This document shows positions 1 through 54,214 of a stretch of DNA of 54,214 bases, in pieces. Below the pieces are notes generated by a model. The model was not told the origin of the DNA. It did not search any database and saw nothing but the letters and a program-made list of their open reading frames with translations. The position numbers and the translations under genes were made by a program. This DNA comes from Planctomycetota bacterium (GTDB lineage Bacteria > Planctomycetota > Planctomycetia > Pirellulales > Thermoguttaceae), in NCBI GenBank assembly GCA_029550925.1, contig JAKPGL010000063.1, forward strand, positions 1 to 54,214, given 5' to 3'. How positions within the stretch are numbered: the stretch's first letter is position 1; every line of letters begins with the position of its first letter.

Positions 1-17
1 ACCAAAAGGGTTCTCAG

Positions 18-1430
18 ATGCAGCAGATGTTTTTTCGGCGGTTCGGCAACTGGGGGAAGTGGACGAGCAGGGCGGTTTTTTTAGGGATGGCCATCGGGCT
101 GGGGTTGGGAACGGCTATCGCCGCAGAGAACAAACCGGCAGCAAGTTCTGGGACAGTACCATCGGCCGAAAGTTCCGGCACAAACGGACCGGCCGATTGG
201 ACCCGGTTTCGAGGGCCTCATTGCGACGGCCAAAGCCCGGAAACAGGACTCCTGAAAACTTGGCCTGAAGAAGGTCCCAAACTCCTCTGGACCATGCAGG
301 GCCTTGGCCGAGGATATTCTAGTGTAACCATCGCCGGCGGAAAACTGTTTACCACAGGCGACCGGCCGGATCCCAATGGTGGACAGTCTCAATCTCAATA
401 TGTGATCGCTTTTGACTTGGCAAGCCGAAAAGAGCTTTGGTCCGTCCGGATCGGCCCGCCTCATCCGGACGGCGGATGCCGATCCACACCGACCATCGAC
501 GGCCGCTTAGCCTTTGTCATCGGCACCGACGGCGATCTGGTCTGCGTGGAGACGGCCACAGGCCGCGTGCGATGGCGGAAAAGTTTTCCCAACGATTTCG
601 GCGGCCGGATGATGTCCATTTGGAAATATAGCGAATCGCCGCTGGTGGATGGAGATAAGGTGGTCTGCACTCCCGGCGGACCGGACGCCGCGATGGTGGC
701 CCTCAACAAACACACCGGCCAGTTGATTTGGAAATGTGCCGTCCCGCCGCTTGGCCCTCGGGGCGCAGACGGCGCTGGTTATACTTCGATGGTGGCCGCC
801 CAGATCGAAGGGGTGCGCCAATACATCACCATCATCGGTCGGGGCGCCATTGGCGTGGCTGCCGACGATGGTCGGTTCCTCTGGGGCTACAACCGGATCG
901 CCAACCGGGTGGCCAATATCCCCACCCCGATCGTCCGTGATAACTACGTCTTTGTTACCACGAGTTACGAAACCGGTTCCGCCTTGGTCCGGATTGTTCG
1001 GGACGGAGAAAAGTTCCGGGCAGAGGAAGTGTGGTTCAACACCCATAAAGACTTTGAAAACCATCATGGCGGCGTCGTCCTGGTCGGAGATTATCTCTAC
1101 GGCGGTTCCGGCCGAAACCGGGGTATTCCGGTTTGTTTGGAGTTTCTGACCGGCAAGGTGGTTTGGCGGGCCGAGCCGGTCGGCCAACGATCGGCCGCCG
1201 TCCTGTACGCCGACGGCCACTTGATCTTCCGATACGAAGACGGCCAGGTCGCCCTGATCGAGGCTACGCCGGAAGGATTTCGACTGAAAGGCAAGTTCAT
1301 GGCGCCCGTGCGAAACGGCCCATCCTGGCCGCACCCGGTCATCCACGACGGCAAACTCTATCTCCGCAGCCACGACAGCCTCATGTGTTTTGACCTGAAA
1401 AACTCGGTACCGTCGGCTGTTAGCCGGTGA
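18..1430 (+). CDS. Secreted PQQ-like beta-propeller repeat protein
   Basis: A 470-residue protein with an N-terminal signal (basic start, hydrophobic stretch about residues 20-35, Ala-rich cleavage region ending IAAEN), so it is probably exported. The body has repeated propeller-blade motifs of the PQQ/BamB-like type: segments such as GGKLFTTGD, DGDLVCVETATGRVRWR, NKHTGQLIWK and LTGKVVWRAEP each end in a Trp-docking blade. The opening motif DWTRFRGPHCDGQSPE is typical of a large planctomycete family of secreted eight-bladed propellers. No partner dehydrogenase is adjacent and quinone binding is not demonstrable; the role (protein interaction or sugar/alcohol oxidation) is unknown. The ribosome-binding site is weak. 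Only 17 bases lie upstream in the window, so a longer upstream start cannot be fully excluded. Confidence 0.85.
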   Translation: MQQMFFRRFGNWGKWTSRAVFLGMAIGLGLGTAIAAENKPAASSGTVPSAESSGTNGPADWTRFRGPHCDGQSPETGLLKTWPEEGPKLLWTMQGLGRGYSSVTIAGGKLFTTGDRPDPNGGQSQSQYVIAFDLASRKELWSVRIGPPHPDGGCRSTPTIDGRLAFVIGTDGDLVCVETATGRVRWRKSFPNDFGGRMMSIWKYSESPLVDGDKVVCTPGGPDAAMVALNKHTGQLIWKCAVPPLGPRGADGAGYTSMVAAQIEGVRQYITIIGRGAIGVAADDGRFLWGYNRIANRVANIPTPIVRDNYVFVTTSYETGSALVRIVRDGEKFRAEEVWFNTHKDFENHHGGVVLVGDYLYGGSGRNRGIPVCLEFLTGKVVWRAEPVGQRSAAVLYADGHLIFRYEDGQVALIEATPEGFRLKGKFMAPVRNGPSWPHPVIHDGKLYLRSHDSLMCFDLKNSVPSAVSR

Positions 1431-1431
1431 T

Positions 1432-1515
1432 GTAACGCCGGCTGTTAGCCGGCGCGTAGCTCAGCCTAGACAGGCTAAGCTACGAACTGCTCAGGCTAAC
1501 AGCCTAAGCTACGTA
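1432..1515. repeat. Palindromic dispersed repeats (AGCCTGTC-type hairpins)
   Basis: The gap between the propeller gene and the MnmE-like gene is filled by hairpins: CGCCGGCTGTTAGCCGGCG, then a unit containing CAGCCTAGACAGGCT flanked by AGCTACG. It is the inverted form of the family seen at 26.9, 28.9 and 37.7 kb. It may also serve as a bidirectional transcription stop, but no T-run follows. Confidence 0.7.
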
Positions 1516-1522
1516 ATGTCGT

Positions 1523-2884
1523 ATGATGCTTTCCGAAGAGCCGGTCTATGTGATTCTGCTGACGCCACCGGGCCGAGGAGCCATTGCTACGCTCCGTTTG
1601 GAAGGCGTCGGGGCGATAGACCGGCTTCGGCCCTGGGTTCGTCGGTTGTCCGGCCAGCCGGTGGAGGATTTTCCGACGGATCGGCCTCTGGTGGTTCGGT
1701 TTGGCCCGGCGCCGGCAGAAGAAGTGGTGCTCCGGTGTTTTGGCCCGCAGGCGGTGGAAATCCATTGTCATGGCGGCCGGGCCGCTGTGGGCCGGATCCA
1801 GAGCTTGCTTGCCCAGTCTGGCTGCCAGGTGGTGGATTGGAAAACTTGGCTTGCCGAACAGCCTGCCGACCCCATCGCCAAGGAAGCCATCTTCTGGCTG
1901 ACTGCCGCCCTGACCGAACGGACCGCCGCCATCCTTTTAGACCAACTTCACGGGGCCTTGGCAACGGCGGTCCGGCAAATCATCCATGCCGTGGAATCCG
2001 AACAGATAAGCTTGGCCGGCGAGCAATTGGCCGCTCTGCTGGACCGGGCCGCTTTAGGAAAACATTTGACCGCTCCGTGGCAGGTGGTCCTGGTGGGTCG
2101 GCCCAATGTGGGCAAAAGCAGCTTGCTAAACGCCCTGCTCGGTTATAGCCGGGCTATTGTCCATCCACAGCCCGGCACGACCCGGGATCTGGTTACCGCC
2201 GCCACGGCGTTGGACGGTTGGCCGATCCAGTTGGTCGATACGGCTGGTTGGCGCGATTCGGCAGATCCGCTGGAACAGGCCGGCATCGCCCTGGCCCGCC
2301 AACAGGCCCAACAGGCTGACCTGGTCCTGGTGGTAACCGATCTGAGTCAACCGTGGACAGAGACCGACGTCGCCTTTTGCCGAGCGTTTCCCGCCGGCTT
2401 ACTTGTCCATAACAAATGCGATCTTCTACCAAACCCGGCGCACCCAGAGCAACAGGTTGCCCAGCCCACTATGCTGGACGGCGTTTCAAAGTCCAGTCCG
2501 ATGTCAGTAGCCGCCCCGGCAGAAATGGTTGTCTCCTGTTCGGAGCCTCCTTTCCCACGGATAGGCGAGGCCCGTCCCTTGGGCCTTTGCCTAAGCGCCC
2601 GAACCGGCGTGGGTCTGCCGGCGTTGATCCAGGCAATCGTCCGACGATTGGCGTCGGATCCGCCGCCGCCCGGCGCAGCAGTTCCCTTTACCGATCGGCA
2701 AATCCAAGCCCTCCAGGCCGCCCAGCAGCATCTCCGCCAAAACGACCGCGGTGCCGCCCTGGATGCTCTTCAAAACATCCTGTCGGGGTCTCCAACGTTT
2801 TCCCAGGAGGTAACTTCTCCCAGTCCACCCCAAAACAAGAGTCCCTCACCACTCGGCGGACATAGTCCTCATAAGGTAGAATAG
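1523..2884 (+). CDS. mnmE: Divergent MnmE (TrmE)-like tRNA-modification GTPase
   Basis: 453 residues. The N-terminal domain keeps TPPGRGAIATLRLEG and VEIHCHGG, typical of the formyl-THF-binding domain of MnmE. The embedded G domain starts near residue 190: P-loop GRPNVGKSS (about 192-200), DTAGWR switch II, NKCD G4 and a late SAR motif. MnmE with MnmG installs the aminomethyl-type modification on wobble uridine. Two family hallmarks are missing. The PGEF-T-RAF-NGK-DL segment is replaced by an unrelated stretch (around WLAEQPADPIAKEAIF), and the C-terminal F-C-I-G-K motif with the catalytic Cys is absent; the protein ends in a Ser/Pro-rich tail. There is also a ~50-residue insertion after NKCD. 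No frameshift is visible. Two ATGs (1523, 1526) are equivalent starts. The function may be GTPase-only or altered. Confidence 0.8.
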   Translation: MMLSEEPVYVILLTPPGRGAIATLRLEGVGAIDRLRPWVRRLSGQPVEDFPTDRPLVVRFGPAPAEEVVLRCFGPQAVEIHCHGGRAAVGRIQSLLAQSGCQVVDWKTWLAEQPADPIAKEAIFWLTAALTERTAAILLDQLHGALATAVRQIIHAVESEQISLAGEQLAALLDRAALGKHLTAPWQVVLVGRPNVGKSSLLNALLGYSRAIVHPQPGTTRDLVTAATALDGWPIQLVDTAGWRDSADPLEQAGIALARQQAQQADLVLVVTDLSQPWTETDVAFCRAFPAGLLVHNKCDLLPNPAHPEQQVAQPTMLDGVSKSSPMSVAAPAEMVVSCSEPPFPRIGEARPLGLCLSARTGVGLPALIQAIVRRLASDPPPPGAAVPFTDRQIQALQAAQQHLRQNDRGAALDALQNILSGSPTFSQEVTSPSPPQNKSPSPLGGHSPHKVE

Positions 2885-2926
2885 GAAAAACTCCCACCGA
2901 TCATCGCCGGCGAAAGGGAGGATACC

Positions 2927-3131
2927 GGCAACATTTCCGCCGAATGGAGAACCATTTTGCGTGGGGATGCCCCAGGAGCAAGAAGCAGATACAAGGTCGC
3001 CTGGGTTCCCGCTTTTGCGGGAATGACAAATAGAAGGGGCCAGAAAAATAGGGGAGCCGGGAAAATAGGGGGACCGGGAAAATAGAGAAGCCTGGAAAAA
3101 TGGAGGCCCCTGCAAACTGCCGAAGTGTTAC
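2927..3131. repeat. Possible decayed MITE of the GTAAC/GCCGAAT family with internal repeats
   Basis: The left edge GGCAACATTTCCGCCGAAT and the right edge (ending GTGTTAC at 3131) resemble the ends of the elements at 8331 and 44389. No target duplication is visible, so the call is tentative. Inside are a TTCCCGC-TTTT-GCGGGAA hairpin (about 3007-3022) and a 17-bp tandem repeat (3039-3106). Confidence 0.35.
3039..3106. repeat. 17-bp tandem repeat, four units
   Basis: Four consecutive 17-base units start at 3039, 3056, 3073 and 3090, each reading roughly GCCGGGAAAATAGGGGG with a few substitutions. It is non-coding, lying just upstream of the diacylglycerol kinase gene. Confidence 0.8.
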
Positions 3132-3191
3132 GAATCCCATTTGAAAAAATCCACGGTGCAACAAGGACTTGAGGGACGAGGACTCAAAACC

Positions 3192-3584
3192 ATGGTTTTT
3201 GATCCAGACCGCATTCCAGACCGCTCTTGGCCGGAAAAGTTCCAAGACGCCTTTCGAGGGACCAAACTGGGTGTGCGCGGCCAGAAGAGTTTTTATGTCC
3301 ATTTTTTCTTTACGGCGGCGGTCGTGGTTGCCGGCTTCGTCTTCCACGTGGATCGGATGGAGTGGTGCCTGTTGGTCCTGTGCATTGTCGGCGTGCTGAC
3401 AACCGAAATGCTCAATAGCGCTTTAGAATGGGTAGTCCGTTCTTTGCCGGAAAGGGACGATCCCCGCTTGGGCCAGGCATTGGACATCGGCAGTGCGGCG
3501 GTGCTGATCGTTTCGATCGGCTCGGTCATTGTAGGACTGCTGGTATTCGTGCCGCATTTACTGAAAATGTTCAGCGGCGGCTGA
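3192..3584 (+). CDS. dgkA: Diacylglycerol kinase (DgkA family)
   Basis: A small integral-membrane lipid kinase that phosphorylates diacylglycerol (or undecaprenol in related enzymes) using ATP at the inner membrane. From ATG 3192 it has 130 residues, the usual family size. Family signatures are TEMLNSALEWVV (compare E. coli ELLNSAIE) and ALDIGSAAVLI (compare KDMGSAAVL). Three hydrophobic segments are visible (FFFTAAVVVAGFVF, CLLVLCIVGVL, AAVLIVSIGSVIVGLLVFV). The reading frame opens further upstream at a TTG (3141), giving 147 residues. I prefer ATG 3192 because the extra 17 residues are not family-like and GAGG lies ~10 bases upstream of it. The next gene is convergent. Confidence 0.85.
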   Translation: MVFDPDRIPDRSWPEKFQDAFRGTKLGVRGQKSFYVHFFFTAAVVVAGFVFHVDRMEWCLLVLCIVGVLTTEMLNSALEWVVRSLPERDDPRLGQALDIGSAAVLIVSIGSVIVGLLVFVPHLLKMFSGG

Positions 3585-3639
3585 GCCTGGCTTTTGTTCA
3601 CGCCATTTCCAGAAAGGAACTTTTCCAGGCTGTTCGGGG

Positions 3640-4650
3640 CTACCGAACTTCGCCGATCGCCCAGGCCAGAAATCGGGCTAACCGATCCGAAGCCAAGAGG
3701 GCCTGTTCCTTAAGTCGGTATAAGTCCTTCCAACTCGAAGGCCGATTCCACAGGGCGCCCAGCGCCGCCCCCAACCGGGCAGCCGTCGTCTTTTGTTTAA
3801 GCAGCCCGCGCACTTCGGGCGGCAACTCCTCCTCCAACCTATCAATGATGATCCGCACCGCCAGCACAGGCGTCCCTCGCCGCTGACAGACCTCCACCAC
3901 AGCAAAGCTTTCCATATCGACGGCCAAAGCGCCGGACTTTTCGCCCAAGGTACGTTTTTCTTTCGGTGCAGCGACCAGGTGATCCACACTGAATAGCACC
4001 CCTCGATGGACTGGGCCAAACGTCGTCTGGGCCGACCACTCCGGAGGCGGCGAAAGTTCTAGCCGTTGGCCGTCCGGCCGAATCACCGTCTCCGGCAGCA
4101 CCAGATCGTATCGCTGGAGTTCCGGCTGCAATGCCCCGGCAAACCCGGCCGAAATCACCCATCGGGGCCGATGTCCATCCAAAAGGGCCTCTGTGGCATG
4201 TGCGGCAGCGGCCTGACCGGCCCCACTCCGCACGATCACCACTCGCCGCTCCTGCAACCGGCCCGCAATTGCTAAGAACCCATCCCCTTGCCATCGGGTC
4301 GTCTCCTGTAGGAGGTCTTCAAGGCCGCCCGATTCGTTCTCCAGAGCAAACACCACCCCCACATCACACCCTGGAAACATCTTTTCTGACTTTCCTTGGG
4401 GTTTTGCTTGAAGCTGGGTGGAAGTGGCTGGCTGATCGGGGTGATCCTCTGTCGCCCCCGGCTTTTGGTCCTCTTCTACCGGTTCGCATCCGCACGGGCC
4501 GTCCGAAGATGACGGCGCTGTTTCTGAAGCCTCTGGCCGAACGGATGAAGCTCCTGGCTGGCTTGCCGAAGCAGCCATCTCAGCCGTCTTCTGCCGCAAA
4601 GCGTCCGCCAGCGTTTGCCGAAGCCAAGATCGAAACAGATTCTGAAACAT
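3640..4650 (-). CDS. Nucleoside phosphorylase/nucleosidase-fold protein (MTAN-like) with disordered N-terminus
   Basis: 336 residues. Residues ~90-290 resemble the purine nucleoside phosphorylase / methylthioadenosine-S-adenosylhomocysteine nucleosidase superfamily: VVFALENESGG near the start, ISAGFAGAL, and VDMESFAVVEVC, whose Met-Glu pair binds ribose, followed by VRIIID with a likely catalytic Asp. The first ~85 residues are a short helix (FQNLFRSWLRQTLADALRQ) plus a Ser/Pro/Glu-rich linker not typical of the family; an internal Met at residue 91 is an alternative start. I keep the upstream ATG because it sits 3 bases after the cysteine desulfurase stop, consistent with translational coupling. 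The substrate is unknown: MTA/SAH hydrolysis or a hopanoid-type adenosyl intermediate are both possible. It is the last gene of a four-gene operon. Confidence 0.7.
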   Translation of the reverse strand: MFQNLFRSWLRQTLADALRQKTAEMAASASQPGASSVRPEASETAPSSSDGPCGCEPVEEDQKPGATEDHPDQPATSTQLQAKPQGKSEKMFPGCDVGVVFALENESGGLEDLLQETTRWQGDGFLAIAGRLQERRVVIVRSGAGQAAAAHATEALLDGHRPRWVISAGFAGALQPELQRYDLVLPETVIRPDGQRLELSPPPEWSAQTTFGPVHRGVLFSVDHLVAAPKEKRTLGEKSGALAVDMESFAVVEVCQRRGTPVLAVRIIIDRLEEELPPEVRGLLKQKTTAARLGAALGALWNRPSSWKDLYRLKEQALLASDRLARFLAWAIGEVR

Positions 4651-4653
4651 GGC

Positions 4654-5820
4654 TTACCCCCGCAGTTGTCGGCATACATCCAGGATACGACGCACCGCCT
4701 CGTCGATTTCCTCCTGGGTGGTGGTTGTCCCCAGGCTAAACCGCAGCGAACTGGCGACCAATTCCTTCGGCAGCCTAAGGGCCATCAGCGTCGGCGAAAG
4801 CTCCGTCGATCCGCTCATGCAGGCTGAGCCGATCGAACAAGCCAGCCCGGCCAAATCCAACGCCGTAAAAAGCACCTGGCCGTCCAACCCAGGAAAAGCC
4901 ACGCACGAGGTGTTTGGCAACCGAGGGGCGTTTCGGCCGTGGACTACCATCTTCGGCCAGCCGGCCAAAAGCCCTTGTTCAAATCGGTCCCGCAGGGCGG
5001 CCATCCGGCGAATCTGTTCATCTTGTTCTTTTATCCATAGCTCCAGGGCGGTTGCCATACCGACGGCCAGCGCCGCCGCCTCTGTACCCGGCCGCAATCC
5101 CTCCTGTTGATGGCCGCCGAAAAGCACTGGCTGGATCGGCGTGCCATGCCGAATCACCAACGCCCCGATGCCGACCGGCCCGTGAAACTTATGCGCACTG
5201 ACTGTCATGGCCGATACGCCAAGTTGGCGAAACTGCACCGGCCCTTTCCCCACCAATTGTACCGCATCGGTATGCAGGGGGACTCCATAGGCCTGGCAAA
5301 TGCGGGCCGCTTCCGCAATCGGCTGCACTGTGCCGATCTCATGGTTGGCCGCTGTAATGCTCACCAGGGCTGTCTGCGGCGAAATCCACTCCTGAAGCTG
5401 ATCCAGCCGAACAATGCCCTCCGGCGTGGAGCTTAATGTATCCACCCGCCAGCCCAAATCCAACAGATGCTCCGCCGGCCCCAGCACACTGGGATGTTCC
5501 AAACTGGAGGTAATCAGCGAACCGGGCTGCCCGCCGGTCCGAGCCGACCCTATGCCGCCAATGGCCAAATTGTTCGCCTCGGTGGCGCTACTGGTGAAAA
5601 TCAGTCGATCTGGTTCCAGGCCGGTGATTTGGGCCCCCAGCAGAGCGGCCATTTTCTCCCGGGTGTCTTCCAACAGACGGCGAGCCTCCCGGCCAAACTG
5701 GTGCTGACTGGCCGGGTTGCCGAACACCCGAAACCACACCTGCCGCATCGCCTCGACCACCTCCGGCCGGATCGGCGTAGTGGCGTTATGATCTAAATAA
5801 ATCCCTTTCTCCGACGCCAT
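4654..5820 (-). CDS. Cysteine desulfurase (NifS/IscS family)
   Basis: 388 residues, a PLP-dependent class V aminotransferase fold enzyme that removes sulfur from cysteine for Fe-S cluster or thio-cofactor assembly. It has the typical YLDHNATTP start, a TSSATEANNLA cofactor-binding segment, NHEIGTVQP, the PLP lysine in SAHKFHGPVG, and the catalytic-cysteine loop SIGSACMSGS, which makes it a NifS/IscS-type (class I) rather than SufS-type enzyme. No iscU or iscR lies beside it. It sits 24 bases after the FAD oxidoreductase and 3 bases before the phosphorylase-fold gene, so it is co-transcribed with both. Possible roles are general Fe-S supply or tRNA thiolation. Confidence 0.92.
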   Translation of the reverse strand: MASEKGIYLDHNATTPIRPEVVEAMRQVWFRVFGNPASQHQFGREARRLLEDTREKMAALLGAQITGLEPDRLIFTSSATEANNLAIGGIGSARTGGQPGSLITSSLEHPSVLGPAEHLLDLGWRVDTLSSTPEGIVRLDQLQEWISPQTALVSITAANHEIGTVQPIAEAARICQAYGVPLHTDAVQLVGKGPVQFRQLGVSAMTVSAHKFHGPVGIGALVIRHGTPIQPVLFGGHQQEGLRPGTEAAALAVGMATALELWIKEQDEQIRRMAALRDRFEQGLLAGWPKMVVHGRNAPRLPNTSCVAFPGLDGQVLFTALDLAGLACSIGSACMSGSTELSPTLMALRLPKELVASSLRFSLGTTTTQEEIDEAVRRILDVCRQLRG

Positions 5821-5844
5821 ATCCTTCCAGGCTCCAAAAGATTT

Positions 5845-7209
5845 TCAATCCTTGTGCTCTATCCCGCCATACCGACCTGCCAAGCCTGGTCCCCGGGGGA
5901 CCAGGTTGGCCGTTTCGGCAAAGCCGAGGGTGCGGACCAATTCGGCGGCTACGCGGATACAATTATTCACGCTTCGTTCATCCGGGTAAATATGCACCAT
6001 GCCGGCCACAAAAAGGCCCGCTAGTGGGCTTCGCATGGCCGGTATCCGGCGGGAAAACCCCCTCTCCGGAAGCGGCGCCGCATACCGCGCCCGGAAGAGC
6101 CACGCCCCGTCCATCTCGCTGCGAACCGGCCGACCGGCGAGCCGCTCCAGTTGCTCCAACCAGCGGTCCTGGATTTGGTGGTCCGAAAGCTGCCACAGCG
6201 GGTCTTCCGGCCGAAGATACCGAGTAAGATACAGCACATGCCGGCCGCCGTACCAGTCGGAGGGAACAAACTGCGTGTGTTCCACCAGCCCCACAAACTC
6301 ATAGGCTGGATCTGCTACATTGGTCCAATAAAAGTGGGTTATCGGCCTGGCCAGACTCAGCACCATGCATACAGCGGCCAGATATTCCACACTTTCCAAC
6401 TGCTGGGCGTACTCGGCCGAAATGGGCCGCAGCAGCTTGGCCAAAATCGGTATCGCTGTGGTGGCTACAACCGCGTCGGCCCGAAACTCTCGGCCGCCAG
6501 CCCGGACGCCCACCATTCGGCCGTTTTCCACCAGCAAGGCTTCGGCCGGGCATTGCCAGTGGAAGGTAACCTTTTCCGCCGCCAACCGCTCCACCAGCCG
6601 ATCCACCAGCACCTGCAAACTCCCGCGCAGGTAGCCGAGCTTTTCCTGCCCCGTCCGGCGCGAACTGGCCCGTTGACGCAATCGGCCTGCCATCCAGGCC
6701 AAGGAAACCCGCTCGGCCGAAGCGCCGAACTTTCCCTGAAGCAACGGCTGCCAGACGGCTTCAGCGGCCTTCGCACCGGCCCAGCGACGAAACCACACCA
6801 ACGCCGACGCATCCTCCTGCCGGGTATAAGAAGGAAACCGGCTGAGCATCCAGCCGCTCAGACCCAGCCGCAGCCGATCCCACAGCCCAAGCGGCCCAAA
6901 CCGTAGGACATCCCTCGGCCCATTGAAAGGCCAAAACCGCCCTTGGCGATAGACGGCCATCGTGGTGGGCCGATACACCAGCCGATCGTTCAATCCCAGC
7001 TCCGCTAGCAGCCAGTGCAACTCCACATCATGGGTGAAACAGTGGTGGTAATAACATTCTACCGGATCGCCTTGACCGAGGGAAAAAGTCGTCAAAAGCC
7101 CACCAGGCCTGGGGGCCGCTTCCAGCAGGGTAACATCCGCACCAGCCCGTCGCAGCAGATAGGCCGCCGCCAGACCAGTCGCCCCAGCGCCCAGAATCAC
7201 CACGTGCAT
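5845..7209 (-). CDS. FAD-dependent amine-oxidase/protoporphyrinogen-oxidase-like oxidoreductase
   Basis: 454 residues from the ATG at 7209. The protein opens with a Rossmann dinucleotide fingerprint (HVVILGAGATGLAAAYLLRR, then LEAAPRPGG) and ends with a second FAD contact region (GLFVAGMVHIYPDERSVNNC). This is the layout of the amino-oxidase / protoporphyrinogen-oxidase / UDP-galactopyranose-mutase-like group. The frame extends 47 codons further up, but that part would overlap the preceding glycosyltransferase and lacks family resemblance; AGGA lies about 9 bases before the chosen start. Pairing with a polyprenyl-phosphate glycosyltransferase suggests sugar-lipid or polysaccharide metabolism rather than haem synthesis. 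The substrate is not identifiable from sequence. Confidence 0.82.
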   Translation of the reverse strand: MHVVILGAGATGLAAAYLLRRAGADVTLLEAAPRPGGLLTTFSLGQGDPVECYYHHCFTHDVELHWLLAELGLNDRLVYRPTTMAVYRQGRFWPFNGPRDVLRFGPLGLWDRLRLGLSGWMLSRFPSYTRQEDASALVWFRRWAGAKAAEAVWQPLLQGKFGASAERVSLAWMAGRLRQRASSRRTGQEKLGYLRGSLQVLVDRLVERLAAEKVTFHWQCPAEALLVENGRMVGVRAGGREFRADAVVATTAIPILAKLLRPISAEYAQQLESVEYLAAVCMVLSLARPITHFYWTNVADPAYEFVGLVEHTQFVPSDWYGGRHVLYLTRYLRPEDPLWQLSDHQIQDRWLEQLERLAGRPVRSEMDGAWLFRARYAAPLPERGFSRRIPAMRSPLAGLFVAGMVHIYPDERSVNNCIRVAAELVRTLGFAETANLVPRGPGLAGRYGGIEHKD

Positions 7210-7288
7210 CGCCCAGGTCCTACTAAGGCAGAAAAAGCTCCGAAGTGTTGGCCTCCGATCCGCGTTTGTCCCCCCGACGGAAAAAGTA

Positions 7289-8293
7289 CTACGAAGGATC
7301 GGAGGGTTGGCCGACGCCAGGCGGATCCGCCAGCCCCAGGGTTTCGGCAATCACGGTATGCGGTCGGCCTTTGACGTTTTCATAAATCCGGCCGATGTAT
7401 TCACCCAGAATGCCCAGGCAGACCAGTTGCACGCCGCCCAGGAAGAAAATGCCGCACACAATGGTGGCAAAACCAGGTACCGGGCCTAACCCGATTTGTG
7501 CGAACTGCTCAGCCCAAATCCGCTGGATGAGGGTAAAAACGCCCACCAGGAATGAAAAGGCCGACACCACCAGCCCGAACCAGGTAGCCACCCGCAACGG
7601 CCGGATGGAAAAGCTCAAAATGCCGCTTAAACCCAGGCGGACCAGTTTGGAAAGGGTATATTTCGGTTCCCCGGCGGCTCGGGCCGGACGCTCGTAGGGG
7701 AGGCCCTTCTGGCGAAACCCCACCCAGGCCCGAATGCCTCGGATAAACGGCTCCTGTTCATGGGTTTGCAGCATGGCCTGAACGACCCGGCGGTCCATGA
7801 GGCAGAAATCGCCGCTATCCAGGGGGATGGGCGTCTCGGCCAGATAGGCCAGAATTCGATAGAAACATTTGTACGCCATCCGCTTGAAAAATCCCTCTTG
7901 GCGTTTGGCCCGCACCGCATAGACCACATCCCAGCCCGCCTGCCACTCCTGTAAGAACTGGCCCAGAAGCTCTGGCGGGTCCTGCAAGTCAGCGTCCAGC
8001 ACAGCCACCACGTCTCCCTGTGCACGCCGAAGCCCCGTCCAAAGGGCCAACTGATGGCCGAAGTTCCTGGAAAGCCGAACGCCCCGCCAGCGTGGGTCTT
8101 GCCGGTGGATTTGATGGATTTTAGTCCATGTGCCATCCGTGGAACCATCGTCCACTAGCAGCACCTCCCATTGGCAGGGCCAACCCGCCGCCGCCGCACT
8201 GAGCCGATCTACCAGCGCATCCAGCACCGCCTCCTCGTTGTAGCAGGGGATAACGATCGTCAGAGTGGTTTCCGAATCCAGACGCCGAGTCAT
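7289..8293 (-). CDS. Family 2 glycosyltransferase, polyprenyl-phosphate type (GtrB/ArnC/DPM1-like)
   Basis: 334 residues. The N-terminal GT-A domain carries TIVIPCYNEEAVL, VLLVDDGSTDGTW and the DADLQDPPELL metal-binding motif; RLSRNFGHQLAL and SGDFCLMDRRVV are characteristic of the dolichyl/undecaprenyl-phosphate sugar synthase subgroup. Two C-terminal membrane spans follow (about WFGLVVSAFSFLVGVFTLI and TIVCGIFFLGGVQLVCLGILG). It likely transfers a hexose or aminosugar from a nucleotide sugar to polyprenyl phosphate at the cytoplasmic face. It is the first gene of the four-gene minus-strand operon, with 79 bases to the next start. The upstream region (8294-8649) is occupied by a repeat element, so a promoter could not be recognised. 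Confidence 0.9.
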   Translation of the reverse strand: MTRRLDSETTLTIVIPCYNEEAVLDALVDRLSAAAAGWPCQWEVLLVDDGSTDGTWTKIHQIHRQDPRWRGVRLSRNFGHQLALWTGLRRAQGDVVAVLDADLQDPPELLGQFLQEWQAGWDVVYAVRAKRQEGFFKRMAYKCFYRILAYLAETPIPLDSGDFCLMDRRVVQAMLQTHEQEPFIRGIRAWVGFRQKGLPYERPARAAGEPKYTLSKLVRLGLSGILSFSIRPLRVATWFGLVVSAFSFLVGVFTLIQRIWAEQFAQIGLGPVPGFATIVCGIFFLGGVQLVCLGILGEYIGRIYENVKGRPHTVIAETLGLADPPGVGQPSDPS

Positions 8294-8330
8294 ACCACCG
8301 ATTGCTGAACTCTCGAAAGAAGAAATACAT

Positions 8331-8513
8331 GTAACATTTTAGCGAATGCAGTACCTTGTCGCTGCCGCACAATCGCCCAATCTAGGCCTCTTGTAGCCTC
8401 TACTTGGGAGGAATAACAAAACAGCCGCCTCATCCCCGCTTGCGCGGGAATGACAATACAGGGCGAATTTCGCCCTAAAATAAGCCTCCTTGGCATTCGG
8501 CTAAAATATTACC
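8331..8513. mobile_element. MITE-like element, 183 bp, family B (GTAACATTTTAGC ends)
   Basis: The ends are imperfect inverted repeats: left GTAACATTTTAGCGAATGC, right (reverse complement) GGTAATATTTTAGCCGAATG. A perfect 7-bp direct repeat AATACAT flanks it at 8324-8330 and 8514-8520, interpreted as a target duplication. There is no coding capacity. Inside are a CCCGCTTGCGCGGG hairpin and a GGGCGAATTTCGCCC palindrome. It fills most of the 356-bp gap between the glycosyltransferase and ceramidase genes. A rearranged relative lies near 25.0-25.2 kb. Confidence 0.8.
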
Positions 8514-8649
8514 AATACATCAACTATTTATACTATATCTTCTTTTCAGGTTAGAGAAGATCAAAGGGATTGTTATGGACTCTAGCCCTGTGTTTCTGGC
8601 GAAAGCCGCTTCGCGAGGCTCGGTAGTTTCGTCGCCCGGCTGGCTTGGC

Positions 8650-10287
8650 TTATTTCATTTTGCCGAACATATCCAAGATGGCCTGGATGATTTTATTGGA
8701 GGCTTCCACTTCGACCCGGCATGTGCCGAGCCAGGTCTCGTAGCCGCCCAGGGCATGTTGGGCCGGGGTCGGTAGATACCCATAGGAGCCGTTGGCGTGC
8801 GAAATGGTAAAAGTGGGCCGGAAAGGACTTTTCTGCTTCAGTTCCAGGCCGATCTCGGCAAACACCTCGAACGGGATCGCCCCGATGCCAACCGGGCCGA
8901 TCCGCACCGCCTGAATGGGCACCTGCACCGTATCGGGCGACTCGTGCAGTTGGATGATCCGGCGGGCGTAGGTTTCTTCATGGGGGCGTTCCGGAATCGG
9001 CGGCGCCCCGGCCAGGATGGCCCGCGCCCGTTCCAGTTGCTCCGGCGTGGGTTTTCGTACGCTCAGGGTAAGCTCCGTCTGCTGCATCCCTAATGGTACC
9101 CAATCATGCCAGGTGATCTTTTGATAAGCGTCACAGACTTTTTGGGCTAGATCGTAGGCGACATAGCGCATCTGCTCATACGGCTTTTTGGCGGGCCGGG
9201 GCTTCTGGAACGGAATGTTGTTCACATCGCCGCTGGCGCCGTTGGAGAGGATTCCGACAAAGGGCGGCTCCAGCCGATCGGCGCCGAGCAACTGCTGGAT
9301 CCGATCGGCAAACACGCCGAAATAGTCGGCCGAGATGTGTCCCGGCCCCACACCGCCCACATAATGGAGCCCATAGTTGGCCAGCAGGGCAATGGGCCGA
9401 CCCTCCGCCGACTGCACCGCCAGGAAACACACCTCCGGATCGACCGGGCCGGCCGGTTTGACTAGATCAGGGCTGCCGGCCGGTGGATTCATCCGCACTT
9501 TGTCCAAGCCGCCGAAGGGGTTCACCAGTTTCAGCTCCGGTTTCATGAACCACCGACGGTTATTCAGATGTTCCGGCACATCCACTGTCCCCCAGCCGAT
9601 CCGTGCCGGCGCCAGATGTACGATCGCCCGGCGCACGCCGTCGGAAATCCGGCGGGCCACAAACTGCGAATACTGACTGAGGTCTTCTTCGGGTTTAAGG
9701 ACGTTGGCTGGCCGAGCGGTGATGGATGAATGAGTATGGGTCGCAGCAATTAAGATATGGTCTTCGGGAATGCCAGTGTGCTGGCGTATTTGCCGTTTGG
9801 CCGCTTCGCACACCTCACGGGCCAACCCCAGATTATCCACAATGACCAGGACGATCCGGGTCTGGCCGTCGTCGAGCACCAGGCAACGGGCGTGGAGTTC
9901 GTCATGGATGTAGGTTCCGGGCGGTGCGGACCAGCCGCCGACAATGCCCTCGTCGAGCCAGGGGGTGATGTTGCTGGCCGCGGCCCCGGCCAGGAGAACC
10001 TTTTTGGCAGGAGGCGAGGCTTTTTCTTTGGCGGCAGGAGGTTTCTCTGCTTCTTTGGCGGCAGGAGTCGCCGGCGATTTTTCCGCCGGAGCGGCCTTTT
10101 CGGAAGCGGCAATCGCCTGTTGCTGGCTGGGGCCCTTTTCAGCGGCGAAACCCACGGATCCGCCCGTCGCCAGCCAGGCCCAATCGCCCAGCCCACCTCC
10201 GATCAGGCCCACAAAACCGAGCAAACCCAGCAGACAAAATCCATAACACAGCCCCTGCTTAACCAGCCCACAACACCGTTTCCCCAT
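8650..10287 (-). CDS. Secreted neutral/alkaline ceramidase-like protein
   Basis: 545 residues. An N-terminal hydrophobic signal (VKQGLCYGFCLLGLLGFVGLIGG) is followed by an Ala/Lys/Pro-rich linker (about 50-95), then a neutral/alkaline non-lysosomal ceramidase N-terminal-type domain from ~97: AGAAASNITPW, IHDELHARCLVLDDG, IVDNLGLAREVCE, and the zinc-associated ATHTHSS motif near residue 190, followed by NGASGDVNN. Known ceramidases hydrolyse the amide of ceramide. Many planctomycete relatives lack the C-terminal ceramidase domain and their substrate is unknown; this one also ends early (YLPTPAQHALGGYE near the C-terminus). The start is supported by AAGGAG eight bases before ATG. It stands alone, not in an operon. 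Confidence 0.82.
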   Translation of the reverse strand: MGKRCCGLVKQGLCYGFCLLGLLGFVGLIGGGLGDWAWLATGGSVGFAAEKGPSQQQAIAASEKAAPAEKSPATPAAKEAEKPPAAKEKASPPAKKVLLAGAAASNITPWLDEGIVGGWSAPPGTYIHDELHARCLVLDDGQTRIVLVIVDNLGLAREVCEAAKRQIRQHTGIPEDHILIAATHTHSSITARPANVLKPEEDLSQYSQFVARRISDGVRRAIVHLAPARIGWGTVDVPEHLNNRRWFMKPELKLVNPFGGLDKVRMNPPAGSPDLVKPAGPVDPEVCFLAVQSAEGRPIALLANYGLHYVGGVGPGHISADYFGVFADRIQQLLGADRLEPPFVGILSNGASGDVNNIPFQKPRPAKKPYEQMRYVAYDLAQKVCDAYQKITWHDWVPLGMQQTELTLSVRKPTPEQLERARAILAGAPPIPERPHEETYARRIIQLHESPDTVQVPIQAVRIGPVGIGAIPFEVFAEIGLELKQKSPFRPTFTISHANGSYGYLPTPAQHALGGYETWLGTCRVEVEASNKIIQAILDMFGKMK

Positions 10288-10399
10288 GATCGATGCTCCT
10301 TGGAAAGCGAGTACACGTTTAGTCCAACCCGGCGGTCCGTGGGCATTCAGAAGGCAATCCTTTGGATATGATTATACCGTTTCCAACCGGAAAATACCT

Positions 10400-11320
10400 C
10401 TATGCTCGGCAAGGCAATCCATTTTTCTGCCACATCTCCATAATCCCATACCGCCAGACCAGCCCGGCCAGGATAAAGCCTGCGCCGACCACGGTCCACC
10501 ATTGGGGCGTTTCCTGGCCGGTCAGATACACCCAAAGCGGCATCAGGACCGGTTCCAGAAGGCCCAGCAGCAGGGCTTCCTGGGCGCTTACAGTTCGTAG
10601 GCCCCAGGTGAACAAGCGATAAGGAATGGCCATCTGGAAGGTTCCGAAGGCGGCCAGCACCAGAAACTGCGTTCCGGTGGGCCAAACGCCTTGCCAGATC
10701 GCCCAGGGGGCCAGCAGGGCCGCTGCACCCAGATGCGGCACAACGACCAGCCAAGCGCCGTCTTCGGTGCGAAGCCCCCGCATCAGCATGGCCGTTGCGC
10801 CGAAAAATGCGCCGGAGGCCAGGCCCAAAAACACTCCCACCCGACCATAGGGACGGACCAACGTGCTCCAACCGGACGTCCATGGGCCTAGTTCGCAGAT
10901 TAAAATAAGTCCCACGCCCACTCCGGCGCAAACCAGCGGAACCCACTCCTGCCGGTTGGGCCAGGTGCGAAAAAGTAAGAATGTAAACACCAGCACCCAC
11001 CACGGCGAAGTGGATTGCAACCAGATGGCGTTGGCCGCCGTCGTTAGCACCACCGCCGACAGAAAACTTCCGCTCATCAGGGGAAAGACTACCACCAGCG
11101 GCGCTAGCAGCGGGTGCCACCGGGGCCGACGTACCCAGGGCAAAAGCACCAGCCCGGCAAACAAGGCCCTCCACATGGCCAGAAGAACCCCACGGGAACT
11201 TTCCGGCCAATCGGCGAAAAAGGCCGACTTGGCAAATAGCCCGCTAGAACTCCACAAGAGGGCCGCCCCGATCACTGCCAATCGGCCCATCCGAGCCGAA
11301 CCTGCCCCGCCTGCCTTCAT
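10400..11320 (-). CDS. EamA/DMT-family permease
   Basis: 306 residues with about ten hydrophobic segments arranged as two EamA repeats (first from AVIGAALLWSSSGLFAK, second from FLGLASGAFFGATAMLM). The motif LLEPVLMPLWVYLTGQE near the C-terminus is the hallmark of drug/metabolite transporters of this superfamily. The substrate cannot be predicted. Its ATG overlaps the stop of the upstream ApbE-type gene by four bases (11317-11320), so translation is probably coupled; a link to flavin or metabolite export is conceivable but only an inference from position. Confidence 0.88.
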   Translation of the reverse strand: MKAGGAGSARMGRLAVIGAALLWSSSGLFAKSAFFADWPESSRGVLLAMWRALFAGLVLLPWVRRPRWHPLLAPLVVVFPLMSGSFLSAVVLTTAANAIWLQSTSPWWVLVFTFLLFRTWPNRQEWVPLVCAGVGVGLILICELGPWTSGWSTLVRPYGRVGVFLGLASGAFFGATAMLMRGLRTEDGAWLVVVPHLGAAALLAPWAIWQGVWPTGTQFLVLAAFGTFQMAIPYRLFTWGLRTVSAQEALLLGLLEPVLMPLWVYLTGQETPQWWTVVGAGFILAGLVWRYGIMEMWQKNGLPCRA

Positions 11321-12594
11321 GGCTTTGCCGCTCCCGATCGCTTCGCAGGTGAAATAAAATCGGTTTTCTCTTGGGGCGGCGATTTAGTGCCCGGTTCAAC
11401 AGCCGATGAACCTGAAGGAGAAGATTTCTCGGTTTGGGAGGGCTTTTCTCGGGACAGTTGGTTCCATCGGCTTGAGGCGATGGTAACAAGACCGTTTTCT
11501 GTGGCCCGGATCATCCAGGCCGACGCCCCGGGCGTTTGATCTACCAATTTTATTCCCTTTTCTGGTCCCATGACGCTGACGGCTGTGCCCAGGACATCGG
11601 CGGTCAGCCCGTCCGGGGCCACCACCGTTACACTGCTCCGCTCCGTCAGGGGCATCCCGGTTTTCGGATCGACGATGTGCGAATAACGCCTGCCGCCTAG
11701 TTCGACAAATTGCCAGGCGTCGCCCGAAGTACCGATGGCGCATCGGGATAAAAGAAGAAATTCTTTGGGCGGGGCCTTCGGGTCCAGGCCCGGCACGCCG
11801 ATCCGCCACCCGGGCCGATCCGGCGGCGGATCGCCAAGCCGAATGTCGCCGCCCAAATCAATAAGCACCCGAGTAATGCCATGCTTGAAGACCACCCGGA
11901 GGGCCTCGTCAATGGCATAGCCGGCGCCAATGCCGCCCGGGTCAAGACGCATCCCCGCCTTTTTCAAAAGCGCGGTTTGCCGATCCGGATCCAATAGCAC
12001 GTTTTGATAACCGACCAACTGGCGGGCCTGGTCAATGGCGGCTTGCTCAGGCATTTGGCGGGTACGCCGCGCGCGGCGCCAAAGCCGCACCACCGGGCCA
12101 ACCGTCATGTCGAAAGCGCCGTCGGTTTGCTGGGACCACCGTTGGGCGGCTGCCAGGACTCGAAACAAGTCCTCACTTACCCGGACCGGCTCTCCCGTGC
12201 CGGCCCGGTCGCACAAGCGACGCAATTCGCTCTCCGGGTCGTAGTCGGAGAGGATGTCGTTGAGCTGGCGGATGCGGTCCAAAGCTGCCTGGGCGGCCCG
12301 CTCGGCGGTCGGTTCGTCGGCGGCATAGAGGATGATTCGCAGCGGTTCGGCCATGGCCTCGGCCGCATATTCAAACCGCTGGAGTTTTTCCGGTTGCCCT
12401 ACCACCGGTTTCGCTGGCCCTGCCGGGGGCATTTCGGCCGCCTGGAGCCAATCGGCCCAGCCGAGTTGGGTTTCGACGCTGACAAGTCCAACCAAGCTGG
12501 TCAGAGCCACAAACATCCCGGCCAGCAGGACGGCCATCCGCCAATCGGCTGTCTGTACAGAACGAACAGACTTTATTTTTCGTAAACTTTCCAC
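11317..12594 (-). CDS. ApbE-family FAD:protein FMN transferase
   Basis: About 425 residues. An N-terminal hydrophobic segment (MAVLLAGMFVALTSLVGLVS) indicates export or membrane anchoring. The ApbE domain follows from ~75: ILYAADEPTAERAAQAAL, LNDILSDYDPESEL, DGAFDMTVGPVVRLW, LDPGGIGAGYAIDEA, VLIDLGGDIRL, and the C-terminal SVTVVAPDGLTADVLGTA that coordinates magnesium. ApbE enzymes attach FMN from FAD to Thr/Ser in partner flavoproteins such as NqrB, NqrC or RnfG. No such partner is in the window. A Lys/Pro/Ser-rich tail of ~45 residues follows. No ATG exists near the beginning; GTG 12594 (or TTG 12597) is chosen, with GAAGG about ten bases upstream. It overlaps the EamA gene by four bases. 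Confidence 0.88.
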   Translation of the reverse strand: MESLRKIKSVRSVQTADWRMAVLLAGMFVALTSLVGLVSVETQLGWADWLQAAEMPPAGPAKPVVGQPEKLQRFEYAAEAMAEPLRIILYAADEPTAERAAQAALDRIRQLNDILSDYDPESELRRLCDRAGTGEPVRVSEDLFRVLAAAQRWSQQTDGAFDMTVGPVVRLWRRARRTRQMPEQAAIDQARQLVGYQNVLLDPDRQTALLKKAGMRLDPGGIGAGYAIDEALRVVFKHGITRVLIDLGGDIRLGDPPPDRPGWRIGVPGLDPKAPPKEFLLLSRCAIGTSGDAWQFVELGGRRYSHIVDPKTGMPLTERSSVTVVAPDGLTADVLGTAVSVMGPEKGIKLVDQTPGASAWMIRATENGLVTIASSRWNQLSREKPSQTEKSSPSGSSAVEPGTKSPPQEKTDFISPAKRSGAAKP

Positions 12595-12597
12595 CAA

Positions 12598-12991
12598 ATG
12601 AAAACCTTCTTCCTGTCATGCGCGTGAAAGTTCAATATCCACGTCCCCCTCACTCGGCTTTCGGCGTAGGCGGAGCCTACGCCCTACCGGCCTCTCGACG
12701 AGCAGGGGAGAGGCAAGGGGGGCCCCCTCACCCGGCTAGCCTGACGGCTACCCGGCCTCTCGACGGCCGGGGGAGAGGCGGGAACAAGTAGGCAGCACGA
12801 AGAAGCCTGGACTGCCGCTTGCGCGGGAATGACATCATGGAACCTTTTTCCCACGCTTGCGCGGGAAGGGCACTATAGGGGGGCTTTCTCCTCACGCTCG
12901 CACGGGAAGGACACCGCAGGGGGGCTTCTCCCCAATAAACATCCTTCCCTCGGCTAACCCCCCTTCCTTGGGCGGAAGTGGCGCCATTTTC
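12598..12991. repeat. Intergenic stretch filled with dispersed hairpin repeats
   Basis: No gene is visible. It contains two units of the CCCTCACCCGGC...GGGGAGAGGC repeat (about 12648-12722 and 12721-12780), the first with a GGCGTAGGC-GGA-GCCTACGCC stem, followed by several TTCCCGC-GCGGGAA mini-palindromes (about 12811-12870). The last ~120 bases before the dihydroorotate-dehydrogenase-like gene show nothing recognisable; both adjacent genes are on the minus strand. Confidence 0.7.
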
Positions 12992-13999
12992 CTAAATCAC
13001 CTGGCCGGTGAAACTGGTTAGCGCCCGCATGTAGTTGCCGCGTTCGAAGGCGGTGGGATCCGGACATTTGGCCTGGCTCAGTGCGCCCCGGGCTTCTGCT
13101 ACGGACTGATATTCATGGTCGGCAAGCCAACGTTGCAGGCCGTCCAAAAGCGTGCGAAGCGCGCCGATACCTTCCCGATACAACACCGAAGCAACCATGC
13201 CGACATCGGCGCCGGCCACAATGGCTTTGACCAAGTCCATAGGCCGATGGATGCCGCTGGTAAGGGCGAGCGACGCCTGGAGCCGACCATGAAGGATAGC
13301 AATCCATCGCAACGGCAGCAGCAATTCCGCCGGGGTGCTCAACTCCAGATGGGGTTTTACTTGAAGCTCCTCCAGATCGAAATCTGGCTGGAGGAAGCGG
13401 TTGAAGAGCACCAGGCCGTCGGCCCCGGCTTCGACCAGCCGACGGGCCATGTAGCCGGGGGAACTGAAAAACGGTCCCAGCTTGACGGCCAAGGGGATCT
13501 GGATAGCCTTCTTGACGGAAGCCGCCAGGTCGATGTATTTTTGCTCCACTTCCGCGCCGGACTGGTTCATGTCGGCGGCGATGTAATAGACGTTCAGTTC
13601 CAGGGCGTCGGCGCCGGCGTCCTGGAGCATTTTGGCGTACCGGACCCAACCGCCGGTGGTAACGCCGTTCAGGCTGGCGATGATCGGCACACCGACCGCC
13701 TTTTTCGCCTGGGCCACATGATCCACATAGTCCTGCGGCCCCAGCCGATACTCGTCCAAGTCGGGGAAATAGGTCAGGGCCTCGGCAAAGCTATCAGCCC
13801 CGCGTTGGTAAACCCGTTGGAACTCGTCCGTCTCGTGCTCGATCTGCTCTTCAAAGAGCGAATGCATCACGATGGCGGCGGCGCCGGCGTCGGCCATTTG
13901 GCGCAAGTTGTCCAGCTGGTCGGTCAGCGAACAGGCGGCAACGACCAGCGGGTTTTTCAACTGGATTCCGAGGTATGTGGTGCGAAGATCAACGGTCAT
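12992..13999 (-). CDS. Dihydroorotate dehydrogenase-like flavoprotein
   Basis: 335 residues with the FMN-binding TIM barrel of class 1 dihydroorotate dehydrogenases: TTYLGIQLKNPLVVAA at the start, PIIASLNGVTTGGWVRYA, ALELNVYYI, PLAVKLGPFFSS, ADGLVLFNRF and GADVGMVASVLYREG. It is the DHOD-like family often found beside pyruvate:ferredoxin oxidoreductase, and its start codon overlaps that gene's stop by four bases (13996-13999), with GGAGGT upstream inside nifJ. A genuine role in pyrimidine synthesis is doubtful; participation in a PFOR-linked redox step is an inference from context. Confidence 0.87.
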   Translation of the reverse strand: MTVDLRTTYLGIQLKNPLVVAACSLTDQLDNLRQMADAGAAAIVMHSLFEEQIEHETDEFQRVYQRGADSFAEALTYFPDLDEYRLGPQDYVDHVAQAKKAVGVPIIASLNGVTTGGWVRYAKMLQDAGADALELNVYYIAADMNQSGAEVEQKYIDLAASVKKAIQIPLAVKLGPFFSSPGYMARRLVEAGADGLVLFNRFLQPDFDLEELQVKPHLELSTPAELLLPLRWIAILHGRLQASLALTSGIHRPMDLVKAIVAGADVGMVASVLYREGIGALRTLLDGLQRWLADHEYQSVAEARGALSQAKCPDPTAFERGNYMRALTSFTGQVI

Positions 14000-16900
14000 G
14001 CTTCTACCTCCTTTTTAGGTTGAGCGGCCTGGGCGCCGGTTTTTCCGTCGCCGTCGCCTTTAAGGATGGCTTGGATGGCGGCTTTGCCGCTACGGGCCAA
14101 CAGCTCATACATGGCCCACCGGGCGTAGATGTCTTCCTGGGCCTCACGGAAAAGTTGTTCGGCGCGTTCGGGCTTGGAACGGGCCAACATGGCAAACCTC
14201 GCCTCTTTCAGGGCGAAATCTTTGAACGATCCCTTGGGCGGTTTGGAGTCCAGATGGAACGGATGTTCCTCGTCCCGCGGATCATAGTGATACAACGGCC
14301 AATGCCCGCAGGCGACCGCCTCCTTTTGGTGCTCCAGTCCTTGCACCATGTCGAGGCCCCAGCCGATGCAGTGGGCCAGGGCGATCAGAAGCGAAGGCCC
14401 CCGATAGCTCTCGGCGGCCCGGATGGTGCGGATGGCGTGCATGGGATTGGCTCCCAGGGAAATCTGGCCGACAAACACATTGCCGTAGGTCAGGGCCATC
14501 AGGCCGAGGTCTTTTTTGCGGGCCGGTTTGCCGGCGGCGGCGAACTTGGCCACCGCACCACGTGGAGTGGCCTTGCTGGACTGTCCGCCGGTGTTGGAAT
14601 AGACCTCGCTGTCCAAAACCAGGATGTTGATGTCCCGTCCGCAGGCTACCACATGGTCCAAACCGCCATAACCGATGTCGTAACCCCAGCCGTCGCCGCC
14701 GAACGACCAAACGCTTTTGCGGATCAGAAAGTCGGCCGAGGCCGACAACTCTTTGGCCGCCGGCTCAGAAATCCCCTGCAACCGGCGCTTTAACTCAGCG
14801 ACCAACTGGCGCTGCCGGGCGATCTGGGCGTCGTCCTCCTGCGGGTTTTCCAAGAGTTCCCGGACCAGATTGTCGCCCAACTGGCCGGCCAACTGGCCCA
14901 GAAGCACTCGGCAGTAGTCGATCTGCTGGTCGATGGCCAACCGGAAGCCGAACCCGAACTCGGCGGCGTCCTCAAAGAGCGAATTGTTCCAGGCGGGGCC
15001 TCGACCTTCGTCGTTCTTAGTGTAAGGCGTACAGGGCAGGTTGCCGCCGTAAATCGACGAGCAGCCGGTCGCATTGGCAATCAGCATCCGATCTCCGAAA
15101 AACTGGGTAATGAGTTTGACATAGGGTGTTTCGCCGCACCCGGCGCACGCGCCGCTAAACTCAAAGAGCGGTCGCAACAGTTGGGACCCTTTGATCGTGT
15201 CCTGGGCCACCTTCGTGCGATCCAGATCGGGAATCGTAAGGAAAAACTCCCAATTCCGTCGCTGTTGGGCCAGATGTTCCAGAATCGGAAGCATGTCAAT
15301 CGCTTTGTGCTGAGGATTGGTCTTGTCTTTGGCCGGGCAGGCGGCCGCGCACAAGCCGCACCCCGTGCAATCCTCCGGCGATACCTGCACGACAAACTTC
15401 ATGCCGGGATATTCTTTGCCGCGGTAATCGACCGACGGGAATCCCTCCGGCGCCTTGGGCAGCAGGGTCGGTTCAAACACCTTCATCCGAATGCAGGCAT
15501 GGGGACAGACCAGGGAGCACAAACCGCATTGCGTGCAAAGTTTGCCGTCCCAAATGGGGATGTCCTGGGCAATGCAACGTTTTTCGTATTGGGTGGTACC
15601 CGTGGGGAATGTGCCGTCGCAAGGCAATTTGCTTACGGGCAGTTCGTCGCCCCGGTTGGCGATCATCACGCCCAGCACTTCTTTGACAAAAGCCGGGGCG
15701 TGTGCCGGTACCGGCGGCACCATATGGGTCTTGGAGGTAACCCGGCCCGGAACTTTCACTTCGTGAAGGGCTTTCAGGGCGCCATCGACGGCGGCAAAGT
15801 TCTTCTCGACGATCGCCCCGCCGCCTTTTTTCCCGTAGGTGCTCTTGATGGCGTCCTTGATCTCTTGGACGGCCTGTTCCAGCGGCAGCACCTTCGAAAG
15901 GGCAAAGAAGCAGACCTGAAGCACTGTGTTGATACGCACGCCCAACTGCGCCTCCCGCGCCACCCGGTACGCATCCACCACATAGAACTTCAGATTCTTC
16001 TTGAGAATCTGCTCCTGCACTTCGACGGGCAAATGGTCCCATACTTCCTCCGGACCGTAGGGGCTGTTGAGCAGGAACGTAGCGCCCGGCTCAGCCAGAG
16101 AGAGCATGTCGATCCGATCCAAAAACTGCCATTGATGGCAGGCCACGAAATTGGCCGAGTGGATCAAGTAGGACCCTTTGATCGGACGGGGACTGAGTCG
16201 CAAATGGCTTGTGGTAACCGAACCGGCCTTCCGAGAGTCATAGACGAAATAGGCCTGGGCGTACATGGGCGTGTTTTCGCCGCAGATTCTGCAGGTGTTG
16301 CGGACCGAACTGACCGTGCCGTCGCTGCCCAGGCCGAAGAAGACCGCCCGAACCACGTCTTCTTTTTCCGTGGACCAGTGGGGATCGTAATCGACGCTCA
16401 GGTGGGTAACATCGTCGGTGATGCCGACGGTGAAATGCCGTCGCGGCGCCGTCTTGGTCAATTCGTCGAACACCCCCTTGGCCATCGCCGGAGTAAACTC
16501 TTTGCTCGACAGCCCATATCGGCCGCCGATGACCAGCGGCATGGGCTGCCCCGGAACCTGTTGGCTCCACAGCTCGGCCAAGGCGGTCGTTACATCCAGG
16601 TAGAGCGGTTCGCCTAGGGCGCCGGGTTCTTTGGTCCGGTCCAGAACGGCGATTCGCCGCACCGTTTTCGGCAGGGACTGGACAAAGGCCTTGGCGTCGA
16701 ACGGCCGATACAGATGCACTTGGACCATGCCGACCTTTTGGCCTTCGCTCAGCAGGCGTTCAATCGCCTCTTCCACCACGCCGACGCCGGACCCCATCAC
16801 CACGATCACCCGCTCGGCGTCCGGTGCGCCGATGTAGTCGAACAGATGATACGAACGTCCCACCAGCTTGGCAAACCGATCCATCACCTTCTGCACGACG

Positions 16901-17625
16901 CCGGCGGCGGCCTGATAGAACGGGTTGCATGCTTCCCGTGCTTGGAAGAACACATCCGGGTTTTGGGCCGTGCCACGCAGCACGGGCCGTTCCGGATTCA
17001 TTGCCCGCGCCCGATGTTCGTGGATCCGCTCCATATCGAGCATGGCCCGGCAATCGTCCTCGGTGAGCTGTTCGATTTTATTGACCTCGTGGGAGATACG
17101 GAACCCGTCGTAGAAGTGGATGAACGGCACACGGGATTCGAAGGTAGCGGCCTGGGCAATCAGGGCCATGTCCTGGGCCTCTTGCACCGAAGCGGAGCAA
17201 AGCATCCCCCAACCGGTCGTCCGACAGGCCATCACGTCGCTATGATCGCCGAAGATCGACAGGGCATGGGTAGCCACGGTTCGGGCCGTTACGTGGAAGA
17301 CCGTCGGCGTCAGTTCGCCGGCGATTTTGAACATATTGGGGATCATCAGCAGCAGGCCCTGCGAGGCGGTAAACGTGGTGGCCACGGCCCCGGCCTGCAA
17401 GGCCCCATGCACTGCCCCGGCGGCGCCGGCCTCGCTTTGCATTTCGACAATCAGCGGCACAGAACCGAAGATGTTTTTCCGTCCTGCGGCCGCCCAGGCG
17501 TCCGGCATTTCGCCCAGTCCGGACGAGGGCGTAATCGGGTAAATGGCGGCCACTTCGTTCGTCAGATGCGCTATATTGGCCGTCGCTTCATTGCCGTCAA
17601 TTGTTACGAAGCGTCGTTCTGCCAC
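13996..17625 (-). CDS. nifJ: Pyruvate:ferredoxin (flavodoxin) oxidoreductase
   Basis: About 1209 residues, the normal size for the single-chain enzyme. It oxidatively decarboxylates pyruvate to acetyl-CoA and reduces ferredoxin/flavodoxin in the cytoplasm. Domains in order: pyrimidine-binding domain I (TIDGNEATANIAHLTNE, YPITPSS), domain II, gamma domain, two 4Fe-4S clusters near residues 697 and 752 (CTQCGLCSLVCPHACI; CTGCGLCAAACP), and the TPP domain with the proximal cluster ligands (CAGCGETPY near 825, ATGCSSIYGG near 853) and FGGDGWGYDIGYGG. The GTG at 17625 is the likely start: AAAGGAG lies seven bases upstream and homology begins there; an in-frame ATG at 17649 lies upstream of that site. 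It suggests anaerobic or microaerobic capacity. Confidence 0.95.
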   Translation of the reverse strand: MAERRFVTIDGNEATANIAHLTNEVAAIYPITPSSGLGEMPDAWAAAGRKNIFGSVPLIVEMQSEAGAAGAVHGALQAGAVATTFTASQGLLLMIPNMFKIAGELTPTVFHVTARTVATHALSIFGDHSDVMACRTTGWGMLCSASVQEAQDMALIAQAATFESRVPFIHFYDGFRISHEVNKIEQLTEDDCRAMLDMERIHEHRARAMNPERPVLRGTAQNPDVFFQAREACNPFYQAAAGVVQKVMDRFAKLVGRSYHLFDYIGAPDAERVIVVMGSGVGVVEEAIERLLSEGQKVGMVQVHLYRPFDAKAFVQSLPKTVRRIAVLDRTKEPGALGEPLYLDVTTALAELWSQQVPGQPMPLVIGGRYGLSSKEFTPAMAKGVFDELTKTAPRRHFTVGITDDVTHLSVDYDPHWSTEKEDVVRAVFFGLGSDGTVSSVRNTCRICGENTPMYAQAYFVYDSRKAGSVTTSHLRLSPRPIKGSYLIHSANFVACHQWQFLDRIDMLSLAEPGATFLLNSPYGPEEVWDHLPVEVQEQILKKNLKFYVVDAYRVAREAQLGVRINTVLQVCFFALSKVLPLEQAVQEIKDAIKSTYGKKGGGAIVEKNFAAVDGALKALHEVKVPGRVTSKTHMVPPVPAHAPAFVKEVLGVMIANRGDELPVSKLPCDGTFPTGTTQYEKRCIAQDIPIWDGKLCTQCGLCSLVCPHACIRMKVFEPTLLPKAPEGFPSVDYRGKEYPGMKFVVQVSPEDCTGCGLCAAACPAKDKTNPQHKAIDMLPILEHLAQQRRNWEFFLTIPDLDRTKVAQDTIKGSQLLRPLFEFSGACAGCGETPYVKLITQFFGDRMLIANATGCSSIYGGNLPCTPYTKNDEGRGPAWNNSLFEDAAEFGFGFRLAIDQQIDYCRVLLGQLAGQLGDNLVRELLENPQEDDAQIARQRQLVAELKRRLQGISEPAAKELSASADFLIRKSVWSFGGDGWGYDIGYGGLDHVVACGRDINILVLDSEVYSNTGGQSSKATPRGAVAKFAAAGKPARKKDLGLMALTYGNVFVGQISLGANPMHAIRTIRAAESYRGPSLLIALAHCIGWGLDMVQGLEHQKEAVACGHWPLYHYDPRDEEHPFHLDSKPPKGSFKDFALKEARFAMLARSKPERAEQLFREAQEDIYARWAMYELLARSGKAAIQAILKGDGDGKTGAQAAQPKKEVEA

Positions 17626-17995
17626 GGCTAAGCTCCTTTTAAAAACCAATGCAAGAAAAGAAAAAATCCTTCCTCGGATTGTTCATCCGTCGTTTTTGGC
17701 GCTGGGCCGAGGTCCAGAGTAGAATGGGTGGCCTGAATCGCCTTTCCGCCGAAAGAAGTTAGCAGGGGATGCGGTTTGGCCTCTCCATGATCTTGGCAGC
17801 TCCGCCAGACGCCAGACCTCTTTATATTCCTTATATCCTTCCTCTGGAATCCAGTTAATTTACCCCCTTTTTCCGCCATCCGCAAGGCCCGGAGCAAAGG
17901 ACCAACCCCACCCCTAGTCTGCCAAAAACACGGAGCTATCCATCCCCCCAAAAGGGTAGGCAAAGAAAGCGGACAATCGACCGACAGATTTGCTT
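17626..17995. other. Intergenic, no gene recognised
   Basis: A 370-bp gap between two minus-strand genes. It should contain the nifJ promoter and the 3' end of the phosphodiesterase transcript, but I see no convincing -35/-10 pair, terminator or repeat. It also lacks the dispersed repeats found in most other gaps. Confidence 0.5.
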
Positions 17996-19459
17996 CTATT
18001 GCTTACCGGCTGAGGCAGCAGACGGTTCGACCAAGGCCCGGCCTTCGGCCGTCGGCATTTCCAGGCCCAATAGCCGGGCAATCGTCGGCGCAATGTCCCG
18101 GCTCTCCACCTTGCCCAGTTGGGTGCCGGGCCGAACGTCCGGCCCCCAGAGAATGCACATAGCGTGCATGTCCGGCTGATCGGGGAAGTAACCGTGCGTC
18201 CCGCCAACCGTCTGCCGGGCTACCACAACCTCCTCGCCGGCAAAACCGTCCGAAAAGCTATAGCCGCTTTCCGCGGCCAGCCAAAGGTCTGCCCCCCAAG
18301 GATTCTGTTCCGGGGTGGGTTGGCCGATCTTGCCAAACTCCTCAGGTCCAAAGACGGCCTGGACGCCTTCGATCTGGGCCAGCTCCTTGCGGAGCTGGGT
18401 TCGGAGGGCGTCCCGCCGAGCGTCGTCCAAGATATATACCATCATCCCACCGCCCTGCGAGACGCAATAGGCCGACCGAGACACTGTCTTCCCATCTTTT
18501 ACCTGGATCAGCCCTTTTTGCCGTAAAAGGACATTCGGCCGAATATCCTTGGTGATCGGGAAAAAGCCGTGATCGGAGCAGATGACGAACGTGGTTTTGC
18601 CGGCCAAGGGGGAATCGGCCACCGCCTCCACTAAATCCCGAATCCGGTCGTCGCTGTAGCTGGCGCACCAATAGGCTTCGGGCGACCGGGGCCCGGTGCG
18701 ATGCTGCACATGGTCCGGCTCGACCAGGTGGATGAGGATCAGGTTGGGCTGATGGCGGCGGATCAGTTGGGCGGCCATCCGGCTGTAGAGCCAATCCCGC
18801 TGCACGCCGCCGGCGGGTTCTCGGCACCATTGGCCATGCCGATCTACTGGAATGCCCTCGGCCCGCAGTTCCTCCAGCCAACTGCGGGTGCCCAGTTTTT
18901 CCCAGGTGTCGTCGCCGGACATGTCGGGCACAAACCAGTTCAGGGTGGTAGCACCCCGGGTGATCGGCCAGAGCACACCGGCCGTCTTCAAGCCCGCTTT
19001 GTACGCCACGTCATAGATCGTCGGCACTTTGAGCACCTGGTCTTTCTCATAGACGGGATCGCACAACAGGCCCACCACCTGGCCGGTCTTCCGGTCCAGG
19101 TAGCTATTGCCGATCATGCCGTGGCGGGCCGGGCTGACGCCGGTCGAAAGCGTGGCATGGGCGGGCCAGGTAACCGAGGGGAAACAGGTTACCATGCCGC
19201 TGGCCCTGGCCCCCTCCTTGGCCAACCGCCGTATGGTGGGCATCTGGGCCTTCGGATCGTCCAGATAAAAACCTGCCAGCCCGTCGATACTGACTAAGAT
19301 GACGCAGTGGTCCTTTCTTGGTTCCGCCTGGACATGGCCGGTAAGCAACAATAAAAATACGATGGTTAGGACCAAACAGGTAAGGATCAGCGAAACAGCC
19401 CGGCTCGGTTCCCTTTTCTCCTGTTGGATGGGTGATGAGGCGGCTTGGCGACATAACAT
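17996..19459 (-). CDS. Secreted alkaline-phosphatase-superfamily phosphodiesterase (NPP type)
   Basis: 487 residues from the ATG at 19459, chosen because GGGAGG lies seven bases upstream; the frame continues 20 codons further without support. There is an N-terminal signal (AVSLILTCLVLTIVFLLLLTGHVQA). The catalytic core follows the type I phosphodiesterase/nucleotide pyrophosphatase plan: ILVSIDGL metal Asp, FPSVTWPAHATLSTG with the nucleophile Thr, HLVEPDHVQHRTG, VICSDHGF and GGTHGYFPD as metal ligands. It probably acts in the periplasm on phosphodiesters, nucleotides or phosphonates; the substrate is not determinable. The gene is divergent from the Gfo/Idh/MocA gene across a 390-bp gap. Confidence 0.88.
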   Translation of the reverse strand: MLCRQAASSPIQQEKREPSRAVSLILTCLVLTIVFLLLLTGHVQAEPRKDHCVILVSIDGLAGFYLDDPKAQMPTIRRLAKEGARASGMVTCFPSVTWPAHATLSTGVSPARHGMIGNSYLDRKTGQVVGLLCDPVYEKDQVLKVPTIYDVAYKAGLKTAGVLWPITRGATTLNWFVPDMSGDDTWEKLGTRSWLEELRAEGIPVDRHGQWCREPAGGVQRDWLYSRMAAQLIRRHQPNLILIHLVEPDHVQHRTGPRSPEAYWCASYSDDRIRDLVEAVADSPLAGKTTFVICSDHGFFPITKDIRPNVLLRQKGLIQVKDGKTVSRSAYCVSQGGGMMVYILDDARRDALRTQLRKELAQIEGVQAVFGPEEFGKIGQPTPEQNPWGADLWLAAESGYSFSDGFAGEEVVVARQTVGGTHGYFPDQPDMHAMCILWGPDVRPGTQLGKVESRDIAPTIARLLGLEMPTAEGRALVEPSAASAGKQ

Positions 19460-19849
19460 GGCGCATCCTCCCTTTGAAAAAAAACTGACATGGCGACCAA
19501 AACTTTCCGATCCTCCCAAGTCTTTTTGCCGAAAGGCGTTTCTGGGAGTTTCGGAAAAACGGCTTTTCCGCGGTCCGAGGAACTCCCTCGACCGACGTTA
19601 GTATAACCTAGGGGCCCCTCGAAAACAGCACCCGACCGGGCGTCGGAAACTTTTTCTGATTTTTTCCCCACCCTTGACAAAACCCATCGTATGGGAAAGG
19701 TTAAAGGCGGCGTATGGATTGGGGCGTTGGACGCGGTCGGCCTATGCCGCCGCATGGCAAGCCGCATCGGCCCTTCCCACAGAGAGACTATTGCCGGTTT
19801 TTTACCGGTTTTTAAGCAAGTCGTGCTCCGGAGTTAAGGAGAATCTACC
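19460..19849. other. Divergent intergenic region, presumed promoters
   Basis: 390 bp between divergently transcribed genes. A TTGACA hexamer at 19674-19679 points rightward but has no good -10 at 16-18 bases. A TTACCGG motif repeats twice near 19801-19812. AAGGAG before ATG 19850 is a clear ribosome-binding site. No open reading frame of substance is seen. Confidence 0.4.
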
Positions 19850-20869
19850 ATGTCGTCGTCAGGTGTGGTCCGTTGGGGAGTAATTGGACTGGGATGGTTC
19901 GGTGAGGTTCATGCGGAAACATTGTCGGCCATGCCGGGCGTGGAGCTGGCTGCCCTGTGTACGCGTCGGGTGGATCGGCTGACCGAACTGGCCGACCGAT
20001 TCGGCGTCCGTCGGCGCTATACGGATTATCGCCAGCTTCTGGCCGACCCGGATGTCCAGGCCGTCAGCATCGTTACCCATTACTACGACCACGCCGACAT
20101 CGCCATCGACGCCCTTCGTGCCGGCAAACATGTGCTTTTGGAAAAGCCGATGGCCGCCACCCTGCAAGAGTGTGATCGGATTCTGGCCGCTGCCGCCCAG
20201 GCCAAGGGATTTTTCATGGTCGGCCATATCTGTCGGTTTGATCCCCGGGTGGTGCTGGCCAAACAGGCGATTGATGCGGGCAGGATCGGCCGGATCGTCT
20301 CCATGCACGCCCGGCGCAACCTGTCGAAAACGATCGGCCGAATGGTCTTGGACAAGATCTCGGCCCTGATCGGCGACGGCGTGCATGACGCCGATCTGAT
20401 GCTCTGGTTTACCGGCGCCCGGCCAGTGAGCGTCTATGGCGTGGAGCTGCATCCGGGGACGAATAAGTATCCCGATGTGGGCTGGGCGATGTTTCGGCTT
20501 GATAGCGGCGCAGTGGGCGTGGTGGAATCGGTCTGGCATTTGCCCGAAACCACTCCCTACCAGATCGACGCCCGCATGGAAGTCCTCGGCACGGAAGGCG
20601 CCTTGTATATCAACTGTGCGGAGCCGGGGCTGACGATCCACGATGCGGCCGGCAACAAAATGCCGGATACAATTTATTGGCCAAAACTGTTCGGCCAGCG
20701 ATGGGGAGCGCTCCAGACGGAACTACGCTACTTCGCCGACTGCATCCTGGAGGGCAAACCGCCGGAGCGAATCACCCCGCAGGAATCCCGGGAGGCGGTT
20801 CGGTTGGTTTTGGCGGCCACGGAGTCGGCCAAAACGGGCCAGGTGATTCCCATGGAGCAGTTTCGGTAA
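19850..20869 (+). CDS. Gfo/Idh/MocA-family oxidoreductase
   Basis: 339 residues, cytoplasmic (no signal). The N-terminal Rossmann fold has GVIGLGWFGEVHAETL (residues ~9-24), a nucleotide-specificity region CTRRVDRL, and the family motif LLEKPMA with its catalytic Lys near residue 98. The C-terminal alpha/beta domain has HDADLMLWFTG, where the His-Asp pair resembles the catalytic motif of this family. It is expected to oxidise or reduce a sugar or cyclitol with NAD(P). TAAGGAGA precedes the ATG. An SDR gene follows on the same strand 237 bp later, suggesting a shared carbohydrate pathway. Confidence 0.9.
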   Translation: MSSSGVVRWGVIGLGWFGEVHAETLSAMPGVELAALCTRRVDRLTELADRFGVRRRYTDYRQLLADPDVQAVSIVTHYYDHADIAIDALRAGKHVLLEKPMAATLQECDRILAAAAQAKGFFMVGHICRFDPRVVLAKQAIDAGRIGRIVSMHARRNLSKTIGRMVLDKISALIGDGVHDADLMLWFTGARPVSVYGVELHPGTNKYPDVGWAMFRLDSGAVGVVESVWHLPETTPYQIDARMEVLGTEGALYINCAEPGLTIHDAAGNKMPDTIYWPKLFGQRWGALQTELRYFADCILEGKPPERITPQESREAVRLVLAATESAKTGQVIPMEQFR

Positions 20870-21106
20870 GATTGAGCGGTTTTCGTCCGAACACCAGAAC
20901 TGGTGATCCTGAGCAACGGAGGACTCCCGGCCCTCTCACCCGGCTTTCGGCGTAGGCAGAGCCTACGCCCTACCGGCCTATCACGCCGCGGGGAGAGGCG
21001 CTTGGCGATTGCCGCTGCCGCGGTAGGAACACCTTACGAACGATTCCCACTTCCGCAACAAAGAACATCCTTCATTCAGCCTGACTGGCGATAAGGAGTT
21101 TTTCCC
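20870..21106. repeat. Dispersed CCCTCACCCGGC-type repeat with GTAGGC stem
   Basis: Centred at about 20931-21000: a frame CTCTCACCCGGC then a 9-bp-arm hairpin GGCGTAGGC-AGA-GCCTACGCC and closing GGGGAGAGGCG. It is the same inner stem as one unit at 12.65 kb. The remainder of the gap shows only the AAGGAG ribosome-binding site for the next gene. Confidence 0.7.
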
Positions 21107-22093
21107 ATGGCAGAGATAGAACATGTGTTGGTAACCGGTGCGAGCGGCAAACTGGGCGGACCGTTGTGCGAAGCGTTGGTAGCAGCCGGGTATCATGTGC
21201 TGGCGATTCGACATCGAAACCCGGTCGATGTGGCCGGGGTGGAAGAAGTTCAGGTCGATCTGGCCGACCCCGAAGCGGTGGAGGCGCTAGTGGGCCGATG
21301 CGACGCCGTCTTTCACCTGGCCACGGCCAAAGAAGATCGCCGGGCCGTCATCGATCTGAGCGCCCGAGGTACATTTAACCTGTTGGATGCTGGGATGCGT
21401 ACAGGCCGCCTGAAGCGGTTCATCCTCGTTAGCGGCGACGCCGTCAATGGCATCTATTTCCGAACGTTTTCGGAACCCATTCGGGAGGATTCGCCGCTGA
21501 CGGCCTATCCGGGCTATTATCCCCTGTCGAAAGTGATCGAAGAGGTGATGACCACAACGTTTTATTACCAGGCTGGGCTGCCTACGGTGATTTTGCGCAT
21601 GTCCTGGATCCATGCCGAGGACGATATTTTGAACCACCTGACCGTAGCGGGCGAACAGTTCGGCGTGCCGGTCTGGGCCGACCTGATGACCTCGGAACAA
21701 AAGCAGCGGTACTCGGGCGGACGGGACGCCGCCGTTGCCATCCGGCATCCGGACGGCCGACCGATGTATCGGCACATCGTGGCCCTGGAGGATTGTGTGC
21801 AGGCATGTCTGCTGGCTTTAAGTAAGCCTGGCATTGAAGGGCAAACATATATGATCGCCATGAACGATCCGTTCTGCTATCCGGAGGCGGCCCAACACCT
21901 GGCTCAAAAGCTCGGCATCGATCTGATCGAACTGGTCGATCCGGTCGGACAAGATTTCTGCATCGACATTACCAAAGCGAAATACCAGCTTGGTTATCGG
22001 CCCAAATATGATATTTTCGGCCTGATCGATCATGCGATCGAGTTTCGGCGATCGGGACAGCCGCGTCGCAAACGCTCTGGCTACCGAGGGTAA
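21107..22093 (+). CDS. NAD(P)-dependent epimerase/dehydratase (extended SDR)
   Basis: 328 residues. The cofactor loop VTGASGKLGGPLCEAL (about 8-23) is of the GxxGxxG type; the catalytic YPLSK (Tyr-x3-Lys) lies near residue 137, with SGDAVNG ahead of it. Domain order fits nucleotide-sugar epimerases/dehydratases. AAGGAG stands nine bases upstream of ATG. Together with the preceding Gfo/Idh/MocA gene it may form a sugar-conversion pair; the substrate is unknown. The methyltransferase gene starts 39 bases downstream and is probably co-transcribed. Confidence 0.88.
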   Translation: MAEIEHVLVTGASGKLGGPLCEALVAAGYHVLAIRHRNPVDVAGVEEVQVDLADPEAVEALVGRCDAVFHLATAKEDRRAVIDLSARGTFNLLDAGMRTGRLKRFILVSGDAVNGIYFRTFSEPIREDSPLTAYPGYYPLSKVIEEVMTTTFYYQAGLPTVILRMSWIHAEDDILNHLTVAGEQFGVPVWADLMTSEQKQRYSGGRDAAVAIRHPDGRPMYRHIVALEDCVQACLLALSKPGIEGQTYMIAMNDPFCYPEAAQHLAQKLGIDLIELVDPVGQDFCIDITKAKYQLGYRPKYDIFGLIDHAIEFRRSGQPRRKRSGYRG

Positions 22094-22132
22094 ACCAAGG
22101 TTCGAGGACGATTTCCGCGGGAAAGATTTTCT

Positions 22133-23326
22133 ATGACGAGTGCATCGGTGCGGGTGGTTCTTCGTTCTGGAAGGGCTCGGCCTTTTTGGGGTCGGCATCC
22201 GTGGGTTTTGGCGTCGGCGATCGACCGGGTGGAAGGCGGCCCGGCCGACGGCGATGTGGTCGAGCTAGTGAGCCATACCGGCCATTTTGTGGCCCGGGGG
22301 ATTTGGAACAGTCGGAGTCGGATTCGGGTTCGGCTTTACACATGGCGGCCCGAGGAGGCGTTGGACGAAAGTTTTTGGGGCCGTCGGCTCGAGGAGGCCG
22401 TCCAGCTTCGCACCCTCCTGGGCTACGACGATCCCCGGGGAGCGACCCGCCTTGTCTATAGCGAGTCCGACGGCCTGAGCGGCTTGATCGTCGATCGGTA
22501 TGGGCCGTACTTAGTGGTCCAAGTTACGGCGGCGGCGATGGCCCGCCGACTTCCGACGGTGGTCGATTGGCTGGTCCAGCGATTGCAGCCCAAGGGGATC
22601 CTCCTCCGCACCGACCCGGCAACCCTCCGGGCCGAGGGACTCGTTTTGGAGGACAAACCCTTGTGGGGCGAAGCGCCTCCAGAACCCGTGGAAATCTGGG
22701 AACATGGCGTCTTGTATTTGGTCGATCTCGCCCAAGGCCAGAAGACCGGCTTCTATCTGGATCAGAGAGAGAATCGCCGGGGAGCGGCCCTGTACGCCCG
22801 AGGTCGGCGCGTGTTGGATATGTTCTGCTATACGGGCGGGTTTGCCCTGGCGGCCGCAGCCGCCGGCGCGGAAAGCGTCTTAGGAATCGACGACAGCCCC
22901 AAGGCCGTCGCCCTCGCCCAGGCCAACGCCCAACGCAATGGATTGACCAACGTCCGGTTTGAACAAGGCGATTGTTTCAAGACGATGGAACGAATGCGGA
23001 CCGAAAACCAACGGTTTGATTGTGTGGTGCTCGATCCGCCCCGATTCGCCCGGAGTCGGCGAAGCGTGCGTCAGGCACTGCGGGCCTACCATTGGCTCAA
23101 CCGGCTCGGCGTGGAATTGCTCCAGCCGGGCGGAATCCTGGTTACGTGCAGTTGCTCCGGTCATGTGAGCCGAGAAGATTTTTTCCAAATGCTCATGGGC
23201 GTTTCGGAAAAAAGCGCCCGCTCGATCCAAATCCTCCAGCAACGAGGCGCCGCCCCCGATCATCCGGTGCTGGCAACCTGCCAGGAAACCGAGTACCTGA
23301 AATGCTTTATCTGCCGGGTGGAATAG
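22133..23326 (+). CDS. RlmI-like class I SAM-dependent rRNA methyltransferase with PUA domain
   Basis: 397 residues. The N-terminal PUA-like RNA-binding domain (about 1-80, ending GIWNSRSRIRVRLY) is followed by a RlmI-type middle region (SDGLSGLIVDRYGPYLVVQ, KTGFYLDQRENR) and a Rossmann methyltransferase: MFCYTGGFALAAAAAGA (motif I, ~228), VVLDPPRFARSR (motif IV, ~297) and LVTCSCSGHVS (motif VI, ~338). RlmI of E. coli makes m5C1962 in 23S rRNA; the same substrate is likely but not proven for this protein. A family-A MITE lies 37 bp past the stop. Confidence 0.9.
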   Translation: MTSASVRVVLRSGRARPFWGRHPWVLASAIDRVEGGPADGDVVELVSHTGHFVARGIWNSRSRIRVRLYTWRPEEALDESFWGRRLEEAVQLRTLLGYDDPRGATRLVYSESDGLSGLIVDRYGPYLVVQVTAAAMARRLPTVVDWLVQRLQPKGILLRTDPATLRAEGLVLEDKPLWGEAPPEPVEIWEHGVLYLVDLAQGQKTGFYLDQRENRRGAALYARGRRVLDMFCYTGGFALAAAAAGAESVLGIDDSPKAVALAQANAQRNGLTNVRFEQGDCFKTMERMRTENQRFDCVVLDPPRFARSRRSVRQALRAYHWLNRLGVELLQPGGILVTCSCSGHVSREDFFQMLMGVSEKSARSIQILQQRGAAPDHPVLATCQETEYLKCFICRVE

Positions 23327-23363
23327 CGCCTGTTCTCAGAGATTGTCGGGGCTTAGCTTACAC

Positions 23364-23490
23364 CTGGAGTTTTGCAAAATGGGCCTGTTCAGGTGGTTGT
23401 CCACTGAACATCGCTCCTAAAAAATCCCGAGATTTTTGAGGCTGGATAGTGTACAAGATCGGTGGAAAGCTCCAATTTGCAAAACTCCAG
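23364..23490. mobile_element. MITE, family A copy 1 (127 bp)
   Basis: The ends are perfect inverted repeats CTGGAGTTTTGCAAA. They are flanked by the 6-bp direct repeat TTACAC (23358-23363 and 23491-23496), read as a target duplication. Internal sequence includes CTGTTCAG...CTGAACA and AAAAATCCCGAGATTTTT palindromes. There is no coding capacity. Related copies are at 44694, 51566 and 54188, inverted relative to this one in the internal part. Confidence 0.88.
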
Positions 23491-23526
23491 TTACACCTTT
23501 GGCGGCGATCCTGCAAGCGCGAGCAT

Positions 23527-24828
23527 TCACTGCGCCCACCCTTCCTGGCTGCGAGGGCAATCCGCCGCACAGATGACCAATCCCGGACACTCCGGGCATC
23601 GGGTGTCCGACCGGAGCCGATCCCGATAGCGCCGCATCACCGGACTACGGGCGATCTTCTCCCAGGAGTCTCGAAGCAGACTACCGGCCGATTGGGCCGG
23701 GCCTCGGGCCGGCAGCACCGAACCATCCGGTTCCACCCGAATGGCCGTATCGCCTGAACAGCGGGGGCCTCGCACCAGCAGGGTGGCCAACGATTGGCCC
23801 AAATGGTATTGCACCGGCGGATACCACATGAACCGCACCTGCGCAGCGCTGGCCGACTCTTCCACCCATTGGGCTGCCCGCACCAATTGTTCCCCCGGTA
23901 AGGCGCCGCCGGAAGCGATCCCAGGAGCAACCGCAATGGCATAGACAGCCGCGTTACGGACGCCCCGGCTACAGAGCGAGGCCAAGGTCTGATCGATCGA
24001 CGGCCAGGTCGCTTCGATAAGGGGTATCTCGACCACAGGACATATTTCCAGTTTCTGCGCCGCCTCCAGAGCCTGAAGCGCCTGTTCGTGGTCGCCCGGA
24101 GAGGTCCACCGGTCGTGAATGGCCGGGTCATCCGCTAGGTAGAGCAGATTCAGATGATCCAGACCAGCTTGGGCCAGGTCTTGAAGTAAGGTCCCTTGGT
24201 TCAGCAGGCTTCCCAGCCCGCGCAGACCAGCAATCAGTCCGAGGTCCTCGGCCAACTCGACCACCCGGACCAACCAACCCGGTTCGACCGACTTGCCGGC
24301 CGCCAGGGTTACATGAGGAATCCCGATGTCCCAAAGTCGCCGTAAGATCGGCTCCAGCCGCTCCGGTTCTGCCGCCGGCACATCGGCCGACAACGGACGA
24401 TCCAAATGCTTGACCTCTTTGCTCCAGGCCGGGTCCATGAGATTGATCATAGGATAATCCGCCCCAGGGCGTTGGAGCTGATCCAACAGGCGGCTGACTT
24501 CATCCAGGTCCGCCTTCAACCGCTCCACAGGCACCAGCCCGAAGGCCCTCTTTTGGAGTTGGAAGATTTTTTCCGGCGGCAGATTTTCTAGCAAACCCTT
24601 GGCGTAGATGACGCCCGAAGGCCGAAGCCAGACAGCCGCCGTGGCGCCCACTGTCAGCAGTCCCCAGCCGTCCGCATCCACGCGAAGATGAAATCGGCCC
24701 ACTTGGGCGCCGGCGTCCCGAAAGTAGTGATACAAGCCCGGCCGAATACCTGCTTTGCGTAGGGCGCCCCGGCCCGGCGAAGGCCGAAACCCAAATAAAA
24801 AACGCCGTAGTCGATCCCGCAAACTCAT
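23527..24828 (-). CDS. Degenerate radical SAM/SPASM-like protein lacking the cluster motif
   Basis: 433 residues from ATG 24828 (AAAGGAGG lies directly upstream). It aligns end to end with the next gene upstream (25222-26802): RPGLYHYF near the N-terminus, FHLRVDADGWGLL (PqqD-like region), LWDIGIPHVTLAAGKS where the active enzyme has LADLGVPQVILTGGEP, LAQAGLDHLNLLYLADDPAIHDRW, and a SPASM-like C-terminus (IRVEPDGSVLPA, CPECPGLVICAADC). The CX3CX2C radical SAM motif is absent, with no cysteine at that position. One SPASM cysteine is replaced by Ala (VLPC to VLPA), but C357 and the four C-terminal cysteines (~411-424) remain. It is probably a non-catalytic partner or scaffold rather than a decaying pseudogene, since the frame is intact over the full length. 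Confidence 0.75.
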   Translation of the reverse strand: MSLRDRLRRFLFGFRPSPGRGALRKAGIRPGLYHYFRDAGAQVGRFHLRVDADGWGLLTVGATAAVWLRPSGVIYAKGLLENLPPEKIFQLQKRAFGLVPVERLKADLDEVSRLLDQLQRPGADYPMINLMDPAWSKEVKHLDRPLSADVPAAEPERLEPILRRLWDIGIPHVTLAAGKSVEPGWLVRVVELAEDLGLIAGLRGLGSLLNQGTLLQDLAQAGLDHLNLLYLADDPAIHDRWTSPGDHEQALQALEAAQKLEICPVVEIPLIEATWPSIDQTLASLCSRGVRNAAVYAIAVAPGIASGGALPGEQLVRAAQWVEESASAAQVRFMWYPPVQYHLGQSLATLLVRGPRCSGDTAIRVEPDGSVLPARGPAQSAGSLLRDSWEKIARSPVMRRYRDRLRSDTRCPECPGLVICAADCPRSQEGWAQ

Positions 24829-25221
24829 GACGCCTCCTTTTCCCAAACGGTTTCGGTCTTCCCAAGCAGCCCCCTCTTCCCAAGCAGCCCCCTGTGTCAC
24901 TGCCGCTCTCGCAGCAGTCCATATTTACCGCCTCTCCTCTGGCGGCAGAGGCCGGCGATGCCGAAGGCAACGCCGGGTGAGGGGGGCTTTATTGTCACTG
25001 CCGCGCAAGCGGGAATCCACGGTTCTATGAGGTGGCTACTTTGTTATTCCTCCCAAGTAGAGGTTGCAAGAAGCCTAGATTGGGCGCTTGCGCGGCAGTG
25101 ACAAGGTACTGCATTCGGCTAACATGTTACTTTCGCCCTAAAATAAGCCTCCTTGGCATTCGGGCTGAAATGTTACTGTTACCGTTATTTTATCTTCTGC
25201 GGAAATCTCTGGTAATTGGGT
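24829..25221. repeat. Repeat-filled gap with rearranged family-B element
   Basis: About 24935-24987 is an inverted CCTCTCC...GGGTGAGGGG repeat. From about 24990 to 25130 lies an inverted copy of the left two-thirds of the 8331 element, ending in a GCATTCGGCTAACATGTTAC terminus. From 25131 to 25176 follows, in direct orientation, the right third of the same element (TTTCGCCCTAAAATAAGCC...). No precursor-peptide-like small gene was recognised here. Confidence 0.7.
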
Positions 25222-26802
25222 TCAGGAAACCGGCTCGGAGTTTTCCCTCAAGGTCAACAGGCAGCCCCCGCCGCAAACCGGCAAATCAGGACATTGCCAG
25301 CACCGCTGCGGCAGGCCGCTTCCTACCGGATCCTCCACCCGGCCTCGCAATCGCCGAAACAGGGGACTTTCCCAAACGGCCGTCCAAGGGTCCCGAAGCA
25401 GATTGCCGACCGGCTGGTAATAGGATTGGCAGGGCAGGACATCGCCGTCCGGTTCAATGCAGATGGAATACTGGGCGGCGTTGCAACGACGCACGCCCAA
25501 CTCCAACTCCAGCGGCGAAAACCGACAGTAACAGGTCGGCGTGTACCACAGGAAGCGCATCCCCAACTCAGCCGCCCGATCCCGCACCCGCACCAACACC
25601 GGCCCCAGCTCTTCCTCGGCCAACGCATCCGGAAAATCTTTTCCAAGACCTGAACGAATGATTCCATTCATGGCAAAGGTCCGAATCCCCAACTGGTAAA
25701 GGAAATCCACCAAGGCTTCGGCCTCCTGGGCGTTGCGCCTGGTCAGGGTGGTATTGGTCAGGGTGTACAGGCCGACGGCCAGGGCGTTTTGTATGCCTCG
25801 AACAGTCTCGGCAAAGGGATCGCTTGGGGCAATTTGTTCACCACAGCTCTGCTGACCGACGTCGGCTTGGCTGAGGCGGTTATGTACCGCTGGTCGGTTG
25901 GAAAGCAGGGTGATTTGCACATGGTCCAAGCCGGCCTGGGCCAATCGAACGGTAAAGGCCCGCTCGGCCAATCGGCGCCCGTTCGTGTTTAGCCCCACCA
26001 CCAAGCCATATTGGCGGGCCAGCCGGATCCGCTCAGGCAGATCGTCGCACAAGGTCGGCTCTCCGCCGGTCAGGATCACCTGCGGCACCCCCAGATCGGC
26101 CAGTTTTCGGACCACTTGCCGCCAGGTCTGGATGGACATCGGCGGTCTGCCGCGACGTTCCGGTAGATTATAACAATGTCCACATTGATTATTACACCCA
26201 TAATGCAGCACCACGTCCGCCTTGTACGGGGCCTGGACCGGCAGACTGAAGATCGGCCTTTGCTGTGCCCAAAAATCCGGCGCAGGTTTTGGCCCCCCTT
26301 CCTGCCTGGCCGAAGCAGATTCCGACTGTCCCAAAGCAACCGCCGACGGGGCCAAGGCGCCCAGTTGTGCCAAACCACTGCTGGGACAACAGGCGACGCC
26401 GCTTTTGAGCCGAGCTACCCAACCGAACACCGCCTCCACCATCTGCCCAAGCTCCGAGCGGGCCGTCTTGCCAGCCCCGCGTTGGAGCCGTCGGAGGGCC
26501 TGCCGACGACTGCGCCCCCCCAAGGCGTACCAAACCAACATTGCGGCGGTTGGGTTCAAATGTACCGGATCAGCCAGATCGACAAAAAGCAGTCCAGAGC
26601 CGTCCTGGTGGACCCGCAAATGGAACCGACGACCGCACCTGCTATTTTCAGACGGGGCTTCCGCCGACGGCTCGGAAACGTGCTCTGCTTCGGCAGGGGC
26701 GCTCGGCGGCTGTTCAGCGGCGGAAACCTGATAGACATAGAGGCCCGGTCGAGGGGTACTGCTGGTTCGGAAAAGGCGTTTCAGAAAGCCCATCATGCCC
26801 AT
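25222..26802 (-). CDS. Radical SAM/SPASM protein with N-terminal PqqD-like region
   Basis: 526 residues. Residues ~58-135 look like a PqqD-type peptide-binding domain (FHLRVHQDGSGLLFV, HLNPTAAMLVWYALGG). The radical SAM domain starts near 195 with CNNQCGHCYN (C203, C207, C210 binding the 4Fe-4S/SAM cluster) and VILTGGEPTL. The C-terminal SPASM domain supplies further cluster cysteines: C440, C448, C458 (VLPCQ), and C501, C504, C510, C514. This architecture is that of PqqE/AnSME-like enzymes that modify peptides or proteins. A Pro/Ala/Glu-rich linker (30-55) and a Ser/Ala/Gln-rich insert (140-175) are unusual. No recognisable precursor peptide is adjacent. Three ATGs cluster at 26802-26793, so the exact start is uncertain. 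The degenerate paralogue lies 393 bp downstream. Confidence 0.88.
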   Translation of the reverse strand: MGMMGFLKRLFRTSSTPRPGLYVYQVSAAEQPPSAPAEAEHVSEPSAEAPSENSRCGRRFHLRVHQDGSGLLFVDLADPVHLNPTAAMLVWYALGGRSRRQALRRLQRGAGKTARSELGQMVEAVFGWVARLKSGVACCPSSGLAQLGALAPSAVALGQSESASARQEGGPKPAPDFWAQQRPIFSLPVQAPYKADVVLHYGCNNQCGHCYNLPERRGRPPMSIQTWRQVVRKLADLGVPQVILTGGEPTLCDDLPERIRLARQYGLVVGLNTNGRRLAERAFTVRLAQAGLDHVQITLLSNRPAVHNRLSQADVGQQSCGEQIAPSDPFAETVRGIQNALAVGLYTLTNTTLTRRNAQEAEALVDFLYQLGIRTFAMNGIIRSGLGKDFPDALAEEELGPVLVRVRDRAAELGMRFLWYTPTCYCRFSPLELELGVRRCNAAQYSICIEPDGDVLPCQSYYQPVGNLLRDPWTAVWESPLFRRLRGRVEDPVGSGLPQRCWQCPDLPVCGGGCLLTLRENSEPVS

Positions 26803-26888
26803 CGTCTGCTCGGTCTTTTTTGCCCCACGGCGGCTTCCACCCCAACTTCTTTCTCGACGTCGCTTCGGCGCCGGCTGACAGCGGGCGT

Positions 26889-27119
26889 TACGTAACTTAG
26901 CCTGTCCAGGCTGAGCAATCCGTAACTTAGGCTGTCCAGCCTGAGCCGCCGCCCACTAAACAGTGGGCGTTACGTAACTTAGCCTGTCCAGCCTGAGCAA
27001 TCCGTAACTTAGCCTGTCCAGGCTGAGCAATCCGTAACTTAGGCTGTCCAGCCTGAGCCGCCGCCCACTAAACAGCGGGCGTTACGGAAAGGACCGCCGG
27101 CTGAAAGCCGACGTTACGT
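26889..27119. repeat. Array of AGCCTGTCCAGGCT hairpin repeats
   Basis: Five units of CGTAACTTAGCCTGTCCAGG-type sequence followed by CTGAG, interleaved with two CGCCCACTAAACAG-type hairpins. Variants are partly compensated (AGCCTG-TC-CAGGCT alternates with GGCTG-TC-CAGCC). It fills the gap between the radical SAM gene and the zinc-ribbon gene. This is not a CRISPR: units are contiguous and spacers are not unique. Confidence 0.85.
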
Positions 27120-27122
27120 AGC

Positions 27123-27458
27123 TCACCATTTCGGCTCTTCTTCCAGTTGGTAGGCTGCGCCGCAGTATTCGCAATGGATAAACACCGCCCCGGCCTGAAC
27201 GCTGACCGACTTGGGCCCCAAACTGCCGCCGCATTGCCGGCAGGTAAGGTTCTGCAGGTTGACATCGCCGGAAAGGTCGATTTTTTGGACGACCGTGGTT
27301 TGGGCGGGTTGCATCTTAGCCAGCACCACCAGCGCCCCCGCCGCCGCCCAAAGCACCAACCCCACCACCAGCCGCACCCACACTCCCTGCCACCCGACAA
27401 TAAAAATGAGGCCGCCCAACACCAACAACCCCGCCAAAACATAAGCTAATATTTTCAC
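27123..27458 (-). CDS. Small membrane protein with C-terminal zinc ribbon
   Basis: About 111 residues from GTG 27458 (117 if the TTG at 27476 is used; GGGAAAG precedes the GTG). Two hydrophobic helices (AYVLAGLLVLGGLIFIVG and LVVGLVLWAAAGALVVLA) are followed by a soluble tail with two CxxC knuckles, CRQCGGSLG and CEYCGAAYQ, about 22 residues apart, forming a probable zinc ribbon on one side of the membrane. I do not recognise a named family. The last knuckle region resembles zinc-ribbon tails of other bacterial membrane proteins. It is separated from the radical SAM gene by a repeat array, so a functional link is unproven. Confidence 0.65.
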   Translation of the reverse strand: MKILAYVLAGLLVLGGLIFIVGWQGVWVRLVVGLVLWAAAGALVVLAKMQPAQTTVVQKIDLSGDVNLQNLTCRQCGGSLGPKSVSVQAGAVFIHCEYCGAAYQLEEEPKW

Positions 27459-27628
27459 CGCTTCGATCTTTCCCAAAATCGGAGTCGTTAGAATAAAGCG
27501 GTCCTGTAGGAACCGGTTGTCTCCGGACCTTCAACCGCTGTGGAAGGCCCTCGCATTCGTCCTCCGTCCTCTACCTTCCGCCCTCTGCTCTACGCACCCT
27601 CTCGGCCCGCTACACTCCGCTGCCCCAG

Positions 27629-28717
27629 TTAAAACTCCCGGAGCAGGTCGAGCATTTTTCGGTCGAGTTTATGACCGTGGAAATCTTCATAGGCCACATC
27701 GGTCCGGTCGCTGTCCAAAACGCCAAACGAACCGCGGAAGTTCCATAGCGCCCATCCCCAGCCCGCCTCTTTCCACAAGGTCAAGCAATCCCGCATCCAG
27801 CGGAGGACCACCTCATGGGGAGTTTTATTGTAGGCGCCCCATTCGCCCACATGGACGCCCACCCCGGCGTCGGCCAGTTTTTTCCACGGTTCAATCCGAT
27901 CCTGCCGAAGCCACTGGCGGTCGATCGTTTGGTTGCCTCGTTTGAGCGGCCAAGTGGGCAGCGGCCAACCCTGAGCATTGACCCAACTGGCCTGATAATG
28001 GCTGATTTGCATCGGCTCATACCCCCGAGTGCTTTGAGCAATTTCCAAAGGAACTAATTCCCAGACGGGTTCCCGGCCCCATTGGCGCCCGTCGGCGATG
28101 ATGAGGCGTTGGGGGTCTTCTTTGCGGATGGCATCCACAGCCCGGCGGGCTACCTTGGCATAATCTTCAGGGGAAACGCCGGCCGGCTCGTTGACCAGGT
28201 TCAAGCTGAGATGCTCCGGTTTGACGCCTCGATACCGGCGGGCAAAGGCCGCCCAATGAAAGGCAAACTGCTTCTGCGCCTCTTCGTCTTTCCAAAGATT
28301 GAGTTTCTCCGGCGGCCGGGCCACCGTGTAACCCGGCGCCCGATGGAAGTTGAGGCACACATGGATTCCATACTTCCGGCCCCACTCCACCGCCTGATCA
28401 ATCTCGGCCAACGTCTTTTCGATCAGCTTGTACGGGTCTTTCGGGTCGGTCCAGCAGCGATAATCCATCGGAAGCCGAACAAAATCAAATCCCCAGTCGG
28501 CCATCCATTGGAAGTCCTGTTCCACAAAGGGCTTATTGCGGCTGGGAAACATGAACTTTTCCACCAGGTTGAAGCCTCGCCATCGGGGCAGCTTTTTCCA
28601 GAGGGGATGCTGCGTCGGCTTCGGGGCCGGTTCCCCGGCTAAAATCCTTGGGCCGATTGCCAACGTCCCGCCTACTATCCCACCAGCACTGAGTCGGAGA
28701 AAATGCCGTCGGTTCAT
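27629..28717 (-). CDS. Secreted GH5-like cellulase-family glycoside hydrolase
   Basis: 362 residues with a twin-arginine-like signal (NRRHFLRLSAGGIVGGTLA). The TIM-barrel shows GH5 features: RGFNLVEKF near 48, DWGFDFVRLPMDYRCW, HVCLNFHRAPGY, LNLVNEP with acid/base E177, and VGEWGAYNKT with nucleophile E292, then WGWALWNF. The expected activity is a beta-glycanase (endoglucanase or mannanase) acting outside the cytoplasm; the exact substrate is not assignable. AAAGGG precedes the ATG. It stands apart from the upstream plus-strand genes across a 790-bp divergent gap. Confidence 0.88.
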   Translation of the reverse strand: MNRRHFLRLSAGGIVGGTLAIGPRILAGEPAPKPTQHPLWKKLPRWRGFNLVEKFMFPSRNKPFVEQDFQWMADWGFDFVRLPMDYRCWTDPKDPYKLIEKTLAEIDQAVEWGRKYGIHVCLNFHRAPGYTVARPPEKLNLWKDEEAQKQFAFHWAAFARRYRGVKPEHLSLNLVNEPAGVSPEDYAKVARRAVDAIRKEDPQRLIIADGRQWGREPVWELVPLEIAQSTRGYEPMQISHYQASWVNAQGWPLPTWPLKRGNQTIDRQWLRQDRIEPWKKLADAGVGVHVGEWGAYNKTPHEVVLRWMRDCLTLWKEAGWGWALWNFRGSFGVLDSDRTDVAYEDFHGHKLDRKMLDLLREF

Positions 28718-29509
28718 AGCAAACGCCCTTTGCGAAAGGTAGAGATGTTGCCGGGTTTATGTTTCAGGCTCCGGACAGCTTTATTCTGGCCTAATGGATG
28801 AAGTTGTGCAACTACCGATAGATTTTCGGATACTCTGTTGTAACTAGGCTGTCCAGCCTGAGCCAATACGCCCGCTAAACAGCGGGCGTTACGTAACTTA
28901 GCCTGTCCCAGGCTGAGCAATCCGTAACTTAGGCTGTCAGCCTGAGCCACTCGCCCGCTAAACAGCGGGCGTTACGTAACTTAGCCTGTCCCAGGCTGAG
29001 CAATCCGTAACTCAGGCTGTCCAGGCTGAGCCAATACGCCCGCTTGACAGCGGGCGTTACGGAGAGAGAAGCTCTTCCTACGCTCTTTTAGGTTATATCT
29101 CACCTCCCATATTTAGGGGGAGAAAGCTGAATTTCTGGATGCTCTTCACAGGGAAAAGGAACCATTTCGCCCTTCTGGTTCCAAGATTTTATGGGAAGGA
29201 GCGAATAAAAGGGGGATATAGGGGTTAAAAGGAAAACCTCCCTTTGGATGATTCTGGTCCCGGGAAAACTAGAACATTTCAGAGACTAGGGAAACTACGG
29301 AGAAATCCAGGATTGGATTGCCTGGCAATTTCCCAGAAGGTATTATTTTACACCCCCACATTGTGGGTGTTTAGATTCAGAAGGTGCCTGGGAATATAGG
29401 CAACTTAGAGAAAACAGGCAACTCCCAGGACGATTAAAACAAGGTTTTGTTTGAATGTCTTTTGGATTTCGTGCGGATTTTTTTGTAACTTTTTTGGGGA
29501 GTTCTGGTC
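28718..29509. repeat. Long divergent intergenic region: hairpin repeats then structured leader
   Basis: 28843-29065 carries several copies of the AGCCTGTCC(C)AGGCT / CGCCCGCTAAACAGCGGGCG repeat family. A GGAACCA...TGGTTCC hairpin lies at 29158-29182. A nested stem-loop lies at 29330-29394. No gene is visible. The promoter of the plus-strand gene at 29510 must lie here, but no clear hexamers are seen. Confidence 0.75.
29330..29394 (+). promoter_or_regulatory. Nested stem-loop in the leader of the 29510 gene
   Basis: The outer arms TTCCCAG (29330-29336) and CTGGGAA (29388-29394) enclose an inner CACCC...GGGTG hairpin (29351-29370) followed by TTTAG. It lies ~115 bases before the start codon. 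This could be an attenuator, a processing site or an mRNA stabiliser; no known riboswitch class is recognised. Confidence 0.4.
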
Positions 29510-31192
29510 ATGGCCAAGTTGGTGCGTATGGGAAAGTGGAGTAGTTTGGTAGGGATTTTGGTTCTGCTCCTGGGGCAGGCGGTACAGGCGGAGGAGCAAA
29601 AGCCTGTCTTGGTGGTTTCCGCGGCCAGTTATCAGAAGTTGATTGATGACTTGGCCATGTTGGGCAAGTTGGCCGATCGGCCAGAGATCGGTACTGCTTT
29701 GGAGGGGATGTTGAGTTTAGCCACCGGCGGGAAGGGATTGGCTGGGTTGGATAAAAACCGACCGGTTTGTTTGGTAGTGCAAACCGACGGGCAACGTTTT
29801 ACCCCCTATTTGGCGATCCCGGTGAGCCAGTTGGAAAAATTGCTGGGGGTGGTGGAACCGTTGTTGCCCAAGCCGATCGTCAAGAAAGACGGCCTGTATG
29901 AACTTTCGCTGGAAGGCGGGAGAAAATTGTATGTCCAGGCCAAGGGCCAGGACTGGGCCGTGGGCGTGGAGAAAGCCGAGGCGTTGGCCGTTGTGCCGGA
30001 GCAGATTCCGGAAGAAGTGCGTCAAAAACTGCCTGCCCATTGGACAGTAGGTATTTCGATATTGGCGAAAAACATTGCACCGGAGCAGCGGCGTCAATGG
30101 GCCGATCGGCTCCGGCAGCAGACCGAACGAGAGCTTACGCCCCGACCGGGCGAAACGGAAGAGGATTTCAAAGTTCGCAAATGGCTCAGCGAATGGGTGA
30201 CCGATTGGGCCGCCAGTGCTCTGGACCAAGTGGAACAGGTCCAGATTGGCGTGGGCGTGGACAAGCAGGCGGAAAGTTTGGTCCTGGAGATGGCCGTCCA
30301 ACCGACCAGTGGGTCTCCGTTGGCCGAGGCGATCCAAAAGGCCGGCGAAACGAAAACGGCTTTTGGCGGGGTGCTAACGCCGGAAGCGGTGCTAACGGCT
30401 CATGGCGTGCTTCGGTATCCGGCCGGCGAGTTTCATCAGATCGCCCCGCTGGTAGAGATGGTGAAAGTGCGGGCGTTGCAGCAGCGGCCTCGGCCCAATC
30501 AAACGCCGGAACAAGCCCAATTGCAACGAGAACTCATGACAGCCATCTTCGACCTGGTGGAAAAGACTCTTAAGAGCGGCCGGGCAGAAGGCGCCCTTTC
30601 GGTGGTGTTGCAACCGGATCGGTTCACTCTATTGGCCGGCGCCTATGTGGCCGATGGCCGGGCCGTGGAAACACTCCTGGACCGTGCCGTTGCGGAAGCC
30701 AAAAAAGTGCGTCCCGGAGAAGTCGATCATTACGTGAAACTTCGAGCCGAGCAGGTCCAAGGGTTCAATCTGCACGTGGTTCGGATTCCAATCCCTGCGG
30801 AGGCGGAACGGCGAGAGGCGTTGATCCGCTTACTAGGCGCAGAGACAGAATTGGTCATCGGTACAGGGCCGGAGGCCATGTATATTGCTTTGGGAAAAGA
30901 CGCCCAGGCCGCCCTGCGCACGGCGATCCAAAAGGATGCCCAGGGGCCGCAAAAGGCGGCGCCGGTAGGGGCTTCGCTGGCCATCAAACCGGTGCTCGCG
31001 GTGCTGGCAGAACATGGCGACCAAGTCCAACAGGAAAAAGCCCGTCAGGTGCTGGAGAAAATGTCCGGGAAAGATCGACTTCGGCTTGCGGTGGAAAGCG
31101 CCGAGGGGCGGTTGCGTCTTCGGATAGAAATCCAGCAAGATGTGTTGGCCGTGATGGCCCTGACGGTTCTGACGGCCTCTGGCCAGCAGTAA
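29510..31192 (+). CDS. Secreted protein of unknown function, tandem paralogue 1
   Basis: 560 residues with a signal peptide (SSLVGILVLLLGQAVQAEE). No named domain is recognised. It is clearly paralogous to the next gene (31444-33156): shared features are an N-terminal MLGKLADRPEIGTALEG, TGGKGLAGLD at ~75, a charged central region with PGETEEDFKVRKWL, and a C-terminal GTGPEAMYIALGKDAQAALR segment. This looks like a planctomycete-restricted periplasmic family. GGGGAG stands eight bases before ATG. A strong hairpin with a T-run follows 65 bases after the stop, so the two paralogues are separate transcripts. Confidence 0.85.
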   Translation: MAKLVRMGKWSSLVGILVLLLGQAVQAEEQKPVLVVSAASYQKLIDDLAMLGKLADRPEIGTALEGMLSLATGGKGLAGLDKNRPVCLVVQTDGQRFTPYLAIPVSQLEKLLGVVEPLLPKPIVKKDGLYELSLEGGRKLYVQAKGQDWAVGVEKAEALAVVPEQIPEEVRQKLPAHWTVGISILAKNIAPEQRRQWADRLRQQTERELTPRPGETEEDFKVRKWLSEWVTDWAASALDQVEQVQIGVGVDKQAESLVLEMAVQPTSGSPLAEAIQKAGETKTAFGGVLTPEAVLTAHGVLRYPAGEFHQIAPLVEMVKVRALQQRPRPNQTPEQAQLQRELMTAIFDLVEKTLKSGRAEGALSVVLQPDRFTLLAGAYVADGRAVETLLDRAVAEAKKVRPGEVDHYVKLRAEQVQGFNLHVVRIPIPAEAERREALIRLLGAETELVIGTGPEAMYIALGKDAQAALRTAIQKDAQGPQKAAPVGASLAIKPVLAVLAEHGDQVQQEKARQVLEKMSGKDRLRLAVESAEGRLRLRIEIQQDVLAVMALTVLTASGQQ

Positions 31193-31256
31193 TCGACGGC
31201 GTTTGGCAAGCGGAAGGTGATTTTCGCAGGCTAGCGGTCTTTTGAAGATTTTGTAG

Positions 31257-31284
31257 GGGGGGACTCCTCAAGGTCCCCCTTTTG
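31257..31284 (+). terminator. Rho-independent terminator
   Basis: The stem GGGGGAC / GTCCCCC with an eight-base loop (TCCTCAAG) is followed by TTTT. It is placed 65 bases after the stop of the first paralogue. Confidence 0.85.
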
Positions 31285-31443
31285 TAATAGACTAACAGAC
31301 CGAGCTACTGAAAATCTCTTCTGAACGCGATATTTTGGGCGGGGAAATTTTGCAGAATTATAGGGAATTGCTTATCTAAAAATGTTCTTCGGCCGAGGGC
31401 CGAGTGGCAGTTTGTGTTTCCTCTTTATTAAAGGAGCGTAGAG

Positions 31444-33156
31444 GTGAGACGCACATGGGTATCTTGTCTGGTGGTAGCTAGCCTTTTGTTAGGCGGCGGG
31501 GTGAGTTTGGCCCAAGGGCCGACGCCGATCGCCGTGATTTCGATCTCTGGCTACGACGAGCTGCGCGGCGACTTGGAGATGATCGGCAAATTGGGCGGCA
31601 CGCCGGAACTGGCCAAGATGGTCGAAGGGCTAATCGCCATGGGGACCGGCGGCCGGGGCTTGGCTGGGCTAGATAAGGCCAAACCTTTAGGCGCTGTCGT
31701 CTATATCGATGGCGATGATTTTCCGGTGATTGGTTTTATACCGGTAACGAATCTGAAGTCCCTGTTGCAGGCTTTGTCCGCTCCGCTGGGCGAAGCCAAA
31801 GACGCCGGCGACGGAGTCTATGAAATCAGGGCGGGAGAAAATCCACTTTATGTGAAGGAGAAAGGCGGTTGGGCCTTTATTGCGCCGGAAAAGGAACTGT
31901 TGGACAAGGCCCCGGCCGACCCGATGAAACTGCTGGCCGGGCAGGAAAAGAAGTACGATCTGGCCGCCCGGATTTCCATGAAGGACTTGCCGGAACATGT
32001 TCGTACGATGGCCGCCGGCCTGATTCAAATGGGCGCCCAACAAGCCATGGAGAAACAGCCGGGCGAAACCGATGAGCAACACGCCATGCGGGTGAAACTG
32101 GCCCGGCGGTCGCTCGATCAGGCCGTTAAGGAAATCAACGACCTGGATACGGTAGTCCTGGGGCTGAATATCGACCAGAATACCAAGACTGCTTATGTGG
32201 ATTTGGTGGTTACGGCGAAAGAGGGCACGGAGATGGCCAAGGAAGCGGCCCTGGCCGCCAAGGCCGAAAGCGATATGCTCGGTTTTGTGCTGCCGGACGC
32301 CGCTTTTACCCTGCGGGCCACCGGTCCGATTGCCGAATCGGATCGCACTTCTACCAAAGACCTGCTCAACCAGGCGAAACAAAATCTCCTGGAGCAGTTG
32401 GAAGATCAGGGATTGAGCGACGAGCAGATGAAAAAGGCCAAGGGGCTTCTGGAGGAGTTGTTTACTCTGCTTGAAGAAAGCATGGAAGCCAAGAAAATGG
32501 ATATGGGCGCCTCGGTTGTGCTGAAATCGGACGCTCTGAGCCTGGTGGTCGGCGGTTCGGTCCCGGACGGCGCGAAGATCGAAGCCTGGGTCAAAAAACT
32601 CGTCAAAGCGGTCCAGGAGGAAGAACCCGCAGTGGAAAACCACGTGAAGCTCAACGCCGAGACCCATGAAGGCGTCAATCTCCATGTGGCCTCCGCACCG
32701 CTGCCGACCGATACCCCCGATGCGGAAAAACTGAGCAAGATGCTCGGCCCCGATGTGGACATCGTGCTGGGCACGGCGCCGAAGGCCATCTATCTGGCCA
32801 TAGGCCGGGACGCCGAAAAACTCCTGAAAAAGGCCATCTCCGAAAGCAAGCAAAAGGCCGGCACTCAGGTCAGCCCGATGGAGGCATCCTTGTCCCTGGG
32901 CAAACTCCTCCAGTTTGCGATGGACATGAGCGGGGAAAACCAAGGGCCGCAGGAACAGATAGTCCTGCAGATGTTGGCCAAGATGTTGGCCAAAAGCGGC
33001 GGCAAAGACCACATCACGATCAAAGCCACCGCCATTCCCAACGGCACGCAGGTCCGTTTTGAATTGCAGGAAGGCATCCTGAGCATCCTCGGGGCGTTGC
33101 CTCAAATGGGGACGATGATGGGCGGCCCCGGAATGGCCCCTCCGGTTCAATTTTAA
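31444..33156 (+). CDS. Secreted protein of unknown function, tandem paralogue 2
   Basis: 570 residues starting at GTG 31444, with AAAGGAG ~8 bases upstream. Signal peptide: CLVVASLLLGGGVSLAQG. It shares with the gene before it MIGKLGGTPELAKMVEG, GTGGRGLAGLDKAKP, PGETDEQHAMRVKLA and GTAPKAIYLAIGRDAEKLLK. A Lys/Glu-rich helical middle (LLNQAKQNLLEQLEDQ, LLEELFTLLEESMEAKK) is more pronounced here, and a Met/Gly/Pro-rich C-terminus (MGTMMGGPGMAPP) is unique to this copy. The function is unknown; an abundant periplasmic or surface structural protein is possible. A strong terminator follows at 33271. Confidence 0.85.
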   Translation: MRRTWVSCLVVASLLLGGGVSLAQGPTPIAVISISGYDELRGDLEMIGKLGGTPELAKMVEGLIAMGTGGRGLAGLDKAKPLGAVVYIDGDDFPVIGFIPVTNLKSLLQALSAPLGEAKDAGDGVYEIRAGENPLYVKEKGGWAFIAPEKELLDKAPADPMKLLAGQEKKYDLAARISMKDLPEHVRTMAAGLIQMGAQQAMEKQPGETDEQHAMRVKLARRSLDQAVKEINDLDTVVLGLNIDQNTKTAYVDLVVTAKEGTEMAKEAALAAKAESDMLGFVLPDAAFTLRATGPIAESDRTSTKDLLNQAKQNLLEQLEDQGLSDEQMKKAKGLLEELFTLLEESMEAKKMDMGASVVLKSDALSLVVGGSVPDGAKIEAWVKKLVKAVQEEEPAVENHVKLNAETHEGVNLHVASAPLPTDTPDAEKLSKMLGPDVDIVLGTAPKAIYLAIGRDAEKLLKKAISESKQKAGTQVSPMEASLSLGKLLQFAMDMSGENQGPQEQIVLQMLAKMLAKSGGKDHITIKATAIPNGTQVRFELQEGILSILGALPQMGTMMGGPGMAPPVQF

Positions 33157-33270
33157 GTGTTAAGGTGGCCGGACGGCGGATTCTCTCGACGTGGGGAATC
33201 CGCTCGGCAGCCAATCGGCGGGAGTTTCGTTGAGAAACCGATTCTCCGCCGATGAGCATTGCGAGCAGTG

Positions 33271-33316
33271 AAGGCTTCCCGGCCCGGTAATATCCGGGCT
33301 GGGGAAGCCTTTTTTG
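33271..33316 (+). terminator. Rho-independent terminator
   Basis: A long stem GGCTTCCC-GG-CCCGG / CCGGG-CT-GGGGAAGCC with a TAATAT loop is followed by TTTTTT. It terminates the second paralogue ~115 bases after its stop. Confidence 0.9.
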
Positions 33317-33453
33317 TTTGCCTACGGGACTGCAAGTTTTCCCAAGGTTCTTGGCGGGGGCCCCTAGGAAACGCTCGGTCGTGGGAGGTAAGATGGAACA
33401 AAACACCGATCGTCCCTGGCGATCCCCCAACTTATGGCGGAAGGATACTTTTT

Positions 33454-33903
33454 ATGTCCCGAGAAGTTGTAGGTCGGCCAATGGAAATCCTCTTGGTCGA
33501 AGACAATCTGGAGGATGCGGGATTGGCGATCCAGGCCCTTCGAGAAGGCGGCCTGGAATGCCGTATTAGTCTGGTTCGAGACGGCGCAGAAGCGTTGGAA
33601 TTTTTGCATCAACGAGGTATTTATGCTCGGGCGCCCAAACCAGACCTAATCCTGCTGGACCTCTATCTGCCGAAAAAAGATGGCCGAGAAGTACTGGCCG
33701 AAATCCGGGCCGACGAACACCTCCGCCCCCTCCCCGTCGTGGTCCTGACCGCTTCCAAGGTGCATGAAGATATTCTTCGCCAAGAGCAATTGGCGGTACA
33801 GGGGTATATGGTGAAACCTGTGGATTTGCCAAAGTTTATTGCGGTGGTCAAACAGCTTCGGCAATTTTGGCTCAAAGAAGTGATACTCCCTCCTTTGGAC
33901 TAA
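33454..33903 (+). CDS. Single-domain response regulator (CheY/Rcp1-like)
   Basis: 149 residues from ATG 33454 with GGAAGGA eight bases upstream; the open frame runs further 5' but without support. One receiver domain: acidic pocket VEDN (E16-D17), phospho-acceptor D69 in LILLDLYLP, the Thr of VVLTAS and the Lys of YMVKPVD. There is no output domain. The length of loop 3 (LHQRGIYARAPKPD) resembles Rcp1-type regulators that partner phytochrome or hybrid kinases. It is the first gene of a signal-transduction block ahead of cheW, an MCP and a hybrid kinase. Confidence 0.92.
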   Translation: MSREVVGRPMEILLVEDNLEDAGLAIQALREGGLECRISLVRDGAEALEFLHQRGIYARAPKPDLILLDLYLPKKDGREVLAEIRADEHLRPLPVVVLTASKVHEDILRQEQLAVQGYMVKPVDLPKFIAVVKQLRQFWLKEVILPPLD

Positions 33904-34286
33904 ACAGAAAACCTCCATTCGGGGCATTTCAAGGTCAGATATAGTCTTTTTGAGGGGTACATATCTGACCTGTCCTGGTGACGAGTTAGTATTTTCTCTT
34001 CAACGTCTTCGCCCCATATGGCTCTTGTTTTCGAGCATATCCAGGCCGCTTATGCCGGGGGGAGAGGTTTTTCGTTTTTTGCCAAACATGGCTGTTATAT
34101 CCGGCGCCTCAGTAACCCCCCCGAAAAATAAAAACTTTTCTTATCCTGCCTGGACGCTTTCTAAAAGCTACGGTTTTGTGAGGACCAAGAGCCCGCACCT
34201 TAGAAGCAGCACCTGGTAGGTCCCGGCCAACGAGGCCGATTTTCGATACGCAGTTTCAGTATCCTTTTACATACCAGGAGGTACAC
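33904..34286. other. Intergenic with perfect 11-bp inverted repeat
   Basis: AGGTCAGATAT at 33932-33942 and ATATCTGACCT at 33961-33971 form a perfect hairpin with an 18-base loop, starting 28 bases after the response-regulator stop. No T-run follows, so it is either an inefficient terminator or an operator-like palindrome. The remaining ~300 bases show only the AGGAGG site of cheW. Confidence 0.55.
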
Positions 34287-34793
34287 ATGTCCACAGTTCT
34301 TGATGAAGTGCGGGCGGCTGAAACTTCTCATTCCGAAGGCTCTGGCACGCTGCAACTCGTGAGCTTCCATCTGGCCGAGGAAGAGTACGCCGTCGAAATT
34401 ACCAAAGTGCGGGAAATCATCCTGCTGAGCGAGATTACCCGGGTGCCGCAAACCCCGGATTATGTGCGGGGACTGATCAACCTTCGCAGCACGGTCATCC
34501 CGGTGATCGACCTGCGGCGTCGGTTCGGTCTGCCGGCCGGCGAACAAACCGCCGAAAGCCGAATCATGGTTGTTGACGTGCGCGGTAAAACGATCGGCAT
34601 CGTGGTCGATGCGGTCGATGAGGTCTTGCGCGTAAGCCGCGATAAGATCGCTCCGCCGCCGCCCACTGTGGCCGGGCTAGGCCGGGAGTATTTGCGCGGC
34701 CTGGTCAAGCTAGAAGGTCGGCTTTTGATCTTCTTGGACATCGATCAAATCCTTCGCCAGGAGGATCAAGAGACGCTGGCCCGGATGGGATAG
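34287..34793 (+). CDS. cheW: Chemotaxis coupling protein CheW
   Basis: 168 residues; a CheW domain spanning ~20-165 (LVSFHLAEEEYAVEITKVREI, TRVPQTPDYVRGLINLRS, PVIDLRRRFGL, GIVVDAVDEVLRV, LRGLVKLEGRLLIFLDIDQIL). It bridges chemoreceptors and CheA kinase at the membrane signalling array. The first ~18 residues are a polar extension. A strong AGGAGG site lies before the ATG. Immediately downstream (34800-35040) are dispersed repeats, then an MCP gene. No cheA is in the window. Confidence 0.95.
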   Translation: MSTVLDEVRAAETSHSEGSGTLQLVSFHLAEEEYAVEITKVREIILLSEITRVPQTPDYVRGLINLRSTVIPVIDLRRRFGLPAGEQTAESRIMVVDVRGKTIGIVVDAVDEVLRVSRDKIAPPPPTVAGLGREYLRGLVKLEGRLLIFLDIDQILRQEDQETLARMG

Positions 34794-34798
34794 AAAAG

Positions 34799-34985
34799 CC
34801 CCCCTCACCCGGCTAGCCTGACGGCTAGCCGGCCTCTCCCACCAGGGGAGAGGCGAAAACCCACCCTCGCCCCGCCGGGGAGAGGCGAACACTCACCCTC
34901 GCCCCTTTGCGGGAGAGGGTGGCCGAGGTGAAGCCGAGGCCGGGTGAGGAGGCATCTGCCCTCTCCCGCCAGGGAGAGGCGATAG
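34799..34985. repeat. Multiple CCCTCACCCGGC / GGGAGAGG dispersed repeats
   Basis: Several partial units of the same frame lie between cheW and the chemoreceptor gene, one with the inner stem GGCTAGCC-TGAC-GGCTAGCC and others reduced to CCCTCGCCCC...GGGGAGAGGCG. They end ~60 bases before the receptor start. Confidence 0.8.
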
Positions 34986-35045
34986 CGGAACGTCGGAATT
35001 GGTGTGTGTCTTTTTTGTGTCCCAACTTTTTAAGGAGTCCTTTCG

Positions 35046-37415
35046 ATGACAGAGTGGTTCTCGCGAATGAAGACTGGAACGAAGATTCTGGTCGGGTTTG
35101 CCTTGGCGCTGGCGATCACGGCGATTGTCGGCGTGGTCGGCTACCAGGGCATTAGTTCCTTAGGCGGGCATGTGGAAGCGGTAGGCAAGGTCAAATTGCC
35201 CAGCGTGCAGGCCCTCCAGACCATGCAGATCGGAGCAGAGCGGATTAAAGCCGCCCAACGGACCATGTTGAATCTGAGCATGTCGGCCGATGTCCGCGCC
35301 CGCCAACGGGACAATGTGGCCAAAGCACGTCAAATGTATGAAGAGGCATGGAAAACCTATGAAGCCCTTCCCAAAACCGCTCAAGAGGAAGAGTTGTGGA
35401 AGGAACTGGTTCCCGCCTGGCAACAATGGCGGGCGGACAACAATAAGTTTTTCCAACTCCTGGACGAGTTGGATGCCCTGAAATTACACAATCCGGAAGG
35501 ATTCATGAAGGACTTGATTACCTTCCAGCGGGACCATTATTCCCTCATCCACAAAGTCAACGAGCTCGTTGAGGATGGTAAAAAGTTCGAGGGCGGCGAG
35601 GACCATACCCAGTGCAATTTCGGCCGCTGGCGGGCTACCGTGAAGGTAGAAAATCCGGAAATCGCCGGCGTTTTGGTGGAGACTGATCGGTACCACGAAA
35701 AGGTGCATACCTTGGTGAAGGAGATCAAACGTCTTGCGGCCGATGGCCAAAAGGAAAAGGCCCGCAAGCTCTACAAAGAAGAGTTCCTCCCGACGGTGGA
35801 AGCCACCTTCTCGCAATTCGGCAAGATCGAGGCGGTGGTTAAGCGGGCCATCGACTTGGCCAAGGCGGCCGAGCACCAGGCCACCGTGGTTTGCCGGGCC
35901 AGCGAACAAAAAGCCAACGAACTTCTGGACCAGTTGGTCAAGTTGACCCAGAAGGAGGCCGAGGAGGGGGTTGCCGCGGCGGAAAGCCAGTCGGCCTGGA
36001 CGAGCCGACTGATGATCGGCACAATTCTGGTGGGCGCGGTGGTCATGCTTGGGCTGGGCGTCTTTTTGGCCCGGGCCATTTCCAAGGTGCTGCGCACGCT
36101 GATCGGCGAAGCGCAGCGGCTCACCGAAGCAGCCACCGCCGGGCAACTGCAAACCCGCGGCGATCCCAAACTCGTTAGCCACGAGTTCCGACCCATCATC
36201 GAAGGCGTCAACTCGATGCTCGATGCGGTCATTGGCCCGTTGCAAGTGGCGGCCCAATACATCGACCGCATTTCCAAAGGCGATATCCCCGAAAAAATCA
36301 CCCAAGCTTATCAGGGTGATTTCAACCTGCTCAAGAACAATCTGAACCAGTGCATTGATGCCGTGAATCACCTGGTGGCCGAGGGCATCATGCTGGCTCA
36401 GGCGGCTGAGCAGGGCAATCTGGACGCCCGGACCGACGAAACCCAGGCTCAAGGCAAGTTCCGCGAAATCCTCCACGGCATGAACAAGACCTTGGAAGGA
36501 TTCGCCCGTCCGATCCGCGACATCAGCGAGGTGCTGCATCGGCTGGCCCGCAAAGACTTCTCGCAGATCGTGGAAAATACCTATCCCGGCTTGTATGGCG
36601 AGTTGCGGGATAACGTCAATGCGGTGGTCGGCAATGTGCGGGAAGCCCTCGGACAAATTCAGGAAAGCGCCAATCAGTTTGCCGAGGGCGCCCGGGTGAT
36701 TGCGGAAAGTTCGCAAACCCTGGCAGCCGGAGCTCAGACGCAAAGCTCCAGCGTCGAGGAAATGACCGCGGCGATTGAGGAATTGGCCCGCAGCGTCGAT
36801 GCCGTCAAGGAAAGCGCCAACACCGCGGTCAAGGTCTCTAGCGAGGCGAACCGGCTGGCCCAGGAAGGCGGCGCCGCCGTGCAGAAGTCGGTCGAATCCA
36901 TGGAGCTGATCCGCACCAGTTCGCAGCAGATCAGCGAGATCATCCAGGTCATTTCGGAGATCGCCAGCCAGACCAATCTGCTGGCTCTGAATGCGGCGAT
37001 CGAGGCGGCCCGAGCAGGCGAACACGGCATGGGGTTTGCCGTCGTGGCCGACGAAGTCCGCAAACTGGCCGAGCGAAGCAACAAGGCGGCCGGCGAAATC
37101 TCGGCCCTGATCAAAGAATCGACCAAACGAGTCGAAGAGGGCGCCCAACTGAGCGATCAGACCGGCGAGGCCCTCAAGCAGATCATCCAAGCGGCCGAGG
37201 CCACCGCGGCCAAGATCGCGGAGATCGCCACGGCGGCGGTCCAACAGGCGGCCACCGCCCAAGAGGTCTCCAAGGCGATCCAGAATATCGCCCAGGTTAC
37301 CGAGCAAGCAGCGGCCGGTAGCGAACAGATGGCCTCTTCGAGCGAAGAGCTCGGTTCGCAGGCTGCCGTGCTGCGAGACTTGGTGTCCAAGTTCAATATC
37401 GGCACCAGCCGATAA
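35046..37415 (+). CDS. Methyl-accepting chemotaxis protein with periplasmic CZB-type zinc motif
   Basis: 789 residues. TM1 ~13-36 and TM2 ~322-343 bracket a large, probably periplasmic helical sensor. Within it, residues ~160-225 match the chemoreceptor zinc-binding (CZB) pattern: upstream His in RDHYSLIH, then [10 protein letters not shown] (H187, C190) and RYHEKVH. After TM2 come a HAMP-like region ([14 protein letters not shown]), two further HAMP-like helical repeats (~395-540; [17 protein letters not shown] and related segments), and the signalling domain with the conserved hairpin tip ([20 protein letters not shown]) and [19 protein letters not shown] precedes ATG. Possible ligands are zinc or oxidants, by analogy with other CZB receptors. 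Confidence 0.92.
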
Positions 37416-37888
37416 GCCCGCACGAAGCCCAGTTGGAAACGAGGCCTCGTTGCACAATGTCATTCCCGCTCTAGCGGGAATCCAGCCACCCTCTCCCCGC
37501 CGTGGGAGAGGGTGGCCGCGGCGAAGCCGAGGCCGGGTGAGGGGGCTTTGGCCCGGAGCCGGGAGACCGGTCCGCATTATTCCCCCTCACCCGGCTAGCC
37601 TGACGGCTAGCCGGCCTCTCCCGCCAGGGGAGAGGCGAAAGGGCCGCCAGGCCCGGCGACGCCGTTACACCGTAGCTTAGGCTGTCCAGCCTGAGCCAAG
37701 CGCCCGCTAAACAGCGGGCGCTACGTAGCTTAGCCTGTCTAGGCTGAGCCAAGCGCCCGCTAAACAGCGGGCGCTACGGAAAAGACCGCCGGCGAACAGA
37801 CGGCGGTACAAAAAGGATACACCCCAACCTTCCCACCCTGGTCCCCGCATCCGGTCGGATACGGGGACCAGGCCAGGGGCAGACCGAC
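37416..37888. repeat. Repeat-filled gap
   Basis: About 37455-37483 is a CATTCCCGC-TCTA-GCGGGAA mini-palindrome. 37487-37635 holds two head-to-head CCCTCACCCGGC/GGGAGAGG frames, the right one with a TAGCC-TGACGG-CTAGCC stem. 37672-37785 holds two units of the AGCCTGTC...AGCGGGCG family. No gene is seen. The promoter of the kinase gene is not evident. Confidence 0.8.
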
Positions 37889-40800
37889 ATGAGTATCCCG
37901 GGGCAGACTAATGAGAAAAAAATATCCTCCCAAAAGGATAAAAGACCGGATCAAAGGGAAATGGATATGGTTCGTTCCTTCGCCGAAACGGCCAAGGGTT
38001 ATTTACTTGGGGGGTGGATATTTCTCCTTGTCGGATTAGGAGGCGTCGCTGCGGTCGGATTCTGGACGGCCGAATTACAAAAGGAGGCTTATCAGACAGA
38101 TCTGCAAGAAGGTCTGATTCGGCAAGTGGTTTCGATAGCCGGGAGCGTGGATCCGCACTTGGCCCAACGGCTCCAGTTCAGCCCGGCGGACAAAGGAAGC
38201 CCGGCGTTTGAAGTGATCCGGGAGCGGCTGCTGGAGGCGTCGCGGGGTATGGCTTGTCGCGGGGTTTATACGTTGGCCGAGCGGAACGGCCAACTGCTCT
38301 TTGGGCCGGAAACTTATCCCGAAGACGACCCGATGGCTTCCCCAGCGGGGACAATCTATAAACAACCGCCAGAGGAACTCCGGGAGGTATTCCGGCAGAA
38401 ACGCCCCCGGGTGATCGGGCCATATACAGATGAATACGGAACCTTCGTTTCTGTTTTTGCCCCGGTGGTGCTGCCGGAAAACGGGCGGGTGGTGCTGCTG
38501 GTCGGTATGGACCTGATGGCCGACGATTGGCGGGGGATGGTGGAGATTTCGGCGGCAAAGACGTGGCTAACTACCGGGATCGCCTTTTTGTGCATATTCG
38601 GGTGCAGTTTGCTGGTGGGATGGGTGCGGCGGCGATCGCCGGAAACGCCGCTTCGGCTTCGGCTGTTGATTGTCGGCCCGGCAGCGGCGGCAGTGCTCTG
38701 CTGGTTTACCTACTGGGTCCTTTGGCAACGAGAAAGCCCGGCGGACCCCACAGGCCGGAGCCTGCACCGGCTGCTTTTGCAAACAGATCGGGAATGGCAT
38801 CGGCTGCTGGAGTCCAAGGCCCAAATGCTTCGGTATCTTTTTGTACGGCTGGCCGAGAGGGAGGAAATCGGCGAGGCATGGCGCCGTCGGGACCGGGAAC
38901 GGCTGCGATTGGCGACCCAAGAGCTGGCCCGACAGATGAAGGAACAATACCGGATCACCCATTTCTATTTTATCGAACCGGACGGCGTCTGCTTTTTCCG
39001 CGGCCACACGCCGGAAAAATACGGGGACCGAATTACACGGACCTCATTCCAAACGGCGGTGCGGACCGGCCAGGACTGTTGGGGCGTCGAAATCGGCAAG
39101 CAGGGGACCTTTACCCTTCGGTATGTGCGACCCTGGACATATCGGGGCCAACAGGACGGCTACATTGAACTGGGTTTGGAATTGGAAGGCTTAACTCAGG
39201 AACTGGCCCGTAATCTCGGGGTAGAACTGGTCTCCGTATTCCATAAAAAACATCTCACTCGTGAAACCTTCCAGCGCGGCAAAGAACTTTTCGGATATGT
39301 GGGCGATTGGGAGACGTATCCGGACGTGGCCATTACCCATCAGACCCTGGCCGAATTGCCGCCAAAACTTCAAGAACACCTCCATCATGGACTCGAGGGA
39401 TTAGCCCAGGAAGGAGTTCAGGTTTCCTGGGGCGGCCGAAGCTGGGAAATCGGACTGGTCCCGTTGCGGGACATTGCAGGCCGAGACGTGGCCGACCTCG
39501 TCGTCCTGAACGACATCACCGCCCAGGTCAATTTAGCCCGAAGCCTCGCTTGGCTTTCTCTTGGATTGGGCAGTGCGTTTTGCGCGGGAATTTTGCTTCT
39601 GCTAGAGACAGTAACCCGCTTCGCCGAAGGCCAACTCCGGAAAGCCTTTAGCGACTTAAGCACCCAGCGGCAGTGGTTGGAGGCCACGTTGCACTCGATC
39701 GGCGACGGCGTCATTAGCACGGACAACCAGGGCCGGGTGGTGGACATGAATCCTACGGCGCAGCGGATGACCGGCTGGCGCACGGCGGAAGCCCTCGGCA
39801 AACCGATCCGAGAGGTCTTTCGGATCATTCAGGCCTCGACAGGTCAGGAGATGGACGATCCGGTAGAGAAGGCGTTACAGACCGGCCAGGTAGTAGAACT
39901 ATCGAACGACACCACCCTGATCAGTCGAGAGGGCGCCCAGTATCAGATCGCCGACACCTGCGCTCCGATCCATGACGAAACCGGCCAGACGCTCGGCGCG
40001 GTGTTGGTCTTCCATGATGTAACCAAAGAATACAATCTCAAACAAACACTGCGCCAACGATTGAAGGAGCTTGGTTGTCTGCATCGGATACGGGACATTT
40101 TGGACGGCGAATGGGAAGAGGAACAAGTTTGTCGAGAAGCAGCAGCCCGGCTATGCGAAGGAATGCAATGGTCCGAATTGGCCCAAGCCTACGTGGAACT
40201 GGCGGGCCGGTGGTATCCGGGCGATCGGAAGACGCCGACCGATGTTCCACCCAGACTGCCGGAAAATCCCAAATATCTCCTCCAAGCGGCAATCCAAATA
40301 AGCGGCGAACCGGTGGGCCGGATTGTGGTCTTCTATCGGGAACCCCGGGCCTTCTTATTGCCTTATGAAGGGGATTTAGTCACCGCAGCCGCTCGACTAC
40401 TGGGTCATTACCTAGAACATCAACAGGCCCAAGAGGATGTGCAAGCCGAACGGGAAAAATTGGCGGCCATCTTCGAGACCTCGCCGGTAGGTTTGATTGT
40501 GTTCGATCCGCAGGGGGACATTGTACAACTGAATGAAACCGCGGTGGACTATGTAGGAATCGACCCGAAACAGGCGCACCGCACTAAGCCAGGCAATCTC
40601 TTCGGCTGTGTGCATTCCAAAGAGACTTTCCAAGGATGCGGGTACTCAGTCCATTGCAGCCAATGTCCGATGCGCCAGGCCCTCGAGCGGGCACTGCTCA
40701 GCCATCAGCCGCAAGAACTGGAAGAAGCTCGTTTGGAATTGGAACACGACGACCAAATTCGGCCGGTGTGGCTATATTGGCGGATTCGGCCGATCCAGTT

Positions 40801-42742
40801 GGCAGGCCAGTGGTATGCGGTAGCCGCCTTCCAAGACATCACCGCACGCAAACAAGCCGAAGAAGAACTCCGTCAGACCTTGGACCTGGCCATTCGGCAT
40901 CAGGCGGAAACAGCGGCGCTATTGGAGGCGGCCAAAGCAGTGCTCCAGCACCGAGAATTCAAAGACGCCGCAGAACGCATCTGCCAGATATCCAAAGAAC
41001 GGCTTGGGGCCGCGGTCGGATATATCACCCTGCTGAACGAAGCAGGCGACCAGACCGAAGTTATCTTCATGGATGTCGGCGATCAACTCTGTACCGTCCC
41101 AAGCAACTTGCCATTGCCTATCCGGGGCTTGCGCAAATTGGCCTATGAAACCCGGACGCCGGTCTGGGAAAATCAATTCGCCCAAAGTCCTTGGGCCGAT
41201 CTGTTGCCGCCCGGCCATGTGCCGATTCGCAATGTGATGATTGTCCCGTTGATCGTCGAGGACAAAGTGTTGAGCCTAATGGCCCTAGGTAATAAGCCGG
41301 GAGAGTTTACCACAGAAGACGCCCGGATTGCCTCGGCCCTGGCCGATTTGGCCTCGATCGCTCTCTGGAATAGCCGAAACCTCGACTCGTTGGTTCGCCA
41401 TCAACAGGAACTCCAGCGCTACGCCGAAGCCCTGGAAACCACCAACCGGGTCCTGAAAGAGTTCGTCCACCTGGCCGAATCCGCTGCACGGGCCAAAAGC
41501 GAATTCCTGACCAATATCAGCCATGAAATCCGCACCCCCATGACGGCCATTCTTGGATATAGCGAGCTGCTGCTGGAGGAACTCTCCGGATCGCCGCTGA
41601 AAGAATACCTCCAGACCATCCAACGGAACGGCCAATATCTGCTCCAACTGCTGGACGATATCCTGGACCTGTCGAAGATCGAAGTGGGCAAACTGCCGGT
41701 CCATTGGAGCTGGTGTTCGCCGCAGGAAATCGCCGCCGAGGTGCAACAGCTCCTCCAGGTACGGGCCGACGGGAAGGGGATCCAACTGACGCTTCAAACG
41801 GCGGAGAACGTACCGGACCGAATCCACACCGATCCGGTTCGGCTCCGACAGATTCTAGTCAATCTGGTAGGCAACGCCATTAAGTTCACCGAAGTCGGCG
41901 CCGTTCAGATCGTCCTTCAAGCGACGCAAGAGCCCGCACAGATTCAGTTTGATATCCACGATACCGGCATCGGCATGACGCCTGAACAAGCCGCCAAAAT
42001 CTTCGAACCCTTCTCTCAGGGCGACGCCAGTGTAACCCGCAAATACGGCGGCACCGGCCTTGGCCTGGCCATCAGCAAACGCCTGGCCGAACTGCTCGGC
42101 GGACAACTAACCCTCGTCCGGACCGATGTAGGCGTCGGTTCCCATTTCCGATTGACTCTTCCGGCCGACGAACAGCCGGAAACACCGTCCCAAACCGCCC
42201 CCGGCGAAAAACGTTCCGACCAAACCGCTTCCGCCTCGGACCTTTCCGAGTTGCCCGCCACCTTGGTCTCGGAAAGCCGAGCGGAAGGCCAATCCTCTCG
42301 CAAGCTCCTTCATCACCGCATCCTCCTGGCCGAGGACGCCGTAGAAAATCAACGCCTCCTGGCCCTCATTCTGCGAAAAGCCGGAGCGGAGGTTACCGTA
42401 GTGGAAAACGGCCAATTGGCCGTCCAAGCCGCCCTCCAGGCCCAAAAGGAAGGCCAACCGTTCGACGTGATTCTGATGGATATGCAGATGCCGGTCATGG
42501 ACGGCTACTCGGCCGCCCAACAACTCCGAGCCGAAGGATACACCGGCCCTATCCTCGCCCTGACCGCCCACGCCCTGGAAGAAGACCGCCAAAAATGCCT
42601 GGATGCCGGCTGCAACGATTATCTCAGTAAACCCGTGCCCCGTGCGAAGCTCCTCCACATGGTGGCCCAATACACCGCCGGACAGCCCGCCGCGCCACCA
42701 AGCCCGATCCCTTCTCTCACCGGCGATCCTTCGCAAAACTGA
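37889..42742 (+). CDS. Large hybrid sensor histidine kinase with Cys-rich PAS domain
   Basis: 1617 residues. TM1 at ~41-60, a ~165-residue extracytoplasmic segment, TM2 ~225-246, TM3 ~258-280, a second sensor region ~290-550 of double-Cache type (ITHFYFIEPDGVCFFRGH, WGVEIGKQGTFTLRYVRPW) and TM4 ~552-574. Then PAS1 from ~597 (SIGDGVISTDNQGRVVDMNP), a GAF-like stretch, PAS2 from ~857 carrying a CX9CX5CX2C cluster (~906-925), a GAF domain ~1010-1165, HisKA with H~1212 (NISHEIRTPM), HATPase (NLVGNAIKF, DTGIGM, GGTGLGLAI) and a C-terminal receiver (ILLAED, phospho-Asp ~1531 in VILMDMQMP). ATG 37889 gives a charged leader; ATG 37967 with AAAGGGA is a plausible alternative. It probably phosphorylates its own receiver and possibly the upstream Rcp1-like regulator. 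Confidence 0.9.
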   Translation: MSIPGQTNEKKISSQKDKRPDQREMDMVRSFAETAKGYLLGGWIFLLVGLGGVAAVGFWTAELQKEAYQTDLQEGLIRQVVSIAGSVDPHLAQRLQFSPADKGSPAFEVIRERLLEASRGMACRGVYTLAERNGQLLFGPETYPEDDPMASPAGTIYKQPPEELREVFRQKRPRVIGPYTDEYGTFVSVFAPVVLPENGRVVLLVGMDLMADDWRGMVEISAAKTWLTTGIAFLCIFGCSLLVGWVRRRSPETPLRLRLLIVGPAAAAVLCWFTYWVLWQRESPADPTGRSLHRLLLQTDREWHRLLESKAQMLRYLFVRLAEREEIGEAWRRRDRERLRLATQELARQMKEQYRITHFYFIEPDGVCFFRGHTPEKYGDRITRTSFQTAVRTGQDCWGVEIGKQGTFTLRYVRPWTYRGQQDGYIELGLELEGLTQELARNLGVELVSVFHKKHLTRETFQRGKELFGYVGDWETYPDVAITHQTLAELPPKLQEHLHHGLEGLAQEGVQVSWGGRSWEIGLVPLRDIAGRDVADLVVLNDITAQVNLARSLAWLSLGLGSAFCAGILLLLETVTRFAEGQLRKAFSDLSTQRQWLEATLHSIGDGVISTDNQGRVVDMNPTAQRMTGWRTAEALGKPIREVFRIIQASTGQEMDDPVEKALQTGQVVELSNDTTLISREGAQYQIADTCAPIHDETGQTLGAVLVFHDVTKEYNLKQTLRQRLKELGCLHRIRDILDGEWEEEQVCREAAARLCEGMQWSELAQAYVELAGRWYPGDRKTPTDVPPRLPENPKYLLQAAIQISGEPVGRIVVFYREPRAFLLPYEGDLVTAAARLLGHYLEHQQAQEDVQAEREKLAAIFETSPVGLIVFDPQGDIVQLNETAVDYVGIDPKQAHRTKPGNLFGCVHSKETFQGCGYSVHCSQCPMRQALERALLSHQPQELEEARLELEHDDQIRPVWLYWRIRPIQLAGQWYAVAAFQDITARKQAEEELRQTLDLAIRHQAETAALLEAAKAVLQHREFKDAAERICQISKERLGAAVGYITLLNEAGDQTEVIFMDVGDQLCTVPSNLPLPIRGLRKLAYETRTPVWENQFAQSPWADLLPPGHVPIRNVMIVPLIVEDKVLSLMALGNKPGEFTTEDARIASALADLASIALWNSRNLDSLVRHQQELQRYAEALETTNRVLKEFVHLAESAARAKSEFLTNISHEIRTPMTAILGYSELLLEELSGSPLKEYLQTIQRNGQYLLQLLDDILDLSKIEVGKLPVHWSWCSPQEIAAEVQQLLQVRADGKGIQLTLQTAENVPDRIHTDPVRLRQILVNLVGNAIKFTEVGAVQIVLQATQEPAQIQFDIHDTGIGMTPEQAAKIFEPFSQGDASVTRKYGGTGLGLAISKRLAELLGGQLTLVRTDVGVGSHFRLTLPADEQPETPSQTAPGEKRSDQTASASDLSELPATLVSESRAEGQSSRKLLHHRILLAEDAVENQRLLALILRKAGAEVTVVENGQLAVQAALQAQKEGQPFDVILMDMQMPVMDGYSAAQQLRAEGYTGPILALTAHALEEDRQKCLDAGCNDYLSKPVPRAKLLHMVAQYTAGQPAAPPSPIPSLTGDPSQN

Positions 42743-42982
42743 CCGAAAGCACATTTCCGCCAACAGAACCGCCCCCATTCCTTTCTGCGTACGGAACGAT
42801 CGTCTTGGACAGTCTGCTCGGGTACTTCCTCGCCCCTTGATGCGGCGGCAAGAAAGAAAGCTCTGGACCGCCGCCCGCGCGGGAATGACAACAAACGCCG
42901 CGCCGCGGTGAAACCGTCTTCGAAAATCGCGCAGGATTTGCGATGGGGTGGTGCTGAGCGGTGGATGGTGGACGGTGGGCCG

Positions 42983-44353
42983 TTACACCGTCTCGGGAAT
43001 CTCATAGGGTTTGCGGTATTCCCGGCGGAACAGCTTCATCGCTTCCGGAGGATCGGTGATCCGCTCGGTTTTCGGGTCGATCGAAAGTTTTACCCCGCCA
43101 AGCCGATAACTGATATTCGCATAATGGATGAGCAGGGCGCTTCGGTGGCCTTCCAGGATGTCGGCGTTGGGCGTCTTGCGGGTCCGGATGCACTCCAGAA
43201 AATTGGTCTGGTGTTCCGGATCGGGGAATTTGCCGTTGTCGGAAGCGACCACCTGCGGCTTTTCCCGCTGGGGCCGGTCGAAGACCTGCCAGCCGCCGCC
43301 GTGCCGACCGACAATCATCAGCCCCTTGCTGCCGTAGATTTCGATCCGGGTAGTGCACTGCGGCCAATAGGGGAACTCGGTAAGCGATTCCCGAATCTGG
43401 GGCGAAATCTTGAGCATATAAGGTGTATAAAGGGTCAGTTCAAAGACCATGAGCATTTTCGGATATTCCCAGACGGCGATTTGGGTATCCGGCGTCTCGG
43501 CCACGCCCTGGCTATTCCATCGACCGCCAGTGGAATAGACCCGCTGCGGCAGTTCCGCTCCGACCAGCCAGCGGGCCAGGTCGATCTGATGGCTGGCATC
43601 GTTGGCAATGTCGCCGCCGGAGTACCGCCACAGATGGTTCCAGTAGTTATGGAAGGCGGCGTTGTATCGGTGTTCTGGCGCCGGGCCGTTCCACAGGTCC
43701 CAATCCAAACCGGGCGGTGGGTCGCTGTCGGGCACCGGCGGCCGGTTGCCCCACAACTTCATGTTGCACACCCGCACAAAATGGATATCGCCCAGTTTGC
43801 CCTCGGCAATGTATTTCCGGGCCGACATATTGTAGGCGGCCGAACGGTTCTGGGTACCCACCTGAACAATCCGGCGGTATTTCCGGGCCGCCTCGATCAT
43901 CTTCTGCCCTTCCCAACAATTATGGGTGGCCGGTTTCTCGACATACACATCCTTGCCCGCCTGGCAAGCCCAGACCGTCGATAGCGCGTGCCAATGGTCG
44001 GGCGTGGCCGAAATAATCGCCGTGAGCGCTTTGTCCTCCAACGCCTGCCGGAAGTCTTTCACACACTTGGGCGCCTTGCCGCCTTGCTGCTCGGCGATCT
44101 GCTTGGCGCGGGACTCAAAGAGCTTGGTGTCCGGGTCGCAGATGTAAGCGTACTCACAGCCGCCCCGTTGCAAAAACTCGGCAGCCAGGTTGGCCCCACG
44201 ACCTCGTACGCCTACCGCCGCCAGCAAAATCTTCTCCGCCGCCGGCGCTCCACGCACGCTTGCCGCATTGGCCAAAATCGTTACCCCCGCGGCCATCCCC
44301 AACGTGGTCCTTTGGCTCCGCTCCAAAAATTCCCGCCGATGCATCGTGGGCAT
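42983..44353 (-). CDS. Exported Gfo/Idh/MocA-family oxidoreductase
   Basis: 456 residues from ATG 44353, selected because AAGGAG lies seven bases upstream (the frame extends 14 codons further). Twin-arginine-like signal HRREFLERSQRTTLGMAAG, so export in a folded, cofactor-bound state is likely. Rossmann part: LLAAVGVRGRGANLAAEFL; family motif VYVEKPATHNCWEG with the Lys; substrate region NYWNHLWRYSGGDIANDASHQIDLARWLVG. This exported subgroup is heavily expanded in planctomycetes and may act on sugars. It is not clearly in an operon with the hydrolase upstream: a 585-bp repeat-rich gap separates them. Confidence 0.9.
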   Translation of the reverse strand: MPTMHRREFLERSQRTTLGMAAGVTILANAASVRGAPAAEKILLAAVGVRGRGANLAAEFLQRGGCEYAYICDPDTKLFESRAKQIAEQQGGKAPKCVKDFRQALEDKALTAIISATPDHWHALSTVWACQAGKDVYVEKPATHNCWEGQKMIEAARKYRRIVQVGTQNRSAAYNMSARKYIAEGKLGDIHFVRVCNMKLWGNRPPVPDSDPPPGLDWDLWNGPAPEHRYNAAFHNYWNHLWRYSGGDIANDASHQIDLARWLVGAELPQRVYSTGGRWNSQGVAETPDTQIAVWEYPKMLMVFELTLYTPYMLKISPQIRESLTEFPYWPQCTTRIEIYGSKGLMIVGRHGGGWQVFDRPQREKPQVVASDNGKFPDPEHQTNFLECIRTRKTPNADILEGHRSALLIHYANISYRLGGVKLSIDPKTERITDPPEAMKLFRREYRKPYEIPETV

Positions 44354-44388
44354 AGTACATCTCCTTGGATAGTAGAAAAAAGGAATTG

Positions 44389-44580
44389 GTAACATTTCAG
44401 CCGAATGGCGGACATTCGCCTCTCCCCTGGAGCGGGAGAGGCCGGCCAGGCCGAGGCCTGGCCGGGTGAGGGGCAGAAAGCTTGCTTGTTTCCCTATTTC
44501 CCCCTCACCCGGCCTGCTAGAGCAGGCCTCCCTCTCCCGCCAAGGGAGAGGGGAAAGGGAAGATTCGGCTGAACTGTTAC
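44389..44580. mobile_element. MITE-like element, family B relative (192 bp)
   Basis: Left end GTAACATTTCAGCCGAAT; right end as reverse complement GTAACAGTTCAGCCGAAT. A GAATTG direct repeat lies at 44383-44388 and 44583-44588 (two extra A on the right), a likely target duplication. The interior consists of two CCTCTCCC...GGGTGAGGGG repeat frames, so it has either absorbed, or been built from, that other repeat family. Confidence 0.6.
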
Positions 44581-44693
44581 AAGAATTGTTTCTAACACCG
44601 ATGACCTTCCGGAAGTATTATGGTACTCTGCCCGAGGCTTCGTCAATCTTTCGGACGGATTTCCGAAGCTCGGCTGCAAGTTTATCTTGTGAA

Positions 44694-44819
44694 CTGGAGT
44701 TTTGCAAATTTGGGATTTCCACCGATCTTGTACACTACCGACCCTCAAAAATCACGGGATTTTTGAGGGTCCTGTTCAGTGTACGAACACCTGAACAAGC
44801 CCATTTTGCAAAACTCCAG
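44694..44819. mobile_element. MITE, family A copy 2 (126 bp)
   Basis: Terminal inverted repeats CTGGAGTTTTGCAAA (left) and its complement TTTGCAAAACTCCAG, where the right inner part reads ATTTTGC. A 7-bp direct repeat TTGTGAA flanks it (44687-44693 and 44820-44826). Internal perfect hairpin CCCTCAAAAAT / ATTTTTGAGGG, and CTGTTCAG / CTGAACA. It is nearly identical to copy 3. Confidence 0.9.
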
Positions 44820-44938
44820 TTGTGAAGATATATTTATTTTTCGGCGATGTGGGAGCCGGGAACGTTGTTCGTTGCCGTTGATCGGGAAAGGCGACGGGGT
44901 AGAATGTACAAAAATTCCACAATGAAATGGGTGGGAAG

Positions 44939-45778
44939 TCACTTCTGGCGGACTTGACTAAAGAGCCAACGGGCTAGTTCTTCGTCGGCGTAAGTGCGTT
45001 TCCAGATGGCGTGTCCTTCGTCGGGGTATTCAGTGTATCGGGGTTGGCCGCCCGCACGGCGCAAGGCTTCGACCACCGACCGGGACCGGACTACCGGCAC
45101 CGCCTTGTCCTGAGCGCCGTGGAAGATCCAGATGGGCACATGGGCGAAGTCTTTAGCTCGGCTATCGTCGGCCCCGCCGCACAGCGGTACAGCCGCCGCA
45201 AAATAATGGGGCCGACGCACTAAAAGATCAAACGTCCCGTAGCCGCCCATCGATAGCCCGGTAACATAAATCCGGTCCGGGTCGATGGAAAACTCCTTTT
45301 GCAGGGTGTCCAAAAGCTCCATGGTCAGTCGCATCGGCTCGGCCGGCTGCGGCGGCGTCTGATGATGGGGCACCTGCCACCAGTTCACATCAACCCACTT
45401 GGCCCCGGCCGGGCACTGCGGCGCTACCAAAAAACTGGGATGCTCCTTGGCGTATTTTTCCCGGACCCAATGCAGGACATCCGGATGGGCCAACTGCTTC
45501 TGGTTGTCGTCGCCCCGTTCGCCCGCCCCGTGGAGAAACAAAATGAGCGGATACTTCTTCGCCGCGTCGTATCCGCGGGGAATCCACAGCCGATACAAAA
45601 GCTTCTTGCCCTGGGCGTCCGCATAGGTGCGGGCCTGGGTCTGCGAGCGAATCTCAGCCAATTGTTTTTCGACCATCTCTTTGGTTTCTCCCGGCTCAGC
45701 GCTAAAGAGCATTTCCGTTCCGTCCATCCATGTCAAGCCCAAGAGCACCGACGCCGCCAAGAACATGTTCAAACGCAT
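44939..45778 (-). CDS. Secreted alpha/beta hydrolase (prolyl-oligopeptidase/esterase-like)
   Basis: 279 residues with an N-terminal signal (MRLNMFLAASVLLGLTW...AE). Alpha/beta-hydrolase fold: oxyanion-region LILFLHGAGERGDDN, nucleophile elbow GLSMGGYG (Ser ~176), Asp in IFHGAQDKAVPV and His in YPDEGHAIW. This is the phospholipase/carboxylesterase-like group of secreted hydrolases, commonly acting on ester-linked polysaccharide substituents or short esters; the substrate is unassigned. GGAGGT precedes ATG by five bases. It sits between two carbohydrate-related genes, which fits a role in polysaccharide breakdown. Confidence 0.87.
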   Translation of the reverse strand: MRLNMFLAASVLLGLTWMDGTEMLFSAEPGETKEMVEKQLAEIRSQTQARTYADAQGKKLLYRLWIPRGYDAAKKYPLILFLHGAGERGDDNQKQLAHPDVLHWVREKYAKEHPSFLVAPQCPAGAKWVDVNWWQVPHHQTPPQPAEPMRLTMELLDTLQKEFSIDPDRIYVTGLSMGGYGTFDLLVRRPHYFAAAVPLCGGADDSRAKDFAHVPIWIFHGAQDKAVPVVRSRSVVEALRRAGGQPRYTEYPDEGHAIWKRTYADEELARWLFSQVRQK

Positions 45779-45927
45779 GGCAAACCTCCGTAAAACAAAT
45801 GTTTATCATAAAAGCGGCAGGAAATCTGACCCTCGAGCATCTTCCGTCGTTTATCTTAGCATGCCTGGTACCGGGTTTCCAGTATGGGTTGTTCTCGGAC
45901 GGCTTCGCCTTCCGAAAAAAGGGACAA

Positions 45928-48264
45928 TTACGGAGCGGTGGTCCGAAGGAGCTTGCAGGCGATGTCCCGCTCAAAGGACGGCGTGGGAAGCCGGAGGGAT
46001 TGTGGGCCGGGCTGTTGGGGAACGTCGATCTGCGATTGGCTGAGCAGCTTTCCTGTCCATGTGTCGTACCATTGGACCCGATAGGCGCCGGGCGGAAGGC
46101 CCCGGAGCAGGAGCACCGCCTTCGGGACGGGAGATGGCGTCTTTTTCTCCACTACCACCGGGTACCAGGCCGACTGCGGATTCTGAAGCCATAGATACGC
46201 CCCGCCGCTGCCTTGGAGGCCCACTACCCGAACCCGTACTGGGGTTTCCTGGACCTCGGCCTGCACCGGTTGGAGTTGGTCGGTCGTCCAGGGGATGTCG
46301 GCCAAAAACGTGGCCAGCGGCCGATACTGCCCGTAGGCATCCATTTGGTCCAAAAGTTCCCACCACCAGAACATGGTCGTGCTGGCCGCCCCGGAAAGCG
46401 CCGAGGCCCACAAACAGTTATGAAAATGCAGGAGCTCTTTGTCCTCCGCCATCCATCGGCTTCGTTGCCAATTGTCCTCGGCCAGGCCGAACTCGGGCAG
46501 CATGACCGGTTTATTCGGGGCGTGTTGACGGAGCAGGGCCGTCCGCTCCAGCACCACAGCCACCTCATCGTGAGCCTTTTCTTTGTCGGCAGGCCGAAGA
46601 TAGTGATGCCCCTGTGCCCAATCCAGCCGGGGATGCCGCCAATCCTTCGGCGCTGGGCCCCAGGCGCTGGTCGTGCGGGGGTGCTGGTAGATGTCGATTT
46701 TTTCCAGGTATTGGCCCAGGGCGTCGTAGAATCGGTCGGTGGGCAGTCCGGGGTTCATTTCGTTCCAGTATTCCCAGGCGGCCAGGCTGGTCGAATAGCC
46801 CCATCGAGCTACCGCATACCGGAAGGTTTTCTGGGCGTCCCGGATGGCCTGCTCGTAGTCTGGGCTGTTTTCTTTCTGAAGGGCCGACATATAAAGGTCC
46901 CTGGTCAAGAGGCACAGTTGCAGATAGATGCCTTCCCGCTCGGCCGCCTCCAGGAGGCAATCCAGCAGGAAGCAATCGACCGGGTTATAATAGGTGCGGA
47001 CCGGGCGGTTGGGATCGGCGTCGGCCAGCAGGTTGGGGCTGCCGGCGGCTTCGGTCAATGAAATTTCGTCCATCAAGGCTCGGCCGCCCCCCTCCCACCG
47101 GAAACTCACCTCCGGCAAAAAATACTGCTCCGGGCCTGTTTGAAACTCCCGCCGGAAACTACTCCAGGCAACATCTTTTTTGAGGCGCAGTGGTTCGCCC
47201 AGCCGAAGATTACCAGCGGTGATCGAAAGTTGGCCGTCGGCCTCAGCCAGCAGCCGGCCGGTAACCACGTAGGTGGTATTGGGCCGAACAGCCAGCGGAT
47301 TGGGCGGACGGGCGGCTACGTGGGCAGGATACTGGCCACCCAATTGGACGCACCGGCGCCCTTTGTTTGGTGGGTCTTGGCCGGGTTGGGGCACAAGCGG
47401 GCCAGGCCCGCTCCAGGATCGGCCCCAAGCGTTTTTGCGGGCCTCGACGGCCAAAGCCCAATCCTCGCAGCAGGTCCAAATCCGCAGGAAATTGGCCCCC
47501 TCCGTTCGGAGCCGATGGAAGAGCGATTCGGCCTTCGCATAGGTGATCGGCTGTTCAAACCCGATGAAAGCCAGGTTCTGGCCGACGGCAAAAAACGGCT
47601 GGCCCGTCGAAAACTCCAAAAACCGAGGGTCTTTGGTGCTGGTGCGAATGAAACCCCGCCGATTGCTCTTTTGGCAGATAAATTGCACGGGTTCGGAGGT
47701 CCGGGTGCCCTGGCGGTCGGTGCATCGGGCTATAGCCTGGTAGGCGCCAGGTTCGGTAGGGGTAAAGCGAGCCCGCCAATGGGCTGCTGCTGCCGGATAG
47801 ACCCAATCGGCCGGTCGGCGATCGGGAAAAATCCGTCGCTGGAACGGCTGATACCAGAAGGCGGGCAGGTGCAGTTGGCGCCCGCTGGGTGTTCGTATTT
47901 CCATTTCTACCGCCGTTTCCTCCGGATCAAAGGGGTTTTGGTAGGTCCCGGGCGCGGCAATTTGGAATTCGATTTTGGCGTACTGCTCCACCTCGGTAGC
48001 CAGGGGCCGGAGTTCCACCCGATCGGCCGCCCAAAGTCTGGGAAAAACAGGTCCCCCAACCCCCCCGGCGACACAGAAAATGGGAAGAACCCACGGTAAA
48101 AAACATCGCAGCAGCGTCCGGCGGTGCGGCGTTTTGAATCGGCAAAGGCTATTGGGCCGTCTTTGTTTTCGTGGGCCGACACTTACAGGGCCTTGCCAAG
48201 CCGATGCGCTCCATCCCTCCGAAAACCGACGGTTTTGGCCCCATGTGTTCCCAAACATTTTCAT
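45928..48264 (-). CDS. Secreted DUF5060-type glycoside hydrolase with inserted CBM-like domain
   Basis: 778 residues from ATG 48264 (GAGGAG eight bases upstream; the frame extends 26 codons further). Hydrophobic signal ~50-75 (FLPWVLPIFCVAGGVGG). A DUF5060-like N-terminal beta domain follows, then the start of a TIM barrel (FFAVGQNLAFIGFEQPITY, LRTEGANFLRIWTCCEDWA). A ~130-residue beta-rich insert resembling a carbohydrate-binding module comes next (LAVRPNTTYVVTGRLLAE...WEGGGRALMDEISLTEA), then the barrel resumes: putative acid/base Glu in EYWNEMNP (~501) and nucleophile Glu in VMLPEFGLAED (~590). A C-terminal beta domain ends the chain. Likely an exported glycanase; substrate unknown. Confidence 0.8.
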   Translation of the reverse strand: MKMFGNTWGQNRRFSEGWSASAWQGPVSVGPRKQRRPNSLCRFKTPHRRTLLRCFLPWVLPIFCVAGGVGGPVFPRLWAADRVELRPLATEVEQYAKIEFQIAAPGTYQNPFDPEETAVEMEIRTPSGRQLHLPAFWYQPFQRRIFPDRRPADWVYPAAAAHWRARFTPTEPGAYQAIARCTDRQGTRTSEPVQFICQKSNRRGFIRTSTKDPRFLEFSTGQPFFAVGQNLAFIGFEQPITYAKAESLFHRLRTEGANFLRIWTCCEDWALAVEARKNAWGRSWSGPGPLVPQPGQDPPNKGRRCVQLGGQYPAHVAARPPNPLAVRPNTTYVVTGRLLAEADGQLSITAGNLRLGEPLRLKKDVAWSSFRREFQTGPEQYFLPEVSFRWEGGGRALMDEISLTEAAGSPNLLADADPNRPVRTYYNPVDCFLLDCLLEAAEREGIYLQLCLLTRDLYMSALQKENSPDYEQAIRDAQKTFRYAVARWGYSTSLAAWEYWNEMNPGLPTDRFYDALGQYLEKIDIYQHPRTTSAWGPAPKDWRHPRLDWAQGHHYLRPADKEKAHDEVAVVLERTALLRQHAPNKPVMLPEFGLAEDNWQRSRWMAEDKELLHFHNCLWASALSGAASTTMFWWWELLDQMDAYGQYRPLATFLADIPWTTDQLQPVQAEVQETPVRVRVVGLQGSGGAYLWLQNPQSAWYPVVVEKKTPSPVPKAVLLLRGLPPGAYRVQWYDTWTGKLLSQSQIDVPQQPGPQSLRLPTPSFERDIACKLLRTTAP

Positions 48265-48423
48265 GGCGAGAACTCCTCGTGGGTGAAGGGGAGATTGACA
48301 AAGACGTTCTCCAATCGCGGATGGGCCTTCCTCCCTAGACATTTTCGATAGAAAAGTGGTAGATTAGGATATTTCTTCCATGATCATCCCATATCATCTA
48401 TGCTGTGGGAAGACCCTATGGAA

Positions 48424-48511
48424 GTTTGAATTGCCAACTAAATTGGATATTCCCGGAAAGCCCAACCATCTGGTTTTTGCCGGGCGGAGGAGTTTAGTTG
48501 GCAATTCAAAC
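48424..48511. promoter_or_regulatory. Perfect 19-bp inverted repeat upstream of glyQS
   Basis: GTTTGAATTGCCAACTAAA (48424-48442) and its exact complement (48493-48511) enclose a 50-base loop that itself contains a CCCGG / CCGGG hairpin. It ends ~53 bases before the glycyl-tRNA synthetase start. No clear target duplication flanks it, so it may be a cis-regulatory RNA/DNA structure, or a mobile element whose duplication has decayed. It does not resemble a T-box I can recognise. Confidence 0.6.
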
Positions 48512-48564
48512 AACACTAGAAGCGGTCCGAAGCAGGCTGGTTGCCCAAACGGGAGTCAACACAA

Positions 48565-50172
48565 ATGGAAATGGATACGTTGGCGGCATTGTGCAAACGG
48601 CGGGGGTTTTTGTTTTCGTCGAGCGAGATTTACGGCGGGCTGAACGGGTTCTGGGACTACGGACCGTTAGGCGTAGAACTAAAGCGAAATATCCGCGAGG
48701 CCTGGTGGCGGGACATGGTAACCAGCCACAACGAATTGGAACCGCCGCCCGGAGCACCGTCGGCCTATGCGATGGTCGGCCTGGATTCGACCATCATCAT
48801 GCACCCGCAGGTTTGGAAATGTTCCGGCCATTATGACCTGTTTTGCGACCTGATGGTCGATTGCCGGGAATCGAAGCGGCGTTACCGATACGACCAGGTC
48901 TATGGTCGATGGGTGGAGTACCAAGGGCGGAAGATTTTCGCGGCCACCGAAGCCATGGGCCAGGAAGCAGAGCAAGACACCCTGCAAAAGGCACTCCGGT
49001 TTTTCAACCTCCGAAACAAAGACGCCGACGAACTTCAGTGGCTCGGCCCGATCGAACCGCTCAGCCACGTCCAGAATATGGAACAAGTGCTCGGCCCGGA
49101 CGCCAAAACCCTGGGCACGCTGACCCCGCCCCGAATGTTTAACCTGATGTTTGAAACCTATATAGGCCCTCTGCAGGACGAAGCCAGCAAGAGTTTCCTC
49201 CGCCCGGAAACCGCCCAGGGGATTTTTGTCAATTTTAAGAATGTATTAGATAGTAGCCGGGTGAAGATTCCCTTTGGCATCGCTCAGATCGGCAAAAGCT
49301 TCCGCAACGAGATCACCCCCCGGTATTTCACCTTCCGAAGCCGGGAGTTCGAACAAATGGAGATCGAGTTCTTCTGCCATCCAAGCGTCTCTCGGGCCTG
49401 GTACGAGTATTGGCGGAATCGGCGGTTCCAGTGGTATATCGGGTTGGGGCTATCGAGCGAGCGGCTGCGGCTGCGGGAACACTCGCCGGAAGAACTGAGC
49501 CATTATTCCTGCGGAACGGCCGACATCGAATACGCCTTTCCCTTTTTGCCGCCGGGAGAGTTCGGCGAATTGGAAGGGATTGCCCATCGGGGGGATTTTG
49601 ATCTGCGAAGCCACATGGAAGGCAAACTCGTTCGCCAAGGGGATCAATTGGTGGTGGAACTGGACGAGGAAGGGAAACCCCGCTATCGGGGCAGCGGCCG
49701 AGATTTGACCTATTTTGACGAGGAGACGCGAGAGAAATACATCCCCCATGTGGTGGAGCCGTCGGCCGGGGCGGATCGGGCTGCTTTGGCCTTCCTGTGC
49801 GAGGCATACGCCGAGGATGAAGCCCCGGACGAACACGGTAAGCCCCAAAAACGGGTGGTTCTCCGACTCCATCCCCGATTAGCCCCCATCAAAGCAGCCG
49901 TCTTTCCCCTGGTCCGAAAAGATGGGATGCCAGAAATCGCTCGAGAGATTTACGCCCAACTGAAACCCCGCTGGAACGTCTTCTACGACGAAAAAGGGGC
50001 CGTAGGCCGACGCTATCGACGGCAAGACGAGATCGGCACGCCATATTGCATCACCGTGGACGGCCAAACCCTCCAGGACGGTACCGTAACCATCCGGGAT
50101 CGCGACACCCTGCGCCAATGGCGGGTCCATCAGAAGGAAATCGCTGCTCAACTGGAAGATCTCCTCTGCTAG
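48565..50172 (+). CDS. glyQS: Glycyl-tRNA synthetase, single-chain class II type
   Basis: 535 residues from ATG 48565 (GGAG ~9 bases upstream; a TTG at 48541 would add eight residues). Class II synthetase of the alpha-2 type that charges tRNA-Gly. Signatures: FLFSSSEIYGGLNGFWDYGPLG, IIMHPQVWKCSGH, RPETAQGIFVNFKN, motif 2 GIAQIGKSFRNEITPR, and motif 3 HVVEPSAGADRAALAFL; the C-terminal anticodon-binding domain contains VVLRLHPRLAPIKAAVFPL. The gene is likely controlled in part by the inverted repeat upstream. Confidence 0.95.
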   Translation: MEMDTLAALCKRRGFLFSSSEIYGGLNGFWDYGPLGVELKRNIREAWWRDMVTSHNELEPPPGAPSAYAMVGLDSTIIMHPQVWKCSGHYDLFCDLMVDCRESKRRYRYDQVYGRWVEYQGRKIFAATEAMGQEAEQDTLQKALRFFNLRNKDADELQWLGPIEPLSHVQNMEQVLGPDAKTLGTLTPPRMFNLMFETYIGPLQDEASKSFLRPETAQGIFVNFKNVLDSSRVKIPFGIAQIGKSFRNEITPRYFTFRSREFEQMEIEFFCHPSVSRAWYEYWRNRRFQWYIGLGLSSERLRLREHSPEELSHYSCGTADIEYAFPFLPPGEFGELEGIAHRGDFDLRSHMEGKLVRQGDQLVVELDEEGKPRYRGSGRDLTYFDEETREKYIPHVVEPSAGADRAALAFLCEAYAEDEAPDEHGKPQKRVVLRLHPRLAPIKAAVFPLVRKDGMPEIAREIYAQLKPRWNVFYDEKGAVGRRYRRQDEIGTPYCITVDGQTLQDGTVTIRDRDTLRQWRVHQKEIAAQLEDLLC

Positions 50173-50513
50173 AAGGCCCGGCATGGAATCAGCCTATTAG
50201 TAAAAGGGTGTACCGAAACCTACTTGGGTTGGGTACTGAGAGAAGGCAATCCAATTCTTTTAGGGGGGACCGATTACATTCAAATAGGGGGTTCCCGTCT
50301 CTTTTTAGAACTTATGAGGGAGAACGCACCCCCACTAAATGGTATTAGCCAGGAAACTGGCCTCCACTTTTCGGTAACCCTTATCTTTCTTACTCAACTA
50401 GTACGACCTGCACGTCCGATACTACCGTCAAGGGTACTTCGGACAGACTCTCTGTGTGGCGGGGGGTCTGAGGGGAGCAACGACATTTATCTAACCCAAG
50501 GTAGTAGAAGACC
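50173..50513. other. Intergenic, one weak hairpin, no gene
   Basis: A GTCCGA...TCGGAC hairpin at 50414-50444 with an inner TACC/GGTA pair lies ~70 bases before the BBP7 gene and might be part of its leader. The composition becomes visibly more A/T-rich from here on. No tRNA or 5S features were found. Confidence 0.45.
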
Positions 50514-51536
50514 ATGACGCTCAAACGACTCACACAATGGACGGCCCTTTGGGGAGTGGTTTTCCTGGCGGGGACGGCTGTTTATGGCCAAGGATTGATC
50601 GGAGATTTGCAACTATTTGCCCCGCCTCGACTCAATGCCTTTGGCGGCGGCCGAGAAGCCAGCCAAGGATTTTTCTTCTGCTACGATCAACTCTATTGGT
50701 GGATTCAGGCCCCGGAAGAGCAATTTAGCGGCCCTCCCCAAAATCCCGGGGATACGCTTGGATTGAACTGGAGCGTCGGTTGGGGGGAACGGTTTGAGTT
50801 TGGCTGGGTAGGCGAGCACGATGGGATCATGGTGAGCTTTTTTAACCTCCAGCCCCAATCCCAACTTTTCTACTATAACCACTTTGAACTCGTTTTTTAC
50901 AACCCCGAAGAACATTCCTCCTTTCCAGTCCCGTTTACTACTTTTGAAAGTAAGTATCAGGTAAAAAATTGGGGGGTGGAATTAGAGTATTTGCGCCGTT
51001 CCCATCAATTTGGTAGCGGGGGTTATTTGGAATTCCTAGCTGGGGTTCGATATTTGGAGCTGGATGATCGGCTTTACTGTGAGAGCAACTCCCCGGTATT
51101 TGGGAATGACACAAAATGGCGCGTAGGAGCGGAAAATCATCTGATTGGCCCTCAGCTAGGGCTTCGCTATTTTAAGCTAGCTGGCCGATGGATGCTCAAT
51201 GCAGAGGGCCGTTTTACAGCAGGGTTTAATTCCCAGAATGTGCATTTGTACTTTTTCCCGACAGGCGCTCCGTATGACTATATGCAAGGGCATTACGCGG
51301 CTTACCAGAACGAGTGGGCGCCTCTGGTAGAACTGCGTCTAGAACTTCGGTATCTGATTACGAAGGCGATCAATTTGCGGGTGGGCTGGTCCGGGATGTG
51401 GATGGACGGACTGGCTCGGGCGCCTAGCCTGAATTATCTCTTTTTACCTAACCCGCCCCTGGCTATTGATATGACCAATAATCGAGAAGACGCCTTAGTG
51501 CATGGTCTGACCTTTGGGATAGAGATCAACCGGTAA
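50514..51536 (+). CDS. BBP7-family outer-membrane beta-barrel protein
   Basis: 340 residues. A signal peptide (TALWGVVFLAGTAVYGQG) is followed by alternating hydrophobic/aromatic beta strands: RFEFGWVGEHDGIMVSFFN, YLEFLAGVRYLELDDRLY, HLIGPQLGLRYFKLAGRW, VELRLELRYLITKAINLRVG, closing GLTFGIEINR. The order FFFCYDQLYWW...VRYLELDDR...GPQLGLRY matches the BBP7 barrel family, found almost only in planctomycetes. The location would be the outer membrane; the function (porin or adhesin) is unknown. The ribosome-binding site is weak (AGAAG). A family-A MITE lies 29 bp past the stop. Confidence 0.85.
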   Translation: MTLKRLTQWTALWGVVFLAGTAVYGQGLIGDLQLFAPPRLNAFGGGREASQGFFFCYDQLYWWIQAPEEQFSGPPQNPGDTLGLNWSVGWGERFEFGWVGEHDGIMVSFFNLQPQSQLFYYNHFELVFYNPEEHSSFPVPFTTFESKYQVKNWGVELEYLRRSHQFGSGGYLEFLAGVRYLELDDRLYCESNSPVFGNDTKWRVGAENHLIGPQLGLRYFKLAGRWMLNAEGRFTAGFNSQNVHLYFFPTGAPYDYMQGHYAAYQNEWAPLVELRLELRYLITKAINLRVGWSGMWMDGLARAPSLNYLFLPNPPLAIDMTNNREDALVHGLTFGIEINR

Positions 51537-51565
51537 GCTCGCTCTATTCCCCGGAAAAAGATAAT

Positions 51566-51691
51566 CTGGAGTTTTGCAAATTTGGGATTTCCACCGATCT
51601 TGTACACTACCGACCCTCAAAAATCACGGGATTTTTGATGGACCTGTTCAGTGTACGAACACCTGAACAAGCCCATTTTGCAAAACTCCAG
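51566..51691. mobile_element. MITE, family A copy 3 (126 bp)
   Basis: Ends CTGGAGTTTTGCAAA and TTTGCAAAACTCCAG, flanked by the 5-bp direct repeat ATAAT (51561-51565 and 51692-51696). The interior is nearly identical to copy 2, with one difference in the ATTTTTGA-GG arm. It is located 29 bp after the BBP7 stop codon, where its hairpins could act as a transcription stop. Confidence 0.9.
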
Positions 51692-51857
51692 ATAATCTAT
51701 CGTCTAGAGTTACCGAAGAACCATCGAGAACCCTCCCGAGCAACGGAAAGGGCAAAAGGTTTAGAGCTTCTAATAAAATGATTTCTCCCTGTGTCCCGCC
51801 AATAGGGAGTCAGGGATTCCCGATCCTTCTGGAACTTCATTTTGTTATGGGTTCTTA

Positions 51858-52012
51858 GTGCCTATCCGAAAACCTCTTTGTCTTCCCAGTTCGTTTTCTG
51901 AGAAAGGCGATCCCTCTCCCAAAAATATGGGCAAAAAAGCAACTCCGATTGGCACATGGGAACGGAGAGGGGGGACCTTTTGGTAACAGGAAATAGGTTT
52001 TCGGATAGGCTC
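51858..52012. mobile_element. MITE with IS5-like ends (155 bp)
   Basis: 17-bp terminal inverted repeats GTGCCTATCCGAAAACC (left) and GAGCCTATCCGAAAACC (right, reverse complement), one mismatch, flanked by TTA on both sides; the flanking identity actually covers TCTTAGT at 51853-51859 and 52011-52017. A GAGCC terminus and a TNA target are typical of the IS5 superfamily, so mobilisation by such a transposase encoded elsewhere is inferred. It has no coding capacity. Confidence 0.75.
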
Positions 52013-52324
52013 TTAGTCTTTTCCCTCTGCGGGGAAACCAAAGGTTCCCCCGCCGCATCAGACTGGGGGTGGTGGCATAGGCGGGAAATGAGTGCTCTAG
52101 GGGTGATTCTGAAATCGAGGCCAATTCCAAGAACCTTCTGCGAGCATCTACCGCCTACACGCTTTTCGGGAGTTCCAAGATGCAGAGCGGATCGCTACCC
52201 CCCGCCTCCACTTTCCCTGGAGAGTACCGCTGAAATCTGGGCCCCCTCAATCTATCCGTTGCCCCACGGCCCAAAAAGCCGCCAAGCGACCACGTTTTCC
52301 CTTGGTATGAAGGTTCTCTTAGAA

Positions 52325-52520
52325 CTGGAGTTTGGGTAACATTTTAGCCGAATGCAGTACTTTCGCCATAACTCTTTACAGATACCAGAGTTACGTGTTT
52401 CCCACTCCTTCGTGTACTTGCAGTGCTAGCATGATACCCTAACTCATTGTTAATCAATAGGTTAGAGAAAAAACCTTTCTCTCATTACTGCAAACGGCTA
52501 AATAGTTACCAAAACTCCAG
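52325..52520. mobile_element. Composite MITE with family A outer and family B inner ends (196 bp)
   Basis: Left CTGGAGTTT-GGGTAAC then ATTTTAGCCGAATGCAGTA; right (reverse complement) CTGGAGTTTTGGTAAC then TATTTAGCCGTTTGCAGTA, giving ~35-bp imperfect inverted repeats. Perfect 6-bp direct repeat TTAGAA at 52319-52324 and 52521-52526. It begins with the outer motif of the 126-bp family and continues with that of the 8331 element, and it abuts the stop of the secreted protein gene. Confidence 0.85.
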
Positions 52521-52545
52521 TTAGAAGCCTTGGGAAACAAACAAA

Positions 52546-54099
52546 TTATGGCTCAGGGCGATCCATTTCCACTTTGAGGATATAGATCGTAGTCTGAGGC
52601 CCAGTAATTTTGATGTAGTAAATACCCGGATCATCTATCGATCTTTCTTTAGTAAGTTCTGCTGGATCATCAGTTTTGATGGACAGAGTATCTTGGAATT
52701 TTTGGTTCATGTTATTCGGACCGAGGATCTGGATGGTCATTTGGCCCTTGTTTCCAGGAATAGCCACGCAAGTAAGAGTAATCTTGGTTCGCTTTGTGAT
52801 CCGGAACCAAGCCCAATCTGTATCTTCTCTACCTCCGCTGAGATACAGTTGTCGAATCTGCACTAAGTTGGTACCATCGCCAATCTGGAGCCAGCCGTGT
52901 GGAGTAGGACCGTCATAAATTTCATATGGATCGTTTTCAGGGGACTTTGGGAAGGCAGCCATGCTCACCAAGTACTCTTCGATAGGATTGGAATTATTGA
53001 GCTGGAAATAATAACAGATACGTTGGAGGTCCGACCTGAGTTGCCCGATAGGGCCTAGATCTTCGGTTACCAAAAACCACTCCAGGATAGGCCGATGGTA
53101 GCGGTCTTCTACAGGGTTCGTCTTGTTGGAGGGCTTTTTAATCTCGTCAACCCACACCTCCCTTCCGTCCTGTTTTATTTTCTTTTTCATGTGAACCACC
53201 ACGTCCTTGGTCTCGGGCAAGTGGACGCTTGGATCAAGGGAGGTTAACACGGCAACAAACCGGCATGTCTTGGAAAGGGTAAATTTAATCCAATCCGGGT
53301 CGTTGCCGGGATAGATACTTCGTCTCTGGATACGATACTCTGGCTGGATAGAGTAGGTCGACCCATTAAGAAACGTATCAGCTTTCGGAAAAAATTTGGG
53401 TATGCTGGGTGATTGCCAATTGTCATCCTGTTCGTATTTGTCTTCGGGGCTGTACGTGTAGGTGGCAGTAGCCACCTCACTAGGTTTCATACCTACTTTA
53501 AAGGCCCGGGCCTTCACTGTTACCGACGTGCCGCTGCTTATGCCCAAAAGAAAAGGCAACGAATACAGGTGAGAGCTTTCCGTAGGAATGGTTCCATCGG
53601 TGGTATAAAAGATACTGGCATCAGAAGTGGCACAGGAAAGTTGGACTTGAATCGTTCTTGTAGTAAATGGCCCTCCCGTGGGGCTAATTGTAGGCGTTTG
53701 GACTTGCGGGCGGAAATCAATTACCGGAGCGGCGACTTCAATAGCGAGGATACTGCTGTAAATATTTTTGCCATCTACAATGGCGTGCACGCGGAAGTAA
53801 ATTTTCCCTCCTGCAGACGGTGCAGTAAAAACGGCACTAAAGCTTGTCCCCCGCAGGAGGTGGGGAGTAGAATACTTATCTACCGTTGCTGGCGAAGGTC
53901 CCCAATGGACATGGTTATGGGTTAGACGGCCGGTAAGCCCTTGGATCGTCCAGGAGATAGTAACTTTCCCCCCGGCCTCCAGCTCCGTCGGATAAGATGT
54001 CACCGTAATGGTTTGGGCCCCCACGTAGGTGGGCATGAAAAACGCGCCGGCGAGTGCACCCACCCAAGTTAGTCGGCTACTTAGCTTTGCAGCCCTCAT
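52546..54099 (-). CDS. Secreted multidomain protein with chitobiase C-terminal-type and PPC-like domains
   Basis: 517 residues; signal peptide SRLTWVGALAGAFFMPTYVGAQ. An Ig/fibronectin-like N-terminal region (VTISWTIQGLTGRLTHNH...) follows, then a chitobiase/hexosaminidase C-terminal-type domain (about 130-215: PTISPTGGPFTTRTIQVQLS, SIFYTTDGTIPT, SVTVKARAFKVG). Two bacterial pre-peptidase-C-like beta domains come after, marked by DKYEQDDNW...DPDWIKFTL and NDPYEIYD...DTDWAWFRI. No catalytic domain is seen; a surface-binding or adhesin role is inferred. AAAGGA precedes ATG. The gene is noticeably more A/T-rich than most neighbours and is flanked by MITEs on both sides, compatible with recent acquisition. 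Confidence 0.75.
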   Translation of the reverse strand: MRAAKLSSRLTWVGALAGAFFMPTYVGAQTITVTSYPTELEAGGKVTISWTIQGLTGRLTHNHVHWGPSPATVDKYSTPHLLRGTSFSAVFTAPSAGGKIYFRVHAIVDGKNIYSSILAIEVAAPVIDFRPQVQTPTISPTGGPFTTRTIQVQLSCATSDASIFYTTDGTIPTESSHLYSLPFLLGISSGTSVTVKARAFKVGMKPSEVATATYTYSPEDKYEQDDNWQSPSIPKFFPKADTFLNGSTYSIQPEYRIQRRSIYPGNDPDWIKFTLSKTCRFVAVLTSLDPSVHLPETKDVVVHMKKKIKQDGREVWVDEIKKPSNKTNPVEDRYHRPILEWFLVTEDLGPIGQLRSDLQRICYYFQLNNSNPIEEYLVSMAAFPKSPENDPYEIYDGPTPHGWLQIGDGTNLVQIRQLYLSGGREDTDWAWFRITKRTKITLTCVAIPGNKGQMTIQILGPNNMNQKFQDTLSIKTDDPAELTKERSIDDPGIYYIKITGPQTTIYILKVEMDRPEP

Positions 54100-54187
54100 G
54101 ATAGGTTCCTTTCTTGAAAAAACCTTGCTTTATCATTCCCCTTGATTGGATTTCCCTTCTGGCTGCCCCCAATCCCCTTTAATTGAA

Positions 54188-54214
54188 CTGGAGTTTTGCA
54201 AATTTGGGATTTCC
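54188..54214. mobile_element. MITE, family A copy 4, cut by window end
   Basis: CTGGAGTTTTGCAAA followed by the same TTTGGGATTTCC as copies 2 and 3. The right end lies beyond the window, so no target duplication can be tested. Confidence 0.75.

Follow-up and report, generated by a model that had tools for sequence, protein, structure and literature searches.

A radical SAM/SPASM protein, its full-length cluster-less relative, and a membrane protein with a conserved Cys-Ala tail occur together in a family of Planctomycetota

The substrates of known RRE-bearing SPASM maturases (SkfB, SuiB, CteB, and PapB) are short precursor peptides, and the anaerobic sulfatase maturase (anSME) and QhpD are radical SAM/SPASM enzymes that modify whole proteins; we know of no cluster-less twin for enzymes of the anSME/QhpD type. 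In the GeoRSP layout, a radical SAM protein is accompanied by a SPASM-only partner. Two published ideas come nearest to the system described here (genes A, B, and C): radical SAM targets built on Cys repeats, and the TIGR04222 membrane proteins found next to MNIO enzymes. As set out in PMC12452194, the latter possess a low-complexity, Cys-containing tail, proposed to be periplasmic, and have themselves been proposed as protein-sized substrates; in PMC9062424, a repeated TVGG motif is the target of a radical SAM enzyme, which offers a precedent for repeat targets. The open-access literature, to which our search was confined, yielded no description of an A-B-C system among the matches listed.

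The locus lies in a 54,214-nt stretch of planctomycete DNA, referred to as the window, whose relevant features are as follows:

23527..24828, minus strand: gene B, 433 aa, full-length cluster-less relative of A, with an ATG start
24990..25130, no strand assigned: dispersed repeat of ~140 nt in the A-B gap, bearing 20-nt inverted repeats
25222..26802, minus strand: gene A, 526 aa, radical SAM/SPASM protein
27123..27458, minus strand: gene S, 111 aa, probable GTG start, upstream of A

Gene A is a member of the radical SAM superfamily and the SPASM family: Pfam profile searches place it at 69.9 bits against PF04055 (cut-off, 29.5) and at 39.6 bits against PF13186 (cut-off, 21.5), and, as a reading of the sequence alone had stated, it contains both the CX3CX2C cysteines (C203/C207/C210) and GGEP. 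The three cysteines are present in all 27 A proteins examined, and the window's copy has six SPASM-pattern cysteines. Alignment also assigns it a PqqD/RRE-like N-terminal region. The PqqD profile (PF05402) finds no match in the window's own A or B, such that the RRE reading rests on homologues: at E values up to 0.1, it matches 8 of 15 A proteins accompanied by B, 7 of 10 without B, and 7 of 16 B proteins.

Gene B had been described as a full-length relative of A that has lost the cluster cysteines, and this description holds: the CX3CX2C cysteines are missing from all 16 B orthologues (and from both truncated copies, B′, considered below), and the VLPC of A is indeed VLPA in B. The listed open reading frame begins with GTG at 24900, but the ATG at 24828, preceded by AAAGGAGG, is the likelier start. 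The window's B scores 18.8 bits against PF04055 and, likewise, 18.8 bits against PF13186, under the respective cut-offs of 29.5 and 21.5; at E values up to 0.1, PF04055 matches 10 of the 16 B proteins (best, 3.6e-7) and PF13186 matches 13. In the predicted structure (pLDDT 83.8, pTM 0.83), B has a radical SAM fold lacking the cluster loop, and the model is not that of an unrelated protein: it aligns with SkfB (6efn; Z 19.5, rmsd 4.6, 315 residues, from residue 44 of B), viperin (Z 18.3), SuiB (Z 17.4, 324 residues, from residue 35), and anSME (Z 16.9), and its top Foldseek match is SuiB (2.5e-9).

Genes A, B, C, and S share one distribution: each is present in 13 of the 61 sampled genomes of the family, the same 13 every time, and nowhere else among the 61, and a methyltransferase, D, is found in 12 of these 13 and in none of the other family genomes (thresholds: A, E up to 1e-30; C, 1e-10; S, 1e-6; D, 1e-15; B, at least 46% identity). 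A and B are thus found together, as their pairing in the window had suggested, and C, S, and D join them as further partners. There are 6.6e12 ways of choosing 13 of 61, although kinship among the genomes keeps this from being a clean probability. The A-B-C association survives physical separation of the genes: A and B reside on separate contigs in two genomes (G001 and G034), A on a contig other than that of B and C in G452, and C apart from A and B in the window's genome (G000) and in G031, G054, and G058. Outside the family, 10 of 15 genomes (several of them incomplete assemblies) possess A and C but no B-like gene; in Heimdallarchaeota, A is present and no B was found. B is therefore a lineage-specific add-on, which the core reaction does not require, contrary to the expectation that a partner is needed wherever A occurs.

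At the 12 other linked loci, the gap between A and B spans -4 to 94 nt (with starts of our own choosing), versus 393 nt in the window, where its length is a local feature because it holds the dispersed repeat; this repeat recurs at least 39 times elsewhere in the genome and lies outside the system. The N-terminal part of S is hydrophobic, and behind it comes a CXXC...CXXC zinc-ribbon-like domain whose last residues are PKW; S matches no Pfam or NCBIfam family above cut-off. Hydropathy windows also pick up a helix of the soluble domain, and membrane counts are accordingly approximate.

B is under purifying selection: its dN/dS is 0.10 to 0.16 within the window's genus and 0.09 to 0.20 in a second trio, next to values in that genus of 0.17 to 0.21 for A, 0.08 to 0.12 for S, and 0.10 to 0.13 for C (in several pairs, dS approaches or exceeds 1). 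The sequence-only reading had proposed such selective retention, and a dN/dS near 1 is not what is observed. It had also counted five SPASM-type cysteines in B, all of which exist in the window's protein, but only four are conserved: C411, C414, C420, and C424, which form a CX2CX5CX3C block, are kept in 15 of 16 orthologues, whereas the fifth, C357, is found in 9 of 16 and sits one alignment column off the cysteine of A. No other SPASM-pattern cysteine is conserved, and the seven-cysteine SPASM pattern is absent from B. That B might be a decaying pseudogene could be argued from its lost catalytic motifs and from the B of one genome (G058, locus L069), which has no C-terminal cysteine block; however, B is present in all 13 family genomes with A, is near A at 12 of the 13 linked loci, and retains the block in all other orthologues. 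We give this explanation virtually no weight, pseudogene status being rejected on the basis of dN/dS and retention.

Protein C, which in the window's genome is encoded on another contig (G000:C210), is a candidate for the larger target protein, encoded elsewhere, that had been supposed from the window. It is a membrane protein of about 520 to 660 aa, such that the candidate substrate, with its membrane segments, is not the short precursor by which RiPPs are recognized. All 27 C-termini examined end in a Cys-Ala tail (..CACACAGGGR-stop), spanning five phyla from Planctomycetota to Heimdallarchaeota (phylum assigned partly by kinship), and this tail is the most invariant part of a protein whose mean column identity is 37% (19 of 28 C sequences). 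C directly adjoins A in lineages without B and stands beside A in several phyla. Among distant relatives of C with (ACHS)n tails, a radical SAM motif follows ~400 to 500 nt past the tail on the same strand at 8 of 10 loci, the other two both being cut by a contig end. As DNA, the tail pattern occurs at three places in 392 genomes, two of which are C genes, but since a reversed control also gave three, the pattern by itself is not specific; the third match (in G257) falls inside a 219-aa frame, is not C-terminal, and was set aside. Foldseek matches of C to M1 aminopeptidases and ribophorin-type OST subunits (E from 2e-8) span about 200 to 350 columns with a TM-score near 0.2; no function was assigned from them.

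C is probably the substrate of A and B and, as such, a probable protein-sized radical SAM target, whose Cys-Ala tail is strikingly conserved in Bacteria and Archaea; the tail could also be a plain metal-binding tail, with A acting elsewhere. In a further alternative, the substrate of A is a small molecule or cofactor (haem-, PQQ-, or MoaA-like), and the product is merely used by C; this draws on the best NCBIfam matches of A, namely, NirJ2, a haloarchaeal pseudo-SAM family, AhbD, and PqqE. However, these matches are far below cut-off (top score, 91 versus 500), an RRE-like domain exists in many A proteins, and neither the invariance of the tail nor the position of C beside A in several phyla fits easily; we consider this alternative improbable. 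Assignment of A to the NirJ/Ahb, PqqE, or mycofactocin models was rejected, all scores being far below cut-off.

The explanation that we favor, with reasonable though limited confidence, builds on the gene content, co-occurrence, conserved tail, purifying selection, and fold observed above, and holds that A matures the tail of C, with B as a non-catalytic subunit, S as an accessory, and D in the same pathway. A would be a maturase of the radical SAM/SPASM type that modifies proteins, here at the C-terminal Cys-Ala tail. B would have arisen by duplication and lost catalysis at the SAM cluster; its probable task is to dock C or to position the tail by means of its RRE-like N-terminal domain and dead barrel, and a single remnant iron-sulfur cluster may be present in it as well. 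S would serve as a membrane zinc-ribbon accessory, whereas D is a SAM methyltransferase. We infer each of three elements: the tail as substrate, a complex of A with B, and a cytoplasmic location of the tail. The product may be a thioether (Cys sulfur to carbon), by analogy with Cys-dependent RRE-SPASM maturases.

What the four conserved cysteines of B might do can be considered alongside the truncated cluster-less copies, B′, of two Chloroflexota (loci L046 and L049). The B′ of L046 scores above cut-off for PF04055 (42.5), despite its missing cysteines, and for PqqD (27.9 versus 23.4), and both B′ share with B the RRE-like region, the barrel, and a GIPHV/GIPQV strand. Neither has any SPASM cysteine, which implies that not everything retained in B is general. 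B′ probably arose independently of B, as suggested by the phylogeny: a single origin of all B-like genes was rejected because the tree needs two, but the AU test is only borderline (p 0.0476; both B′ had been seen in the tree beforehand, and that of L049 is a long branch). The features shared with the cysteine-free B′, together with the PqqD match in L046, speak for a purely structural or substrate-docking part for B, without redox function, its four cysteines binding zinc or only stabilizing the fold. A scaffold would hardly seem to require that all four be retained in 15 of 16 B proteins, and we treat this reading as a tentative possibility.

Alternatively, B could be an intermolecular electron relay, a pseudo-radical-SAM protein keeping only the auxiliary-type CX2CX5CX3C block and returning the post-turnover electron to the SAM cluster of A, in place of the altered second auxiliary site of A. 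Consistent with this is the selective survival of that block and, in A itself, the position of the last SPASM cysteine: by direct count, it lies 10 to 11 residues past the block in all 10 A proteins without a partner but at this spacing in none of the 15 with B and neither of the 2 with B′. In PapB, according to PMC10470005, electron return is intermolecular and proceeds via the second auxiliary cluster (ligands taken as C408, C411, C417, and C440); the mapping of this precedent onto A and B is our own. However, 5 of the 15 A proteins with B have a possible replacement cysteine 9 to 23 residues past the block (the other 10 have none within 25 residues), and a linker cysteine that could serve as a ligand is present in 15/15 A proteins with B and 2/2 with B′, versus 1/10 without a partner. 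Moreover, the A proteins that accompany the cysteine-free B′ also lack the last cysteine. We regard the relay role as rather unlikely. The broader scenario, in which a tail-maturation system extends across Bacteria and Asgard archaea, A twice recruited a dead copy, and the B of the main lineage became a dedicated electron relay bearing an auxiliary-type cluster and no other, we hold to be unlikelier still.

On the preferred reading, the A/B/C set points to a so far unrecognized way of chemically altering a large protein, and the occurrence of A both alone and with a cluster-less twin offers a natural comparison for the roles of SPASM auxiliary clusters and partner subunits.

Among described systems, GeoRSP, to which the locus had been likened, also pairs a radical SAM gene with another protein that contains SPASM-type cysteines, but B is a full-length barrel protein rather than a SPASM-only partner. 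The likeness did not extend to the models: A scores 76.6 (and the A of L060, 98.9) against the GeoRSP radical SAM model, TIGR04303 (cut-off, 400), and no GeoRSP partner model is among the 13 families listed for B at E values up to 1. The haloarchaeal TIGR04347, a radical SAM relative named pseudo-SAM/SPASM by its model, invites comparison with B, but membership was rejected (B, 19.8; A, 85.9; cut-off, 525). TIGR04117, by its model name a Cys-Xaa-Xaa-Xaa repeat radical SAM target, resembles what we propose for C; it matches an (ACHS)n relative of C (L091) weakly (18.3 versus a cut-off of 50) and none of the three Cys-Ala C proteins scanned. Like the TIGR04222 proteins, C is a membrane protein whose low-complexity C-terminal tail contains cysteine, and it is found next to a modifying enzyme of RiPP type; however, the enzyme there is an MNIO, whereas A is a radical SAM protein, and the tail of C is strictly Cys-Ala and putatively cytoplasmic. 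One of the three C proteins scanned (L047) scores 18.9 against TIGR04222 (cut-off, 43), with no match in the other two, and the same protein scores 16.8 against DUF2207_C (cut-off, 33). With anSME and QhpD, A would share a protein rather than peptide target, and the model of B matches the anSME fold, but the target proteins and motifs are different. Finally, A has the same domain order as SkfB, SuiB, CteB, and PapB, and SkfB gives the best alignment with the model of B, SuiB a good one; what sets the present system apart is a probable large membrane substrate and, in some lineages, the keeping of a cluster-less second copy.

The radical SAM/SPASM gene (A) and its full-length, cluster-less relative (B) described in the sequence-only reading were both borne out by ORF inspection and a Pfam search, and a dispersed element lies inside the 393-nt gap between them:

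25222–26802, minus strand: gene A, radical SAM and SPASM domains both above Pfam cut-offs
23527–24828, minus strand: gene B, radical SAM and SPASM matches both below Pfam cut-offs in the window's copy
24990–25130: dispersed element of ~140 nt with 20-nt inverted repeats

Judging from the sequence, B likely starts at the ATG at 24828, behind AAAGGAGG, rather than at the GTG at 24900. It is a whole relative of A: the alignment shows common features all the way between the RRE-like "GLYHY...RFHLR" region and the CX2CX5CX3C block. The structure model of B (pLDDT 83.8, pTM 0.83) has SuiB as its best Foldseek match (2.5e-9), and structure comparison matches it to SkfB (Z 19.5, rmsd 4.6, 315 residues) and further to BlsE, viperin, SuiB, anSME, and PqqE. 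The dispersed element, with at least 39 further copies in the window's genome (40 of 354 candidates scored), separates the window's pair; A and B overlap by 4 nt or are spaced by 44 nt in sister genomes, and their gaps are short in 12 other linked loci. Between A and the gene for S (a small zinc-ribbon membrane protein), a cluster of direct and palindrome-like repeats of the CGTAACTTAGCCTGTCCAGGCTGAG type occupies positions 26869–27123. The protein encoded at 27629–28717 is cellulase-like (GH5 family) and weakly matches a Tat signal; two other loci, L059 and L060, have relatives of it close to S.

When the ORFs surrounding 32 loci were compared all against all, three neighbors proved conserved: S (21 loci); C, a large membrane protein (24 loci); and D, a SAM methyltransferase (17 loci). 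In this comparison, S was not seen in four Heimdallarchaeota, and D accompanies A also in loci without B. The window's genome carries C and D as follows:

contig C210, 2187–4088: gene C, apart from A and B
contig C12, 23761–24480: gene D

With presence set at E up to 1e-30 for A, at least 46% identity for B, and 1e-10, 1e-6, and 1e-15 for C, S, and D, respectively, A, B, C, and S each occur in the identical 13 of 61 sampled genomes of the window's family; D is present in 12 of these, the exception (G041) being 88% complete. Here and in the wider searches, absences are soft because most genomes are metagenome-assembled and incomplete. Weak B matches in two further genomes (G023 and G048) are other radical SAM proteins, which carry CX3CX2C. 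Co-occurrence persists despite separation: separate contigs carry A and B in G001 and G034, and C sits on a contig that has neither A nor B in four genomes (G000, the window's own, G031, G054, and G058). Among 392 genomes across the phylum, full-length C was found only in the window's genome and in G343, with partial weak matches in six more; G343 has A and C, and a whole-genome search found no B there.

C opens with a signal-like N-terminus and a beta domain, followed by membrane helices and a helical domain; a Gly-rich stretch then leads to terminal Cys-Ala repeats (model pLDDT 77.8, tail unstructured). The tail, (CA)2-4-G-(CA)3-4-GGGR or an unbroken (CA)n-GGGR, stands at the extreme C-terminus in 27/27 ends in hand (12 family genomes, G343, three Anaerolineae, two other Chloroflexota, four Fermentibacteria/Aegiribacteria, four Heimdallarchaeota, and one Thermoplasmata); a 28th C (L068), its end lost at a contig edge, is outside this count. 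Mean column identity across the whole of C is 37% (19 of 28 sequences). As a DNA pattern, the tail gave three matches in the 392 genomes (two C genes and one frame not at a C-terminus), and its reversed control likewise gave three.

The CX3CX2C cysteines are present in every A aligned, namely, 15/15 with B, 2/2 with B′ (truncated B-like copies), and 10/10 without either, and are absent from all 16 B and both B′. B has also lost two earlier SPASM cysteines (0/16) and gained C263 (13/16), and it retains C411, C414, C420, and C424 in 15/16 copies. The exception, from G058 (L069, 9941–11170), has a different end without the C-terminal cysteine block, and none was found in other frames downstream. 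The dN/dS check proposed for B in the earlier reading gave 0.10 to 0.16 in the window's genus, next to 0.17 to 0.21 for A, 0.08 to 0.12 for S (a YN00 value for one of three estimates), and 0.10 to 0.13 for C (one pair); a second trio (L064, L065, and L067) gave 0.09 to 0.20 for B and 0.08 to 0.25 for A, all values being approximate because dS approaches or exceeds 1 in several pairs.

B is an add-on to the system. In a whole-genome search of 15 out-of-family genomes, B was found in three (Anaerolineae) and the truncated B′ in two (Chloroflexota); the other ten show A alone, with no B-like gene. The B′ genes, both cluster-less and adjoining A, are

L046, 4255–5421
L049, 9326–10441

In contrast to B, B′ retains GGEP, but it is devoid of SPASM cysteines; the L046 copy nonetheless exceeds the Pfam Radical_SAM cut-off. 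In the tree, all 16 B form a single clade that excludes both B′, which points to two probable losses of the cluster. The rejection of a single group of all B-like rows is, however, marginal (AU p 0.0476), and independent events are few.

Partnered A (that is, A from genomes with B or B′) is itself altered. The last SPASM cysteine, 10 to 11 residues past the CX2CX5CX3C block, is present in 10/10 unpartnered A; at this spacing it occurs in 0/15 A with B and 0/2 with B′. Ten of the 15 A with B have no cysteine within 25 residues past the block, and the other five have one 9 to 23 residues past it, which may do the same job. A linker cysteine ahead of the barrel is found in all partnered A (15/15 and 2/2) versus 1/10 unpartnered, and a linker CXXC pair in 12/15 A with B (the window's genus is without it), 2/2 with B′, and 0/10 unpartnered. 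This CXXC-type motif, between the RRE-like region and the barrel, is possibly a ligand swap for the missing or moved cysteine in two lineages.

Most likely, A would modify the tail of C, and B would be a non-catalytic subunit that aids A in docking or positioning C. The tail is predicted to be cytoplasmic because 6/7 aligned C from archaea, Fermentibacteria, and Chloroflexota (L046 and L049) have one hydrophobic segment beyond the N-terminal domain and an Anaerolineae C model has three membrane-length helices. Cys-dependent RRE-SPASM maturases, PapB among them, form thioethers, and from these we infer a thioether on the C tail. An electron-relay role for B is suggested by the altered cysteines of partnered A together with PapB, whose second auxiliary cluster (C408, C411, C417, and C440) is required for intermolecular electron return (PMC10470005); the mapping onto A and B is ours, and we consider such a role unlikely, the lack of any SPASM cysteine in B′ counting against it as a general one.

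Tailed proteins may form a wider class than C, as judged from ten weaker planctomycete relatives taken from the search matches (L090 to L099). Nine of these (L090 to L096, L098, and L099) are membrane-protein relatives whose long (ACHS)n tails terminate in GGSF, GGSH, or GGAH, apparently a related second tail type. In 8/10 loci, a radical SAM motif marking a radical SAM/SPASM gene follows ~400 to 500 nt past the tail on the same strand; the remaining two, including L094, are broken at a contig end. One (ACHS)n relative weakly matches TIGR04117 (Cys-repeat radical SAM target), and the nearest published idea found is that of TIGR04222 membrane proteins beside MNIO enzymes (PMC12452194).
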